Source: Bacteroidales bacterium (lineage in GTDB: Bacteria; Bacteroidota; Bacteroidia; Bacteroidales; Muribaculaceae). Taken from it: a stretch of DNA of 64,000 nt. Position 1 is the first letter of the stretch. The number at the start of each line of letters is the position of its first letter. Position numbers and translations under genes: made by a program. The DNA lies in NCBI GenBank assembly GCA_014800245.1, contig JAAVGM010000026.1, positions 1 through 64,000 on the forward strand, written 5' to 3'. Under the pieces are notes generated by a model, which did no database searches, was not told the origin of the DNA, and saw nothing but the letters and a program-made list of their open reading frames with translations. Below are positions 1 through 64,000 of the stretch, piece by piece.

Positions 1-186
1 GTGGTAATACCGCCATAGGCTACATTGTTATGCCCATAGGTTATGATATATGAACAAAATCACCTCATTTCAGTCAGTCTGATAGAGATATTACAGAATA
101 CGTTTTAGAGGAAAGATACACATTTTCCGTCTTTTATCCGCTATGATTGAGGAAGTAATTTTGTGGCAACCAAACGCTAACGCATT

Positions 187-482
187 ATGGACCACAAATT
201 CACTGAACAGATAAAGCAATGGCTTGATACGCCGGAAGCGGAGCGCGACTACACCGTGTGCGCACTTTATCTTTTGAAACTGTCGGGTAATCGTATCATG
301 TACTTTAACACCGTCGCCCAACTTGACCGCAAGCGTCAGTTTGTCGAGTATTAGCTTCAAAAGTATTACAACTTCCGCTTTCAAGCTCTCACTCATGCAA
401 AGGTGCAGGAGATGGAGCAGCAGGTCGAAGCTATCAATAGCCGTTCGATAAGTCCAACACTGGGAATATCTACTTTGCTATA
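187..482 (+). pseudogene. Degenerate small conserved protein, interrupted by in-frame TAG at 352-354
   Basis: Reads MDHKFTEQIKQWLDTPEAERDYTVCALYLLKLSGNRIMYFNTVAQLDRKRQFVEY*LQKYYNFRFQALTHAKVQEMEQQVEAI; protein-like sequence continues in the same frame after the TAG, then loses that character near 450. Confidence 0.55.
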
Positions 483-818
483 GTTTGACTGATTGGAATC
501 TCCTTTCAATTCTAAGCTTTGAGCAATTTCAAAGATTATCTGATTCTTACCAAGTCCCTGCTGAGGAATTTTTCCCTCCAGTAATTTGAGGTTCTCAGAA
601 ATTCTCGCTATCTTTGCATCCGAATTCTTCGGAAGGGATGGCACATAGCCCGGTGCTTCGGCATGGCTGGGCGAGTCCTCAGGGGCGATTGTCTTACCTT
701 CCGGAGATTTTTTTGTATCCGTAAGTGCCTGCGCCTTCTCCTTCCATCTCTTTTCGACTCCAATGTAATCAGGCCATTGGTAGGTAAAGGAGTTCCTCTT
801 CAAATTTTGGATTCTCAT
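393..818 (-). CDS. Hypothetical protein; C-terminus apparently fused into antisense of the neighbouring pseudogene
   Basis: 141-aa ORF with plausible N-terminal composition; the last ~13 codons overlap the opposite-strand remnant. Confidence 0.4.
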   Translation of the reverse strand: MRIQNLKRNSFTYQWPDYIGVEKRWKEKAQALTDTKKSPEGKTIAPEDSPSHAEAPGYVPSLPKNSDAKIARISENLKLLEGKIPQQGLGKNQIIFEIAQSLELKGDSNQSNYSKVDIPSVGLIERLLIASTCCSISCTFA

Positions 819-977
819 GTTTTTTGATTAAATTTGTAAGACAATCCAAATCAAGATATTCCACGTCAGCGAGATTCGTTCGCTGTTGGTCTATCAAGGT
901 TTGGATTTTTTATATTGGAGGCTTGTCCCATCCGTTAAGGACGTAAGGTGTTCGGACTTCATGGAGAATAGAAGACG

Positions 978-1330
978 TTGGGATATGGCCTTTTTTATTT
1001 TGACCATGATAAATACAATATCCGTTACCTCAATTCATTTAGACCGATTTCTTCTACTGAGGATATGCAGTTCAAGGAGGCCAAACCGATTATCTATCTC
1101 AACGCCGGAGCTGTCTTTTCCCTTTTCTCTGGAAAAGGAGGCAATGTTTCGTTGGCACGCTCGTATTGGTCAACTATATTGTCATATTTGAAATCGCATA
1201 ACTCATACCTTGGATTGAAACAGAGAAGAAAGTCAATCGTCTGAAAGCCCTATGCTTTGACTACCTGCAATTGAAAGAACCGTTCGGAATTGACCTTGAA
1301 ACGGAAGTATTACTCGAAAATGAGACATAG
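978..1330 (+). pseudogene. Decayed CDS with a probable frameshift near 1200
   Basis: Frame A reads FDHDKYNIRYLNSFRPISSTEDMQFKEAKPIIYLNAGAVFSLFSGKGGNVSLARSYWSTILSYLKSH; another frame continues protein-like (IETEKKVNRLKALCFDYLQLKEPFGIDLETEVLLENET*). Confidence 0.4.
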
Positions 1331-1354
1331 AATAGTTAAAGTTTTGATAATAGC

Positions 1355-1385
1355 TTGCTTATTCGGATATTTTACCCTATCTTTG
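1355..1385 (+). promoter_or_regulatory. Bacteroidetes-type promoter (TTG / TATCTTTG)
   Basis: TATCTTTG at 1378-1385 with TTG at 1355-1357, 20 bp upstream; lies just upstream of RBS aaggaggtaaat and ATG 1410. Confidence 0.5.
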
Positions 1386-1409
1386 CACATTTACTTTAAG
1401 GAGGTAAAT

Positions 1410-2372
1410 ATGCAATATCAAGGTAACATAAAAGAATATATACAGCAGTCGTTTGGTTGGAACGTCAGATTCAGTTCTCTGAACGATGTAAAAAACAGGA
1501 TTCCATACGGAATTTTTAATGCTGCCGACTATGACTGCATAGAGATTGATAATTTCAAGGGTGTGGCGATAAAGCCTCATTCGGAGGATGATTTCAGAAT
1601 GAATAAAAATATTGCCACAACACTTGAAAAACGTCTCGATATGTCGGTTATTTTAATTTTGGACGGCATTAATTTTTATCAGAGAAAATCCCTGATTGAA
1701 AGTAGGATTGGGTTCGTGGTACCCGGTAAACAAATATATATTCCACAAATGGGTACATTGATGTCTGAACGAGGGCTTGGTATTAATTTAAGCTCCGTTG
1801 AGAAGCTTTCGGCAGTTGCAGGCGCGATGATAACCTTACACCTCGGCACAAAGTCATTGCAGGGATTGAGTATATCAGATGTTGCCAAGATTATGGGATA
1901 TTCAATAAAGACCCTTTCATTAGCTGCAGCGGAACTTGAACGTGCCGGTTTAATTTCATTCAAGTTGCAAGGACGAAAAAAGTTGCTTGGTTTTCCACTC
2001 TCGAATAAAGAGTTATGGGAAAAAGCGTTCCCAATGATTGATAGTCCAGTGGAGAAGCTACTCTTTTCGTCTAATTCAGCATTAGCTTCTGAAATCGGTG
2101 TTATATCCTCCGATTCTGCTCTCTCTGAAATCTCTATGCTTACTTCGCCCTCACAGAATACATATGCGGTATATTCCCGTAATCCCAAACTCGTTGAACT
2201 TGATTTGAATGACAGTATGGGTGATATAAAAGTAGAGGTTTGGAAAACTGACCCTACCATTTCCTCCAGGGATGGTATAATGGATATATTTTCACTTGCA
2301 TTGTCATATAAGAATGATGATGACCCAAGAGTGTGGAAAGAATTAAATAAACTAATAAACGAAGCATTATGA
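1410..2372 (+). CDS. Winged-helix AbiEi-like / MarR-like antitoxin or regulator
   Basis: The ORF track starts at TTG 1290, but ATG 1410 has a strong Shine-Dalgarno (aaggaggtaaatATG). HTH-like segment ISDVAKIMGYSIKTLSLAAAELERAGLISF; directly upstream of and overlapping an NTase gene. Confidence 0.65.
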   Translation: MQYQGNIKEYIQQSFGWNVRFSSLNDVKNRIPYGIFNAADYDCIEIDNFKGVAIKPHSEDDFRMNKNIATTLEKRLDMSVILILDGINFYQRKSLIESRIGFVVPGKQIYIPQMGTLMSERGLGINLSSVEKLSAVAGAMITLHLGTKSLQGLSISDVAKIMGYSIKTLSLAAAELERAGLISFKLQGRKKLLGFPLSNKELWEKAFPMIDSPVEKLLFSSNSALASEIGVISSDSALSEISMLTSPSQNTYAVYSRNPKLVELDLNDSMGDIKVEVWKTDPTISSRDGIMDIFSLALSYKNDDDPRVWKELNKLINEAL

Positions 2373-3142
2373 AAGGAATAGACAAGATACGTCAGTATCT
2401 CGGAAACTATAAAGGTAACTATGTGATTATAGGTGGTACAGCATGTAATCTCAATTTAGAGGAATCGAATATTCATGGGAGAGCTACGAAGGATGTAGAT
2501 ATGATTGTAGTCTGTGAAGCCTTGACTCCAGAGTATCTTCATAGCTTCTGGGAGTTCATCAAGGCAGGTGGATATAATGCATGGCAGGTAAAGTCTGAAG
2601 AAGAGACACACCGTTGCTTCTATCGTTTTATTGACCCCAAGGATAAGGATTTTCCGGTTTACATAGAACTCTTCTCCCGTAAGCCTGATGCCGTGAAGCT
2701 TCCGGAGGATGCCCATTTGGTGCATATTTCCGTTTCTGAGTACCTATCCAGTTTTTCCGCTATACTTATGGATGATGAGTATTATAGCTATGCGGTATCT
2801 CATGCCGTTGAACTGAACGGGGTTCAAGCGATTGACCATGATGCACTGATAGTGCTCAAAATTAAAGCATATCTTAATAATATCAAGCGACGCGAAGCCG
2901 GACAGAAAGTTCAGAGCGATGATATTGACAAGCATAAACGAGATGTCTATCGAATGGTTCACCTGATTACTCCGGCTGATAGGTTTGAGGCTTCGGCGAC
3001 TATCAAAGATGATATAAGGGCTTTTCTCGCATCCGTCGAGAATGATCCCATTAATACAAGGGTCATTTCAAAAAATATGGGTGTCCCGGATATTCCACAG
3101 TCAGACTTTATTGAGATTATAAAAACCGCCTACAGCTTATGA
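2369..3142 (+). CDS. Nucleotidyltransferase, AbiEii-like toxin family
   Basis: NTase signature VIIGGTACNL...RATKDVDMIVV and third acid in VYIELF; C-terminal LKIKAYLNNIKRRE...DIDKHKRDVYRM; start overlaps upstream stop (ATGA). Confidence 0.75.
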   Translation: MKGIDKIRQYLGNYKGNYVIIGGTACNLNLEESNIHGRATKDVDMIVVCEALTPEYLHSFWEFIKAGGYNAWQVKSEEETHRCFYRFIDPKDKDFPVYIELFSRKPDAVKLPEDAHLVHISVSEYLSSFSAILMDDEYYSYAVSHAVELNGVQAIDHDALIVLKIKAYLNNIKRREAGQKVQSDDIDKHKRDVYRMVHLITPADRFEASATIKDDIRAFLASVENDPINTRVISKNMGVPDIPQSDFIEIIKTAYSL

Positions 3143-3729
3143 GAATACAATACGCCTCAGATCTGCATCTCGAATTCGGAGAAAATTCAAAATGGCTTAA
3201 AGAACATCCGCTTATTCCATCAGCCGACATTCTCGTTCTTGCCGGAGACATTGGATACTTGGGAGATGACAATTATCAGAAACATCCATTCTGGGATTGG
3301 GCTTCAGAAAACTTCAAACAGGTTATTGTCGTTCCTGGCAATCATGAATTGTATAAGTACTATGACATTAATGAGCTCCACGAAGGTGTTATACTTGAAG
3401 TGCGTCCAAATGTAAAGGTCCATTACAATGATGTGATACACTTGGATGAGGAAACCGACCTAATTGTCTCCACACTTTGGGCTCACATCCCTCCGTCTGA
3501 AGCCTATCTGACAGAAAGATGTGTCAGTGATTTCACGAGAATAAAGAATGGTCAATATCGACTTAGTGCAGACCGTTTCAACAAAGAGCACGCGCGATGC
3601 CGTCAATTTATTAAGAGCGCTGTTGACGAATCCAATGCATCTACGCTTATAGTGGCTACTCATCATGTTCCCTCCTTCGAATTGATGTCTTCGGAGTTTA
3701 AGTATAGCAGTATCAACGGGGCATTCTAG
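3139..3729 (+). CDS. Metallophosphoesterase, C-terminally truncated
   Basis: Motifs SDLHLEF, LAGDIGYLGD, VPGNHELY and VATHHVP present; final GHxH motif missing before TAG at 3727-3729; ATGA overlap with upstream NTase. Confidence 0.7.
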   Translation: MRIQYASDLHLEFGENSKWLKEHPLIPSADILVLAGDIGYLGDDNYQKHPFWDWASENFKQVIVVPGNHELYKYYDINELHEGVILEVRPNVKVHYNDVIHLDEETDLIVSTLWAHIPPSEAYLTERCVSDFTRIKNGQYRLSADRFNKEHARCRQFIKSAVDESNASTLIVATHHVPSFELMSSEFKYSSINGAF

Positions 3730-3764
3730 AATGAGGGGAGTCCTGCAACACCCTCTTATTTAAT

Positions 3765-4544
3765 TTATAAGGGTGGCATTGCAGCTTTTAGTATAGGAAT
3801 GATATTTTGACGGTAGGAAGCACCAATAGGGAGTTCAATCCTTAAGGAGTTGTTTGCCCCATAGTGAAGCACCACGCTCGAAGTATCATAGGATTCAATA
3901 TGCGTGATATTAATGATGTGCGACTTATGGATGCGAAGGAATCTATCTGAGGGCAAGTTTTGAAGGAGTGTTTTGATTGTGATGCGTGAAATTATACGCT
4001 CGGAATTAGAATGGATTCTGACATAATCTTTCACTCCTTCAACGAATATGATATCATCGGTATCAATGTTAATGAATCGTCGTTCAGCACGGAGTGTAAG
4101 GGTAGTTGATGGATATAAAGTTTTTTTATCATTCGGTATGCCGGCTCGAATCAGGGCTTTTTGCACTGCACGATTAAATCTCTCTTCACTTATGGGTTTT
4201 AACAGATAATCTATAGCATCCAGATCATAGCTTCTCACGGCATACTCGGAGAATGCGGTAGTGAAAATAATCATTGTTTCGGAAGAGAGTTGGGCGGCAA
4301 GATCGATTCCCAAAATGCCGGGCATCTCAATATCGAGAAATATAAGATCAATCGCATTTGATTTCAACCATTCCAGCGCTTCATGAGGATTGGAGAAAAC
4401 ACTCATAACCGTTAGTGAGGGATTACGAGAGGCTAATAATGCCATCCCGCGTCGCGCAATCGGTTCGTCATCGATTACAATGCAACGGAGTTTTTTCCCT
4501 AAAACAACGGAATCTGAAGAAGGCGAAGAAGGATTGTTAATCAT
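3765..4544 (-). CDS. LytTR-family response regulator
   Basis: Receiver domain CIVIDDEPIARRGM...IDLIFLDIEMPG...LKPI plus C-terminal LytTR (ERRFINIDTDDIIFVEGVKDYVRIH...RFLRIHKSHIIN). Confidence 0.92.
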   Translation of the reverse strand: MINNPSSPSSDSVVLGKKLRCIVIDDEPIARRGMALLASRNPSLTVMSVFSNPHEALEWLKSNAIDLIFLDIEMPGILGIDLAAQLSSETMIIFTTAFSEYAVRSYDLDAIDYLLKPISEERFNRAVQKALIRAGIPNDKKTLYPSTTLTLRAERRFINIDTDDIIFVEGVKDYVRIHSNSERIISRITIKTLLQNLPSDRFLRIHKSHIINITHIESYDTSSVVLHYGANNSLRIELPIGASYRQNIIPILKAAMPPL

Positions 4545-4681
4545 AAAAATCGGTTTTCCATGAAAAATAATATATCCTCAAAACGTCTTATTTTTTAAAT
4601 ATATTATATTTTGCGACCAATCACCACTTAAAAACGACCAACAGAAAATATCAAATGAAGAAAAAGTATTAATTTTGCATT

Positions 4682-6445
4682 GTGAAAAAGATTGCGCTTA
4701 ACTTATTGCTTTGGATTTTATTTTCGCTGATGCAATGCGGTCCCGTAGTCGGCACCCTGGAATATGGCGAAGAAGGAGGGCCGATGGATACCTTATGGCT
4801 GATGGTTCCTTTTTCCTTGCTTTGTTTCGGCTTGGTGCTAATAACAACCTATTACGCTGTGCCGCAATTGTTGATGCGTCAGAAATGGGGCAGCTTTGCT
4901 GCATTAGAGTTTATTTTGGCTTATATAGTCTCTTTTATCGAACAGCTACTGGTGAGCTATATATGGATTGAGTGGCATATAATTCCGGATGGACACTCCT
5001 TGCAATGGGGATGGATGTTGGTCAATACACTCTGCAATTCATTGATGCTTTTCTTTACATTGCTCGCGGTCGGAGGATGGTATCTTTTCGATTCCGGACG
5101 CAACGATGCTGCAAAGGAGAAAAGGCTCGTAGATAGAATCGAGAATTATATGGCGGAGGTAAGAAACAGACTTCGTCCGGAGATTATTTCTAAAAGATTG
5201 AAACAGATTGCAGAAAATGCAATCGTCTCTCCGCAAGAGGCTGAGAAAGATATTGCCATACTCTCCTCCGAGCTCAGAGATAGTCTGTATAGTCTTCCAT
5301 CTTCTCCGACTTTAGACCAAGACTTGGAAAGGATTGAATCCGATAACAATGTTATAAATCGCTTTCTTACATCTCGAAGGTATCGGGCAGCAAGAATATT
5401 GATTTTTCAACTCTCGCTAATTGGAATCTGTTTTGGAGCATTCTTTGCCACGCCGGATCAGCCCCAATTCGTTGAGCGGTTCGAAGGTTTTCTTGTATTG
5501 CTCGGAATGTTTGAGATTATAGCAGCGATAGATATTTTTGTTCTTTTTCGTTCATTCCGCAAAAAGAGGCGTTTGGGTAGATTTATATTCGCGTCATCTG
5601 TTTTAACGGCAATTATTATTCTTCCTATCCTTGCTGAAAGAATTAATTTATATGTGAATCATCCGGATGGGAATAATACGCTGTTCATACTTACAACTGT
5701 GCTCGCTACGGCAGCAAGTGTTTTGATGATGGTGTTTTATATAGCCGGTATAGGGGGAATGCTTCTTTATAGTGATTGGCTGCGCCATACTCGAAAGCTC
5801 ATCTTCCTCCAGGCATCTACCAAACGTCTTGAATATGCTAATCTCAAGAAGCAGATCAATCCTCATTTCCTCTTTAATGTGCTCAATAATGCGGGAATCC
5901 TGACCGAGTTTAACCCTATTGAAGCCAGAGAAATGCTTCTTGAATTGCGCCGCCTTATAGATTATCAGTTTGGAGAAACGGAACAAACGACAATAAGTCT
6001 TATCGATTCTATAGCATTTATACGCGCGTATCTTAGTCTTGAGGTTACACGCCGGGATGCTTTCAGATTTAATGTAACATGTGATGGCGATCCGGAAAGG
6101 ATTGTCGTGCCAAGTCTTCTCTTCATTCCATTTGTGGAGAATGCTGTGAAATATGCCTCTAATAAGCCGGGTGGGAATTGGGTGAATATTAAATTTAAAA
6201 TAAAAGAGAAAAATCTTATATTTGAATGTGAGAATCCCGTGGAGGTTGAAATTGATATAAAATCATTGCCTGAGTCGGGAAGACTTGGAGTGGCTAACAC
6301 TATAAGACGACTCGAACTCCTTTATGATATAAATTTCAAATACCGCGTTGAGTGTCGGAATGGTATCTATCAGGTTGTGTTAGAAATTCCATTAGACTTA
6401 GACTCCATTGTGGTTCTCTCAAAAAACGCCTTATTGAAGAACTAA
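4682..6445 (+). CDS. LytS/YehU-type sensor histidine kinase
   Basis: KKQINPHFLFNVLNN phospho-acceptor motif, HATPase region (PSLLFIPFVENAVKYA), multiple TM segments; divergent from the LytTR regulator. Confidence 0.9.
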   Translation: MKKIALNLLLWILFSLMQCGPVVGTLEYGEEGGPMDTLWLMVPFSLLCFGLVLITTYYAVPQLLMRQKWGSFAALEFILAYIVSFIEQLLVSYIWIEWHIIPDGHSLQWGWMLVNTLCNSLMLFFTLLAVGGWYLFDSGRNDAAKEKRLVDRIENYMAEVRNRLRPEIISKRLKQIAENAIVSPQEAEKDIAILSSELRDSLYSLPSSPTLDQDLERIESDNNVINRFLTSRRYRAARILIFQLSLIGICFGAFFATPDQPQFVERFEGFLVLLGMFEIIAAIDIFVLFRSFRKKRRLGRFIFASSVLTAIIILPILAERINLYVNHPDGNNTLFILTTVLATAASVLMMVFYIAGIGGMLLYSDWLRHTRKLIFLQASTKRLEYANLKKQINPHFLFNVLNNAGILTEFNPIEAREMLLELRRLIDYQFGETEQTTISLIDSIAFIRAYLSLEVTRRDAFRFNVTCDGDPERIVVPSLLFIPFVENAVKYASNKPGGNWVNIKFKIKEKNLIFECENPVEVEIDIKSLPESGRLGVANTIRRLELLYDINFKYRVECRNGIYQVVLEIPLDLDSIVVLSKNALLKN

Positions 6446-6476
6446 ATATAATAATACAGCTTAACTATTTATTCTT

Positions 6477-7910
6477 ATGAGATTGCTAAAAATTATTTTG
6501 GCGTTTGTCTTTTTGCTATCGACAAATAGCGCAATCTATGGAGCCGACTATTCGGATTCCAACTTTACCTATAAGTATAGCAAAACGCAAAAATTCGCAC
6601 GTGTTGAGACCACGAAAAAAAAGACAGCTACGTCGCTTACAATTCCGTCTAAGATAACGGTGAGTGGCGTTTCGTATCCCGTGACACAGATCGGTGATTA
6701 TGCTCTCTCAGATCTGCAGAATCTGAAATCTGTGACTATTCCATCATCCGTGACAGAGATTCGTAGCGGGGCATTCAGTAATTGCTTTGAACTTCGTTCG
6801 GTTAAAATCCCTTCAAAGGTTACAAAAATCTCAGACTACTGCTTTTCAATGTGCCTTGAATTGACAGAAGTGAGCCTGCCTAAAGGTCTTGTAGAGATTG
6901 GAGAGGGAGCTTTTATGTATTGCGGAAAAATTGAAATTATCAATTGGCCGTCAACACTTACAAAAGTTGGAGGATATGCATTTAATGGAGCTAAGCTTCC
7001 TGAGTTAGTTGCGCTTCCGGCCGCATGTGTGGAGGTAGGGGATGAAGCCTTTCGTGCCACTGATGTGGTCAACTTCCAATTGCCCTCTAAGATGACATCG
7101 ATCGGTAAAAAGGCATTTGCGGATAACGGCAATCTATTGGGTCTGACAATGCCTACATCTGTAAACACTATAGGTGACCTTGCTTTCTTTGGAAATAATG
7201 AGCTTATGTATGTCACCCTTCCGCAGACCATCGGGCGTATGGGTGAAGGAGTGTTTATGGATTGCGACAAGATGAATCAGGTATATTGGTCGCCGAGCTT
7301 GACTACAGTTCCTAATCGTACATTCTCACGGTGTGAAGAATTAGAATGGATTACGTTGCCGGATAATGTAACATCTATTGGTGATGAAGCATTCTGCGAA
7401 TGTTATTCTCTTAAAGAGTTTCATTTTCCAACACAGCTTAAGACCATAGGAAACAACGCCTTTGATAATTGTAACCTTGGGGAAGTGACTTTCCCATCGG
7501 GGCTGACAAAAATTGGAGATGCCGCTTTTTACGCAAATTCACGATTGGAGACTTTAACTATTCCTGCTTCAGTAACTGAAATCGGATCACATGCATTTGA
7601 CTATAATCCACATCTTGATACGATCAAGGTCGAAAGTGCAACTCCACCGATTCTCGGCTCTGATGGATTTAACCAATATACATATTTTTCTGCTATGTTA
7701 ATGGTGCCGGAACAATCTGTGATGGCATACAAACGCGCGGGTGAATGGTGTAATTTTCAATATATCAACGACCGTCCGACCGGGATTGATGAAATTTTCA
7801 GTGAAAATGATGATGAGAAGGATCTTTATGATTTGCAAGGCCGAAGATCAACATCAAGCAAAGGATTTAAGATTAATCCACGTACGCGACGCGTAGAGAT
7901 TAGACGATAA
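6477..7910 (+). CDS. Secreted BspA-like leucine-rich repeat (LRR_5) protein
   Basis: Signal peptide; repeated SVTxIGxxAFxxCxxLxxVTIPSxVTxIGxxAF units; C-terminal DLYDLQGRR...KGFKINPRTRRVEIRR resembling Bacteroidetes sorting-type tails. Confidence 0.9.
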   Translation: MRLLKIILAFVFLLSTNSAIYGADYSDSNFTYKYSKTQKFARVETTKKKTATSLTIPSKITVSGVSYPVTQIGDYALSDLQNLKSVTIPSSVTEIRSGAFSNCFELRSVKIPSKVTKISDYCFSMCLELTEVSLPKGLVEIGEGAFMYCGKIEIINWPSTLTKVGGYAFNGAKLPELVALPAACVEVGDEAFRATDVVNFQLPSKMTSIGKKAFADNGNLLGLTMPTSVNTIGDLAFFGNNELMYVTLPQTIGRMGEGVFMDCDKMNQVYWSPSLTTVPNRTFSRCEELEWITLPDNVTSIGDEAFCECYSLKEFHFPTQLKTIGNNAFDNCNLGEVTFPSGLTKIGDAAFYANSRLETLTIPASVTEIGSHAFDYNPHLDTIKVESATPPILGSDGFNQYTYFSAMLMVPEQSVMAYKRAGEWCNFQYINDRPTGIDEIFSENDDEKDLYDLQGRRSTSSKGFKINPRTRRVEIRR

Positions 7911-7923
7911 AAATTAATAAAAA

Positions 7924-7961
7924 ATGAGTCGGTGCTTTTTATTTCTTAAGCATCGACTCAT
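7924..7961. terminator. Bidirectional intrinsic terminator
   Basis: ATGAGTCGGTGCTT...AAGCATCGACTCAT 14-bp stem (one G.T) followed by T-rich tract, between convergent genes. Confidence 0.8.
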
Positions 7962-8019
7962 TTTATATATTCTCTTTTATACTTTAGAAAAAATTGCTTT
8001 CTGATGATTTCAAATTCTA

Positions 8020-8331
8020 TTAGAGAAGCGGATCCCAACGATAAAGAGAAAGCTTCACACGATTTGATGAACCTATGATTATCCCCTCAGCTCGTAGTAA
8101 GTCTGCTTGGGCATCCCAGTGGGGTGCCGGTCGTCCTTGCGCATTGACCACACGATGACAAGGGATGACGGAGTCCATTCCTATAGATCCTAAGATTTTA
8201 CCTACCAGCCTTGCATGTGAAGGAGATCCCGCAAGGGCAGCCACATCTCCATATGTCAACACCTTCCCGGGAGGGATTTCAGAAACAATATCTTTGACTG
8301 CATGAGTGAATTCAATTTTATCGAGCTTCAT
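8020..8331 (-). CDS. MGMT family DNA-binding protein (alkyltransferase domain only)
   Basis: VLTYGDVAALAGSPSHARLVGKIL...IPCHRVVNAQG; PCHRV with cysteine retained. Confidence 0.9.
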   Translation of the reverse strand: MKLDKIEFTHAVKDIVSEIPPGKVLTYGDVAALAGSPSHARLVGKILGSIGMDSVIPCHRVVNAQGRPAPHWDAQADLLRAEGIIIGSSNRVKLSLYRWDPLL

Positions 8332-8356
8332 ACCTCTATTCTATACGTTAGTTATA

Positions 8357-9238
8357 TTATAGTTTCATCCGATCGATAAGGGTTTGGTCAGCTCCGTATT
8401 CCTTCGCTAATTTCAAAGCGATTTCAGCTTCTTCATTCTGATAATTCAGACGATGAAGATAAGCTCGAAGGAGATACAGATTCCCGTTTCTTGGAAATGC
8501 TTTCATTGCCTCCCTAAGTGTTTCCGATGCTTCCGGCAAACGTCCATTGTCAGCTAAAAGTGTAACTTTATAAAAATAAATTGTCTCATCAGGCATTATT
8601 TTCAATGATTCAGAATAAAGGGTGATAGCTTTATCTATTTCCCCATTTTGAATGGCAATTGAGGCCAAGCCATTATATCCCTGTGTATTTTCCGGATGGT
8701 TTTTTTTAAGATATTCGAAATCCTTTTCGGCGTCTGTTGTATTCTTCAGCTCCATCAGGACCATCCCCCTTATCATTCGAGGCCATTCGAGGGTTGAGTC
8801 ATTTTTAAGGAGAAGATCAAGATCGGTTAAGGCATCATCCATTTTTTTTTCACTGATAAGCAGGGCAGCTCTCCCGGATAGCATATTTATTGAATTAGGT
8901 TGAAGCGACAATCCAATATTATATGCTTCTAATGCCCCTTCTGAATCATCAAGATTCTGTCTTATTTCTGCCAGATTTGCCCAAAGAAGCCAGTTTGATT
9001 TATTTGCAGGTTTCAATCGGAGCGCACTGATGGTGGTTCGTTCAGCATCTTTCCAATTCTTAATTGAAGAATAATATTCGGCGGAATCCACCAAGACCTC
9101 AAATGCTTTTTCTGAGTCAATGGCAAAATCTCTTCCGTTTAAGTTCTGAGATTGCGCCACAGACACAAAAATAATTAGCAACAAGGGGCAAATTACTTTG
9201 CCCCTTGTCATAAAAGATATATTAAAAATCTGTTTCAT
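8357..9238 (-). CDS. Tetratricopeptide repeat protein, secreted
   Basis: Repeated TPR helices (AYNIGLSLQPNSINMLSGRAALL, LYSESLKIMPDETIYFYK); N-terminal signal. Confidence 0.85.
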   Translation of the reverse strand: MKQIFNISFMTRGKVICPLLLIIFVSVAQSQNLNGRDFAIDSEKAFEVLVDSAEYYSSIKNWKDAERTTISALRLKPANKSNWLLWANLAEIRQNLDDSEGALEAYNIGLSLQPNSINMLSGRAALLISEKKMDDALTDLDLLLKNDSTLEWPRMIRGMVLMELKNTTDAEKDFEYLKKNHPENTQGYNGLASIAIQNGEIDKAITLYSESLKIMPDETIYFYKVTLLADNGRLPEASETLREAMKAFPRNGNLYLLRAYLHRLNYQNEEAEIALKLAKEYGADQTLIDRMKL

Positions 9239-11287
9239 TTATTTCTTCTGCGAGTTGTAACGAGAGATACCTGAGCGGAGGAACTGCAAATATTTCGGAA
9301 CGTTCTCATCATATCCGTAAGGTTGAGCAAGAGGTTTGCCGTTGTTGTCAACCAATACATAATATGGCTGGGCATTTGCACCAAATTTAGAACGTTCGAG
9401 ATAGCTCCATTTATCTCCATATGTGCGGAGGGTGCGCTCAGTGCCATCCGATTCCTTCACCTCAATGGGCTCGGGCAGAGGCTTCTTATCATCCACCATA
9501 AGGGTGATTAGCACATAGTCGTTTTCAATGATTGATTTCACTTCAGGATTAGTCCATACAGCAGCCTCCATCTTTCGGCAGTTGACGCAACCAAACCCGG
9601 AGAAGTCGATCATAACCGGTTTATTAAGTTCTTGCGCCATTCTCATACCCTCTTCATAGTCGGAAGATGTGGCATGTACGCTTCCTTCATAGAGGTTGAA
9701 ATCCTGAGTGGAAACCGGAGGAGCGAATGCGCTTATGCTCTTAAGGGGCGCACCCCAAAGACCGGGGAGCATATACACTGCAAATGCGAGCGAGATACAT
9801 GCGAGCATAAAGCGAGGCACACTTACTTTTTCCACTTTGGAATCATGAGGGAAGGTGATCTTTCCGAGGAGATAGATGCCAAGGAGCGCGAATATAACAA
9901 TCCAAAGAGAAACGAACACCTCTCTATCAAGTATTCTCCATCCGTAAGCAAGGTCGGCAACAGAGAGGAACTTTAAAGCGAGAGCCAACTCCAGGAAGCC
10001 AAGTACAACCTTGACAGTATTCATCCAGCCACCGCTCTTTGGCACTGACTTAAGAATAGTCGGGAAGATGGCGAAGAGTGTGAAAGGAAGGGCAAGAGCA
10101 AGCGAGAATCCAAACATTCCTATGGCAGGAGAGATGAAATTGGATGTTGCAGCTGCCTCTACAAGCAGGGTTCCGATGATCGGACCTGTGCAAGAGAAGG
10201 ATACGAGGGCAAGCGTGAATGCCATAAAGAAGATGCTGAGATATCCGGTGGTGGAGTCAACCTTTGAATCCATCTTATTGCTCCATGATGCAGGGAGAGT
10301 GATTTCAAATCCACCCATGAACGAAATTGCAAAGAGAACAAGAAGAAGGAAGAAGGCAATGTTGAAGCCGGCCGAAGTAGCAAGTTCGTTGAGAGCGGAT
10401 GCTCCGAAGATTGCAGTGACAATAAGACCGAGCAAAACGTATATCACTATGATAGATGCTCCATAAGTCACAGCCGCCATGATTGATTTGCGTCGTGTCT
10501 TATTCTGTTTCAAGAAGAAACTTACTGTCATCGGAATCATAGGCCAGACACAGGGAGTGACCAATGCAATGAGACCTCCCAAGAAACCGGCGATGAATAT
10601 ATACCATAGAGAGCGGCCTTGCTGAGAAGGATCGTCCTTGAAAACCTTGAATTCAGCCTCAACATTATCCCACCATCCTGATGTGTCGGCATTAGAGAGG
10701 TTGACACCCGGCACCAATGGAGCGTTAGCAGATTGAAGAGAATCTATCATCTCTGCCACTCCCTCAGCTTGGGAAGCGTCCGACTCATCAGCCTTAGTTT
10801 CCTCTTTCAATCCTTCTTTAGCCTCCTCTTCCTTTTTATCATTGGCTAAAGGAGACTTTCCTTCGAATTTGTGAGAGCCGAAAACCTGAAAACAACTTCC
10901 ATCATTGCAAACCTGTCCTGTGATCTCAACTTTAGCTGTGTAGGTGGGGGCAGTTGCCTTCAATTTCTGGGTAAATTTGACTGTCCCGGTCCAATAGTGT
11001 TCCTCTACTCCGAAAATATCATTGAATTCCTTGGAATACGCCTTGTCGGGGGTAGGTTTGCCCACAAGGGAGCACCCCTTAAGGTCGAAGGTCATGACGA
11101 GAGGGTTCGAACCCATTTCGGGGTTATCGAAAGCGTAGAGATGAAAACCGCGTTCAATTTTTGCAGTAATCTCTAACGAAGGATCAGCGGTATTGTCTCC
11201 TATGAGTTTATACGACCAATCCACATTGCCCGCTTTACAAACAAGCGTCAGCATCAATACCGTGAAGATTGAAAGAAATTTCTTCAT
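9239..11287 (-). CDS. dsbD: Thiol:disulfide interchange protein DsbD
   Basis: N-terminal DsbD alpha-like domain, CcdA-like TM region (LVTPCVWPMIPMTVSFFL; SFSCTGPIIG), C-terminal thioredoxin GFGCVNCRKME. Confidence 0.93.
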   Translation of the reverse strand: MKKFLSIFTVLMLTLVCKAGNVDWSYKLIGDNTADPSLEITAKIERGFHLYAFDNPEMGSNPLVMTFDLKGCSLVGKPTPDKAYSKEFNDIFGVEEHYWTGTVKFTQKLKATAPTYTAKVEITGQVCNDGSCFQVFGSHKFEGKSPLANDKKEEEAKEGLKEETKADESDASQAEGVAEMIDSLQSANAPLVPGVNLSNADTSGWWDNVEAEFKVFKDDPSQQGRSLWYIFIAGFLGGLIALVTPCVWPMIPMTVSFFLKQNKTRRKSIMAAVTYGASIIVIYVLLGLIVTAIFGASALNELATSAGFNIAFFLLLVLFAISFMGGFEITLPASWSNKMDSKVDSTTGYLSIFFMAFTLALVSFSCTGPIIGTLLVEAAATSNFISPAIGMFGFSLALALPFTLFAIFPTILKSVPKSGGWMNTVKVVLGFLELALALKFLSVADLAYGWRILDREVFVSLWIVIFALLGIYLLGKITFPHDSKVEKVSVPRFMLACISLAFAVYMLPGLWGAPLKSISAFAPPVSTQDFNLYEGSVHATSSDYEEGMRMAQELNKPVMIDFSGFGCVNCRKMEAAVWTNPEVKSIIENDYVLITLMVDDKKPLPEPIEVKESDGTERTLRTYGDKWSYLERSKFGANAQPYYVLVDNNGKPLAQPYGYDENVPKYLQFLRSGISRYNSQKK

Positions 11288-11325
11288 AGATGTATGGTTG
11301 ATTAATATGGTTGTTTTTATTTTTA

Positions 11326-11357
11326 TTTGCGAATTTAATCAAATGTTGTTATATTTG
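11326..11357 (+). promoter_or_regulatory. Bacteroidetes promoter TTTG-N20-TATATTTG for the ior operon
   Basis: TTTG 11326-11329; TATATTTG 11350-11357; ~165-nt leader to iorA. Confidence 0.6.
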
Positions 11358-11527
11358 CAATGATTAAATCTAATACTTGCAAAATTTTGTTAGATAATTT
11401 TCTTTTTTAGTCTGAAAAGACTAAGATTTAAAGAACCTAACGAAAGAAAAGCAACTAAATTATTTTCAATTTTCCGAAATGATCGGAGATGAAATAGAAT
11501 AATGATAATACCTTAAATATACCACGC

Positions 11528-13141
11528 ATGAACACGAAAAAGTTGTTATTGGGGGATGAGGCTCTTGCTTTGGGCGCCCTTCATGCCGGTCTATCGGGAG
11601 CATATGCTTATCCCGGTACGCCTTCAACAGAGATCATGGAATTTATCCAGCAGTCGCCAATCACAAAGGAGAGGGGGATTCATTCCCATTGGTCGTCGAA
11701 TGAGAAGACGGCTGTAGAGGAAGCGCTCGGAATGTCGTATTGTGGCAAAAGAGCAATCACCTCCATGAAGCATGTTGGCTTGAATGTGGCTGCTGATCCG
11801 TTTGTAAACTCTGCAATGACAGGTGCAAATGGAGGTCTGCTCGTTATTGCAGCCGACGACCCTTCCATGCATTCCTCTCAGAATGAACAGGATTCAAGAT
11901 TTTATGCTGATTTTGCAATGATTCCGGCATTGGAGCCCTCCAATCAGCAGGAAGCATATGATATGGCAGCATATGGATTTAATCTTTCCGAACAATTCCA
12001 GATTCCGGTGATGGTTCGCTTGGTGACTCGTCTCAGTCATAGCCGTGCCGTGGTTGAAACGTCGGAAGAAGTGAAAGAGGAGAATGTGCTTCACTATCCT
12101 GAACGTCCCAAACAGTGGGTGCTTATGCCGGCTATGTCGAAGATCCGTAACAAACAGCTCATCGCAGATTTTGATGATCTTCAGATCGTATCCGACAAAT
12201 CTCCTTTCAATCGCTACGAAGAGGGTAAGGACACTCGTATCGGTATTGTGGTTAGCGGCATTGCCTATAACTATCTTCAGGAGGCATTCCCGAAGGGGGT
12301 TCCGTTCCCTGTGGTGAAGGTGAGCCAGTATCCTTTGCCCAAGAAGCTCATCAGTCGCCTTTATAATGAATGCGATTCGCTTCTCGTAATAGAGGAAGGA
12401 CAGCCATTTATTGAAAAGCAACTTCGCGGACTCCTTGATGCCGGCAAGCCTGTGATGGGTAAGTTCACCGGAGAATTGAATCGCGACGGCGAGCTTAATC
12501 CCGATATTATAAGGAATCTCTTCATGTCGATTGCTCCCGAATATATGGAGCTCGAATCAATGAAGCGTAATATTCCGGCAAAGAATGTGGTTTCTCGTCC
12601 GCCCGCATTGTGTCAGGGTTGCGGTCATAGAGATGTCTATGGCGCTCTCAATGAAGTGCTGGAAGGATATGAGAATGCAAAAGTGTTTGGCGATATAGGC
12701 TGCTACACGCTTGGATTCCTTAGTCCGTTCAATTCAATTGACACTTGCGTTGACATGGGTGCATCAATCACAATGGCAAAGGGTGCGGCAGATGCAGGTC
12801 AGCATCCGGCTGTGGCAATAATCGGAGATTCTACATTCACTCATAGCGGTATGACCGGTCTGCTTGATGCCATCAACGAGAACTCACCGATCACTGTGAT
12901 TATCTCAGACAATCTCACCACAGGTATGACTGGAGGTCAGGATTCCCAGGGAACAGGCAAGATTGAGGAAATATGTCTTGGCCTTGGAGCTGCTCCCGAA
13001 CATGTCCGCACAATCGATTCCCTCCCGAAGAATCATGATGAGATGGTCAAGCTCTTCAAAGAGGAGATCGATTATCCCGGCTTGTCGGTAATAGTGTCGA
13101 GAAGAGAGTGTATCCAGACAGCTCGAAGAAAGAAAAGCTGA
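11528..13141 (+). CDS. iorA: Indolepyruvate:ferredoxin oxidoreductase alpha subunit
   Basis: AYAYPGTPSTEIMEFI; TPP-binding region PPALCQGCGHRDVYGAL...GDIGCYTLG...GDSTFTHSGMTGLLDAINENSPITVIISDN. Confidence 0.92.
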   Translation: MNTKKLLLGDEALALGALHAGLSGAYAYPGTPSTEIMEFIQQSPITKERGIHSHWSSNEKTAVEEALGMSYCGKRAITSMKHVGLNVAADPFVNSAMTGANGGLLVIAADDPSMHSSQNEQDSRFYADFAMIPALEPSNQQEAYDMAAYGFNLSEQFQIPVMVRLVTRLSHSRAVVETSEEVKEENVLHYPERPKQWVLMPAMSKIRNKQLIADFDDLQIVSDKSPFNRYEEGKDTRIGIVVSGIAYNYLQEAFPKGVPFPVVKVSQYPLPKKLISRLYNECDSLLVIEEGQPFIEKQLRGLLDAGKPVMGKFTGELNRDGELNPDIIRNLFMSIAPEYMELESMKRNIPAKNVVSRPPALCQGCGHRDVYGALNEVLEGYENAKVFGDIGCYTLGFLSPFNSIDTCVDMGASITMAKGAADAGQHPAVAIIGDSTFTHSGMTGLLDAINENSPITVIISDNLTTGMTGGQDSQGTGKIEEICLGLGAAPEHVRTIDSLPKNHDEMVKLFKEEIDYPGLSVIVSRRECIQTARRKKS

Positions 13142-13166
13142 TGTAACCCCAAAATATAAAAATAAA

Positions 13167-13748
13167 ATGAAGACAGATATCATCCTGGCCGGAGTAGGAG
13201 GTCAGGGCATCCTTTCAATAGCTACAATTTTGGGGGCGGCTGCTCTCGAAGAGAATCTTTATTTGAAGCAGGCAGAAGTGCATGGCATGAGCCAGCGTGG
13301 TGGAGACGTCCAATCTAACTTGCGTATAAGCTCTGAGCCGATTCACTCGGATCTTATCCCTTTAGGTGGGGCTGACCTTATTGTGTCGCTCGAACCAATG
13401 GAGGCTTTGAGATATGTAGAGTATCTTGCTCCGGAAGGGTGGGTTGTGACAAATACCAATCCTTTCGTGAATATCCCGAATTATCCTGAAATGGAGGCAG
13501 TGGAGGGCGAACTTAATGCGCTTCCGCATGTAGTGGCTTTCAATATGGATGAAAAGGCTAAGGAACTTCTTTCCCCAAGAAGCTCTAACATGATTCTTCT
13601 TGGAGCGGCGTCTCCTTTCATACAAATCGCCCCTGAGAAGATTGAGGATGCTATTCGCAAAGTGTTCGGGAGAAAAGGGGAGAAGATTGTAGAGTCAAAT
13701 GTTAAAGCGTTCCATGCCGGGCGTGAAATAGCAATGAAAAAATCCTGA
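13167..13748 (+). CDS. iorB: Indolepyruvate oxidoreductase beta subunit
   Basis: DIILAGVGGQGILSIATILG...HGMSQRGGDVQSNLRIS; adjacent to iorA. Confidence 0.92.
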   Translation: MKTDIILAGVGGQGILSIATILGAAALEENLYLKQAEVHGMSQRGGDVQSNLRISSEPIHSDLIPLGGADLIVSLEPMEALRYVEYLAPEGWVVTNTNPFVNIPNYPEMEAVEGELNALPHVVAFNMDEKAKELLSPRSSNMILLGAASPFIQIAPEKIEDAIRKVFGRKGEKIVESNVKAFHAGREIAMKKS

Positions 13749-13753
13749 CAGCA

Positions 13754-15064
13754 ATGTTTCCACTAAATAATGATACCTTGAACGACGCAATCAAGCGTCG
13801 TTCAATCATCGATATCACTTCTGCCACAATACGCCAGGTGTGCGCATTAGCAGCCGATCTTGAGAATGAAGCGGATGAAAAGATGGTTCATCTTGAGATG
13901 GGAAATCCGGGGTTGCCGGCAGAGAACGTTGGATTAGAGGCAGAAATAGCTGCATTGCAGAATGGAGTTGCTAATATATATCCCAATATCGCCGGTATTC
14001 CGGAATTGAAAACCTGGGGTTCCCGTTTTATCAAGGCATTCCTTGATATAGAGATTCCTGCAAAGGATATAATACCGACAGTGGGCTCAATGCAGGGAAG
14101 CTTCACAATGATGCTCCTTCTAAAGCAGCGCATAGAGGGGAAAGACACGATGCTCTTTATCAATCCGGGGTTCCCTGCTCAGAGAAATCAGGCTAAACTT
14201 CTTGGTCTTAAGGAGGAAGCTTTCGATATTTATTCATATCGAGGCAAAAAGCTTGAAGAGAAACTTGAAAGCATCCTGAGCAAGGGTAATATCACGGCAA
14301 TGATATATAGCAACCCCAATAATCCCGCATGGACCAACCTTACGGAGGAGGAGCTTGAAATCATTGGCCGGATGGCCACAAAATATGATGTTATTGTTCT
14401 TGAGGATCTTGCATATTTCGGAATGGACTTCCGCAAGGATATTGGTCATCCCGGTGTGCCTCCCTTCGGCTCAACTTGTGCTCGATACACAGACAATTAC
14501 ATTCTCCTTCTTTCTGCATCCAAGATATTCAGCTATGCCGGACAAAGAATCGCACTTGTCTGCATGAGCGAAAAGGTGGCGGATCGTCATTATGAGGCTC
14601 TTGAAAAGTTTTATGAGATGCCCTCATTTGGAGATGCATATGTATTTGGAGTGCTGTATTGCGCCTCTTCCGGAACAGCTCATTCGGCTCAATACGCTCT
14701 GGCAGCTATGCTTGAAAAGGCTGTGAAAGGTGAGCTTCCTTTTGTGGATCATTGCCGTGAATATGCAAAGAAGGCGGAGAGGGCAAAGAAGAGTTTCACT
14801 GATAACGGATTTCATCTTGTTTATGAATTTGATGGAGAGGAGCCTATTTCAGATGGATTCTTCTTTACAATGGGTTATCCGGGGATGTCGGCGAAAGAGC
14901 TTCAGCTCGAACTCCTGCGTTATGGGGTAGCGTCCATCTCATTGCCCTCCACCGGAAGCGAACAGCCCGGTGTGAGAGTATGTGTATCGATGCTTAGAAG
15001 CGAAGATGATTTTGTTAAACTTGAAAGATTCCTCAAGAAGTTTAACGAAGATCATAAGAAATAA
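13754..15064 (+). CDS. Class I/II pyridoxal-phosphate aminotransferase
   Basis: YSNPNNPAWTNLTEEEL; LEDLAYFGMD; SASKIFSYAGQRIAL (PLP lysine region). Confidence 0.9.
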   Translation: MFPLNNDTLNDAIKRRSIIDITSATIRQVCALAADLENEADEKMVHLEMGNPGLPAENVGLEAEIAALQNGVANIYPNIAGIPELKTWGSRFIKAFLDIEIPAKDIIPTVGSMQGSFTMMLLLKQRIEGKDTMLFINPGFPAQRNQAKLLGLKEEAFDIYSYRGKKLEEKLESILSKGNITAMIYSNPNNPAWTNLTEEELEIIGRMATKYDVIVLEDLAYFGMDFRKDIGHPGVPPFGSTCARYTDNYILLLSASKIFSYAGQRIALVCMSEKVADRHYEALEKFYEMPSFGDAYVFGVLYCASSGTAHSAQYALAAMLEKAVKGELPFVDHCREYAKKAERAKKSFTDNGFHLVYEFDGEEPISDGFFFTMGYPGMSAKELQLELLRYGVASISLPSTGSEQPGVRVCVSMLRSEDDFVKLERFLKKFNEDHKK

Positions 15065-15082
15065 ATTAAAAGGTCCAGATCC

Positions 15083-16396
15083 ATGGAAAATAATGTAAAA
15101 TATATGACAGCCGATGAGGCAGTCCGACTGATTGAAAGCGGCGACCATATCTATATTCAAGGTTCGACTTCGATTCCTGAAATCCTTCTTGATGCTTTGG
15201 CAAAAAGAGCACTCGAACAAGGCGACCTTAAGGATATCACAGTATATTCGGCCTTTGCAGTGGCCCGCAGACCGTCACCTTTATGTCAGCCGGCCCTTAA
15301 GGATATCTTCTTTCAGGATTCGTTCTTTGTATCTAATTCTGTAAGGGAATGGATAGCGAAAGGGTATGGATCCGTGACCCCAAAGTTTCTTGGAGAGGTG
15401 CCTGAGCTTTTCCGTGACGGGACATGTCGTGTAGATGTAGCGCTTATCAACTGTTCGCTTCCTAATGAAGAAGGGGTGGTAAGCTTCGGAGTATCTGCCG
15501 ATCTCGCCACAAGCGCAGTGGAATGTGCTAATTGCGTGATTGCTCAGATTAATCCTCAGGTTCCGTTCACTCCCGGAGATGCTACCATACATCTTTCTCA
15601 ACTATCAGCCGCAGTGATGGTGGACGATCCTTTGGTAGAGGTGCCCACAGCTATCCCCACAGAAAAAGAGATAAGCATAGGCAATTATATTGCCGAACTC
15701 ATTCCTGACGGGGCCACACTCCAGATCGGAGTGGGCGGCATTCCAAATGCTGTGATTCGTGCTTTGTCAAATCATAAACATCTCGGACTTCACACAGAGG
15801 CTATGACCGATGGAGTGCTTCCTCTTCTTGAAAAGGGGATAATCGACAATTCCCTAAAGAAGGTTATGCCGGGAAAATCTGTGGCTTCTCTTGCCTTGGG
15901 CTCACGGGCTCTATATGATTATCTTGATGGGAATGATGATATTATCTTCAAAGATGTGGCTTGGACCAACAATCCATTCATCATTGCTCAGAATCCGAAG
16001 GTGATGTCAATTAATTCATGTCTTGAGATTGATCTCACGGGGCAGGTTTGTGCTGACTCAATCGGCAAGAAGATTTTTTCAGGAGTCGGAGGTCAGCATG
16101 ATTTTGTATATGGTTCGTCGAGAAGTGAAGGAGGGTTGTCTTTCCTTGCAATGCTTGCCACCACCAATAAAGGATTGAATAAGATCAAACCGGTTCTAAC
16201 AGAAGGCGCCGGAGTGGTGACCACTCGTTTCCAGACAAATTATATTGTCACAGAGTATGGCGCGGTGAATCTGAGAGGGAAGAATCTTGCGGAACGAGCA
16301 AAACTGATGATTTCCATCGCGGCACCCGAATTCAGAGAAGAACTCGAGCGAGAGGCTGCCGAGCGATATGGTCAAGCATTTTTGAGATTGCGATAA
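15083..16396 (+). CDS. Acetyl-CoA hydrolase/CoA-transferase family protein
   Basis: LQIGVGGIPNAVIRAL; HTEAMTDGVLPLLEKG; FSGVGGQHDFVYGSSRSEGG; IVTEYGAVNLRGKNLAERAK. Confidence 0.9.
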   Translation: MENNVKYMTADEAVRLIESGDHIYIQGSTSIPEILLDALAKRALEQGDLKDITVYSAFAVARRPSPLCQPALKDIFFQDSFFVSNSVREWIAKGYGSVTPKFLGEVPELFRDGTCRVDVALINCSLPNEEGVVSFGVSADLATSAVECANCVIAQINPQVPFTPGDATIHLSQLSAAVMVDDPLVEVPTAIPTEKEISIGNYIAELIPDGATLQIGVGGIPNAVIRALSNHKHLGLHTEAMTDGVLPLLEKGIIDNSLKKVMPGKSVASLALGSRALYDYLDGNDDIIFKDVAWTNNPFIIAQNPKVMSINSCLEIDLTGQVCADSIGKKIFSGVGGQHDFVYGSSRSEGGLSFLAMLATTNKGLNKIKPVLTEGAGVVTTRFQTNYIVTEYGAVNLRGKNLAERAKLMISIAAPEFREELEREAAERYGQAFLRLR

Positions 16397-16422
16397 CTGA
16401 TTGAGAATTCTGCATTTATAAG

Positions 16423-16451
16423 GTGTCCGGCTCAGGTCGGACACTTTTTTT
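16423..16451 (+). terminator. Intrinsic terminator of the ior operon
   Basis: GTGTCCG-gctcaggt-CGGACAC followed by TTTTTTT. Confidence 0.85.
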
Positions 16452-16605
16452 ATATTTTTTTAATATTTTATGAACCATTATTAAGCAAAGATGTTATTAT
16501 ATGTGGAGACAGGCTTAAAGGAGTTCCTCTCAATAGAGTTAGTCTCACTAAACTTAGGCTTTAGGATTAAGCAGTAAAATCATCGTTACTAAAAATAGAA
16601 AAGGT

Positions 16606-16728
16606 ATGAAAAAGAAAATTCTTGATGCACTTAAAAATGCCCTTGACAAATTGGCTAACGTGAACAACGATTTAAGTTTGCAGCCTGTTCCGGTAAGGGT
16701 GAACAATCGATTTGGGAGAAATTTCTAA
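16606..16728 (+). CDS. Putative 40-aa small protein, not in ORF track
   Basis: ATG...TAA: MKKKILDALKNALDKLANVNNDLSLQPVPVRVNNRFGRNF; purine-rich stretch (agaaaaggt) upstream; basic C-terminus. Confidence 0.45.
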   Translation: MKKKILDALKNALDKLANVNNDLSLQPVPVRVNNRFGRNF

Positions 16729-16853
16729 ATTGAGCAAGGAATTCATTTAATTCCGTTGGTTATTTCTTTGGGATGGGTTTAGAAAAGAAATTATTTAATT
16801 AAAAGAAAGTTGTTGTGGGCGGCCAAGAGGGTCGCCTTAAATGTTTTATAGCA

Positions 16854-17810
16854 ATGAATATTTTTCATCATAATCATAGCCATAATGATAGCGAACTTAC
16901 AAGAGCATTGTCTGATTCAGCAAATAAACAAAGCAGCAGAATTCGGAGAATAGTAATTGTGGGATGCATTATTAATGCACTGCTTATGATTCTCAAACTT
17001 ACGGCCGGTTATTTCGGACACAGCGATGCATTGATGGCGGATGGCTATCATTCTTTGAATGATTTTGGAGCCGATCTTATAATGCTTCTTTTTATTGGAA
17101 TCTCTTTTAAAAAGGCAGATGGTCGATACTCATATGGATATGGTAAATATGAAACGTTTTCTACTTTCCTGATTTCTGTATTTCTATTATTTGTGGCAGT
17201 TCATATCTCTGAAGAGGCTATTGAAGCGATCATAGAATATAACAATGGTGTTATTCTTCCGCAGCCGGATATATGGACGGTGGTTGTAGTGGTCATTTCA
17301 ATGTTTGCCAAAGAGTTTCTATTCCGTTATTATAGACATGGTGCGAAGACCACTTCCACTATGGCGCTCCTGACAAACGCATGGCATCATAGAAGCGATG
17401 CTATGGCTTCTGTAGCCACTTTGATTGGTGTTTCCTTTGCACATTTCTTAGGAGAACCGTGGAGAATTCTTGATCCGATCGCTTCTCTCGTCTTAGTGAT
17501 ATTTATAGTGGTTGCTGCTTTTCGGATGCTTAAACCTGCGTTCATTGAATTGATGGACCATTCATGCAATGGGGAGATGGTGGTAAAAGCGGAAAATATA
17601 GTAAAATCAATTCCGGGCGTCAGGTCTCTTATTCATACAAAATCTAGAAAAAACGGACACTTTTATATTTTCGACTTCACTATTGGAATAGATCCCAAAC
17701 TGACAGTGGAAGAGGGATGGAAAATCTCAGAGACTATTCAGGAGAGACTTCATGAAGAATTAGGAAAGAATATGCTTATAAGCATAAATACGGCTCCGTG
17801 TAAGCAATAG
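16854..17810 (+). CDS. Cation diffusion facilitator family transporter
   Basis: GYFGHSDALMADGYHSLNDFGADLIMLL; HHRSDAMASVATLIGV; ATG 16854 preferred over the GTG 16815 of the ORF track. Confidence 0.92.
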   Translation: MNIFHHNHSHNDSELTRALSDSANKQSSRIRRIVIVGCIINALLMILKLTAGYFGHSDALMADGYHSLNDFGADLIMLLFIGISFKKADGRYSYGYGKYETFSTFLISVFLLFVAVHISEEAIEAIIEYNNGVILPQPDIWTVVVVVISMFAKEFLFRYYRHGAKTTSTMALLTNAWHHRSDAMASVATLIGVSFAHFLGEPWRILDPIASLVLVIFIVVAAFRMLKPAFIELMDHSCNGEMVVKAENIVKSIPGVRSLIHTKSRKNGHFYIFDFTIGIDPKLTVEEGWKISETIQERLHEELGKNMLISINTAPCKQ

Positions 17811-17929
17811 GGAAGGTTTTCTCCAAGAAAAGATACTCAGGGGTAATGGTATGAAGTTTTGAGTAATTAAAATATTTTATTAAATTCGCACTATATATAT
17901 TTAACAAGACTAAATTAAAAAACTAACTA

Positions 17930-18502
17930 ATGAAAAAGATTGCCATATTTGCATCCGGGAATGGATCAAATGCCGAGAATATCATAAGGTATTTCCGGGA
18001 AAAAGATAGGGGAGCAGAAGTTGTGGTCGTGGTATGTAACCGTAGGGAAGCCGGAGTGTATCAGAGAGCCGAAAATTTAGGGGTTCCTGCAGTTTATGTT
18101 CCCAAGAAAGATATCAATGATGAAGAAATAATGATAGGTATTCTAAAGGAATATAAGGTGGATTTCATAGTTTTGGCCGGCTTCATGCTTATGATTCCTG
18201 ATTTTCTTCTTGCCCATTACCCCAATAAAATGATAAATATCCATCCATCCCTTCTTCCCAAATATGGAGGAAAAGGGATGTATGGACATTATGTTCATGA
18301 AGCCGTTGTGGCAAACAAAGAGAGCGAGACAGGAATCACCATTCATTATGTAAGCGAAAAATGCGATGAGGGGGAGCCTATTTTTCAAGCTTCAACAATG
18401 GTTTCCCCTGATGATTCGCCGGCAGATGTAGAAGCTAAGATTCATCAACTTGAGAAAGAACATTTCCCAAGAATCGTTGAAGAAGTGGTTTCGCTTCTTT
18501 AA
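17930..18502 (+). CDS. purN: Phosphoribosylglycinamide formyltransferase
   Basis: IAIFASGNGSNAENII; INIHPSLLPKYGGKGMYG; SETGITIHYVSEKCDEG. Confidence 0.95.
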   Translation: MKKIAIFASGNGSNAENIIRYFREKDRGAEVVVVVCNRREAGVYQRAENLGVPAVYVPKKDINDEEIMIGILKEYKVDFIVLAGFMLMIPDFLLAHYPNKMINIHPSLLPKYGGKGMYGHYVHEAVVANKESETGITIHYVSEKCDEGEPIFQASTMVSPDDSPADVEAKIHQLEKEHFPRIVEEVVSLL

Positions 18503-18533
18503 TCTAATTTAAGAGTCAATCCAATAAATGGTT

Positions 18534-20717
18534 TCACTTCTCTAATCCAATATAATCAAGAAGAATAAGAAGCGACTCTTTGTCTCCTCCGGCCTTTTCT
18601 AATGTGGGGATATCATGAATAAAAGCAGTGCGAAAATGTTCGTAGTTATCCGCCACGGCTTTCTGATAGAAGTCGAGTGCCTTACGATATTCCCCGCCTA
18701 CGGCATATAGATGCCCGGCATTGAGATAATCGGTGGAGTCAGCATTCTCGGAAGACAGTATCTTGTCGTAGTAATTAAGACTCTTCTCCTTATTTCCCAA
18801 AATAAATTCCGACCACGCTATTGCGCGATAGATACTGATATTATCCGGCTGGAGATAATTGGCATGATAATAGAATTTCAAACCTTCTTGAGGGTGGTCA
18901 GACTCCAATGCACAATATCCTGCGTTTAGAAGCAAAGTAAGATTCTCAGGATCATTTTCAAGCAGAAGCTTATAACGCTCCAAAGCATCTGAGAATCTGC
19001 CTAACTTCTTATTAGCAAACGCTAATTTATTAAGTAACCATGTGCTTGGAGTCTTTAAAAGTTCGGCACGAGAATAGCATTCCAAAGCTTTCTCATAGAA
19101 TTTCATTGATTGATAGCATACGCCTGCCTTTTCCCATAGGGCAGGATCGTCTGCATTCTCTTCAAGAAGAAGATTGAATAGAGATAATGCCTCATTATAA
19201 TATTTCCTTCTGAAATAAAATTCGCCGACGAGAGCTACAATCTCGGAATCCGACATCATGTCGCCGATTACAGGTATTTCAAGAAATTCCAATGGTTTCT
19301 TAAAGGGATCGTTTACACCGGTGGTTTTTCTGAAAAGTTTGAAATAACGATATAGGTCTCTGACAACCTTAGTTACCTCCTCATCAAATTCCGGAGCAGC
19401 AGAGGAAAGCACTTTTTCCTTCATCTCCTCGGAGATCTGAGAAAATTGCGCATCAAGTTGCGACATCATCATCTCTTTCTGCAGGGAAGGCATCTTATTG
19501 AGTGCGAAAGCAAGGGAATACTTGTCGGAATCACAGATCCCTTTTCCCAGATCCATTAATCTTTCTATAATCTCTCTCTCCTTTGAATCAACACTTATCT
19601 CTGAGTGACTGGAAACAAATGGCAGGAACCAATTTGCACTTTTATAGAAGAAAGGGAATTGTTTCAGACTTGAGAAAGCCACCATCATAAGATCCGCTCC
19701 CTCGCTCTGCATATCGCTAAGTTCGCGCATCTTTTCAGTGAGTCCGGATTTGTCGAGTAGTTCCTCCCATTCCGGGTTGCTCTCTATCATCCCGGTCTCA
19801 GTCATATCCGGAGATGCCTCACGAATTTGCTTAAGGATGTCAGGCCGAAGTTTCATGAGCTCCGGAAGCACCTCATTCTGCATTTTTGTCGATATGCGGT
19901 CGGTGTCGCGTGTACGGATGATAGTCATAATCACCTCACGGACCCTACGATAATCAATAATTGAGTCCTGCATTATAGAGAGCTTAGCCAACAGCTCCTT
20001 ATTAGACCTCACTCTGACAGGATGCGCATTAAGAGCAAATACGATTCCTACCAAAGATCGGGCGGAGATTTTTTCAGAAATACCGGATTGATATATTGAA
20101 ATCAGAGCAGAGAGCTTATATCTGTCAAAAAATCCTAAGAGAGAGAGGGTCAGGGCACTAATGACATGGGCTCCAAGTCTTTCTCCATAGTTCATCGACA
20201 GGACAGCATCAAGTGCTGACTGAATGGTATGTTTGTCATTAAGAGAAACCCATATCTTGTTGAATATGGCAGAATGAAGATCCTCAAGGCGGCGACTAAT
20301 CTCAGAAGTGTCATTCCCGGCAGCCGAAGCGAGGGTAAACTCTGAATAAGCCGATCCATAATCAGAAATAAGAGAATCAATATTTTGATTTAAGAGCTTA
20401 TCCATCCTGAAAGTTTCAGAATAGGCATCAGAAGAGTCAATTGATATTTCGTCTCTAATGATTGAATCGGAAATGGAGCGAAGCTGTTCTATAATATCAG
20501 CATATACACTTTCACGCGAATCATCAGCATTCCCATTGAGCATATATTCTGCCATATAGCGATATGTATTCTTCACTCTCGAAAGAAGATCGGAAAGAGA
20601 GAAATTATTTTTATCCTTCGCAATCTTTTCAAGAATTGAAAAGGAGGAGGATATATTATATGAATCAAGGAGGCTACCCACCTCCCTGCACTTATTTATA
20701 ATCTCTTTATTTTGCAT
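18534..20717 (-). CDS. Large TPR-repeat protein
   Basis: C-terminal tandem TPRs (EFYFRRKYYNEALSLFNLLLEENADDPALWEKAGVCYQSMKFYEKALECYSRA...). Confidence 0.85.
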   Translation of the reverse strand: MQNKEIINKCREVGSLLDSYNISSSFSILEKIAKDKNNFSLSDLLSRVKNTYRYMAEYMLNGNADDSRESVYADIIEQLRSISDSIIRDEISIDSSDAYSETFRMDKLLNQNIDSLISDYGSAYSEFTLASAAGNDTSEISRRLEDLHSAIFNKIWVSLNDKHTIQSALDAVLSMNYGERLGAHVISALTLSLLGFFDRYKLSALISIYQSGISEKISARSLVGIVFALNAHPVRVRSNKELLAKLSIMQDSIIDYRRVREVIMTIIRTRDTDRISTKMQNEVLPELMKLRPDILKQIREASPDMTETGMIESNPEWEELLDKSGLTEKMRELSDMQSEGADLMMVAFSSLKQFPFFYKSANWFLPFVSSHSEISVDSKEREIIERLMDLGKGICDSDKYSLAFALNKMPSLQKEMMMSQLDAQFSQISEEMKEKVLSSAAPEFDEEVTKVVRDLYRYFKLFRKTTGVNDPFKKPLEFLEIPVIGDMMSDSEIVALVGEFYFRRKYYNEALSLFNLLLEENADDPALWEKAGVCYQSMKFYEKALECYSRAELLKTPSTWLLNKLAFANKKLGRFSDALERYKLLLENDPENLTLLLNAGYCALESDHPQEGLKFYYHANYLQPDNISIYRAIAWSEFILGNKEKSLNYYDKILSSENADSTDYLNAGHLYAVGGEYRKALDFYQKAVADNYEHFRTAFIHDIPTLEKAGGDKESLLILLDYIGLEK

Positions 20718-20788
20718 AAATTAGAAAAGCTGGAGTTTGTTATCTGATAAAATAATAACAAATATCAAGCCAAAAGTTGTTTTGTGCA

Positions 20789-21415
20789 TTAGAAATTTAC
20801 TCCGAATTGGAGTTGGGCAAGCCAAACGGATTGCGTGTCGAGGCGCGCCACATAATCACGATGATTCTCATTGAAATATCGATAGGCCACACCAAGAATA
20901 ATATATGTTTTCGCTTTTTTCCCTTGTGAAAGATTAATGCCGCATCCAAAGCCTGCATTATAATCTCCAAAAGTAGGGGAGTCTTCAATTGTATTGAATG
21001 AGTATCCTAATCGGACATTAAGGAAAAGAAGCGAGGGCCGCGACGTGAAACTTGTTCGTATCAGCGCATATATCGGAATGAAGTTATCGCCGGATTGAAC
21101 AGTGCGATGAATACCAACCCCAGCTCCCAATGTCTTGAATAAAGAGTTTTTGTATCCTAAAATAAAATCAAGGCCGAAAGTTGACATATCATTGGCTGTC
21201 AAATCAAGAGAAGCGCCTAAATCCGCACCCCAAGTGAAATGGGATGTATCAAGAGGCCGATTGCCTCCGAAAATGCTTTCTCGCCCCGTTTCTCTATTTT
21301 CCCCTGTATCCTCTGCTTTTGCCTCGGATGAGAATAAAAATGTGCCCACAATCAGAGCAAAGGCAAAAACCTTCAGTCTGATTGCAGACACATTAAAAAG
21401 TGGATTGATCGCCAT
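20789..21415 (-). CDS. Putative outer-membrane beta-barrel protein
   Basis: Signal peptide; alternating beta-barrel pattern ending in aromatic (WLAQLQFGVNF). Confidence 0.65.
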   Translation of the reverse strand: MAINPLFNVSAIRLKVFAFALIVGTFLFSSEAKAEDTGENRETGRESIFGGNRPLDTSHFTWGADLGASLDLTANDMSTFGLDFILGYKNSLFKTLGAGVGIHRTVQSGDNFIPIYALIRTSFTSRPSLLFLNVRLGYSFNTIEDSPTFGDYNAGFGCGINLSQGKKAKTYIILGVAYRYFNENHRDYVARLDTQSVWLAQLQFGVNF

Positions 21416-21426
21416 AAAGGTAAGAA

Positions 21427-22287
21427 TTATTCTCCCAAATAGGATTTTAAGAGTTTGCTCTTTTGTCCCTTCAGGCGACGAATAGCCTTTTCTTTGATCT
21501 GACGGACACGTTCACGAGTGAGATCAAACTTCTGACCAATCTCTTCAAGGGTCATTTCCTGGCAACCGATACCGAAGAACATCTTAAGAATTTCTCTTTC
21601 GCGGTCGTAGAGTTGCTTAAGCGCACGATCCACTTCTTTAGAAAGGGATTCCTGATTAAGATTTGAGTCGGCCATCGGGCTGTCATCGTTAGGAATGACA
21701 TCGAGAAGAGAATTGTCTTCTCCGTCAACGAAAGGAGCATCAACAGAAATATGACGACCGGAAACCTTCAAGGTTTCAGTCACTTTATCCTCGGGCATGT
21801 CAAGACGCTCGGCAAGCTCTTCGGAAGAAGGACGACGTTCGTTTTCCTGTTCGAATTTGGAAAGCTCCTTGGTGATTTTATTGAGCGACCCAACCTGATT
21901 CAGGGGGAGTCGGACAATTCTCGACTGCTCGGCGAGAGCCTGCAGAATCGATTGCCGTATCCACCAAACGGCATAAGAGATAAATTTGAATCCGCGAGTT
22001 TCATCAAATTTCTGAGCTGCACGGATAAGACCCAGGTTTCCTTCGTTGATAAGGTCAGGAAGGGACAGCCCCTGGTTCTGATACTGTTTTGCCACCGATA
22101 CTACGAAGCGTAGGTTAGCCTTTGTAAGCTTCTCGAGCGCTGCATGGTCTCCTTTCTTAATTCTCTGCGCGAGTTCTACTTCCTCACTAACTGAGATTAG
22201 CTCTTCACGCCCAATTTCCTGCAGATACTTGTCGAGAGATGCGCTTTCGCGATTGGTGATGGATTTGGTGATCTTTAGTTGTCTCAT
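21427..22287 (-). CDS. rpoD: Primary RNA polymerase sigma factor RpoD/SigA (short Bacteroidetes type)
   Basis: [57 protein letters not shown]-type region 2/3; C-terminal [24 protein letters not shown]. Confidence 0.95.
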
Positions 22288-22309
22288 ATATCTCTCCAAA
22301 AAATTAGTG

Positions 22310-22341
22310 CAAATTTAATAAATAATTTTTAAACTTGCAAA
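22310..22341 (-). promoter_or_regulatory. Bacteroidetes promoter upstream of rpoD
   Basis: Reverse strand TAAATTTG (22310-22317) with TTTG-type -33 (22338-22341), 20-bp spacer. Confidence 0.5.
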
Positions 22342-22452
22342 ATTTTATTCCAAATTAAGATGTTTTTTTATTATTTTCACTTGTGGAGACGTTTTTGGCC
22401 TCTTAAAAGTAGAGTTGGATGATTTAAGGCTGATTGTTTTTAAGCATAAGAA

Positions 22453-22490
22453 AGACAATTATGAAGTGGATTGACGCTTCATAATTGTCT
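22453..22490 (-). terminator. Strong hairpin downstream of the Do-family protease gene
   Basis: AGACAATTATGAAG-N10-CTTCATAATTGTCT, perfect 14-bp stem followed by TTTCTT on minus strand. Confidence 0.75.
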
Positions 22491-22550
22491 AACAAACTAA
22501 ACTCAAAAATTCTTGTCAGATCATCAATTTTTATTATTTGTTAACCTGCC

Positions 22551-24026
22551 TTATTCGCTTGCAAGATTGACAGCATAATAATATTTCTTACCGGTGGGGT
22601 AGAGTCCGGTGATGAACATCACTTTATCATCGCCGTCATTCTTCATAATCGAGTTGTAGATACGTTCTACATCATCTGAAGAATTTACGGTCGAACCATT
22701 TATGTCAGTGATGACAAAGCCATCCTTGATTCCGGCATCACGAACTGCACCATTCTTTACTCCCTGTACCTGCACACCTGTAGAGATTCCAAGATTTCGT
22801 TTAGTCTCATCTGTGAGCTTCATGAAAGCACATCCCAATTCCGAGAAATCACCTTTCTTTGTGATCGATGTATTTCCCTGCTGATTCTTAAGCACACCGG
22901 ATTTGGTGTAAGTCTTATTGTCGCGCACATAGGTTACAGTAATGGTGTCTCCGGGACGGAATTTGCTCACTTGTCCCACAAGCTGTGCGTGGGTGTCAAC
23001 TTTTACTCCATCGATAGCTGTGATCACATCATCTTCCTGAAGTCCCATCTCCTTAGCGGTGGAGCGGTCGGAAACAGAAGCGATGATTACGCCGCTCTTG
23101 GTGGCAGTGATATTTTTCTCTTTCGCGATTTTTGCGTCGAGGTCGGCAACTGAGCAACCAAGGAGAGCACGCTGAACGGTTCCAAACTGCTTGATATCTG
23201 TCATCACTTTCTTTACAATCGTAGTGGGAATAGCAAATGAGAAGCCTGCGTAGCTGCCGGTGTTGCTATAGATTGCAGAATTGATACCTACGAGCTCTCC
23301 TTTTAGATTAACGAGCGCACCTCCTGAGTTGCCGGGGTTAAGGGCAGCGTCAGTCTGAATGAACGATTCGATGCTCATAGGGCTCTTATGGCTATTGCTG
23401 CCGAGACTGCGAGCTTTAGCCGATACGATGCCGGTGGTGACGGTGGAATTGAATCCGAAGGGATTTCCCACAGCCAATACCCATTCTCCGACCTTAAGGG
23501 TTTCGGAATCTCCGAATGTGATAGGAGAGAGCCCTTTGGCATCTATTTTGAGAAGAGCGAGGTCAGTGGCTTCATCGGTTCCAATTATTCGTGCATCATA
23601 TGTGGAGTTATCGTTAAGAAGAATCTCAAGTTTATCAGCACCATCCACCACATGATTGTTGGTCACAATATAACCGTCCTCAGAGATTATCACTCCGGAT
23701 CCAAGACCACTCTGCACAGGCTCGCTATTGCGCTGCTGGCGTGGTTGCTGCTGACGAGGCTGCTGGGGAGTGCCGAAAAAGAAGTCGAACATTCCGCCGA
23801 AAGGATCCATCCCACCGGAATTTCCATAGGGATTCTGCTGACGGGTGGTGAAGCTTTTGATACACACCACAGCGTTGACTGTCTTTTCAGCCGCCACGGT
23901 GAAGTCTGTCTCGAAGGCAGGTGTAGAAGCCGTACGGATGAATGATGGGGTTTCGTTTGCGAAGATAGGAGCGACATTCATTGCCATCAATAGCAAGGAT
24001 GCCAAGTAAAGATTTCTTTTCTTCAT
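22551..24026 (-). CDS. Do/DegP family serine protease (HtrA) with PDZ domains
   Basis: IVTNNHVVDGADK; TDLALLKID; QTDAALNPGNSGGALVN; two PDZ-like regions. Confidence 0.95.
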   Translation of the reverse strand: MKKRNLYLASLLLMAMNVAPIFANETPSFIRTASTPAFETDFTVAAEKTVNAVVCIKSFTTRQQNPYGNSGGMDPFGGMFDFFFGTPQQPRQQQPRQQRNSEPVQSGLGSGVIISEDGYIVTNNHVVDGADKLEILLNDNSTYDARIIGTDEATDLALLKIDAKGLSPITFGDSETLKVGEWVLAVGNPFGFNSTVTTGIVSAKARSLGSNSHKSPMSIESFIQTDAALNPGNSGGALVNLKGELVGINSAIYSNTGSYAGFSFAIPTTIVKKVMTDIKQFGTVQRALLGCSVADLDAKIAKEKNITATKSGVIIASVSDRSTAKEMGLQEDDVITAIDGVKVDTHAQLVGQVSKFRPGDTITVTYVRDNKTYTKSGVLKNQQGNTSITKKGDFSELGCAFMKLTDETKRNLGISTGVQVQGVKNGAVRDAGIKDGFVITDINGSTVNSSDDVERIYNSIMKNDGDDKVMFITGLYPTGKKYYYAVNLASE

Positions 24027-24284
24027 GCTTTTTATTCTATTTTGTATTCTTTATATTCCTTTTAATAGTGAAAGGTAAATGAATTGGAAAACTTTGAAAT
24101 GATTCCCATTCGCTTTCATACAATATAAAATACAAAATCGCTTCCATTATTACACCGATTAACACTAAATTCATTATTTTAAAATTTGTTTAGATTTTAT
24201 TTGGCTATTCGGAATTTTATTGCCAATTTTGGCAACTGAAATTAAGAATAAGGAGTATCAATTCATTTGAATAGACTTTAATCT

Positions 24285-24869
24285 ATGAAAATCAGTAAAA
24301 TCAGTTTGATTAACAGATCCGGCGCAGCAAGGCAGATTGGAACGAAATTCATTTACTTCACAATATTTTCTCTTGTTTTATTAATTTCTCTCTCATCTTG
24401 TCACACATCAAATAAAGCAGGTGTAAAAAAGAGTGGGAAAACACGCAACGAACGTGTCATTTCCCATATTCATATGGATGAAAAGAACAAGAGAGGTAAG
24501 AAAGTGGTGAAAGAAGCAATGGAGTGGGAAGGAACACCATATAAATATGCGGGGTCTGAAAAAGGGGTTGGAACCGACTGCTCAGGAATGGTCATGGCCA
24601 CATATCTCGAAACTACGGGTATAAAACTGCCACGCAATTCGGCAAAACAGGCAGAGTTTTGTGAGAAAATCTCTTCCGATGAATTGAAGGTTGGAGATCT
24701 TTGCTTTTTCGCCACAGGGAAGGATCCGGAAAAGATTTCACATGTAGGGATAATGATAGATGAAGAGAATTTCATACATGCATCTACATCAAAAGGTGTC
24801 GTAATCTCGAAGATCACAACACCTTATTATATTCGAACGTTCATTCAATTTGGTCGCGTACCCGATTGA
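24285..24869 (+). CDS. C40 (NlpC/P60) peptidase, putative lipoprotein
   Basis: GVGTDCSGMVMATYLETTGIKLPRNS...VGDLCFFATG...ISHVGIMIDEENFIHAS; SLSSC near N-terminus. Confidence 0.92.
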   Translation: MKISKISLINRSGAARQIGTKFIYFTIFSLVLLISLSSCHTSNKAGVKKSGKTRNERVISHIHMDEKNKRGKKVVKEAMEWEGTPYKYAGSEKGVGTDCSGMVMATYLETTGIKLPRNSAKQAEFCEKISSDELKVGDLCFFATGKDPEKISHVGIMIDEENFIHASTSKGVVISKITTPYYIRTFIQFGRVPD

Positions 24870-24873
24870 GGGG

Positions 24874-24915
24874 ATCGCAATAATAAAAGACTGTATGCCT
24901 TTATCCTATTGCGAT
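24874..24915. terminator. Inverted repeat between convergent genes, probable terminator
   Basis: ATCGCAATA...TATTGCGAT outer stem plus inner ATAAAAG/CTTTAT. Confidence 0.5.
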
Positions 24916-24918
24916 GGA

Positions 24919-25236
24919 TTAGCCAAGAAGGGGGAGAAGCTTCTCTTCAAGATCAGAAAGCTTTACCAAGCCTACGCTTCTTGCAGCCACCTCACCATCC
25001 TTGAAGAATAGAACGGTCGGGACGCTGCGTATTCTGTTTTCAGCTACGATCTCAGACTCCTCATCGATGTTGATTTTACCGATGATAGCTTTATCGACAT
25101 ATTTTTCAGCGAGCTCCTCAACCACCGGGCCGAGCTTCAAGCATGGACCACACCATGTGGCCCAGAAGTCGATCACTACTACCTTTCCTGACTCGATAGC
25201 TTCTTTAGCTGTCTGATCTGTGAATGCAATTGCCAT
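24919..25236 (-). CDS. trxA: Thioredoxin
   Basis: VVIDFWATWCGPCLKLGPVVEELA; IRSVPTVLFFKDGE. Confidence 0.95.
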   Translation of the reverse strand: MAIAFTDQTAKEAIESGKVVVIDFWATWCGPCLKLGPVVEELAEKYVDKAIIGKINIDEESEIVAENRIRSVPTVLFFKDGEVAARSVGLVKLSDLEEKLLPLLG

Positions 25237-25269
25237 AATTCTTAAAATTTAGTTGGTTTTAACTTTGTA

Positions 25270-28200
25270 TTAATCTTTTGTTGTCACATTAAATTTGCAT
25301 TGATGAAGCTCAAGCTTCTCAATAAGTCTCTTATCTATAGAGATTGGTTTTCTTGCTCTTACCTTTACCTTCTGACGCGATCTTGCATCATAAAGTTCAA
25401 AGAAAAGATCCCCAACTCGTTTTTCCTTCGATTCCAAATTCTCAAGTTCGCTGAAAAGTTCCCTGTTCTCTTGATTGATATCAACAAGCACGCTGACAAT
25501 ATTTGCCACCTTCCCTTTGATATCATCCAGGCTGGAAACTGATTCAATCTGCATATTAGGCTTTGTTGGATCAAAACGCCCGGGAGTGAATGCAATTTTC
25601 ACATATGCAGTGTCACCTTCACGGAATTTACTTGCGTTTTCATTATTTTTGCCAAAAAGTGCAATTTCTCCTTTGCCGGTGAAATCCTCTATCTCAATAA
25701 TTGTAAAGGCATTCCCTTTCCTTGAGATGCGCTCCGTCACCTTTGTGATCAAACCGCCCACTCTGATTTTCTGTCCTACTTCGCCATTATCCAGAGCCTC
25801 CTTCAGGCCATCACATGGTTGGTTACAGTCGTATTTAAGTTCCATCCAATAAGGATCGAGAGGGTGGGCAGACAGATACACAGTGATAAGCTCCTTCTCT
25901 TTGTCAAGAAGTTTGAAACGATTCCAAGGGATATAGTCGGGCAATGGAGGCTTATTCGTTTCAATCGGTTCGATATCTCCAAAGAGCGACATCTGAGGCG
26001 ACTTCTTATCCCTCTGTATATTCTGCCCATATTTCACCAAATGATCAGCCCATGTGTTATCGCCCACTTCTGTGATAAACGCTTCACGAGGCATATTGAA
26101 GCAGTCGAATGCACCTGCCATAGCAAGGTTTTCTATTGCACTTCTATTGCATGCGCTCAAATTCACACGCTCCACAAAGTCGTATATATCCTTGAATGGT
26201 CCATTCTCCTTGCGCTCTTGGATAATTGCAGCAACGGCGTTAAGACCCACTCCCTTCACTGCTGCCATTCCAAATCGGATTACGCCTTTGCTGTTGACAC
26301 CGAATTTCTCAACCGATTCGTTGATATCCGGGCCCTTGATGTCGATACCCATGCGCTTGCATTCATCCATCATCCCTTTGATTTTATCACCATTGGTGAG
26401 GTTACGGCTCATCACACCCGCCATATATTCTGCAGGGAAATTAGCTTTAAGATACCCGGTCTGATAAGCCACCCATGAATAGCATGTGGCGTGGCTCTTA
26501 TTGAATGCATATGAAGCAAATTTCTCCCAATCGCCCCAGATCTTATCCAGAGTCTTCTCTTTGTATCCATTGGCTTTCCCTTGGTCGATAAACTTCACTT
26601 TCAATTTCTGCATCTTATCGATAAGTTTCTTACCCATTGCCTTACGAAGCATATCAGATTCGCCTCGTGTGAAATTAGCAAGAAGTCGCGACAAAAGCAT
26701 CACCTGCTCCTGATAAACGCAGATTCCATATGTCTCCTCCAGATATTTCGACATGATGGGGATATCATATTCGATTGGTTCGTCGCCATGCTTTCGGGCA
26801 ATAAAGGAGGGGATATAATCCATAGGTCCCGGGCGATAAAGGGCATTCATCGCGATAAGATCCTCAAACTTAGATGGCTGAAGCTCACGTAGGTATTTCT
26901 GCATACCAGCGGATTCAAACTGGAATGTAGAAGTGGTGTTCCCCTTGCAGTAAAGGTCGTATGTGGCCTTATCATCAAGAGGGATATGGTCGATATCAAG
27001 ATCAAACCCTCGTGTGTTCTTGATATTTATTAGCGTCTCCTTAATTATGGAAAGTGTTTTCAGACCCAAGAAGTCCATCTTTATCAATCCGGTGTCTTCA
27101 ATCACGCTTCCTTCATATTGAGTGGAGATCACCTTTGTGCCATCGGCATCCGTGGCCATGGATACAGGCACCCAGTCGGTGATATCGTCACGAGATATGA
27201 TCACACCGCAGGCATGGATACCCGTTCCGCGTATATTCCCTTCGAGCTGTTGGGCATATTTCATTGTCTCGCGAATACCTTCGTCCGGACTGTTCTTTTC
27301 GGCTGCAAACTCATCACAATATTTGAGCAGGTTTTTGAAATTGATCTTCTGCGATTTCCCGTCGGGATCGTTCAGGCGATCAGGCACAAGCTTGGCAAGA
27401 CGGTTGGCTTCTTTCAACGGCACCTCCAATACCTTTGCCACATCCTTGATAGCCATCTTGGTAGCCATGGTCTGATAGGTAATGATATGTGCCACCTTCT
27501 CCTCTCCATACCTCTCAGTTACATACTTCAGCACCTCATATCGGCCGTCATCATCGAAATCGACGTCGATATCAGGGAGGGAGATACGGTCGGGGTTAAG
27601 GAAACGCTCGAAAAGAAGATCATATTTAATTGGGTCAACTTGCGTGATACCGAGACAATACGCCACAGCACTTCCGGCTGCTGATCCACGACCGGGACCC
27701 ACGCTGACACCAAGTTTCTTTCTCCCGACATTAATGAAGTCTTGCACAATAAGGAAGTAGCCGGGGAACCCCATGGTCTTCATTATATAAAGCTCAAACT
27801 TTATTCGCTCGGCCACATCCTCCGGCAATGGATCGCCATAACGCTCCTTGGCTCCCTCCATTGCAAGCTTTGCAAGATAGTCAGCTTCAAATTTAATCCG
27901 GTAAAGTTTGTCGTAGCCTCCAAGGCGATCAATCTTCTTTTGTGCATCCTCCGGAGAAAGGACTACATTCCCATTTTCATCCTGAGTGAATTCATCAAAA
28001 AGATCTTTCTCCGTGATACGCTGACGATACTCCTCCTCAGTGCCGAATTCCTTCGGAATTTCGAAGAAGGGCATAATAGGGGCGTGGTTGATGGAATATG
28101 TTTCAACTTTATCAAGGATTTCCATTGTGCTTTCAAGCGCCTCGGGGATATCCTTGAAAATTTCTGCCATCTCTTCGGGAGTTTTAAGCCATTCCTGCTT

Positions 28201-28968
28201 GGTGTAGTGAAGACGAGGCTCGGAGAAGGTTTTCTGCATTGATACGCAAATCAGACGGTCGTGAGCCTCGGCATCATCTTCAAAAGTGAAATGAACGTCA
28301 TTAGTGGCTACAACCTTTATCCCATATTTCTTTGCAATCCTCACAAGCTGTTCGTTCACCTTCTGCTGCTCTACATAGACTTCTGTATTGGCATTCTCCT
28401 TGAAGGTCTGATGACGCTGCAACTCTAAATAGTAATCCTCTCCGAAAACCGACTGATACCATTTCACTCTCTCTTCGGCAGCTTCAATCTCATCATGCAT
28501 TATAAACTGAGGCACCTCTCCACCTAAGCAAGCGGAGCATACTATGAGACCTTCATGATATCTTGCAAGATCCTCCCTGTCGGTTCGGGGCTTATAATAA
28601 TACCCTTCAGTCCAAGCGCGACTCACGAGCTTCACAAGATTATGGTAACCCTTTTCATTCTTCGCCAGAACGATCAAGTGGTAGCCATTATCTCTTTTAT
28701 CCTTTTTATCGAGTTTGCTCTCTTTTGCCACATACATCTCACACCCGATGATCGGTTTAAATTTCTGATCGTCGGGCAACTTTCCGTTTACTTTCTCACA
28801 ATAATTAAAGAATTCCTTGATACCGAACATATTGCCATGATCGGTCAAGGCAATTCCCCGCATCCCGTCTTTGATAGCTTTATCTACCAATTCGGGTATT
28901 GAAGCCTTACCATCAAGAAGGCTATACTGTGAATGTACATGTAAATGAGTAAAAGAAGCGTTAGGCAT
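25270..28968 (-). CDS. dnaE: DNA polymerase III alpha subunit
   Basis: PHP domain FTHLHVHSQYSLLDGKASI; GRGSAAGSAVAYCLGIT; LPDIDVDFDD; C-terminal OB-fold. Confidence 0.97.
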   Translation of the reverse strand: MPNASFTHLHVHSQYSLLDGKASIPELVDKAIKDGMRGIALTDHGNMFGIKEFFNYCEKVNGKLPDDQKFKPIIGCEMYVAKESKLDKKDKRDNGYHLIVLAKNEKGYHNLVKLVSRAWTEGYYYKPRTDREDLARYHEGLIVCSACLGGEVPQFIMHDEIEAAEERVKWYQSVFGEDYYLELQRHQTFKENANTEVYVEQQKVNEQLVRIAKKYGIKVVATNDVHFTFEDDAEAHDRLICVSMQKTFSEPRLHYTKQEWLKTPEEMAEIFKDIPEALESTMEILDKVETYSINHAPIMPFFEIPKEFGTEEEYRQRITEKDLFDEFTQDENGNVVLSPEDAQKKIDRLGGYDKLYRIKFEADYLAKLAMEGAKERYGDPLPEDVAERIKFELYIMKTMGFPGYFLIVQDFINVGRKKLGVSVGPGRGSAAGSAVAYCLGITQVDPIKYDLLFERFLNPDRISLPDIDVDFDDDGRYEVLKYVTERYGEEKVAHIITYQTMATKMAIKDVAKVLEVPLKEANRLAKLVPDRLNDPDGKSQKINFKNLLKYCDEFAAEKNSPDEGIRETMKYAQQLEGNIRGTGIHACGVIISRDDITDWVPVSMATDADGTKVISTQYEGSVIEDTGLIKMDFLGLKTLSIIKETLINIKNTRGFDLDIDHIPLDDKATYDLYCKGNTTSTFQFESAGMQKYLRELQPSKFEDLIAMNALYRPGPMDYIPSFIARKHGDEPIEYDIPIMSKYLEETYGICVYQEQVMLLSRLLANFTRGESDMLRKAMGKKLIDKMQKLKVKFIDQGKANGYKEKTLDKIWGDWEKFASYAFNKSHATCYSWVAYQTGYLKANFPAEYMAGVMSRNLTNGDKIKGMMDECKRMGIDIKGPDINESVEKFGVNSKGVIRFGMAAVKGVGLNAVAAIIQERKENGPFKDIYDFVERVNLSACNRSAIENLAMAGAFDCFNMPREAFITEVGDNTWADHLVKYGQNIQRDKKSPQMSLFGDIEPIETNKPPLPDYIPWNRFKLLDKEKELITVYLSAHPLDPYWMELKYDCNQPCDGLKEALDNGEVGQKIRVGGLITKVTERISRKGNAFTIIEIEDFTGKGEIALFGKNNENASKFREGDTAYVKIAFTPGRFDPTKPNMQIESVSSLDDIKGKVANIVSVLVDINQENRELFSELENLESKEKRVGDLFFELYDARSRQKVKVRARKPISIDKRLIEKLELHQCKFNVTTKD

Positions 28969-29161
28969 AAGTCATATTTAATTTGGATTGCAAATATACG
29001 AAATTTTTTTGAATATTGGCGATTCGAAATGTTAAGCAATCTAAATGGAGAATCTGTGTGCTCTTATGACTCAACGAACACGAAATAACAAAATCCTTAT
29101 TTTAAATGTTTATATATTAAAATACACATGACATAAGAGAATTTAATTATAAAGTCAGATT

Positions 29162-29704
29162 ATGGAAATAAAGAAATATGAAGAAGATATAAAGAAAGAT
29201 CTTCATCGTTTTTTAGTTGGGGTAGGGAGAATGGATGAGAGGATGCCGGAATGTCCCGACCTTGATGAGTTATGGCCTTCTATTGAGAGTGCGTATCTTC
29301 CGGATGGAGTGAAGGAATTCACTGAGTATCCACTTGTTTCGATGGGATGGATAATGTTTATCGGGATGGCATTGGCTAAATATTGGGATGAAGACTGGAT
29401 AAAATATAGCGAAGAGGGAGGAGAAAAAATCTACCTCCGTCTTCGCGATGCAAGAGGATATGACAATCTTGATGATTATATCCTTGAAGATGTTCTTGGG
29501 CTCAATCCTGAAGAGGCTGAAAAGACAAGCTCGATTGTAGGGGAATGTGCAGCAAGAGTGCTAAGCGCATTGCAGCATTCCGGAATTGAACCCGGAACGG
29601 CCGAAGCTGTTCGTGCTTATGAGGCATCTCTTCATCAGCTCTACATGATGGGGGTGGCTATGGAACTGAATGCACTTGGCTATCATATGACAGCTATTGG
29701 ATAG
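29162..29704 (+). CDS. Conserved hypothetical protein, no domain recognised
   Basis: Complete 180-aa ORF with normal composition and codon usage, intergenic on both sides. Confidence 0.65.
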   Translation: MEIKKYEEDIKKDLHRFLVGVGRMDERMPECPDLDELWPSIESAYLPDGVKEFTEYPLVSMGWIMFIGMALAKYWDEDWIKYSEEGGEKIYLRLRDARGYDNLDDYILEDVLGLNPEEAEKTSSIVGECAARVLSALQHSGIEPGTAEAVRAYEASLHQLYMMGVAMELNALGYHMTAIG

Positions 29705-29708
29705 GCAG

Positions 29709-30302
29709 TTATCCCTGTTTCACAGTTTCTGTTTTGTTTTCGTGCATTATACGTATCCATTTTCGGTATCCGAAAAGGGAAATTACTGTATATACACCGT
29801 ATAGCACCCCATAGAAAGGGATTTGCTTATAGAAATAGAGTACTGAGCAAACGATATCAACGACAAACCAGATAAGCCATTGCTCGGCATATTTCTTCGC
29901 CATCATCCATAACCCCACGATTGAGAGGGCTGTGGTGAAAGCATCGGCAACAGGAACGTTGGAATCGGTAAACTCTACAAGAATAAGCCAAATTACATAC
30001 CATAGAATGGCAGTAGCTACCGTTGCTCCCACCCATGTCTTAATTGAGGCGTGAGTGATGAGCAGCGGTTTTTCTTCTTTTTTATCTTTTCCTTTTCCGC
30101 GTGTCCATGAATAATATCCATAAACGGCAATAAGAAGATAGTAGATATTTATGGCGAAATCAGCATATAATCCATTAGTGAAGTAAATCACCATAGAAAT
30201 ACATGGCATCACCACCGAGGCTATCCATACTTTCCAATCTGCATGATATTCCCACCAAAGATATATTATTCCGATTACAAACCCTAATGCTTGAAGCCAC
30301 AT
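29709..30302 (-). CDS. PnuC-family transporter; likely thiamine-related (PnuT-like) by context
   Basis: PnuC-like membrane protein (GFVIGIIYLWWEYHADWKVW...YGYYSWTRGKGK...EQWLIWFVVDIVCSVLYFYKQIPFYGVLYGVYTVISLFGYRKW); downstream of a TPP-riboswitch TonB receptor gene. Confidence 0.85.
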   Translation of the reverse strand: MWLQALGFVIGIIYLWWEYHADWKVWIASVVMPCISMVIYFTNGLYADFAINIYYLLIAVYGYYSWTRGKGKDKKEEKPLLITHASIKTWVGATVATAILWYVIWLILVEFTDSNVPVADAFTTALSIVGLWMMAKKYAEQWLIWFVVDIVCSVLYFYKQIPFYGVLYGVYTVISLFGYRKWIRIMHENKTETVKQG

Positions 30303-30312
30303 ATTATTTAAT

Positions 30313-32553
30313 TTAGAATTTCAATGTCAAGGTTCCCATAACATGAGCAGGCGCCTGCGCTGCATACCCGGCATAACGGTAGATCACCTTTTCGTCTCCA
30401 TTCATATAATATCCTGCTCCGGCATATCCATTGTTGAAATATTTTTCATTGAAGATATTATAGATGGAGAACCCTACTTTCAGTTCCTTAATTCCAATCA
30501 CCTTCTTGAATGTATAGCTCAAATGGAGATCGCTCACGAAATAGGCGTCGAGCATGGCCTCATCGTTATGTGCATTTGTCAGATATTGCTTGCTGATGTA
30601 TTTGCTGTCGAGAGAAGCATCAAAACCGGCCACATGGAAATTGAACGAATTATTCAGGATATAATCCGGGGAGAAGGCGATAGGAGTGTTTCCGCAATTG
30701 ATTGTGATGGGGTTGGCCCATTCGTCTTCGTAAATATATTCCACGAAATCTTTTATACGATTGCGAGAAAGGGTCATATTAAGAGTCCAGTCAAACCAAT
30801 CGCATGGTTTTAGAGCTCCTTGCAATTCGATACCCATTCTATAAGAGTGTGGCACATTCACGCTCAAAGGATTCCCTGTGTCGGAAAGCTGACCGGTCTG
30901 CACGAGCTGATCCTTATAAAGCATATAATAGAGGTTAACCCCTACATTAAACATAGGCTTTGAGAATGTGTATCCCAGCTCGAAATCGTTAAGATATTCC
31001 GACTTGGGGTATTGACCGGGATTTGCATCGGTGAAGTTGTCGCGCGTTGGTTCCTTTTGTGCGACTGACCATGAAGCAAAGGCACGGTGGGCATCCATTT
31101 CAAAATTAAGACCGAGTTTCGGATTGAAGAAGTTCCAATTCTCATGCACATTTAGAAGAGCGGGACCGGAGGTGTTCCAATCGTAGTTATCAGATGCGCC
31201 CTTGATTGTGTAGCGGATATGACGGAACTGCATATCTGCGAATGCCGATAGATAGGGGGCGATGGTGTAAGTGGCGCGGAGATAGGTGTTGAGATCCATC
31301 TTGTGTCCGGCATTGTCATAATATGGTTGCAACGGATTGATCGCTCCGATGTAATTTCTTACCCATTTCACCTGTCCGAAATGATGACCATAAAATTCTG
31401 AAGCTGCGAACCCGAAGGATGCATCCCAACGATCGTCACGGTAATTAAGATTCACCAACCCTCCGCCGAAATGATTTTGGTTAAATTTCAATCGTATGAG
31501 ATCGGATTTCTTTATCTCTTCTCCATCAGCATTGAAGAATGGCTGCAGACCATATTCAGAGAGCGTTCTTTTTGTCTTATACTGATCGTAATAGCCATCA
31601 TCAAGAGTATAATGCAAGGCCGCATTGAGATAAAAGTTATCGCTCAAACGTTGATTGAGAAGGAGTTGGAAATGATGCTGAATGAAGTTATCATATTGAT
31701 CGGGATAATATGCCCTGTTCCCCTCGGAATCAGTATATTCGCCACAAGGGTTATATCTTCTTCCGAACTCTTCCATCTGTTCTTTGGAGGCGTAATCCCA
31801 TGCCATATAGGTCTTTTCCTTTCCTCCGAAGGCAAGCAGACGCACTTGAGTAGAGTATGACTTATAGGCAGCCTGTGCGAAATAGCTCCATAGTTCAGAA
31901 GAAGCTCTTTCAATATAACCCTTGGAGCCAAGATGGCTAATGCGCGCATCAAACGACCAATGATTGCCAAGCATTCCTGAGCCGACACGTATTGTTTCTC
32001 GATTTGTGTTATACATTCCGTATGCTCCTGAAAGTTCTGCATAGGGTGTTTCAGAAGGGGCATCAGTAATCATGTTCACACTTGCACCGAAAGCACCGGC
32101 CCCGTTGGTGGATGTGCCCGCTCCGCGCTGAATTTGTACATCGCGAAGAGAAGAGGCAAGATCGGGCATATTCACCCAATATACGTTGTGGCTTTCGGAA
32201 TCATTGATAGGCACACCGTTTGCTGTAACGTTTATACGCGAACCGTCAGTTCCTCTCACTCTCATGGAGGTGTAGCCTATACCGGCTCCGGCATCGGAAG
32301 TGGTAATCACGGAAGGGGTGGCTTGAAGAAGATAGGTGATGTCTTTCCCGTCGTTATTTTGAAGAAGCTCTTTTTTAGAAATGTTGGTAAAAGCTACGGG
32401 AGTCTTGGAGGTGGCGCGGTTGGCCACAACTTCCAATTCGGTTAAGACAGTAGCCAAAGAATCGTTCTTTTGGCTTTCATTCATGTCTGCAGATGCATTT
32501 AATCCACAGACGCCCACGGCCGTAAAGGCCACAGGCAAGATTCTTTTATTCAT
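30313..32553 (-). CDS. TonB-dependent outer-membrane receptor (probable thiamine uptake)
   Basis: Plug domain (DITYLLQATPSVITTSDAGAGIGYTSMRVRGTDGSRINVTANGVPINDSES), barrel ending in TLTLKF; TPP riboswitch upstream. Confidence 0.93.
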   Translation of the reverse strand: MNKRILPVAFTAVGVCGLNASADMNESQKNDSLATVLTELEVVANRATSKTPVAFTNISKKELLQNNDGKDITYLLQATPSVITTSDAGAGIGYTSMRVRGTDGSRINVTANGVPINDSESHNVYWVNMPDLASSLRDVQIQRGAGTSTNGAGAFGASVNMITDAPSETPYAELSGAYGMYNTNRETIRVGSGMLGNHWSFDARISHLGSKGYIERASSELWSYFAQAAYKSYSTQVRLLAFGGKEKTYMAWDYASKEQMEEFGRRYNPCGEYTDSEGNRAYYPDQYDNFIQHHFQLLLNQRLSDNFYLNAALHYTLDDGYYDQYKTKRTLSEYGLQPFFNADGEEIKKSDLIRLKFNQNHFGGGLVNLNYRDDRWDASFGFAASEFYGHHFGQVKWVRNYIGAINPLQPYYDNAGHKMDLNTYLRATYTIAPYLSAFADMQFRHIRYTIKGASDNYDWNTSGPALLNVHENWNFFNPKLGLNFEMDAHRAFASWSVAQKEPTRDNFTDANPGQYPKSEYLNDFELGYTFSKPMFNVGVNLYYMLYKDQLVQTGQLSDTGNPLSVNVPHSYRMGIELQGALKPCDWFDWTLNMTLSRNRIKDFVEYIYEDEWANPITINCGNTPIAFSPDYILNNSFNFHVAGFDASLDSKYISKQYLTNAHNDEAMLDAYFVSDLHLSYTFKKVIGIKELKVGFSIYNIFNEKYFNNGYAGAGYYMNGDEKVIYRYAGYAAQAPAHVMGTLTLKF

Positions 32554-32564
32554 AATTATTTTCT

Positions 32565-32656
32565 CTACGCCGGTATTACCCGGATCAGGTTCAAAGGGTA
32601 TGATCTCAGATCAGCTTCTGTGGCTCTCTTGCCATCAGCTCTTCGCTGAACACCCC
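32565..32656 (-). ncRNA. TPP riboswitch (THI element)
   Basis: Reverse complement: GGGGTGTTCAGCGAAGAGCTGATGGC...CTGATCTGAGATCATACCCTTTGAACCTGATCCGGGTAATACCGGCGTAG. Confidence 0.95.
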
Positions 32657-32794
32657 TAATTTAATAAATAATTCTCCATTCGCTCTCGGAATAAGAAGCC
32701 TTGAGCCGAACTTGCTTGCAAAGTTATTAATATTCTTTTAAATATCCAAACAATTGTGAATGTATAGGAGTCGGAAAAGGATTTTACAGCCACA

Positions 32795-32977
32795 TCACCA
32801 TAGTTTTACATCGAATGCATCCGCCACGAAGTAAAGAAGAAGGAAAATGAAGACAGCCAAAATAAGATTAGCGACTATGTTTAATTTGCGATTCTTGATA
32901 ATCTTATTTATTCCTTGCTGAATAGGGGTGAGGACAAGGGCATAAATAAGAACAATAATTATTATAACTAACCACAT
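32795..32977 (-). CDS. Small two-TM membrane protein
   Basis: 60 aa MWLVIIIIVLIYALVLTPIQQGINKIIKNRKLNIVANLILAVFIFLLLYFVADAFDVKLW. Confidence 0.55.
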   Translation of the reverse strand: MWLVIIIIVLIYALVLTPIQQGINKIIKNRKLNIVANLILAVFIFLLLYFVADAFDVKLW

Positions 32978-33124
32978 ATAAAGCTCGAATATTGAAATTT
33001 CCTATTTTGAGCGCAAAAATAATTCATAATATTATATTCAGCAAAATAATTTTTTCATACATTGATAAAAAATAAATATATAATTCTTAACTTTGCACAC
33101 CAAAAGGAAATAACATAAGGAATA

Positions 33125-34048
33125 ATGATAACATATCTTGAATGTTCAAGTGGATTTGCCGAGATAACGGAATGGAGGCCCGGGTGTTGGGTAAATATAG
33201 TGGAACCATCTTCGGAGGAATTGCAAATGGTTGAGGCTGATTTCGGTCTTCCTGAAGATTTTCTCAATGATATTGCCGATATTGATGAGCGTCCTCGTGT
33301 GGAGAGGATTGATAATTGGATATGCACAATTATTCGCATTCCTGTCGCAAATGAGAATCAGGAAGTTCCGTTCAATACCGTTCCTTTAGGGGTCATGGTA
33401 AATGGTGATTACATAATCACTGTCTGTTTCTTCGCTAATTTCCTAACGACTGATTTTATAGACCATACCCAAAAACGATGTATCGATGTTTCTTCAGCTC
33501 CCGACTTCATTTTACGTCTGCTTAATAGTTCTGCCTATTGGTATCTGAGAGATTTAAAGGATGTGTATAAGATGGTTGGGGATGCGGAAAGGGAATTGCA
33601 ACAAAGCATACGCAATGAAGATTTATTGAAGATAATGAATCTTCAGAAATCGTTGGTTCTATTCGCCACATCAATTTCAGGCAACCGAATGCTTCTTGAA
33701 CGCATGAATAGAATGTATGGTGAAGAGCTTGACCGAGAATTGTTTGATGATGTCAATATTGAAATTCGTCAGGCTAACACCACTGTAGCAATTGCCACTC
33801 AGATGCTCGATCGCACTCTTGATACATACGCTTCCGTGATTTCAAATAATGTGAATGCCATAATGAAACGACTCACAAGCATTTCGTTAATCCTTATGAT
33901 TCCCACTTTGATTGCAAGTTTCTACGGAATGAATGTAGATGTAGGAATCTCTATGGAGAATCATTGGGCATTTGGATGCATAGTAGGAGTAGGATTATGC
34001 ATATCGATTATTTTGACGCTCTATCTTAAGAAAATTAAATGGCTTTGA
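33125..34048 (+). CDS. CorA-family divalent cation transporter
   Basis: C-terminal IPTLIASFYGMNVD (GMN motif) followed by last TM; TAACTTTG promoter element at 33088-33095. Confidence 0.95.
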   Translation: MITYLECSSGFAEITEWRPGCWVNIVEPSSEELQMVEADFGLPEDFLNDIADIDERPRVERIDNWICTIIRIPVANENQEVPFNTVPLGVMVNGDYIITVCFFANFLTTDFIDHTQKRCIDVSSAPDFILRLLNSSAYWYLRDLKDVYKMVGDAERELQQSIRNEDLLKIMNLQKSLVLFATSISGNRMLLERMNRMYGEELDRELFDDVNIEIRQANTTVAIATQMLDRTLDTYASVISNNVNAIMKRLTSISLILMIPTLIASFYGMNVDVGISMENHWAFGCIVGVGLCISIILTLYLKKIKWL

Positions 34049-34063
34049 GAGAAGATGTGGAAT

Positions 34064-34103
34064 AAAAAAGACAACCGCAAAAAAATCTGCGGCTGTCTTT
34101 TTT
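34064..34103. terminator. Bidirectional intrinsic terminator
   Basis: AAAAAAGACAACCGCA...TGCGGCTGTCTTTTTT between convergent genes. Confidence 0.85.
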
Positions 34104-34125
34104 AAGTTTTAATTTTAAGTCTTGA

Positions 34126-35583
34126 TCAACGCTTCACCATTCTCACCACATTCTCCACATGATGAGTATGAGGGAACATATCCACAGGCTGCACATCAGT
34201 CACCTTATATTTTGTATCCAATAAAGCAAGATCTCGCGCTTGTGTGGCAGGATTGCAGCTGACATAAACCAGCACCTCCGGCTCAGCATTAAGTATCACT
34301 TTCACCACATCCTCATGCATACCGGCACGAGGGGGGTCGATTATCATCACGTCGGGTCGGCCATGTCGCTCCACAAAATCATCAGTGAGGATATCTTTCA
34401 TATCTCCGGCATAGAAAAGGGTATTATCCAGACCATTCACTGAGGCATTCAATTTTGCATCCTCGATTGCCGCCTCCACATACTCAATACCAACTACCTG
34501 ACGAGCTTGACGGGCCACAAAATTGGCAATCGTTCCGGTTCCGGTATAAAGGTCATATACCAGCGGCTTCTCGGCATTGCCAATTGCTCGGTCGGGAGAG
34601 AGACCTGCAAATTCACGAGTCACCTTGTAAAGTTCATATGCCTGGAGCGAGTTGGTTTGATAGAATGATTTGGCATTCACGCGGAAACGGAGCCCTTCCA
34701 TCTCCTCCTCAATATAGTCAGGGCCACGGAAGCTTTTAACCTCAAGATCTCCGATGGTGTCGTTGAGTTTCAGGTTCACAACATAGAGCAGAGAAGTGAT
34801 TTCAGGGAATTTCTCAGCCACTGCATTCATCACCTTTTCTATTGCTTCAGGATTATCCTCCCCGAAACTTATGCATACCATTACTTCTCCGGTTGAAGCG
34901 ATACGAATCATTAGAGTGCGGAGAAGCCCGGTATTCTCTTTGATATTATAGAATGAGAGGTTATTCTCTTCTGCAAAATCATATATGAAATTTCTGATAC
35001 GATTGCCCAAATCAGCCTGAAGATGACATTTATCGATGTGATACACCTTATCGAATCCTCCCGGAATATGGAAACCGAGTGCATTGGGACTATCAGTAAA
35101 TTCTTTTCCTGACTTAACATCCTCCCAAGTTCTCCATTTCTTATTTGAGAAGGTATATTCCATCTTGTTTCGATATTCCCAGATGTTTTTAGAACCCAGG
35201 ATTGGAGAAATCTCAGGGAGCTCCACCTTTGCAATTCGAGTCAGAGCATCCACTACCTGCTGTTGTTTGAATTTCAGCTGTTCCGAATAGGGTAGATGTT
35301 GCCATTTGCACCCTCCACAGATTGTGAAATGCGAGCAGCGAGGCTCGGTTCTGATGGGAGAAGGTTCGATAAGACGTTCGATATGACCTTCTGCAAAACT
35401 TCTTTTCTTCTTATCTATTTTTATATCAGCGATGTCCCCGGGTGCACCAAAAGGTATGAATACCACGATTGGAGTTTCATCTGTTTCCTTTATCTTAACG
35501 CGAGTCAGAGCTTTTCCTTCAGCTGCAACTCCTGTGATTTCAACCCCTTCAAGAAGGGGGAGCGGTTTCTGTTTTCTTCCCAT
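34126..35583 (-). CDS. rlmD: 23S rRNA (uracil-C5)-methyltransferase, RlmD/RumA family
   Basis: TRAM domain; CSHFTICGGCKWQHLPYSEQLKFK; LYTGTGTIA; VYVSCNPATQARDL. Confidence 0.93.
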   Translation of the reverse strand: MGRKQKPLPLLEGVEITGVAAEGKALTRVKIKETDETPIVVFIPFGAPGDIADIKIDKKKRSFAEGHIERLIEPSPIRTEPRCSHFTICGGCKWQHLPYSEQLKFKQQQVVDALTRIAKVELPEISPILGSKNIWEYRNKMEYTFSNKKWRTWEDVKSGKEFTDSPNALGFHIPGGFDKVYHIDKCHLQADLGNRIRNFIYDFAEENNLSFYNIKENTGLLRTLMIRIASTGEVMVCISFGEDNPEAIEKVMNAVAEKFPEITSLLYVVNLKLNDTIGDLEVKSFRGPDYIEEEMEGLRFRVNAKSFYQTNSLQAYELYKVTREFAGLSPDRAIGNAEKPLVYDLYTGTGTIANFVARQARQVVGIEYVEAAIEDAKLNASVNGLDNTLFYAGDMKDILTDDFVERHGRPDVMIIDPPRAGMHEDVVKVILNAEPEVLVYVSCNPATQARDLALLDTKYKVTDVQPVDMFPHTHHVENVVRMVKR

Positions 35584-35748
35584 TTATAGAGAGTTTTTTA
35601 TTCTTTACTGCAAAATTAGTGAAAATTACTTGAAATTTCAATATTGCCGATTTGTGGGAATGGCTATTAATTGATAAATTTACGATTAAATTTCAAGTAG
35701 CTTATAAAAAAGCTATTTTTACAGAAACTTTTTTTAACAGGTGATAGT

Positions 35749-36666
35749 ATGAAAAGAATGGTTTCAGGTTTGTTCGTGAGTGTGCTTATAGTAATGTCCG
35801 CTTGTTCAGGTTCGAACCATACAAAAGAGAGAGCATTCTCTATTCAAGACGAATTGGAATCATATATTGATTCGCAAGATGCTAAGATTGGTATGGCTGT
35901 AATTATAGACAATAAAGACACCATCTCTGTAAACGGCGATCAAGCGTATCAGATGATGAGCGTGTTCAAATTCCCTTTAGCTCTTGCCTTGGCTGATAAA
36001 TTAGATAATGCGAATCGTTCCGTTGAAGATTCCATCTCCATCTCAGCTGAGGAATTATTGGAGGGTACATATAGCCCGATGTTGGATAAATATGGGAAAA
36101 GGGATATAAGACTCCCTATTTATGAAGTTTTAGATTGGTCTTTAACACAAAGCGATAATAATGCTGCTGATATAATTATCAATCGTCTTGGAGGCAAGGA
36201 AGAGATTCCCGGGATATTGAGAAAGTTAGGTATTCCGTCAGATATAAAGATTGGGGCATCGGAAGAGGATATGTATCGAGATCAGACCTTAAGCCAACTG
36301 AATACCTCCACGCCCTTAGCTATGGCAGAGCTTTTCAATCGATTTAATTCTGAAATCAAGGATTCCTCTCCCTCATATACCAAGATAGCATCATTAATGG
36401 AGAATTGTCAGACAGGCATAGATCGTTTGGCTGCTCCATTACCTGATGAAGTGGTGATAGGACATAAGACAGGCACCGGTTTCTCCACTCCTGTGGGAGG
36501 AGTTTCAGCCATCAATGATTGCGGGTATGTTAATCTTCCCGATGGACGTCATTATTCCATCGCGGTCTTTGTAGCGGATTCTCCTAAAGATCCCTCATCA
36601 ACAGCCACGATCATAGCCCATCTATCCAAGATGGTATATGATTATGTAATCGAAGAGGGGGAATGA
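35749..36666 (+). CDS. Class A beta-lactamase (A2-like), putative lipoprotein
   Basis: SVFK (SxxK), QSDNNAAD (SDN), HKTGTGF (KTG); N-terminal VLIVMSAC lipobox-like. Confidence 0.9.
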   Translation: MKRMVSGLFVSVLIVMSACSGSNHTKERAFSIQDELESYIDSQDAKIGMAVIIDNKDTISVNGDQAYQMMSVFKFPLALALADKLDNANRSVEDSISISAEELLEGTYSPMLDKYGKRDIRLPIYEVLDWSLTQSDNNAADIIINRLGGKEEIPGILRKLGIPSDIKIGASEEDMYRDQTLSQLNTSTPLAMAELFNRFNSEIKDSSPSYTKIASLMENCQTGIDRLAAPLPDEVVIGHKTGTGFSTPVGGVSAINDCGYVNLPDGRHYSIAVFVADSPKDPSSTATIIAHLSKMVYDYVIEEGE

Positions 36667-36681
36667 GCAGATTAGCTATTA

Positions 36682-38661
36682 CTATTCTACCACTACTTTC
36701 AACGCATTGTCGTGTCGCAGCGAGTGGACAGGGATATTTAGCTTTAAAGCTTCTTCGATTAATTCACTTTCACGTTTTTTGCGCATAGATGAATGGGTGA
36801 CTATCTGCTTCGGATTGAAAATCTCTTTGATTCGGGCAATGTCTCCCTTATATTTACGCGTAACTATGAGATAATCTATACGCGATATTTTAAGGAGATC
36901 GGTTTTATTGAGATTCTCTATCTCCGGGATAGTGTCAAAATCTAAGATAATGATGTTCTTTTTATTAATTTGATGCATTGAAAGTGCATTTTTAGGAATC
37001 ACCAAGAAGGATTCGTTCCGACCATCGGAGACATTGATCCGCAAGTCCGGATAGGTGTTGCAAATAATAAAACCTCTCTCCATTTTCGGTTCGTAAAGAT
37101 AAGTGAGAAGCAAGGAGGAGAATAGAAATAGGACGGACACAATAGATATATAAAGTGGTTTTATTCTCCATGTTCTCACTTTCCATATAGAAAGGGCAAT
37201 AAATATAACTCCCAAAAGCCATAGGAAGACGGAATATCCGGGAACTGACAAATGAAGCACTGTATCATTCCCGAAAAAAGAGATAATAGAAACAAAGAGA
37301 TCATAACATGAATCTATCGCTTTGGCCAAAAGATCAATGTGGATTCCGCATACTTCCAAGAATAAGTAAAGTATGATTCCCGATACATAAAAAGGGAGAA
37401 CAGGGAGAATGATAATATTGGCAGGAAGAAAGAGGGTGGGAAAAGTTTGGAAATAGTATGCAACAACTATCCAGGAGCTGAAGGTGGCAATCAGAGATGC
37501 CAATACCAATCCACAAAGATTATAAAGTTTTGGATGATGTCGATGATCAATCGGATTTAATCTGCCTGCAAATAATATTAATGAAGCCACGCATAGAAAA
37601 CTAAGCTGAAAGCCTATTTCATACATAGCATATGGAGAGAAAAGGAGAATTATAAAACCTGCTAAACATAAGGAATTAAAAGCAGTGTTTTTCCTTTCCA
37701 AAATCATAGCTATGATGAAGGCCGAAGCCATAACACATGCACGGATTATCGATGGCGACATACCTGTGATAAAGGCATAAAACCATAGAAGAAGCGCAGT
37801 AAGGAAATAGCGTAGTTTATATTTTCCAAGAAAATTCAGTGGAAATAGAATAGACAGAAATATACCGGCTATAATGGCTATATGCATTCCACTCAATGCT
37901 AACACATGTGCTATTCCGGCATCTGCAAAGGTTTGTCTTACTTCGGGATCAAGATAGGCTCGATCACCTGAAAGAAGAGTGATAATAAAGTTTTTAGTGT
38001 TTCGTTGAAGAGCCTGCTTCTCGATAAATGCAACTATTGCATCCCTCATACTCTTTGCAATTCCGGAGATAAAGAATCTATCGCGACCGATTATTCTAAT
38101 TTGATTCCCTGCTACGCGCTGATTGTAATAGATCCCATATTTAGCTTTGGCCTCAGTATATCCCTTATGAAATGAATTAGGGGAGTCTTCTATTTTTTTC
38201 ATCCCCTTTGCCGGAAAAGCAATTAAATCACCCTCCGAAACTGAAACTGCATTCGAATAACACTCAACCTTGAAATTGGAATAATCCTTCCTTATCCCTT
38301 CCTTATTATATAGCGACTGAACTTCAACAGTGAGAAGGTCGCCGGAAGTAAGATTACGGATATCTTTTACCATCCCTTCGACAATCACGGCATCCTTTAT
38401 TTCTTTGTCATTAGGCTGATAGAATCGAGAAAAATCTCCAACAACAACTCCGATACCTATGAAAATCAGAGACAGCCACACATAATGCCAATAAGCATAT
38501 CGAAAAGCTTTAATCGGATTTCTGCTGAGTAGGATAATAAAAAAGTAAATTATAACCCCTGATATGATAGCAGATGCTCCTCCCCATAATCCTAAACCTA
38601 AGGATGCGAAAATTATTCCGCATCCCAGGGATAGAAAGGGGAGGAGCATCGGTGCATTCAC
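36682..38661 (-). CDS. ComEC/Rec2-family DNA internalisation protein
   Basis: FIITLLSGDRAYLDPEVRQTFADAGIAHVLALSGMHIAIIAGIF; many TM segments; DUF4131-like N-terminus. Confidence 0.92.
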   Translation of the reverse strand: MNAPMLLPFLSLGCGIIFASLGLGLWGGASAIISGVIIYFFIILLSRNPIKAFRYAYWHYVWLSLIFIGIGVVVGDFSRFYQPNDKEIKDAVIVEGMVKDIRNLTSGDLLTVEVQSLYNKEGIRKDYSNFKVECYSNAVSVSEGDLIAFPAKGMKKIEDSPNSFHKGYTEAKAKYGIYYNQRVAGNQIRIIGRDRFFISGIAKSMRDAIVAFIEKQALQRNTKNFIITLLSGDRAYLDPEVRQTFADAGIAHVLALSGMHIAIIAGIFLSILFPLNFLGKYKLRYFLTALLLWFYAFITGMSPSIIRACVMASAFIIAMILERKNTAFNSLCLAGFIILLFSPYAMYEIGFQLSFLCVASLILFAGRLNPIDHRHHPKLYNLCGLVLASLIATFSSWIVVAYYFQTFPTLFLPANIIILPVLPFYVSGIILYLFLEVCGIHIDLLAKAIDSCYDLFVSIISFFGNDTVLHLSVPGYSVFLWLLGVIFIALSIWKVRTWRIKPLYISIVSVLFLFSSLLLTYLYEPKMERGFIICNTYPDLRINVSDGRNESFLVIPKNALSMHQINKKNIIILDFDTIPEIENLNKTDLLKISRIDYLIVTRKYKGDIARIKEIFNPKQIVTHSSMRKKRESELIEEALKLNIPVHSLRHDNALKVVVE

Positions 38662-38684
38662 GATTGTTTCCGAAGATTATATTC

Positions 38685-39434
38685 CTATAAAGAATTATTC
38701 CATATATCCCACGCCCGTTCTGCCTGACGATAAAGCATTTCGAGTCCGTTCTTTACTGTTGCACCTCTCTCCTCAGCACGTCGCATGAACTCAGTAGTTT
38801 CGGGATTATATACGAGATCATAACAGATATGCGCACCGGTCAGAAGATGATATGGAATCGGAGCACAAGCATCAACTTTCGGGAACATCCCTAATGGGGT
38901 GGTGTTAACGATAAGCAGATTCTTTGCCATTATCTCCTCATTAAGATCTTCATAGGATAATACGCCCTCTTTATGAGTGCGAGACACCAATGTCGGTGTT
39001 ATACCAAGATTCTTCAAGGCATAAACCACTGCTTTTGAAGCACCTCCTGTTCCAAGCACAAGGGCATTCCTCACCTCCTCCCTAAGCATAGGCTTTAAGG
39101 AATCGGCAAAACCTACATAGTCGGAATTGTAGCCTTTAAGAGATCTCTTCCCATCTTGATTAGAGATCTTAATAACATTGACGGCCCCAATTTCCTTTAC
39201 ATCCTCCGACACATCATCTAAAAAGCGAATCACATCCTCTTTATAAGGGATAGTGACGTTCAGTCCTTTCAGATTAGGAGAATCTGAAATAAGACTACTC
39301 AACAGATTGATGTTTTCAAGAGGATAAAGCGAATAGGCAGCATCAATCCCATCTCTCTCAAATTTCTCTGTGAAATATCTTTGAGAGAAGGAATGTCCTA
39401 AAGGATAGCCTATCAAACCATACTTCCTTTCCAT
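38685..39434 (-). CDS. aroE: Shikimate dehydrogenase
   Basis: YGLIGYPLGHSFSQRYFTEKF; LKGLNVTIPYKEDV; LVLGTGGASKAVVYAL; VNTTPLGMFP. Confidence 0.95.
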   Translation of the reverse strand: MERKYGLIGYPLGHSFSQRYFTEKFERDGIDAAYSLYPLENINLLSSLISDSPNLKGLNVTIPYKEDVIRFLDDVSEDVKEIGAVNVIKISNQDGKRSLKGYNSDYVGFADSLKPMLREEVRNALVLGTGGASKAVVYALKNLGITPTLVSRTHKEGVLSYEDLNEEIMAKNLLIVNTTPLGMFPKVDACAPIPYHLLTGAHICYDLVYNPETTEFMRRAEERGATVKNGLEMLYRQAERAWDIWNNSL

Positions 39435-39447
39435 AAGCAGCCTCTTT

Positions 39448-41421
39448 CTACCAGATGATTACTCGTTCTTTCTCCGGACGGAACATTGAATCCCCATCCT
39501 TTATATCAAAAGCATCAAAGAAAGGCTGAAGATTGCGCAAGGTTACATTCACGCGGTTTCTTCCCAACGAATGAGGATCTGATTTGGTACGGTCGAGAAT
39601 TTCAGCATCACGAATATTGTCAGCCCACACATTGGCATAGGAAAGATAAAAACGCTGAATAGGAGTAAAACCATCTATATCTTTCATTTCATCCTTTTCG
39701 CGGGAATCAAGATATGCAGTAAGAGCCACTCGAAGCCCACCTTGGTCTGCAATATTTTCACCTAAAGTGAAACGACCATTGGCATGTACGCCGGGAGCCA
39801 CTTCTACCGCATCAAACTGCTCAACAAGTTTATCGGCAAGTGCATTGAATTTCTCTGCATCTTCCTCCTTCCACCATTCATTGAGATTGCCATCTTTGTC
39901 AAAATTGCGGCCTGAATCATCGAATCCATGAGTCATCTCGTGACCTATCACCACGCCGATGCCGCCATAATTCAGCGCATCGTCGGCATTGACATCAAAA
40001 TATGGCGCTTGAAGAATGCCCGCAGGGAAACATATTTCATTGGTAGTAGGATTATAATAGGCATTGACTGTCTGAGGATACATATGCCATTCCTCTTTGT
40101 CAACGGGTTTCCCATTCTTACTGTAATTATCTTTTGCATACCATTGAGAGGCACGCAAGATATTCTCCTGATAGCTTTTTGACGGATCAATATCGATTTC
40201 GGAATAGTCCTTCCATTTGTCAGGATATCCGATTTTGACGGTGATGGTAGAAAGTTTTTCGAGAGCCTTCTCCTTTGTCTCATCCGACATCCAAGTTAAG
40301 TTGGATATATGCTTGCCCAAAGCCTTTTTCAGATTTTCTACAAGGCGTAGCATATATCTTTTATTCTCTTCCGGGAAATATTTCTCTACATACAGTTTGC
40401 CGACAGCTTCACCAAACATTGAATTGGCTAATCCCATAGCTCTTTTCCAACGAGGCTCCATTTCTTCCACTCCCGACATAACCTTGCTGAATTCGAAAGA
40501 AGCTTCATAGAATGCATCTCCGATGGAGTCTCCCGCGCCTGAAATGAGATCAAGAATCAGAAGATCCTTTATCTCACGCTCTGAGAGGGTAGGAAGGAAG
40601 TCGTTTAGAAATTCCATAAATTTAGGAGAAACCACATTGGCTTTCTCAAGAGAATCTATGCCGATCCCCTTGAAATAACGGTCCCATTCGATATTTGGGT
40701 ATTTTTCCTTTATCTCTTCAAACGACATCACATTATACCGAGCAATAGGATTTCTACGCTCTTCACGTGTCATCTTATGTTTGGCATATTCAATTTCAAC
40801 CCTTATGAGTGTTTTCCAGACTCTTTCCTGCACTTCTTCGTCATAACCGGCAAGTTCCAGAATCCTTTTTACATATTTCTCATAGGCTTTCATCACTTCG
40901 TCGTTTCTCTCACTCTTTTCAAGATAATAATCACGGTCGCCCAATCCGAGACCAACCTCTCCAATATGCATGATGTTCATATCCGAGTTACCGGCATTAG
41001 CTCCTACACCCGTGCCGAAGAAAGGAGATGCGATTCCATAATGCATCCATGAAAGGATATCTGTAAACTGATCAGGTGTGGAATTCTCCACCTTTTCAAT
41101 CATCGGCAGGATAGGAGCAATACCTTCACGATTGATACGCTCAGCATCCATACCCATATTATAAAGATCGCTTACTTTCTGTGCGATAGTACCTTTAACT
41201 TTGGAGTCCGGATTATCCGAAAGAGTAGTGATAAGTTCCTTCAGCTGCTCGCGGGCATTTTCTCTGAGCAGATCGAATGTTCCGAATCGTGCGAATTCTC
41301 CCTTCAAAGGATGATTCTTTTTCCATCCTCCACAAGCATACATATAGAAGTCAGATCTCGGATCAACTGCAGGATCGAGATTTTCTCTGTTAACTCCGTA
41401 TTTAATTTTATCAGTAGTCAT
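39448..41421 (-). CDS. M13 family zinc metallopeptidase (neprilysin/PepO-like)
   Basis: VIGHEMTHGFDDSGRNFD (HExxH), ENIADQGGLRVAL; internal ATG avoids overlap with the ABC-F gene. Confidence 0.94.
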   Translation of the reverse strand: MTTDKIKYGVNRENLDPAVDPRSDFYMYACGGWKKNHPLKGEFARFGTFDLLRENAREQLKELITTLSDNPDSKVKGTIAQKVSDLYNMGMDAERINREGIAPILPMIEKVENSTPDQFTDILSWMHYGIASPFFGTGVGANAGNSDMNIMHIGEVGLGLGDRDYYLEKSERNDEVMKAYEKYVKRILELAGYDEEVQERVWKTLIRVEIEYAKHKMTREERRNPIARYNVMSFEEIKEKYPNIEWDRYFKGIGIDSLEKANVVSPKFMEFLNDFLPTLSEREIKDLLILDLISGAGDSIGDAFYEASFEFSKVMSGVEEMEPRWKRAMGLANSMFGEAVGKLYVEKYFPEENKRYMLRLVENLKKALGKHISNLTWMSDETKEKALEKLSTITVKIGYPDKWKDYSEIDIDPSKSYQENILRASQWYAKDNYSKNGKPVDKEEWHMYPQTVNAYYNPTTNEICFPAGILQAPYFDVNADDALNYGGIGVVIGHEMTHGFDDSGRNFDKDGNLNEWWKEEDAEKFNALADKLVEQFDAVEVAPGVHANGRFTLGENIADQGGLRVALTAYLDSREKDEMKDIDGFTPIQRFYLSYANVWADNIRDAEILDRTKSDPHSLGRNRVNVTLRNLQPFFDAFDIKDGDSMFRPEKERVIIW

Positions 41422-41434
41422 TTTTAATAGGGCA

Positions 41435-43363
41435 TTAAAGTTCTTCAAGTTCCATCTGAGCCATTTCCCACTTGCTCATAGCCTCCTCCAAACCTCTCTG
41501 TGTCTTGTCATAATCGGCAAGAATTTCGGGAGAGGCATCTCCTGAAGAAAGTTTATTCTCCAATTCTTTAATTTTACTCTCTAATTGCTCAATCTCCTTT
41601 TCATATTTTGCCACATTCTTCTCGGCCTTATTCTTCAGGCGTGCCTTCTCTTTCTGTTGAGCATAATCAAGTTTGCCCTGAGATTGCTCGGCAGGTTCGT
41701 TCTCTTGGGATGCTACTCGCTCAGGACTCTTGGAGAGTTCGAGTTGGCTGAGATTATCAAGGTTTTTCTTTCGCAGAAAGTCGTAAATACCTCCGATATT
41801 TTCCCTAACCTTACCTCCTCCAAACTCATAAACCTTCTCTACAAGCCCATCAAGGAAGAAACGATCGTGGCTCACTACAATCACGGTGCCATCAAATTCC
41901 TTGATAGCGTTTTTAAGGATGTCCTTTGTGCGCATATCCAGATGATTGGTGGGCTCATCAAGAATCAGGAAATTCACCGGCTCAAGAAGTAGTTTGATCA
42001 TAGCCAAACGAGTTTTCTCTCCTCCGGAAAGCACCTTTACCTTCTTATCGGAAGCTTCTCCTCCAAACATGAAAGCACCCAAAAGATCGCGGATCTTAAG
42101 ACGCATGTCGCCGGTGGCAACATTATCGATGGTTTCAAACACGGTAAGACTCTCATCAAGAAGCTGAGCCTGATTCTGTGCAAAATATCCAATCTTCACA
42201 TTATGTCCGATCTTCAATTTTCCATCGAAAGGGATCTGATTCATGATACACTTCACCAATGTGGACTTTCCTTCCCCGTTTTTACCAACAAAGGCAACTT
42301 TCTCTCCGCGACGGATCGTCATATCTACGCTATTGAATACATTATGGTCTCCATAGGTCTTAGCAAGATTCTCTGCAATGATAGGGAAATCCCCGGATCT
42401 TTCAGCAGGAGGGAATTTCAATCGCAACCTGGAATTATCGACTTCATCCACTTCGATAGGGATAATCTTTTCAAGCTGTTTGATACGACTCTGCACCTGT
42501 ATAGCCTTAGTGGCCTGATAGCGGAAACGTTCAATGAAATCCTTGATATCAGCAATCTGTTTCTGCTGGTTTTCGTAAGCACGTCGCTGTTGCTCCACGC
42601 GCTCTTCTCTAAGCTCAACAAACTTTGAATAGTTCACCTTATAATCATAGGCCTTTCCGCAGGATATCTCTATCGTTCGCTTGGTAACATTATCAAGGAA
42701 TGCACGGTCGTGGCTAACAAGAACCACGGCCTTTGCTTTTGTCTGCATGAAATTCTCAAGCCATTGTATAGATTCTATATCGAGATGGTTGGTAGGCTCA
42801 TCAAGAAGGAGAACATCCGGACGTTGGAGAAGAATCTTGGCCAACTCCACACGCATTCTCCATCCTCCGGAAAACTCAGCTGTAGGGCGGTCGAAGTCAT
42901 TCCTTGAAAACCCCAAGCCGATAAGAGTGCGTTCTATTTCAGCATCCATATTCTCACCTCCTTCTATAGAGATGCGTTCATTCAGGTATTCCAGCCTTTC
43001 AAGAAGCTTAGCATAGTCGGGCGAATCATAATCCTCGCGTTCACATAGCTGACGATTTATATCATCAAGTTCATTCTTCAACTCGGTGATATGATTGAAG
43101 GCCTTGCGCGTTTCTTCAATTAGGGTTGTTTGATCGGCAAGTTTCATCTGCTGGGGAAGATACCCGATGGTGACATCATTAGGACGACTCACTGAACCGG
43201 ATGTCGGTAGCTGAAGACCGGCTAAGATTTTAAGGAGAGTGGATTTCCCAGCACCATTTTTACCGACAAGGGCTATCTTATCAGTTTTATTGATTACAAA
43301 ACTAATATCATCGAATAGGGGACGAGCGGAAAACTCAACGCTAACATTATTTACTGATACCAT
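41435..43363 (-). CDS. ABC-F family ATP-binding protein
   Basis: Two Walker A (GKNGAGKSTLLK, GKNGEGKSTLVK), two signatures (FSGGWRMRVELAK, LSGGEKTRLAMIK), C-terminal coiled coil. Confidence 0.94.
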   Translation of the reverse strand: MVSVNNVSVEFSARPLFDDISFVINKTDKIALVGKNGAGKSTLLKILAGLQLPTSGSVSRPNDVTIGYLPQQMKLADQTTLIEETRKAFNHITELKNELDDINRQLCEREDYDSPDYAKLLERLEYLNERISIEGGENMDAEIERTLIGLGFSRNDFDRPTAEFSGGWRMRVELAKILLQRPDVLLLDEPTNHLDIESIQWLENFMQTKAKAVVLVSHDRAFLDNVTKRTIEISCGKAYDYKVNYSKFVELREERVEQQRRAYENQQKQIADIKDFIERFRYQATKAIQVQSRIKQLEKIIPIEVDEVDNSRLRLKFPPAERSGDFPIIAENLAKTYGDHNVFNSVDMTIRRGEKVAFVGKNGEGKSTLVKCIMNQIPFDGKLKIGHNVKIGYFAQNQAQLLDESLTVFETIDNVATGDMRLKIRDLLGAFMFGGEASDKKVKVLSGGEKTRLAMIKLLLEPVNFLILDEPTNHLDMRTKDILKNAIKEFDGTVIVVSHDRFFLDGLVEKVYEFGGGKVRENIGGIYDFLRKKNLDNLSQLELSKSPERVASQENEPAEQSQGKLDYAQQKEKARLKNKAEKNVAKYEKEIEQLESKIKELENKLSSGDASPEILADYDKTQRGLEEAMSKWEMAQMELEEL

Positions 43364-43375
43364 ACGACAAAATTA

Positions 43376-43410
43376 GTGAAAAAAACGCAGATGAGAAAGC
43401 TCATCTGCGT
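43376..43410 (-). terminator. groESL intrinsic terminator
   Basis: AACGCAGATGAG-cttt-CTCATCTGCGTT followed by T run on minus strand. Confidence 0.85.
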
Positions 43411-43434
43411 TCAAAATATATGATTGGAACTAAA

Positions 43435-45084
<1,650 letters not shown>

Positions 45085-45162
45085 TTACTCTCTATTTAAA
45101 GTTTTCTTTTTAATGATCTTAGATATTCGGGGTTATGAAACCTTGAAAAGAAAAGTGAAGGA

Positions 45163-45435
45163 TTATTCCACAATGGCCAGAACATCGCTCTGACGCATCA
45201 TAAGATATTTTGTTCCCTCGAACTCGATCTCAGTGCCTGAATATTTGCCATAAAGCACCACATCTCCTTCTTTAAGAATCATCTCCTCATCTTTTGTGCC
45301 GTGACCTACTGCCACAACTTTACCTTTCAAAGGTTTTTCTTTTGCAGAATCAGGGATGATGATACCCCCCATTGTAACTTCCTCAGCTGCGGTGGGCTCG
45401 ATCAAAACCCTGTCCGATAAAGGTTTTATATTCAT
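45163..45435 (-). CDS. groES: 10-kDa co-chaperonin GroES
   Basis: [35 protein letters not shown]. Confidence 0.97.
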
Positions 45436-45502
45436 AATGCTTTCTGTTTTTATATTTTTCTATCGTTGTCTTCTGATTGCTTTTGCAATCGTAAATTGTA
45501 TT

Positions 45503-45519
45503 AGCAAATAATGTGCCAA
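45503..45519 (-). promoter_or_regulatory. Sigma-54-like -24/-12 element upstream of groES
   Basis: Minus strand TTGGCACATTATTTGCT; GG-N10-GC spacing. Confidence 0.45.
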
Positions 45520-45542
45520 CTTTTAGAGTCAGCTTTAAAAAA

Positions 45543-45578
45543 TAAAATAGATAGCGGAACAATTCCACTACCTATTTT
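45543..45578 (-). terminator. Imperfect hairpin downstream of the alpha-amylase gene
   Basis: Minus strand AAAATAGGTAGTGGAATTGTTCCGCTATCTATTTTATTTTTT. Confidence 0.6.
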
Positions 45579-45612
45579 AAAACAAGTGCCGAATTAAAAA
45601 AGTTTTATCGGC

Positions 45613-47046
45613 TTATTTCTTGAGGATATAAGTACGATGCGGCGCTGCATAGCCTGTGAGACGACCATTTTTCACCTTAAACTCCTTATTATATACCTCG
45701 TCTCTGTAAGTTCCGTTGGGAAGGGTGGTTGGAAGATCCACAACGTTCGACAATTGGCTTATATTCACAATTGCAGCTCCTTTTTTTCCGCGATTCACGA
45801 GAAGCACGCTTCCATTGGGAGAAATTCTCACATCCTCCTTCTCTCCCTTCATCGCAGTGCGAAATTTATTTACTGCCACAACTTCGGGATGATAAAATTC
45901 ATCATTGCCTCTTGCGCCGAGCAAATTGTCGCCCCAATAAGCCTTTCTTGTAGAGCCGGCAGGACGGCTGAAGAATAGGGGAGTGCCATTCTGACGTGCT
46001 GTAAGGAAAACCCATCCCGTGCGGATCTGATCGTCTGTAAGATGAGCCGACTCGTGGGCATTAGCATAGGTGTCATGGCTTTCCACCCATGTGGTGAGGA
46101 ATTCAGGTGATGCTGAATGATGCCAGTTCAAAATATCAATACCATTAACTGTCCCTTTTTCAAGAGCCTCGCGTAGCACATGACCATAGCTTGAAGCCGT
46201 CTGACCCATATAATCGGCATACTCGGTTTCAGGAACATTCTTATCCTGAAGAACCTCGCCATATATAAATAAGGAGTCTTCAGGAAGAGCCAATTTCACA
46301 CCCTTTACGCTCTTGCGACCCGTAGCCACATCCCAGAAGTCGTTTACTTTCACGCCGGCTTCTTTGTCAACCGGATCTGAATGCACGCCAATATGCTTGG
46401 CTGTATCATAGCGGAAGCCTCTAACGCCCAAAGAAAGAAGGTCGTTGACAAACTCCATATAATATTTCTGGAAATCAGGATTCTCCGTATTCACATCAGG
46501 GAGGGAACCCATAGCCCAGAGTGTACACTGCTCACGGTCATTATAATTGCGAATAGGATCGAGGCCGTGTGTATGGAACATCTTGTCTCTGCCACCTACA
46601 GCTTTATACATATCGTCGGAAACAGCGTCTATGTCAAAAGCCGTGTGATTGGGAAGAACATCAACAATTACCTTTATATCATATTTGGCAGCGGAATCCA
46701 TCATAACCTTCATCTCATCGCGAGACCCGAGGATATAGTTTCCAACCTTCCAATCTGTAGGCTGATAGTAATAATACCAGTTCCCTTCTGTCACATCCTC
46801 ATCGAAGATCTTTTTCCCGCTTCCCTCCGGCTGAAAACATTGCTGCACCGGGGATGTCTGAATCATAGTATATCCGGAATCAGCAATTTTCTTCATGTTT
46901 TCGGCAATAGTGGGGAAGTTCCAGCTCCATACATGGAGAATTGTCTCTGTGTTAACTGCATTTGGATCCACAGTAACACGGTCTTTTGCCAAACTTGGCA
47001 AAGCCGGTAAAAGCATTGCCGGCAACGCAAATAATAGTTTTTTCAT
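45613..47046 (-). CDS. Secreted GH13-type alpha-amylase family protein
   Basis: Signal peptide; VIVDVLPNHTAFD; GVRGFRYDTAKHI; SLFIYGEVLQD; TWVESHDTYAN. Confidence 0.93.
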   Translation of the reverse strand: MKKLLFALPAMLLPALPSLAKDRVTVDPNAVNTETILHVWSWNFPTIAENMKKIADSGYTMIQTSPVQQCFQPEGSGKKIFDEDVTEGNWYYYYQPTDWKVGNYILGSRDEMKVMMDSAAKYDIKVIVDVLPNHTAFDIDAVSDDMYKAVGGRDKMFHTHGLDPIRNYNDREQCTLWAMGSLPDVNTENPDFQKYYMEFVNDLLSLGVRGFRYDTAKHIGVHSDPVDKEAGVKVNDFWDVATGRKSVKGVKLALPEDSLFIYGEVLQDKNVPETEYADYMGQTASSYGHVLREALEKGTVNGIDILNWHHSASPEFLTTWVESHDTYANAHESAHLTDDQIRTGWVFLTARQNGTPLFFSRPAGSTRKAYWGDNLLGARGNDEFYHPEVVAVNKFRTAMKGEKEDVRISPNGSVLLVNRGKKGAAIVNISQLSNVVDLPTTLPNGTYRDEVYNKEFKVKNGRLTGYAAPHRTYILKK

Positions 47047-47291
47047 GTCTATATTTTAGAATATATATTTTAGTTAAGCATACAGAGTTGATAGCTATTT
47101 ATCAACTTGAATGTAAAGTTATATCATTTTTAATTTATGAGCAAATAATTAACCCGAAAAGTTGAAATATTTAAAAAGTTAGAATTTACTTTAACTTTTT
47201 TGATTGCATTAAATGATGTTTCTGCACACATTCATCCTTCCTGTGCCGAATCCTAAATAAATTTAAAATATTGATTTATAGCTGAACAATA

Positions 47292-47323
47292 TTTGGAAAA
47301 CTTTAAAGTATTTTCTAACTTTG
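47292..47323 (+). promoter_or_regulatory. Bacteroidetes promoter TTTG-N20-TAACTTTG
   Basis: TTTG 47292-47295; TAACTTTG 47316-47323. Confidence 0.65.
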
Positions 47324-47390
47324 TGGTGTGAACCTTTCACCCCTCGTGTAGGGGGACATGAAACAACGATAGAATAAAACAACAACAACA

Positions 47391-48005
47391 ATGAAACTCA
47401 GACTCATTTTTTCAACCTTCATATTGGCAGCTTGTGGCATAGCGGCAAGTGCTCAGACATCGGAAAAAACTATTTCAGCTCATCACAAGCTTCACGAGCA
47501 GCAGTTGGCTAACGTCAATTCAAAGCTCGACAAAAGCGTTGTGTCGGATATGCTCCGAAATGATGTGGCGAAAAGAGAAGTAGCTTCCGCAAATGAGCTC
47601 TCAACAGAATCTTCCAAGATGATCAACGATCTCTTGACTGAAGCTCACAAACATATCGGCAAACCTTATGTACATGGGGCTAAGGGACCAAGCAGATTCG
47701 ATTGCTCCGGATTTTCAAGCTATGTTTACAAACAGTTCGGATATAATCTTAGCCCGGCTTCAAGAGCTCAGTACACACAGGGAGTAAAGGTTGAAAGAAA
47801 TGACCTCCGCAAGGGCGACCTCGTATTCTTCACCAGCAGAAGCAGTGGCGGAAATGTGGGTCATGTTGGCATAGTTGTCAGCGCTGATAACAAAACAGGG
47901 AAATTCAAATTCATCCACGCAAGTATAAAGGGGGTGAAGGTAAGTGAATTTGAAGGCTATTATGTGCCTCGCTATATTGGCGCACGTCGAATCATTACAG
48001 AATAA
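47391..48005 (+). CDS. Secreted C40 (NlpC/P60) peptidase
   Basis: RFDCSGFSSYVYKQFGYNLSPASRAQYTQG...KGDLVFFTSR...VGHVGIVVSAD...FIHASIKGVKVSE. Confidence 0.93.
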   Translation: MKLRLIFSTFILAACGIAASAQTSEKTISAHHKLHEQQLANVNSKLDKSVVSDMLRNDVAKREVASANELSTESSKMINDLLTEAHKHIGKPYVHGAKGPSRFDCSGFSSYVYKQFGYNLSPASRAQYTQGVKVERNDLRKGDLVFFTSRSSGGNVGHVGIVVSADNKTGKFKFIHASIKGVKVSEFEGYYVPRYIGARRIITE

Positions 48006-48181
48006 ACTATTATTACTATAAAAATGACTCTTAAGCAAAACTTAAACTAAATATTTAAGTAAATGCTTATAACTTAATGATACAAAATTTCTTATAGAAG
48101 CGACGATCCGGTATATTTAATATATCGGATCGTTTTTTTATATTTCTTTTACAAAAAATATTAAAAATAATTGCACAAAAA

Positions 48182-48213
48182 TTTGGTGGTTTAAAAAAAA
48201 TGTAGTAATTTTG
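48182..48213 (+). promoter_or_regulatory. Promoter of tRNA-Gln genes
   Basis: TTTG 48182-48185; TAATTTTG 48206-48213; 20-bp spacer. Confidence 0.65.
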
Positions 48214-48253
48214 CATCGTCAAAAAGGGAATAACCCTGATGACAACAACATAA

Positions 48254-48324
48254 TGCCTTGTGGTGTAATGGTAGCACACCGGATTCTGGTTCCGTTTGTG
48301 AGAGTTCGAGTCTTTCCAAGGCAA
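48254..48324 (+). tRNA. tRNA-Gln (anticodon CTG)
   Basis: Cloverleaf: acceptor TGCCTTG/CAAGGCA, D arm GTGTAATGGTAGCAC, anticodon loop TTCTGGT, T arm GAGAG-TTCGAGT-CTTTC; CCA not encoded. Confidence 0.92.
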
Positions 48325-48344
48325 CATTTTTTAGGGTTAAACGA

Positions 48345-48415
48345 TGCCTTGTGGTGTAATGGTAGCACACCGGATTCTGGTTCCGTTTGTGAGAGTTCGA
48401 GTCTTTCCAAGGCAA
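48345..48415 (+). tRNA. tRNA-Gln (anticodon CTG), second identical copy
   Basis: Sequence identical to 48254-48324; 20-bp spacer between copies. Confidence 0.92.
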
Positions 48416-48420
48416 CTTAA

Positions 48421-48448
48421 AGCAGCTGATTGTTCAGCTGCTTTTTTA
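48421..48448 (+). terminator. Intrinsic terminator after the tRNA-Gln pair
   Basis: AGCAGCTGA-TTGT-TCAGCTGC followed by TTTTTT. Confidence 0.85.
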
Positions 48449-48481
48449 TTTTAGCTGCTTATTTGTTATTATAAGAAAACG

Positions 48482-49390
48482 ATGGAAATTATGAATGCAT
48501 CGGAAAATAATATTGTAAAGATCATCCGCCATGTTACAATGGTAGGATTCTGGATAAACGCCGTATTGGTGGTGTTAAAACTATTTTTCGGTTATTGGGG
48601 ACATAGCGATGCCTTGGTTGCAGATGGATACCATTCTGTAAGCGATTTTATTACAGATTTTATTGTTATTATTTTTGCTTCCACTGCATATAAAAGTGCT
48701 GATAAAGATCATCCATATGGACATGGGAAATATGAGACGTTTGCTTCATTAGTAATAGGAGTGATTTTGCTTCTCGTGGCTCTTTTTCTATTATATGAAG
48801 GTATAGATAGGATAGTCTTTACTTTAAAAGGGAATATATTGGATCGTCCGGATATATGGACTATATTCGTTGCCATAATTTCGATTCTTCTTAAGGAAGG
48901 ATGTTATAGATACACAAAAAAAGAAGGATTAAGGATTGGATCATCATCTTTAATGGCCAATGCCGAGCATCATAGGAGCGATGCTATTTCATCGATAGCC
49001 ACATTAATAGGCGTAGGATTTGCATTTGCCTTAGGAGCGAAATGGAGGATTCTTGATCCTATAGCATCAATCGTGATTTCTGCAATGATTATGCTTTCGG
49101 CATATAAAATTGCCAAGCCGGCAATAAATGAATTATTAGAGATATCATTGCCGGAAGATGAAATGGCTGAGATTTTAAAAATTTCAAATAATGTGGAAGG
49201 GGTTAAGAAAATCCATAATCTCAGAGGGAGGAGAAACGGACATTCAACCATAATTGAAATGAATGTGCATGTGGATCCAAATATCACAGTTGAAGCCGGA
49301 CATATAATTGCTACTAATATTGAGAAAACACTAAGAGAAATGATCAGCAGAGATATGATAATTTATATTCATATCGAACCGGACAAATAG
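48482..49390 (+). CDS. Cation diffusion facilitator family transporter (second in window)
   Basis: GYWGHSDALVADGYHSVSDFITDFIVIIF; HHRSDAISSIATLIGV. Confidence 0.93.
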   Translation: MEIMNASENNIVKIIRHVTMVGFWINAVLVVLKLFFGYWGHSDALVADGYHSVSDFITDFIVIIFASTAYKSADKDHPYGHGKYETFASLVIGVILLLVALFLLYEGIDRIVFTLKGNILDRPDIWTIFVAIISILLKEGCYRYTKKEGLRIGSSSLMANAEHHRSDAISSIATLIGVGFAFALGAKWRILDPIASIVISAMIMLSAYKIAKPAINELLEISLPEDEMAEILKISNNVEGVKKIHNLRGRRNGHSTIIEMNVHVDPNITVEAGHIIATNIEKTLREMISRDMIIYIHIEPDK

Positions 49391-49592
49391 AAAGCCATTA
49401 AAACAAATAGAGAGCATTAAAAATGTGAGAAAATATTAGTTGAAAGAGATATTCTTGTAAAGATTTATGGTCTATTTAACATAATAGTGATTATGTAACA
49501 CAAAGGTAAAAAATAAGGATACCCTTTCGGATATCCTATTATATGAGATTTTATCTATCTCAACCAAATTTTATCTGTCATCGATGCCAACG

Positions 49593-52427
49593 TTACGCTT
49601 TCAATTCCTCTATAAGAAATTTCGTGGTTGGCGTGTCAATCTTAACAATTTCTTCGGGAGTTCCTTGCGCCATGATCTTACCGCCATCGCGACCGCCGCC
49701 CGGACCAAGATCGATGATATAATCCGCGCATTTTATAACATCGAGATTATGTTCGATCACCACGACCGTGTTCCCCTTATCCACGAGCTTATTGATCACA
49801 CCAAGCAAAACGCGTATATCTTCGAAATGAAGCCCTGTGGTCGGTTCGTCAAGGAGGAATAATGTTTTGCCTGTATCTTTCTTAGCAAGCTCTGTTGCAA
49901 GCTTTACACGCTGATTTTCTCCGCCGCTCAATGTGCTTGACGGCTGGCCGAGCTTTATGTATCCTAATCCGATCTCTTGAAGCACCTTGATTTTCTTTAA
50001 AATAACAGGTACATTCTCAAAAAACTCAACAGCTTGATTTACGGTCATTTCCAAAACATCAGAAATGGATTTCCCTTTATAACGAACTTCCAAAGTCTCA
50101 CGATTATAGCGTTTTCCATGACATTCCTCGCAAGGGACAAGCACATCAGGAAGGAAATTCATTTCAATAGTCTTATAACCATTCCCTTTGCACGTTTCGC
50201 ATCTCCCTCCGGCAACATTAAAGGAGAATCTACCGGGCTTATAACCTCTTAGTTTTGAGTCAGGAAGTTCTACAAACAGTTTTCTTATATCTGCAAATAC
50301 ACCTGTATATGTTGCAGGGTTTGAACGTGGAGACCGCCCCAAAGGCGACTGATCCACAGTGACAACCTTGTCAATATTCTCCAGGCCGAGAGCCTTTTTA
50401 AATGGGAGCGGCTCTTGGATGGATCGATAAAACTTTTTGCTAAGCAGCGGTTGAAGAGTTCCATTTATCAATGAAGATTTCCCGCTGCCGCTGACTCCGG
50501 TGACACACACGAAACGCCCTAAAGGGATCTTAAGATCGACATTCTTCAGATTATGACCGGTTGCGCCTTTAATCTCCAAATATTTGCCATTCCCTTTTCG
50601 TCTTTGCTCCGGGATTGCGATCTCCTTGGTTCCGTTAAGGTAATCAGCCGTAAGCGTATGCGTTTTCAACATCTCCTGAGGAGTGCCTTGGAACATCACC
50701 TCTCCCCCTTTTCTTCCTGCCCCGGGACCTATGTCTATCACATAATCCGCCTCCTTCATTATATCTTTATCATGCTCCACAACAATGATTGAGTTTCCGT
50801 TGTCGCGGAGCTGCTTAAGACTATCTATCAGACGCACATTATCTCTCTGATGAAGACCAATTGAAGGTTCATCAAGAATATAGAGCACATTCACGAGTTG
50901 CGAACCGATCTGGGTTGCGAGTCGGATACGCTGGCTTTCACCGCCGCTTAATGACGCACTGCTTCGATTAAGAGAGAGATAGTCTAATCCCACATCAAGT
51001 AAAAATTTCAATCTGCTGCGAATCTCCTTCATGATCTCTTCTGCCACAGGACGTTTTGCAGGATCCAACCTGTCTTCAAGATTTTGACACCATTCATAGA
51101 GCTCAGCAATATCCATCTTTGCCACTTCGGCAATATTTTTCCCATCTATAAAGTAATGCAGAGAAATATTGTTAAGTCGATCTCCATGGCATTCAGGACA
51201 AACAGCCACAGAATAGAACTGATTGCTCCATTTATTAGCTTCCGCACCTGCTTCCTCATCCTGCTGCATCTCTATATACTTCACGAGTCCGTCGTAGGAA
51301 GAAGCATAATTACTGGTGGATAAAGTACTATTATTAATCACCAATTTTGCATCCGTACCATTGAGAATATCATTGATGGCAGCCTCCGGCAACTTAGATA
51401 TCGGTGTCTTCAGGTCACAATTATAAAGTTTGCAGATTGCATCAATCTGCCAGAATAGCATAGAGTTCTTATATTTGCCGATTGCAGTTATAGCTCCTTC
51501 ATAAATCGACTTTTTCCTGTCGGGAATAAGTTTGTCGATATCCACAATATTTACATAACCTAACCCCTTACATTTCGGGCAAGCACCCTGAGGAGAGTTG
51601 AAAGAAAAATTATGAGGGGCGGGTTCAGGATACGAAATACCATTCTCAGCATCCATAAGAAGCTGACTATAATGCTTCACTTCATCAGTCTCCATGTCAA
51701 GCACCATCATTTGCCGATCGCCTTGTTTCAGAGCTGCCTCAACCGTGGAACGAAGACGCTGCACATCATTCTTGTCAGGCCTCATACGGTCGATCACGAG
51801 CTCTACACTATGATTCTGATATCTATTGAGCTTCATGCCCGGAGTCATCTCCTCAAGCTTTCCATCAACTCTGACATATATGAAACCTTTCTTTCTTAAA
51901 TTTTCAAAAAGTTCCTTATAATGACCTTTCCTATTCTTTACCAATGGAGCAAGCACATAAATCTTCCTTCCGTCATATTCATTGAGAAGGAGTTCTATAA
52001 TCTTATCCTTGCTATACTTAATCATAGGCTTACCACTGACATAGCTTCTCGCCTCTCCCATCCTTGCAAAAAGCAGACGGAAGAAGTCGTAGATCTCAGT
52101 GGTGGTGCCGATTGTGCTTCGAGGATTCTTATTTACAGTCTTCTGCTCTATGCTTATCACCGGGCTTAACCCTGTGATTTTATCCACATCGGGTCGCTCA
52201 AGCGATCCTAACATATTGCGTGCATAAGCAGAGAAGGTTTCTATATAACGCCTTTGACCCTCTGCGAAAATTGTATCGAATGCAAGCGATGATTTTCCAC
52301 ACCCACTCAATCCCGTGATAACGCTTAAGGCATTATGAGGGATTGTTACATCAATATTTTTCAAATTATGCACCCGAGCTCCATATACATCAACAGAATC
52401 GGATGCCTTTATTATCTCGTTTGTCAT
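49593..52427 (-). CDS. uvrA: Excinuclease ABC subunit A
   Basis: GLSGCGKSSLAFDTIFAEGQRRYIETFSAYAR; GVSGSGKSSLINGTL; zinc-finger cysteines; start moved to MTNEIIKAS. Confidence 0.97.
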   Translation of the reverse strand: MTNEIIKASDSVDVYGARVHNLKNIDVTIPHNALSVITGLSGCGKSSLAFDTIFAEGQRRYIETFSAYARNMLGSLERPDVDKITGLSPVISIEQKTVNKNPRSTIGTTTEIYDFFRLLFARMGEARSYVSGKPMIKYSKDKIIELLLNEYDGRKIYVLAPLVKNRKGHYKELFENLRKKGFIYVRVDGKLEEMTPGMKLNRYQNHSVELVIDRMRPDKNDVQRLRSTVEAALKQGDRQMMVLDMETDEVKHYSQLLMDAENGISYPEPAPHNFSFNSPQGACPKCKGLGYVNIVDIDKLIPDRKKSIYEGAITAIGKYKNSMLFWQIDAICKLYNCDLKTPISKLPEAAINDILNGTDAKLVINNSTLSTSNYASSYDGLVKYIEMQQDEEAGAEANKWSNQFYSVAVCPECHGDRLNNISLHYFIDGKNIAEVAKMDIAELYEWCQNLEDRLDPAKRPVAEEIMKEIRSRLKFLLDVGLDYLSLNRSSASLSGGESQRIRLATQIGSQLVNVLYILDEPSIGLHQRDNVRLIDSLKQLRDNGNSIIVVEHDKDIMKEADYVIDIGPGAGRKGGEVMFQGTPQEMLKTHTLTADYLNGTKEIAIPEQRRKGNGKYLEIKGATGHNLKNVDLKIPLGRFVCVTGVSGSGKSSLINGTLQPLLSKKFYRSIQEPLPFKKALGLENIDKVVTVDQSPLGRSPRSNPATYTGVFADIRKLFVELPDSKLRGYKPGRFSFNVAGGRCETCKGNGYKTIEMNFLPDVLVPCEECHGKRYNRETLEVRYKGKSISDVLEMTVNQAVEFFENVPVILKKIKVLQEIGLGYIKLGQPSSTLSGGENQRVKLATELAKKDTGKTLFLLDEPTTGLHFEDIRVLLGVINKLVDKGNTVVVIEHNLDVIKCADYIIDLGPGGGRDGGKIMAQGTPEEIVKIDTPTTKFLIEELKA

Positions 52428-52434
52428 TTTAACA

Positions 52435-53793
52435 CTATTCTTGCGCACCTCCCGTGCTTTCTCCATACTTCTTGTAGTTCAGGATATTTATATCGCCGCT
52501 TCTTTTATACTTTTTCCCATCCGCTCCTGTGGCTTGTATCACATAATAATACACACCGGGATTCACGGTTTTTCCACGATATTTACCATCCCAGCCGGAG
52601 GAAGGATCGTCAAATTCAAACATCCGGTTTCCTTTGCTGTCAAAAATCCAGCATTTGAATTCGATAAGCGAACGATATCCCACTTTCCAAACATCATTAA
52701 CACCGTCATTGTTCGGTGAGAAGGCATTGGGTATCCTAAGGTCAGAGGCTCCAATCATAATAGTGTAGGTATCCCCTATTGATTCGCATGAGCCATCGGC
52801 ATTGCTGCCGATAAATCGCATATAATATCTCCCCTCTTCAGTGAATGTATATGATACATCCTGTTCGTTAAAGCGGTAGAGGATATAATCAAACTCAGGA
52901 TCTGAAGCCATCTGCCATTCAGTATGGAGCACACCATCAGTGACGTATCCATAAAAAGTTATATCAGCCGGTGCCGAACCGCCTAATCCTTCAGTTTCGA
53001 CCTTTATCACATTCGAACCCTCTTCATTCTCAGATATATTGGTCTGTTCGGCCTTACTGTTCACAGCAACCGCCGTGGGTGGAAATATTCCGGACTCTAT
53101 CTCCTCATATTCACTCCATTCTTTAAGGAATCTGTCGCCGGATACCTTGACTTGAGTGTTGCAATAGAAAGGAGGAGTTAAGGTAGTGGTTGAAGAGATT
53201 GATGCCAAATCCTTATCTATCTCTACCATATTGAACACCTCATTCTCCTCATCCCATTCAAGGGTGGAGTATTTTAGAGAAATATCACGGCTCAAAACTC
53301 GCTGGCGTCCGTCAATCGTAAAATATACAATATCCTTTCCATTCCCATCTATATGCAGTTTCGTGCTTTCACATTCTTGTTCTTCAGCTAATTCCACATT
53401 CCGGAGGGAGAGCTGATAAGAAGAATAATCTACAAGCCAGAAGCAAAAATTAGATGCTCCGTCATTGATTATATATCCCATATTTCCTTCCGGATTATCA
53501 ATAACAATGTTATTGCCATCAAGAGAAAATGCTATATTTTCAGCATATCCACCTCCCAGGTTGCTATATCTGCTTACTTCAAATTTCGTGCCAGTTGCTC
53601 CCGAAATAACCATCTTATTAATCTCTCGGGCATTATTAGCCACAAAGATTAATTCAAGTCCGGTGTTTTTTTCAGCCGGAATCTCAATCACTCTCTTGGA
53701 GTTGCCATCAAAATCTACACTAATGGCAAAAGAAGAGAATGCAGGAAATATTGCAAATGATATGAGTAAGGGAAAAAGCTTTTTATGATCCAT
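52435..53793 (-). CDS. Secreted protein with type B T9SS sorting (gliding-motility C-terminal) domain
   Basis: IPNAFSPNNDGVNDVWKV...FKCWIFDSKGNRMFEFDDPSSGWDGKYRGKTVNPGVYYYVIQATGADGKKYKRSGDINIL. Confidence 0.88.
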   Translation of the reverse strand: MDHKKLFPLLISFAIFPAFSSFAISVDFDGNSKRVIEIPAEKNTGLELIFVANNAREINKMVISGATGTKFEVSRYSNLGGGYAENIAFSLDGNNIVIDNPEGNMGYIINDGASNFCFWLVDYSSYQLSLRNVELAEEQECESTKLHIDGNGKDIVYFTIDGRQRVLSRDISLKYSTLEWDEENEVFNMVEIDKDLASISSTTTLTPPFYCNTQVKVSGDRFLKEWSEYEEIESGIFPPTAVAVNSKAEQTNISENEEGSNVIKVETEGLGGSAPADITFYGYVTDGVLHTEWQMASDPEFDYILYRFNEQDVSYTFTEEGRYYMRFIGSNADGSCESIGDTYTIMIGASDLRIPNAFSPNNDGVNDVWKVGYRSLIEFKCWIFDSKGNRMFEFDDPSSGWDGKYRGKTVNPGVYYYVIQATGADGKKYKRSGDINILNYKKYGESTGGAQE

Positions 53794-53877
53794 TACGAAT
53801 AGTATTTCTTTAATAAACGTTTTCCTCCCTTTCTTATTTTAATAAGGTCTTTTTATCCTGTTAGAAATTTGCCTCCA

Positions 53878-55293
53878 TTATAAAGTTTTTCCGGATTTCG
53901 AGGGCCAAGGGAATGATGAAGGATTCACTGTGAGATGAATATTCTTTTTGCCTAATCTTACTTCCATATATTGGATAAGTTTATTCCGTTCAGAGGCTGT
54001 GAGTCCTGAGGGGGAATTCACAAATATCATATTCACCGTATCAGATGCAGAAGTCTCAACCGAGGCAGCAACAATCTGAGAAAGTGCAATATCTTTTATT
54101 GATGGGAAAAGCACTTTTATTTCAGGCGATACGCTGACACTCTCCTTCGAATATTGATTATGCACAGCCAAAAGCATCCGCAATGAATCAATCACACTTT
54201 GCTTATTGGCTATCTCATTCTGCATCAATTCGTAAAATTTATCATTTGATTTGTAGTCGTCTCCTGAATTTGAATTGCTCGTCACAGAGAACCCCTGCCG
54301 GATATTCAATGTGGTTCCGCTGAGCCCTACTGAATCAAGTTTATTCATCATTGCCAATTGCAATGAATCCTTTGGAAGAGCCTCTCCTATCAGCGTCACA
54401 TCTATTATTCTTTTCCCTCTTTCAAATGTCTCTTTGTGGTTTAATACCTGAGTGTTAGGGAAAACCATCTCATTCTCCACAAAATATTGCGCTTTGTCAA
54501 GAAAAATATTCTTTTGGAGCATGATGACCGTGAGATATGTGCTCACACAAATTGTGGCTCCTACCACACTATATACTATATACTTCACCCTCTTCGCTCT
54601 GCCTGCATTCTGATACACAACGCATTTAAATCGGAACATTTTGACTCCAAGCCAGGTTGCTACCAGGATAAACACCATGTTTGTGAAGAAAAGATAGAGC
54701 GCGCCAAAAAAGAAGTGCATCTGCCAAGTTGCCAACCCATAGCCTGCCGTGCACAGCGGAGGCATAAGAGAAGTGGCGATTGCAACGCCGGGTAGCACTT
54801 GCCCCTTATTCTTAGCGGCAATGCTCAATATCCCAGCCGCACCGCCAAAGAGTGCCACAAACACATCATATATCGAGGGAGAGGTACGGGCAAGCAACTG
54901 ACTTGCTCCTTCATATTGCGGCGAGATAAGGAAATATAGAGCAGAAGTTAGAAGCGAACCTAACACGGCGGCTATAATATTTTTTAATCCACGTTTCAAT
55001 AACTCATAATCTTGAATACCTATTCCCAGACCCATGCCGATGATTGGTCCCATAAGAGGAGAAATAAGCATCGCGCCAATGATAACGGGGATACTATCCG
55101 TATTCAAACCGAGAGAGGCAATGAAAATTGCAAAAATCAAAGTAAGCAACTGGCTCCCCTTGAACGACACACCCGAACGAATAGAAGCTTCCACTTCAGC
55201 TTGACTCTCAAGATCCTCAGAGATGTTAAAATAAGAAAGGAGCTCAGATATAAAACTGCGCCAACGATCCTTTATATTGACTTTTGAATCCAT
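53878..55293 (-). CDS. DUF389 domain membrane protein
   Basis: LIFAIFIASLGLNTDSIPVIIGAMLISPLMGPIIGMGLGIGIQD; GVAIATSLMPPLCTAGYGLA. Confidence 0.9.
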   Translation of the reverse strand: MDSKVNIKDRWRSFISELLSYFNISEDLESQAEVEASIRSGVSFKGSQLLTLIFAIFIASLGLNTDSIPVIIGAMLISPLMGPIIGMGLGIGIQDYELLKRGLKNIIAAVLGSLLTSALYFLISPQYEGASQLLARTSPSIYDVFVALFGGAAGILSIAAKNKGQVLPGVAIATSLMPPLCTAGYGLATWQMHFFFGALYLFFTNMVFILVATWLGVKMFRFKCVVYQNAGRAKRVKYIVYSVVGATICVSTYLTVIMLQKNIFLDKAQYFVENEMVFPNTQVLNHKETFERGKRIIDVTLIGEALPKDSLQLAMMNKLDSVGLSGTTLNIRQGFSVTSNSNSGDDYKSNDKFYELMQNEIANKQSVIDSLRMLLAVHNQYSKESVSVSPEIKVLFPSIKDIALSQIVAASVETSASDTVNMIFVNSPSGLTASERNKLIQYMEVRLGKKNIHLTVNPSSFPWPSKSGKTL

Positions 55294-55557
55294 ATTGCTT
55301 ATATTTTAGAAGATTTATCAAAAAAGAAGTAGCTGTTCATTAATTATTCGTAGCTACTTAATGTTTACCTAAGGTGTAATTTAGGGATTATACTTTATTA
55401 ACAATTTACAATAAAAATTTATCAAAATATCAAAATAATCAATTTTAAAGATGAATATGTTAATATTATGTCATAAATTTTAGCTATATTTGCAAAGAAA
55501 CTAATTAGGCGGTCGAAGAAAACGACGGCTAAAATGAAGTTATTATAAATACGATTT

Positions 55558-56445
55558 ATGAATTCTTTTAATCTCAGAGGCCTTGGAGTTGCGCTAATTA
55601 CCCCCTTCAAGAGCGACAAAAGCATTGATTTTGATGCTTTAGATACACTTATAGAAAGATTGATCGAGGCTAAGACAGACTATATTGTTGTTTTAGGCAC
55701 AACCGGTGAAACCCCTGCTCTTTTCCCCGAGGAAAAGAAAGAGATACGTGAATTTATAAAAAAGAAAACTGCCGGAAGAATCCCTTTGATAATTGGAATC
55801 GGAGGGAATAGCACTATGGGGGTTGTAAAGGAATTGGAGGAGACTGATCTTTCCGGATTCTCTGCTGTTCTTTCAGTGGTGCCTTTCTATAACAAGCCAT
55901 CCCAAGAAGGGATTTTCCAACACTACAAAGCTGTTGCTGATGCGTCGCCCCTTCCGGTGGTGCTTTACAACGTGCCGGGAAGAACAGGAGTGAATATGAC
56001 TGCTGCCACTACATTACGCATAGCAGAGGCTTGTCCGAATGTTATCGGAATAAAGGAGGCATCCGGAAATTTCTCGCAAATTCAGGAGATTATCAAGAAT
56101 AAGAAGAAAGATTTCGTTGTGATTTCAGGCGATGACTCCATCACCTATCCCTTGATAGCTCTTGGTGCGGAAGGTGTAATCTCTGTAATTGGGAATGCTT
56201 ATCCAAAGGAATTTGGAGAGATGGTCCGTCTTTGCCTTGAGGATAAATATGAGGAGGCTCTTCCTAAACATTTGCAGTTTACCGAGCTTTTCAATCTTCT
56301 ATTCGTTGATGGTAATCCGGCCGGAGTGAAATGCACCCTGAATGCAATGGGACTGATAGAGAATGAACTCCGTCTCCCACTTGTTCCGACCCGTGTTTCA
56401 ACCAACGAGGAAATTCATAAGATCACAGCCAAAATCACAGAATAA
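55558..56445 (+). CDS. dapA: 4-hydroxy-tetrahydrodipicolinate synthase
   Basis: GLGVALITPFKSDKSIDFDAL; VLGTTGETPAL; VLYNVPGRTGVNM; IGIKEASGN. Confidence 0.96.
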   Translation: MNSFNLRGLGVALITPFKSDKSIDFDALDTLIERLIEAKTDYIVVLGTTGETPALFPEEKKEIREFIKKKTAGRIPLIIGIGGNSTMGVVKELEETDLSGFSAVLSVVPFYNKPSQEGIFQHYKAVADASPLPVVLYNVPGRTGVNMTAATTLRIAEACPNVIGIKEASGNFSQIQEIIKNKKKDFVVISGDDSITYPLIALGAEGVISVIGNAYPKEFGEMVRLCLEDKYEEALPKHLQFTELFNLLFVDGNPAGVKCTLNAMGLIENELRLPLVPTRVSTNEEIHKITAKITE

Positions 56446-56471
56446 TCTAATTTTTAAATCACATATTACTT

Positions 56472-58700
56472 ATGCCTCTGATTGACAGAGAAACCGTGCA
56501 ACGAATCACCGATGCCGCCGATATTGTGGAGGTAGTCGGTGATTACGTTCATCTTGTAAGACGTGGTGCCAATTATATGGGACTGTGTCCGTTTCACAAC
56601 GAACGTACGCCATCTTTTTCAGTAAATAAGAGAAAAAATTTCTGCTATTGCTTCTCTTGCAAGCAGGGAGGGTCGCCTGTCAACTTCATTATGAAGAAAG
56701 AAGGTCTCTCCTATCATGAAGCTTTGCTACACCTTGCAAAGAAATATGGCATTGAAGTGAGGCAAAGAGAACTAACACCCGAAGAAAAGTTAAGACAGAC
56801 TGAACGAGAAGCTATGTTAGTGGCAAATGAATGGGCCATGCAGCAGATGATGGATAACCTTCACAACACAGAGGAAGGTCAGGCCATAGGTCTTTCCTAT
56901 TTCTTTGGCCAGAGAGAGATAACTAAGGAAGCCTGCGATGCGTTCCGTCTTGGATATGCCATTGACAGGGGGAATGCTTTGGTGTCGGAAGCTCAAAAAA
57001 AAGGATTTGATATAAATATCCTTAAGAAAGTCGGTCTTGTTGGTGAATCTCAGGAAGGGAGAATTTATGATAAATATAGAGGAAGAGTGATCTTCCCTAT
57101 CCTTAATACATCCGGGAAAGTCATAGGCTTCGGCGGAAGAACTCTAAAGAACGACAAGGCCAAATATATAAATTCGCCTGAATCGGAAATATATAAGAAA
57201 GGCAATGAGCTTTACGGGATATATCAGGCTCGCAACACTATTACACGCGAGGATAAGTGTTACTTAGTGGAGGGATATTTCGATGTGATAGGAATGTGGC
57301 AGTCGGGAATGAAGAATGTTGTCGCTTCTTCCGGAACGGCACTCACTGACGACCAGATAAATTTGATTCATCGCTTCACTGATAATATCACGCTTATCTA
57401 TGATGGTGACGGTGCCGGTATCAAGGCGGCTTTTCGAGGGATGGATATGCTCCTTCATCATAAAATGAATGTGAAAGTGCTTCTTCTTCCTGATGGGGAT
57501 GACCCGGACTCATTCGCAAGAAAACATACTCCGCAGGAGTTTGTGGAGTATGTTAAGGCAAACGAGACAGATGTGATTACATTTAAGGCTCAGGTTCTTA
57601 TGGCTAATAATGCCGGAGATACACAAAGTAGAATCAGTGCCATCCACGATATGGTGACAACCTTGGCCCACATTGAAGACCCTATTTCTCTTGATGAATA
57701 CGTTAAGACCACGGTTCAAATAATGAGTGTCAGAGAGGAGCTTATCAGGGAGGAAGTGGCTAAGAAACGCAGGGAACTTGTTGAAAATTGGCGTAAGCGC
57801 CCCTCTAATCTCCCTGAGCATAAACCGAATCCAATAGATCCGGGCTCAGCTTCTAATGCAATCGAGCCGACTGCCACAACATCCTCGGAAGCGGGATCTT
57901 CGCGTAAAATGCCCGCTCCTTTATACCCTCTCGAAAAAAGGATATTGGAATTTGTGGTGAAGTATGGATATCTCCCGTTTTGCCCGGCCGATGAATATGA
58001 AGAAGAAATGAACGAATCAGATAATTCTTCTGCTGAAGATAGGAGCAATTGGCTGAACATTGTAGAGTTTATTTCAAGTGAACTTCATGAGGATTCGATA
58101 AATTTATCAGAACCAATCTTTTCCAAGATCATTGACCTTTTGATTGAGAGCAAGCCAATGTTCTTGAATGCAAAAAGCAAAAAAGAAGAGGATCTAAGAA
58201 TTGAATGCGATCAATTAAGAAAGAAGGGATATGAGGAAATTGCGGCAAGAGATCTTTCCATGTCTGAAATAGAAAGAGAGGAGAAATTTCTTGAAAAGAA
58301 ACTCGAGGATTTTCAAAAGGGAGAACTCTTTGATTTCGTAAAGAACTATCCTGCACGTCTTCTTTCAAGTTATGAAGATGACGATGTGAGGGAGACTGCT
58401 ATTGAATTGGCTGTCGAACATCACCAGCTGAGTAATATCTATTTCAGGGATGGTAATGTGGTGGAAACGGAAGAGGATAAACTGGATATGCTGGTTCCAC
58501 GAGCAGTTGACGAACTCAAAAGCGAAATTCTTAGCCTTCAATTAAAGGATCTTTATAAAAAGTTGCAGGAAACAGATGATTCTGAGATGCAAGTAACAAT
58601 TCTTAAGGAAATTAACGATAAAATCCACATCCGTGCTATTCTTGCCAAGAATCTTGGAGAGAGGATTATATCCCCCTTGAATGGGCGTAAAGACCTATAG
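56472..58700 (+). CDS. dnaG: DNA primase
   Basis: Zinc-binding CPFHNERTPSFSVNKRKNFCYCFSCKQGG; TOPRIM VEGYFDVIGMWQSGMKNVVASSGTALT; YDGDGAGIKAA. Confidence 0.97.
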   Translation: MPLIDRETVQRITDAADIVEVVGDYVHLVRRGANYMGLCPFHNERTPSFSVNKRKNFCYCFSCKQGGSPVNFIMKKEGLSYHEALLHLAKKYGIEVRQRELTPEEKLRQTEREAMLVANEWAMQQMMDNLHNTEEGQAIGLSYFFGQREITKEACDAFRLGYAIDRGNALVSEAQKKGFDINILKKVGLVGESQEGRIYDKYRGRVIFPILNTSGKVIGFGGRTLKNDKAKYINSPESEIYKKGNELYGIYQARNTITREDKCYLVEGYFDVIGMWQSGMKNVVASSGTALTDDQINLIHRFTDNITLIYDGDGAGIKAAFRGMDMLLHHKMNVKVLLLPDGDDPDSFARKHTPQEFVEYVKANETDVITFKAQVLMANNAGDTQSRISAIHDMVTTLAHIEDPISLDEYVKTTVQIMSVREELIREEVAKKRRELVENWRKRPSNLPEHKPNPIDPGSASNAIEPTATTSSEAGSSRKMPAPLYPLEKRILEFVVKYGYLPFCPADEYEEEMNESDNSSAEDRSNWLNIVEFISSELHEDSINLSEPIFSKIIDLLIESKPMFLNAKSKKEEDLRIECDQLRKKGYEEIAARDLSMSEIEREEKFLEKKLEDFQKGELFDFVKNYPARLLSSYEDDDVRETAIELAVEHHQLSNIYFRDGNVVETEEDKLDMLVPRAVDELKSEILSLQLKDLYKKLQETDDSEMQVTILKEINDKIHIRAILAKNLGERIISPLNGRKDL

Positions 58701-58741
58701 ATCTTTATGAGAAAAAATGATTTATAGCATAAGTTTATTTT

Positions 58742-59671
58742 ATGGAGAATATTTTGACAATCAGCAATCTGAATAAACGCTATGACAGTGTTGAGGCTCT
58801 TGTTGACGTAAACTTGAATGTAAAGAGCGGTGCAATCTTAGGACTTCTCGGACCGAATGGAGCTGGGAAGACCACTCTGCTCCGTATCATCAATGGCATA
58901 CTTTCTAAAGATTCCGGAGAAGTAAAAATCCTTGGAGAAGATACAAATTTGGAAACGGCCCGAAAAATAGGATATATGCCTGAAGAAAGAGGCCTGTATG
59001 ATAATATGACAGTGGCAAATCAGATTATTTTCTTTGGCCAACTTAAAGGCGGAAACCCGGCTCGTCTGAGGGAGGTGATGAGAGAATATCTGAATCTATT
59101 TAACATCTCAGGCTTTGAGAATCGAAAGGTTAAAGAGTTGTCAAAAGGGAATCAGCAGAAAGTACAGATTATTGCCACTCTCGTACACGAACCTGACCTG
59201 GTGATCCTTGATGAGCCCTTCAGCGGATTTGACCCAATCAACGGCGCTTTACTTCAACAATTAATCGAAAGATTGCATCAGAAAGGCACTACAGTGATCC
59301 TCTCTTCTCATAATATGCATGCTGTGGAAGAGATGTGTGATTCAATCGCATTGATAAATCAGGGACGTCTTCTTCTTTCCGGCCAAATTTCAGATATAAA
59401 GGAGGAAAATAAGACTAATGAGATTCTCATCACTACCGAATTGCCTCTTGATAAGGATACTCTTGAATCAAGCGGGCTTATCCAATTTATTAAGGATGAT
59501 GTCTGTCGAAATTCAAGGAAAGGATATGCATATCGATTGATGAAAGAAAATGGGATAAGCAATGCCAAACTTATCGCCGGCATAGCCGAACAATCAGATA
59601 TACTTCATTTTGAGGAGGCACTCCCCTCTCTGAACGATATTTTTATTAAATACACCACACAAAAGCAGTAA
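58742..59671 (+). CDS. ABC transporter ATP-binding protein (ABC-2 exporter type)
   Basis: GLLGPNGAGKTTLLRIINGIL; LSKGNQQKVQIIATLVHEPDLVILDEPFSGFDP. Confidence 0.94.
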   Translation: MENILTISNLNKRYDSVEALVDVNLNVKSGAILGLLGPNGAGKTTLLRIINGILSKDSGEVKILGEDTNLETARKIGYMPEERGLYDNMTVANQIIFFGQLKGGNPARLREVMREYLNLFNISGFENRKVKELSKGNQQKVQIIATLVHEPDLVILDEPFSGFDPINGALLQQLIERLHQKGTTVILSSHNMHAVEEMCDSIALINQGRLLLSGQISDIKEENKTNEILITTELPLDKDTLESSGLIQFIKDDVCRNSRKGYAYRLMKENGISNAKLIAGIAEQSDILHFEEALPSLNDIFIKYTTQKQ

Positions 59672-59674
59672 TCC

Positions 59675-60574
59675 ATGAGTCAATTAGGCCTTATAATTAA
59701 GAACGAATATCTTACCGATCTAAAGACCAAATCTTTTTGGATTGGAACCATTCTTGTCCCTATTCTTTTTGGTGCTTTCTCTATATTTATCGGATTCTTA
59801 ATCCAAGATTCCGATGCCACCAAGAAGCTTGCAAATCCGGCAGCTCCGGACCCCTCGGAAATGACAGGGATTCAATCTATGGGGATGTTGGGTGGAATAT
59901 TCCTGGCTCTCTTCCTTATGCTTTATGGAGCCCAGATTTTCAACAAAGTAAAAAAAGAGAAATCAAACAGAGTGATGGAAGTGCTTGCCACTTGTGTCAC
60001 AGGTCGCACCATGATGCTTGGAAAGATTATATCTGTTGGTCTGATAGGAGTTACGCAGATGGTGATTTGGGGGATGCTGATATTTTTCGTTGTGGCAGGC
60101 GTAATGCTGATCCTTAATGTCTCTATCCCTATGGAATATCTTACGGATTCCAGAATCTACATTGGTTTGCTATGGTCAATTCTATTTTTCCTTGGGGGAT
60201 ATGTATTTTATGGATCCCTATATGCGGCATGCGGAGCAATGTCGGATAAAGATAACGAGAACCAAACGTATATGACAGTGATCACATTCCTGCTGCTTGG
60301 ATCTTTCTATATAGGTGAGTATGCTGTAATGAATGCAGGAAGTCCGTTGGTTATATTCTGCTCGTTCTTTCCTTTCACAAGCCCAACAATCGCTGCTGTG
60401 AATTCAATTGCAGGCACAATTCCTGTGTGGCAATCAATAATCTCGTTAGTTGTGCTATATGCTTTTGCAGCAATATCCGTGTCCTTATCCGGAAAGATCT
60501 ACACCTCTTCTCTCCTTTTAAAAGGGAAGCGATTCACTCCAAAGGACATCCTTCTTTTTCTTAAATCCAAATAA
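59675..60574 (+). CDS. ABC-2 type transporter permease
   Basis: Six or so TM segments; KNEYLTDLKTKSFWIGTILVPILFG; KEKSNRVMEVLATCVTGRTMMLGKIISVG; adjacent to ATPase. Confidence 0.92.
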   Translation: MSQLGLIIKNEYLTDLKTKSFWIGTILVPILFGAFSIFIGFLIQDSDATKKLANPAAPDPSEMTGIQSMGMLGGIFLALFLMLYGAQIFNKVKKEKSNRVMEVLATCVTGRTMMLGKIISVGLIGVTQMVIWGMLIFFVVAGVMLILNVSIPMEYLTDSRIYIGLLWSILFFLGGYVFYGSLYAACGAMSDKDNENQTYMTVITFLLLGSFYIGEYAVMNAGSPLVIFCSFFPFTSPTIAAVNSIAGTIPVWQSIISLVVLYAFAAISVSLSGKIYTSSLLLKGKRFTPKDILLFLKSK

Positions 60575-60601
60575 AAGGAAATCTGAAAAGGACACTGAGG
60601 G

Positions 60602-61513
60602 TTAAAGAAGCGATGAAACCTCTTTGATAAATTTTTCCTCTGATATATTGTAAGGGAGCCAATGAATTTTGGTTCCCCTTTTTTCCATCCCTCTGAACCA
60701 AGTCATCTGACGCTTTGCAAACTGATGAATAGCCGTCTCCAATCCATTAAACATTTCATCATATGTCAGTTTTCCGATTACATATAATGTTAGGAATTTA
60801 TATTCGAGCCCATAATATATGAGGGCTTCAGGATCAACACCTCGATCTATCAACCCTTTTACCTCTTCCACCATCCCTGAGTCAAGACGCTGATGCAAAC
60901 GAAGGCTGATTGATCTACGCCGTTCCTCACGTGGAATATCCATCCCTATGACAAGAGAATTAAGTTTTTGTGCCTTGCTCTTATCTGCAAGCTCTGCCTG
61001 TTCGGGATGTTCTTTATAATATTCCATTATCTCTATGGCCCTAACAGCTCGCTGAACAGTATCTACATCAGTAGTGTTATGCAGAGTTTTAGATTGCTTT
61101 AAAATTTCTGTAAGCTCATCAAGAGATTTGTTCTTTAGAGAATCACGTAATTCTAAATTAGAAGGCACTTCCGGCATAATCAGACCATTGAGTGCATTCT
61201 CTACATACATCCCCGATCCACCACACACTACAGGCATTTTTCCGCGCGAAAGAATATCCGAGTATGATTTTCTAAAATCCGAAAGGAAACGATGCAAATT
61301 GTATTTTTCCCCGGCTTCACAAATATCAATAAGATGATAAGGAATTTCGTGATAATCTTCAAGGTCTTTACCGGTGCCAAGATCCATTCCCGCATAAACC
61401 TGACGGGAATCAGCCGATATTATCTCGCCATCGAAATGCCGGGCAATCGATACGGCACGATTTGTTTTGCCGCTCGCCGTCGGCCCGACCACCGCAATCG
61501 TTTCTATAGCCAT
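60602..61513 (-). CDS. miaA: tRNA dimethylallyltransferase
   Basis: AVVGPTASGKTNRAVSIAR; EIISADSRQVYAGMDLGTGK; VCGGSGMYVENALNGL; FAKRQMTWFRG. Confidence 0.96.
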   Translation of the reverse strand: MAIETIAVVGPTASGKTNRAVSIARHFDGEIISADSRQVYAGMDLGTGKDLEDYHEIPYHLIDICEAGEKYNLHRFLSDFRKSYSDILSRGKMPVVCGGSGMYVENALNGLIMPEVPSNLELRDSLKNKSLDELTEILKQSKTLHNTTDVDTVQRAVRAIEIMEYYKEHPEQAELADKSKAQKLNSLVIGMDIPREERRRSISLRLHQRLDSGMVEEVKGLIDRGVDPEALIYYGLEYKFLTLYVIGKLTYDEMFNGLETAIHQFAKRQMTWFRGMEKRGTKIHWLPYNISEEKFIKEVSSLL

Positions 61514-62868
61514 TCTTGTGTAGAATTTACTTTACCACCCTTTCTGCCTTTCCACCAGCGCTTGAATCTATAGAACTTGGTATCCGAATTAAACATGGAT
61601 ATCCTTATCCACTTGTCGTCCTGGAAATCATAAGAGTTTTTCTTAATTTCCTTAAGATTGAATGAGGGTTGGTATGATTTCAATTTCATCTTGCGGAAGC
61701 CATCTTCATCGAATATCTTTTGTGTAAGAATGATGGTAGCCATTCGTGTAATATCCGAAACCATCATAGCCGACATCTCCTCCGGATGGAAAGAATATAT
61801 ACGCTTCACTAATTCAAAATCCAACCACTCTCCATCTACATTCATCTCAGGATAATCTTCATAATTACCATCCAGAAAATAAAAATAACGAAGTGTGTTA
61901 TGACGCTCCAATCCGGGAGTCTTTCGTCCATAGAAGAATCTTAACTCGCCATCATTCACTCCGGTCATACGGCGAATAAGCGTCTGAACCTCCGGAATGG
62001 TAATACCATTGACACTGCGCTTTGTCATAAACGGGGTGTCGAGCACACGTGCGGCATTTCTACTTATATCTACGGTCTTTGAATTAATGAAGATATGATT
62101 CCCACATATTACATAGAACCTAAGATAAGTCTTTGTGGTCATATCCTGCAATTCTTCCTGAGTGATGATTTCATCATTTTCTTTAAGGTCGAGATAAAGA
62201 TTGTAATACCTGAAAGAAAAGAATAACTCATCAAATATAAACGCAATGATATTTGTCCACACAAAGACATAATAGTCTCGTCCGTTCAATTCCGCATCAA
62301 CAAAGAAAAGAAGGTAATACGTCCAGATTAGAACAGACAGAGCGCCGAATAGAAAAATAAGATTTCGGAGCTGTCGATAAGACTCAGAAGAAAGCAGACT
62401 TCCTATTTTGCTTCTTCCTCCATAGTCGCCCGAGGCTATCTTACAGTTAACACATATTGACAATCTCTTTCTGCGGATATAAATCACTAATAGAGTGATG
62501 AAACAAACAGGATCCAATATAAGCGACGGAAGGAATGGCTTTGAGAAGAAAGAGAATTCCTTCGGCAGCTTAAAGGGAAGAAGATCCCATATATCGAAAA
62601 TATTTAAAATAATAGTTGAAAAAGAATATGCAACCGTACAGAAAAATATCGCATAAATCACAAGCATGCAGCTTGTCTTATGTGTCAACTTATTATTATA
62701 TAATATTGTGTAAATCACAGCCGCAGCGATAAGCGCGACAATTGGAGAAAAATAATATGGAAGAAGCGCAGAAAGCCCTATTGTAATGGCAATAACCAGC
62801 AACCCTATGGAAAAATTCTTCCAGAAGGTGTATAATTGATCGCTGCTTATTTTTTTCAGATCTTCCAT
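61504..62868 (-). CDS. Multi-pass membrane protein of unknown function
   Basis: 454 aa, about 6-7 predicted TM segments then long cytoplasmic domain; 10-bp overlap with miaA. Confidence 0.8.
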   Translation of the reverse strand: MEDLKKISSDQLYTFWKNFSIGLLVIAITIGLSALLPYYFSPIVALIAAAVIYTILYNNKLTHKTSCMLVIYAIFFCTVAYSFSTIILNIFDIWDLLPFKLPKEFSFFSKPFLPSLILDPVCFITLLVIYIRRKRLSICVNCKIASGDYGGRSKIGSLLSSESYRQLRNLIFLFGALSVLIWTYYLLFFVDAELNGRDYYVFVWTNIIAFIFDELFFSFRYYNLYLDLKENDEIITQEELQDMTTKTYLRFYVICGNHIFINSKTVDISRNAARVLDTPFMTKRSVNGITIPEVQTLIRRMTGVNDGELRFFYGRKTPGLERHNTLRYFYFLDGNYEDYPEMNVDGEWLDFELVKRIYSFHPEEMSAMMVSDITRMATIILTQKIFDEDGFRKMKLKSYQPSFNLKEIKKNSYDFQDDKWIRISMFNSDTKFYRFKRWWKGRKGGKVNSTQEWL

Positions 62869-62877
62869 TATTTCCTA

Positions 62878-64000
62878 TCATTTAAGGTTAATATCAAGAA
62901 AATCTTTCACCTTTTTAAAGAGCTGAACTCTCGCATTGCACATAGGGAGACTATGCTCAAATCCGGTGAATGACATCATATCGAAAATCTTTCCTTCAAA
63001 ATTGAGTTTTGAAGTATATTTCAATGTATTATAATAATGTACATTGTCGTCGCTTGTACCCGACATAATGAGAAGGCGAGAATTCATCTTCTCAGTTCTC
63101 TGCAAAGCGGAGGCAATATTATATCCTGATTCGTTTTGCTGCGGCGTACCCATATAGCGCTCAGTATAGATTGAATCGTAGAAACGCCAATCTGTCACCG
63201 GAGCCATAGAAACACCTGCTTTGAATGGATTGGAATCAGCGGATAACTCCATCAAGGTCATATAGCCTCCATAGCTCCAACCGAAACATGCCATATTAGA
63301 AGAATCGATATACGGAAGAGATCCGAAATATTTTGCACCCGAAATCTGATCGGCCGTTTCTATCTCACCAAGATGACGATATACACATGTGGCCCATTCG
63401 CGACTCCGGTTGCCTGTGCCTCTTCCATCCACGCATGCCACAACGTAACCTTGCGATGCAAGATAATAGACACCCTCCATCTTCCAACGATTTACCACCT
63501 CCTGAGAATCCGGACCATTGTATTGATACATCACCAAAGGATACTTTTGGGATGCGTTAAAATTCTCCGGCTTGATGATATATGCATTCATATCCTCCCC
63601 CTGCGCATTCTTCACCTTGAGGAATTCCTTCTTTGGAGCAGAAAGATAACGCGATGCATACGTTGAATTATTCTCTATCTCCAGAATTCGTTTTCCTGAA
63701 TTGTCGCAGATAGAATATACATTAGGAGTGGTTGCATTGCTGTAATTGCTCACATAGTAATGCATATCCGAACTGAATGAAGCAATTTCAGTTCCCTCTT
63801 CAGATGTGAGTCGGCTCACAACACCCTTTGCATCAACAGATCCTACAGAGCGGTTGATTGCTCCAAGAATAGTTGACTGGAAATAATGCTTGCCGGTCTT
63901 GACATCTTTGCCATAATAATCCGTTACGTTCCAATCTCCCTTTGTAAGCTGCTTTATTTGATTGCCGTTGTAGTCATATTCATATAAATGACGATAACCG
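62878..64000 (-). CDS. Dipeptidyl peptidase IV (S9B), 5' part beyond window
   Basis: GWSYGGYMTLMEL nucleophile elbow; SGTSDDNVHYYN; GFEHSLP; frame stays open upstream of 63819 (RHLYEYDYNGNQIKQLTKGDWNVTDYYG...). Confidence 0.93.
   Translation of the reverse strand, partial: GYRHLYEYDYNGNQIKQLTKGDWNVTDYYGKDVKTGKHYFQSTILGAINRSVGSVDAKGVVSRLTSEEGTEIASFSSDMHYYVSNYSNATTPNVYSICDNSGKRILEIENNSTYASRYLSAPKKEFLKVKNAQGEDMNAYIIKPENFNASQKYPLVMYQYNGPDSQEVVNRWKMEGVYYLASQGYVVACVDGRGTGNRSREWATCVYRHLGEIETADQISGAKYFGSLPYIDSSNMACFGWSYGGYMTLMELSADSNPFKAGVSMAPVTDWRFYDSIYTERYMGTPQQNESGYNIASALQRTEKMNSRLLIMSGTSDDNVHYYNTLKYTSKLNFEGKIFDMMSFTGFEHSLPMCNARVQLFKKVKDFLDINLK

Follow-up and report, generated by a model that had tools for sequence, protein, structure and literature searches.

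AbiE has been ranked fourth in abundance among prokaryotic phage defence systems (PMC11375011), and its loci have been reported to be bicistronic (Dy 2014, PMC3985639). In AbiE loci (AbiEi–AbiEii, including the COG4861–COG4849 pairs and MenAT), a winged helix-turn-helix (wHTH) gene lies directly ahead of, and overlaps, a nucleotidyltransferase (NTase) gene. MenT toxins extend tRNA 3′ ends (PMC10435456, PMC11541572), and the tails made by MenT3 are trimmed by PcnA (PMC11541572). MenT3/TglT–TakA and MenAT1 of M. tuberculosis contain NTases of the AbiEii type with a Ser/Thr off-switch in motif II: phosphorylation at S78 of MenT3/TglT or at T39 of MenT1 shuts the toxin off (PMC7205606, PMC11375011). 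An unidentified phosphatase was postulated by Yu et al. 2020 (PMC7205606), and MenT3 is dephosphorylated in vitro by PstP (PMC11541572). The descriptions of those loci include no phosphoesterase of their own and turn instead to PstP or an unidentified phosphatase (PMC11541572, PMC7205606). Among candidate families, PADLOC PDC-M21 joins a short wHTH protein (PDC-M21A, here W2) to an NTase with the motif R-x-T-x-D-V-D (PDC-M21B, here N2), the entry as found covering genes A and B only. The PADLOC candidate PDC-S10 and PHROG 1649 have a metallophosphoesterase (MPE) fold, and neither implies an NTase partner.

Here we compare with these systems a locus from a Muribaculaceae genome (contig JAAVGM010000026.1, positions 1 to 64,000; this 64,000-nt stretch is referred to as the window), in which a wHTH gene (W), an NTase gene (N) and an MPE gene (M) overlap in series. 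Among AbiE-like loci, the W–N pair forms a new branch that has no name.

A wHTH–NTase–MPE cassette

The cassette starts ~1.4 kb from the beginning of the contig, in a genome that is 70% complete, and has the following features.

1355..1385, + strand: Bacteroidota-type promoter-like element by sequence match (TTG at 1355-1357, a 20-nt spacer, TATCTTTG at 1378-1385)
1398..1404, + strand: ribosome-binding site AAGGAGG, preceding ATG 1410
1410..2372, + strand: gene 1 (W), 320 aa; N-terminal alpha/beta domain (~1-125), MarR-like winged helix (~130-198) and C-terminal domain
2369..2372, + strand: ATGA overlap of genes 1 and 2 (mostly an ATGGTAA overlap in relatives)
2369..3142, + strand: gene 2 (N), 257 aa; Pol-beta-type nucleotidyltransferase, AbiEii-like
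2432-2437, 2486-2488, 2492-2494 and 2498-2500, + strand: gene 2 motif residues GG, T40, D42 and D44 (alignment numbering)
3139..3142, + strand: ATGA overlap of genes 2 and 3 (a 4-nt N–M overlap is also found in most wHTH–NTase–MPE relatives)
3139..3729, + strand: gene 3 (M), 196 aa; truncated MPE
3160-3168, 3244-3249, 3337-3348 and 3661-3666, + strand: motifs DLH, GD, GNHE and HH kept in gene 3 (alignment)

The three open reading frames and both ATGA overlaps lie where a preliminary description of this DNA had placed them, as do the promoter-like box at 1378 and the ribosome-binding site, whose functions are predicted from sequence. The Bacteroidota promoter consensus consists of TTG and a −7 box, TAnnTTTG, with which TATCTTTG agrees, marking a putative promoter. 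Compared with their relatives, genes 1 and 2 have their full length, and the W–N overlap measures 7 nt in 70 of the 78 relatives for which it was determined.

Genes 1 and 2 resemble AbiE proteins

Gene 1 had been proposed to contain a winged-helix-like segment and to occupy the position of an AbiEi antitoxin gene. Profile and structure searches locate an HTH/MarR-type stretch at residues ~150-195, and the gene sits upstream of, and overlaps, the NTase gene as in AbiE. Pfam returns only weak HTH matches, with no match to AbiEi_2 (PF09952), and the protein has no name in NCBIfam or PADLOC. Its structure model (pLDDT 92) shows the MarR-like wHTH mid-way in a three-part protein; for the N- and C-terminal parts, searches of the PDB and BFVD gave little beyond the MarR-like wHTH itself. 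Alignment of the gene 1 profile with AbiEi_2 proteins by hhalign gave P=1.3e-8 over 234 collinear columns, compared with 0.4 for the reversed control. The wHTH, which gives 1e-7 by itself, contributes most of this signal; the flanks are correctly placed but weak (0.012 and 0.08, against reversed controls of 0.2-0.5). AbiEi_2 genes of Bacteroidota themselves precede NTase-like genes. Gene 1 thus appears to be a distant relative of the AbiEi_2 antitoxins, with a likeness confined to the profile–profile level.

The NTase signature attributed to gene 2 is borne out by an alignment of 58 family members, in which G22G23, R38-x-T40-x-D42-V-D44 and E100 are invariant. Indeed, the GG, RxTxDhD, third acidic residue, Lys and KHxxD elements are each kept in 57-58 of the 58. 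Of the motifs that Dy et al. 2014 (PMC3985639) give for AbiEii, I–III are present: G22, G23, R38, D42 and D44 occur in 58/58, although the motif I–II spacing is longer (x18 compared with the x15 given for AbiEii), and the KLxAa motif III is represented by K164 and A167 in 58/58, with an aromatic residue nearly always at position 168. Motif IV differs. In place of +DxxD the family has KHxxD, with His189 (58/58) for the first Asp and with Asp192 kept.

Gene 2 of the window has no Pfam match at all, PF08843 (AbiEii) included, and is named by neither NCBIfam nor PADLOC; PF08843 is matched at E<=0.01 by 11 of the 58 relatives. A profile–profile comparison of the motif-I/II region with an AbiEii set gave P=9e-5 over 43 columns. 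A search of solved folds with the AlphaFold model (pLDDT 84) ranks H. pylori JHP933 first (E=1.4e-4), a nucleotidyltransferase-superfamily protein according to the title of the paper describing it (PMC4125220), with low TM-scores of 0.32-0.39 for the fold matches; a search by sequence found no solved relative. PADLOC likewise gave no PDC-M21A/B profile match to genes 1 and 2, and W2 and N2 are other protein families than W and N of the window.

The preliminary assignment of the pair to AbiE therefore survives in part. The gene layout, NTase motifs I–III and an accessory, mobile distribution are shared with AbiE; the third coupled gene is a difference, and we do not file the pair under AbiE, as it departs from that system in two tested features, motif IV and the PF08843 match. 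From these sequence comparisons, genes 1 and 2 probably work like AbiE and descend with it, and it is likely that the pair is a toxin–antitoxin (TA) module. It adds an NTase–TA family that the searched family libraries do not name.

The three-gene linkage recurs

A scan of the genome_contigs collection found at least 531 relatives of gene 2, spread over more than 500 contigs from species-representative genomes, and 80 loci were fetched. The MPE gene lies directly beside the W–N pair in 58 of the 72 loci visible on both sides (81%), a proportion that is biased, since the ranking of loci favored those resembling a query with an MPE of its own. These 72 loci comprise 49 with the order MPE–wHTH–NTase, 9 with the order wHTH–NTase–MPE and 14 without an adjacent MPE; of the nine, eight were called by script and one (L086) was added, its annotated MPE start overlapping the NTase by 68 nt. 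A less biased sample was provided by 295 Bacteroidales genomes drawn regardless of the MPE. Members of the NTase family are present in about 20 of these genomes and members of the MPE family in 49; the MPE is adjacent at about 8 of 18 NTase loci. By our arithmetic, with ~58 MPE positions spread over about 1 Gb, the probability that an MPE would fall by chance within 2 kb of one of 20 loci is well under 0.01.

The MPE is also inherited with its neighbors. Within the MPE–wHTH–NTase loci, N–M distances correlate as strongly as N–W distances (Mantel r 0.62 and 0.62), with 0 of 2000 permutations as high. In the NTase tree, which has moderate support, all MPE–wHTH–NTase loci fall in one sector and all wHTH–NTase–MPE loci, that of the window among them, in another; the MPE-less pairs of other phyla and of plasmids lie outside, and losses of the MPE are scattered inside. 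This pattern fits either two recruitments of the MPE or one switch of gene order. W–N pairs without an MPE are common and are found on plasmids from Pseudomonas, Shinella, Latilactobacillus and Acetoanaerobium (L267, L268, L269, L271). Where annotated, the plasmid genes are called hypothetical protein or MarR regulator.

Neither a gene 3 unlinked to the pair nor a gene 2 without catalytic residues is what we found: the NTase residues are kept, and the neighborhood survey shows the recurrent three-gene organization that the preliminary description had anticipated, in two orders that occupy different phylogenetic sectors. The linkage of all three genes is real, and it recurs.

Other NTase pairs with the MPE, and solitary copies

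Within the window's own family, the MPE nearest to the window copy (68% identity) belongs to another pair, W2–N2–MPE (L124), with a 4-nt overlap between N2 and the MPE. The W2 and N2 proteins of this locus match PDC-M21A/B at 3e-48 and 8e-48, so that PDC-M21 can carry the same MPE subfamily. In one case N2 and the MPE are fused into a single 492-aa protein in which the catalytic motifs of both enzymes are intact (L129:3365-4843), and a shortened N2–MPE fusion is present in L189. Canonical AbiEii genes matching PF08843 are further neighbors of the MPE, in the arrangements MPE–AbiEi–AbiEii (L222), AbiEi–AbiEii–MPE (L223) and, on a contig from a viral collection (L297), AbiEi–AbiEii–MPE with a 4-nt ATGA overlap. 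A more distant MPE is arranged divergently, head-to-head with AbiEi_4–AbiEii, in many genomes of one genus (g206; L232-L245). In the MPE tree, the joins to different NTase pairs are separate.

Our searched literature, which excludes subscription papers and preprints, contains no description of an MPE partner recurring across three NTase families. The terms "AbiEii" and "metallophosphoesterase" co-occurred only in a Fusobacterium phage genome paper, with one mention each, and "AbiEii" with "phosphoesterase" gave none.

The MPE is not exclusive to the W–N pair, a possibility that is rejected by its often solitary occurrence: in most Bacteroidales genomes that have it, the MPE stands alone. It is also found in type I restriction–modification (R-M) loci (L118, L125, L220), in one of which (L220:1480-3101) it shares 4 nt with a BRO-domain (DinD-like) gene, and distant relatives occur in many phages. 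PHROG_1649 covers residues 1-196 of the window MPE (E=2.3e-27), whereas PDC-S10 matches only part of the MPE (E 2e-11 to 3e-6). Such a distribution would also be expected of a defence gene with its own effector or nuclease activity that is carried beside other defence genes, NTase toxins included, and is biochemically independent of them; the solitary copies, the R-M loci with the BRO-domain overlap, the weak PDC-S10 matches and the phage relatives all point that way. The same-strand adjacency to three NTase families, the fusion and an N–M co-inheritance as tight as that of N and W are, however, more specific than clustering in defence islands, and we regard independence as rather unlikely. 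Because the linkage recurs in two orders and the MPE is adjacent to two other wHTH–NTase pairs as well, we read it as a recruited accessory and not as an incidental neighbor. On these gene arrangements, the MPE is a repeatedly recruited, dispensable accessory of the predicted NTase toxins, its subfamily having joined wHTH–NTase pairs of at least three kinds. A role as the essential antitoxin is disfavored, as the MPE has been lost repeatedly while the wHTH and NTase genes remain and is truncated in the window.

Gene 3 of the window is truncated

Gene 3 had been described as a metallophosphoesterase, and its match to Metallophos (PF00149; E=5.1e-10, 40.5 bits compared with a Pfam cut-off of 21.5) agrees with this; the copy is nevertheless incomplete and lacks the last metal-binding motif. 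The protein stops at residue 196 (...INGAF-stop), compared with ~253 aa in relatives. The missing ~55 C-terminal residues, which include the GHxH motif, are present in 32 aligned relatives (GH in 32/32, GHxH in 31), and the metal site of the window MPE is thus not complete. The remainder was sought in the ~35 bp between gene 3 and the convergent LytTR gene and is absent there. Because the GHxH-bearing end is missing and was not found downstream, the window MPE is most likely inactive, or else the contig is misjoined at the end of gene 3. This end may be a deletion junction or a misassembly, and a misjoin is possible given that the window begins its contig and that the genome is 70% complete. 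The third function has probably been lost in this genome. The preliminary description had suggested that gene 3 reverses or processes nucleotidylated substrates; without the last metal-binding motif, the window copy could hardly do so.

These features raise the question of whether gene 3 is simply an incidental or decaying neighbor, a truncated remnant beside genes 1 and 2 that act alone. The 196-aa length without GHxH, the several losses of the MPE among relatives and the end of gene 3 just ahead of an unrelated convergent gene are what such decay would leave. This account is valid for the window copy but does not extend to the family, where the linkage has been kept and where a merely incidental MPE is rejected by the neighborhood counts, the two gene orders, the fusion and the co-inheritance; as an explanation of the third gene we consider it improbable.

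Possible roles of the MPE

Our preferred reading, to which we assign a probability of about 0.45, is that the locus is a divergent AbiE-like TA pair with a recruited MPE that cleaves a phosphoester made by the toxin. By analogy with MenT and AbiEii, the gene 2 toxin would add nucleotides to an RNA 3′ end, whereupon growth would stop, and gene 1 would be an autoregulating, AbiEi_2-like antitoxin that represses and neutralizes gene 2. The MPE would be made together with the toxin, in one case as part of the toxin protein, and would cleave the phosphoester, the first choice being the added RNA 3′ tail. Removal of the tail would limit or end the effect of the toxin, with the MPE acting as an accessory and not as the main antitoxin. 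The component claims differ in strength: a functional tie between MPE and NTase is likely from the genomic associations, while RNA-tail processing as its specific form, suggested by analogy, is tentative. Several observations weigh against the preferred reading as a whole. The MPE is found alone or in type I R-M loci, and its substrate may therefore not come from an NTase; W–N pairs without an MPE are common; and gene 2 of the window has no AbiEii Pfam match and only low fold TM-scores.

The off-switch of the M. tuberculosis toxins suggests a different substrate, the toxin itself. Contact with the antitoxin would lead the NTase to phosphorylate its own motif-II Ser/Thr and so turn off, and the MPE would remove the phosphate and turn it on again, supplying a phosphatase of the kind that Yu et al. 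postulated; PstP acts on MenT3 in this way in vitro. In our alignment all N (58/58) and N2 (12/12) proteins have Thr at the equivalent position, where 24/25 AbiEii proteins have Ser or Thr, and translational coupling and the N2–MPE fusion would bring enzyme and target together. Yet this residue is conserved whether or not the NTase is accompanied by an MPE, a solitary MPE would have no target, and the MPE has the motif AGDI/AGDV instead of the GDxxDRG signature of PPP protein phosphatases. We consider toxin dephosphorylation unlikely. Removal of an RNA tail is favored over it on two grounds: the PPP signature is missing, and the MPE also occurs where there is no NTase, as would better suit a nucleic-acid substrate.

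An MPE that is coupled to and co-inherited with several NTases, and once fused, is a concrete candidate for toxin re-activation or damage reversal. A write/erase class of three-component TA systems, in which an MPE module shared by unrelated AbiE-type NTases re-activates phosphorylated toxins as their dedicated phosphatase or erases RNA 3′ tails and which annotation tools miss, is conceivable at somewhat less than even odds. Intact loci occur in culturable Bacteroides and Flavobacterium, one example being the wHTH–NTase–MPE locus L088 of Bacteroides gallinarum. The case for novelty is weaker for the window itself because its MPE is truncated.

Surroundings of the cassette

Upstream of the cassette, positions 1-1290 contain short open reading frames, three of them without a Pfam match, and no full-length gene can be named; the frame at 187-351 (MDHKFTEQIKQWLDTPEAERDY...) runs into an in-frame stop right after. 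The stretch looks like mobile-element remnants. An empty site corresponding to the window locus was sought through the LytTR neighbor and none was found, the LytTR proteins being too divergent in family members (best 43%). Downstream, the convergent LytTR gene, with its stop codon at 3765-3767, starts ~35 bp beyond the end of gene 3. It encodes a response regulator and is divergently arranged with a gene for a histidine-kinase-like membrane protein, the two adjoining the cassette at 3765-6445. The histidine-kinase-like gene is followed by one encoding a leucine-rich-repeat-like protein (6477-7910). Farther along the window, two tandem tRNA-Gln(CTG) genes are located at 48254-48416.
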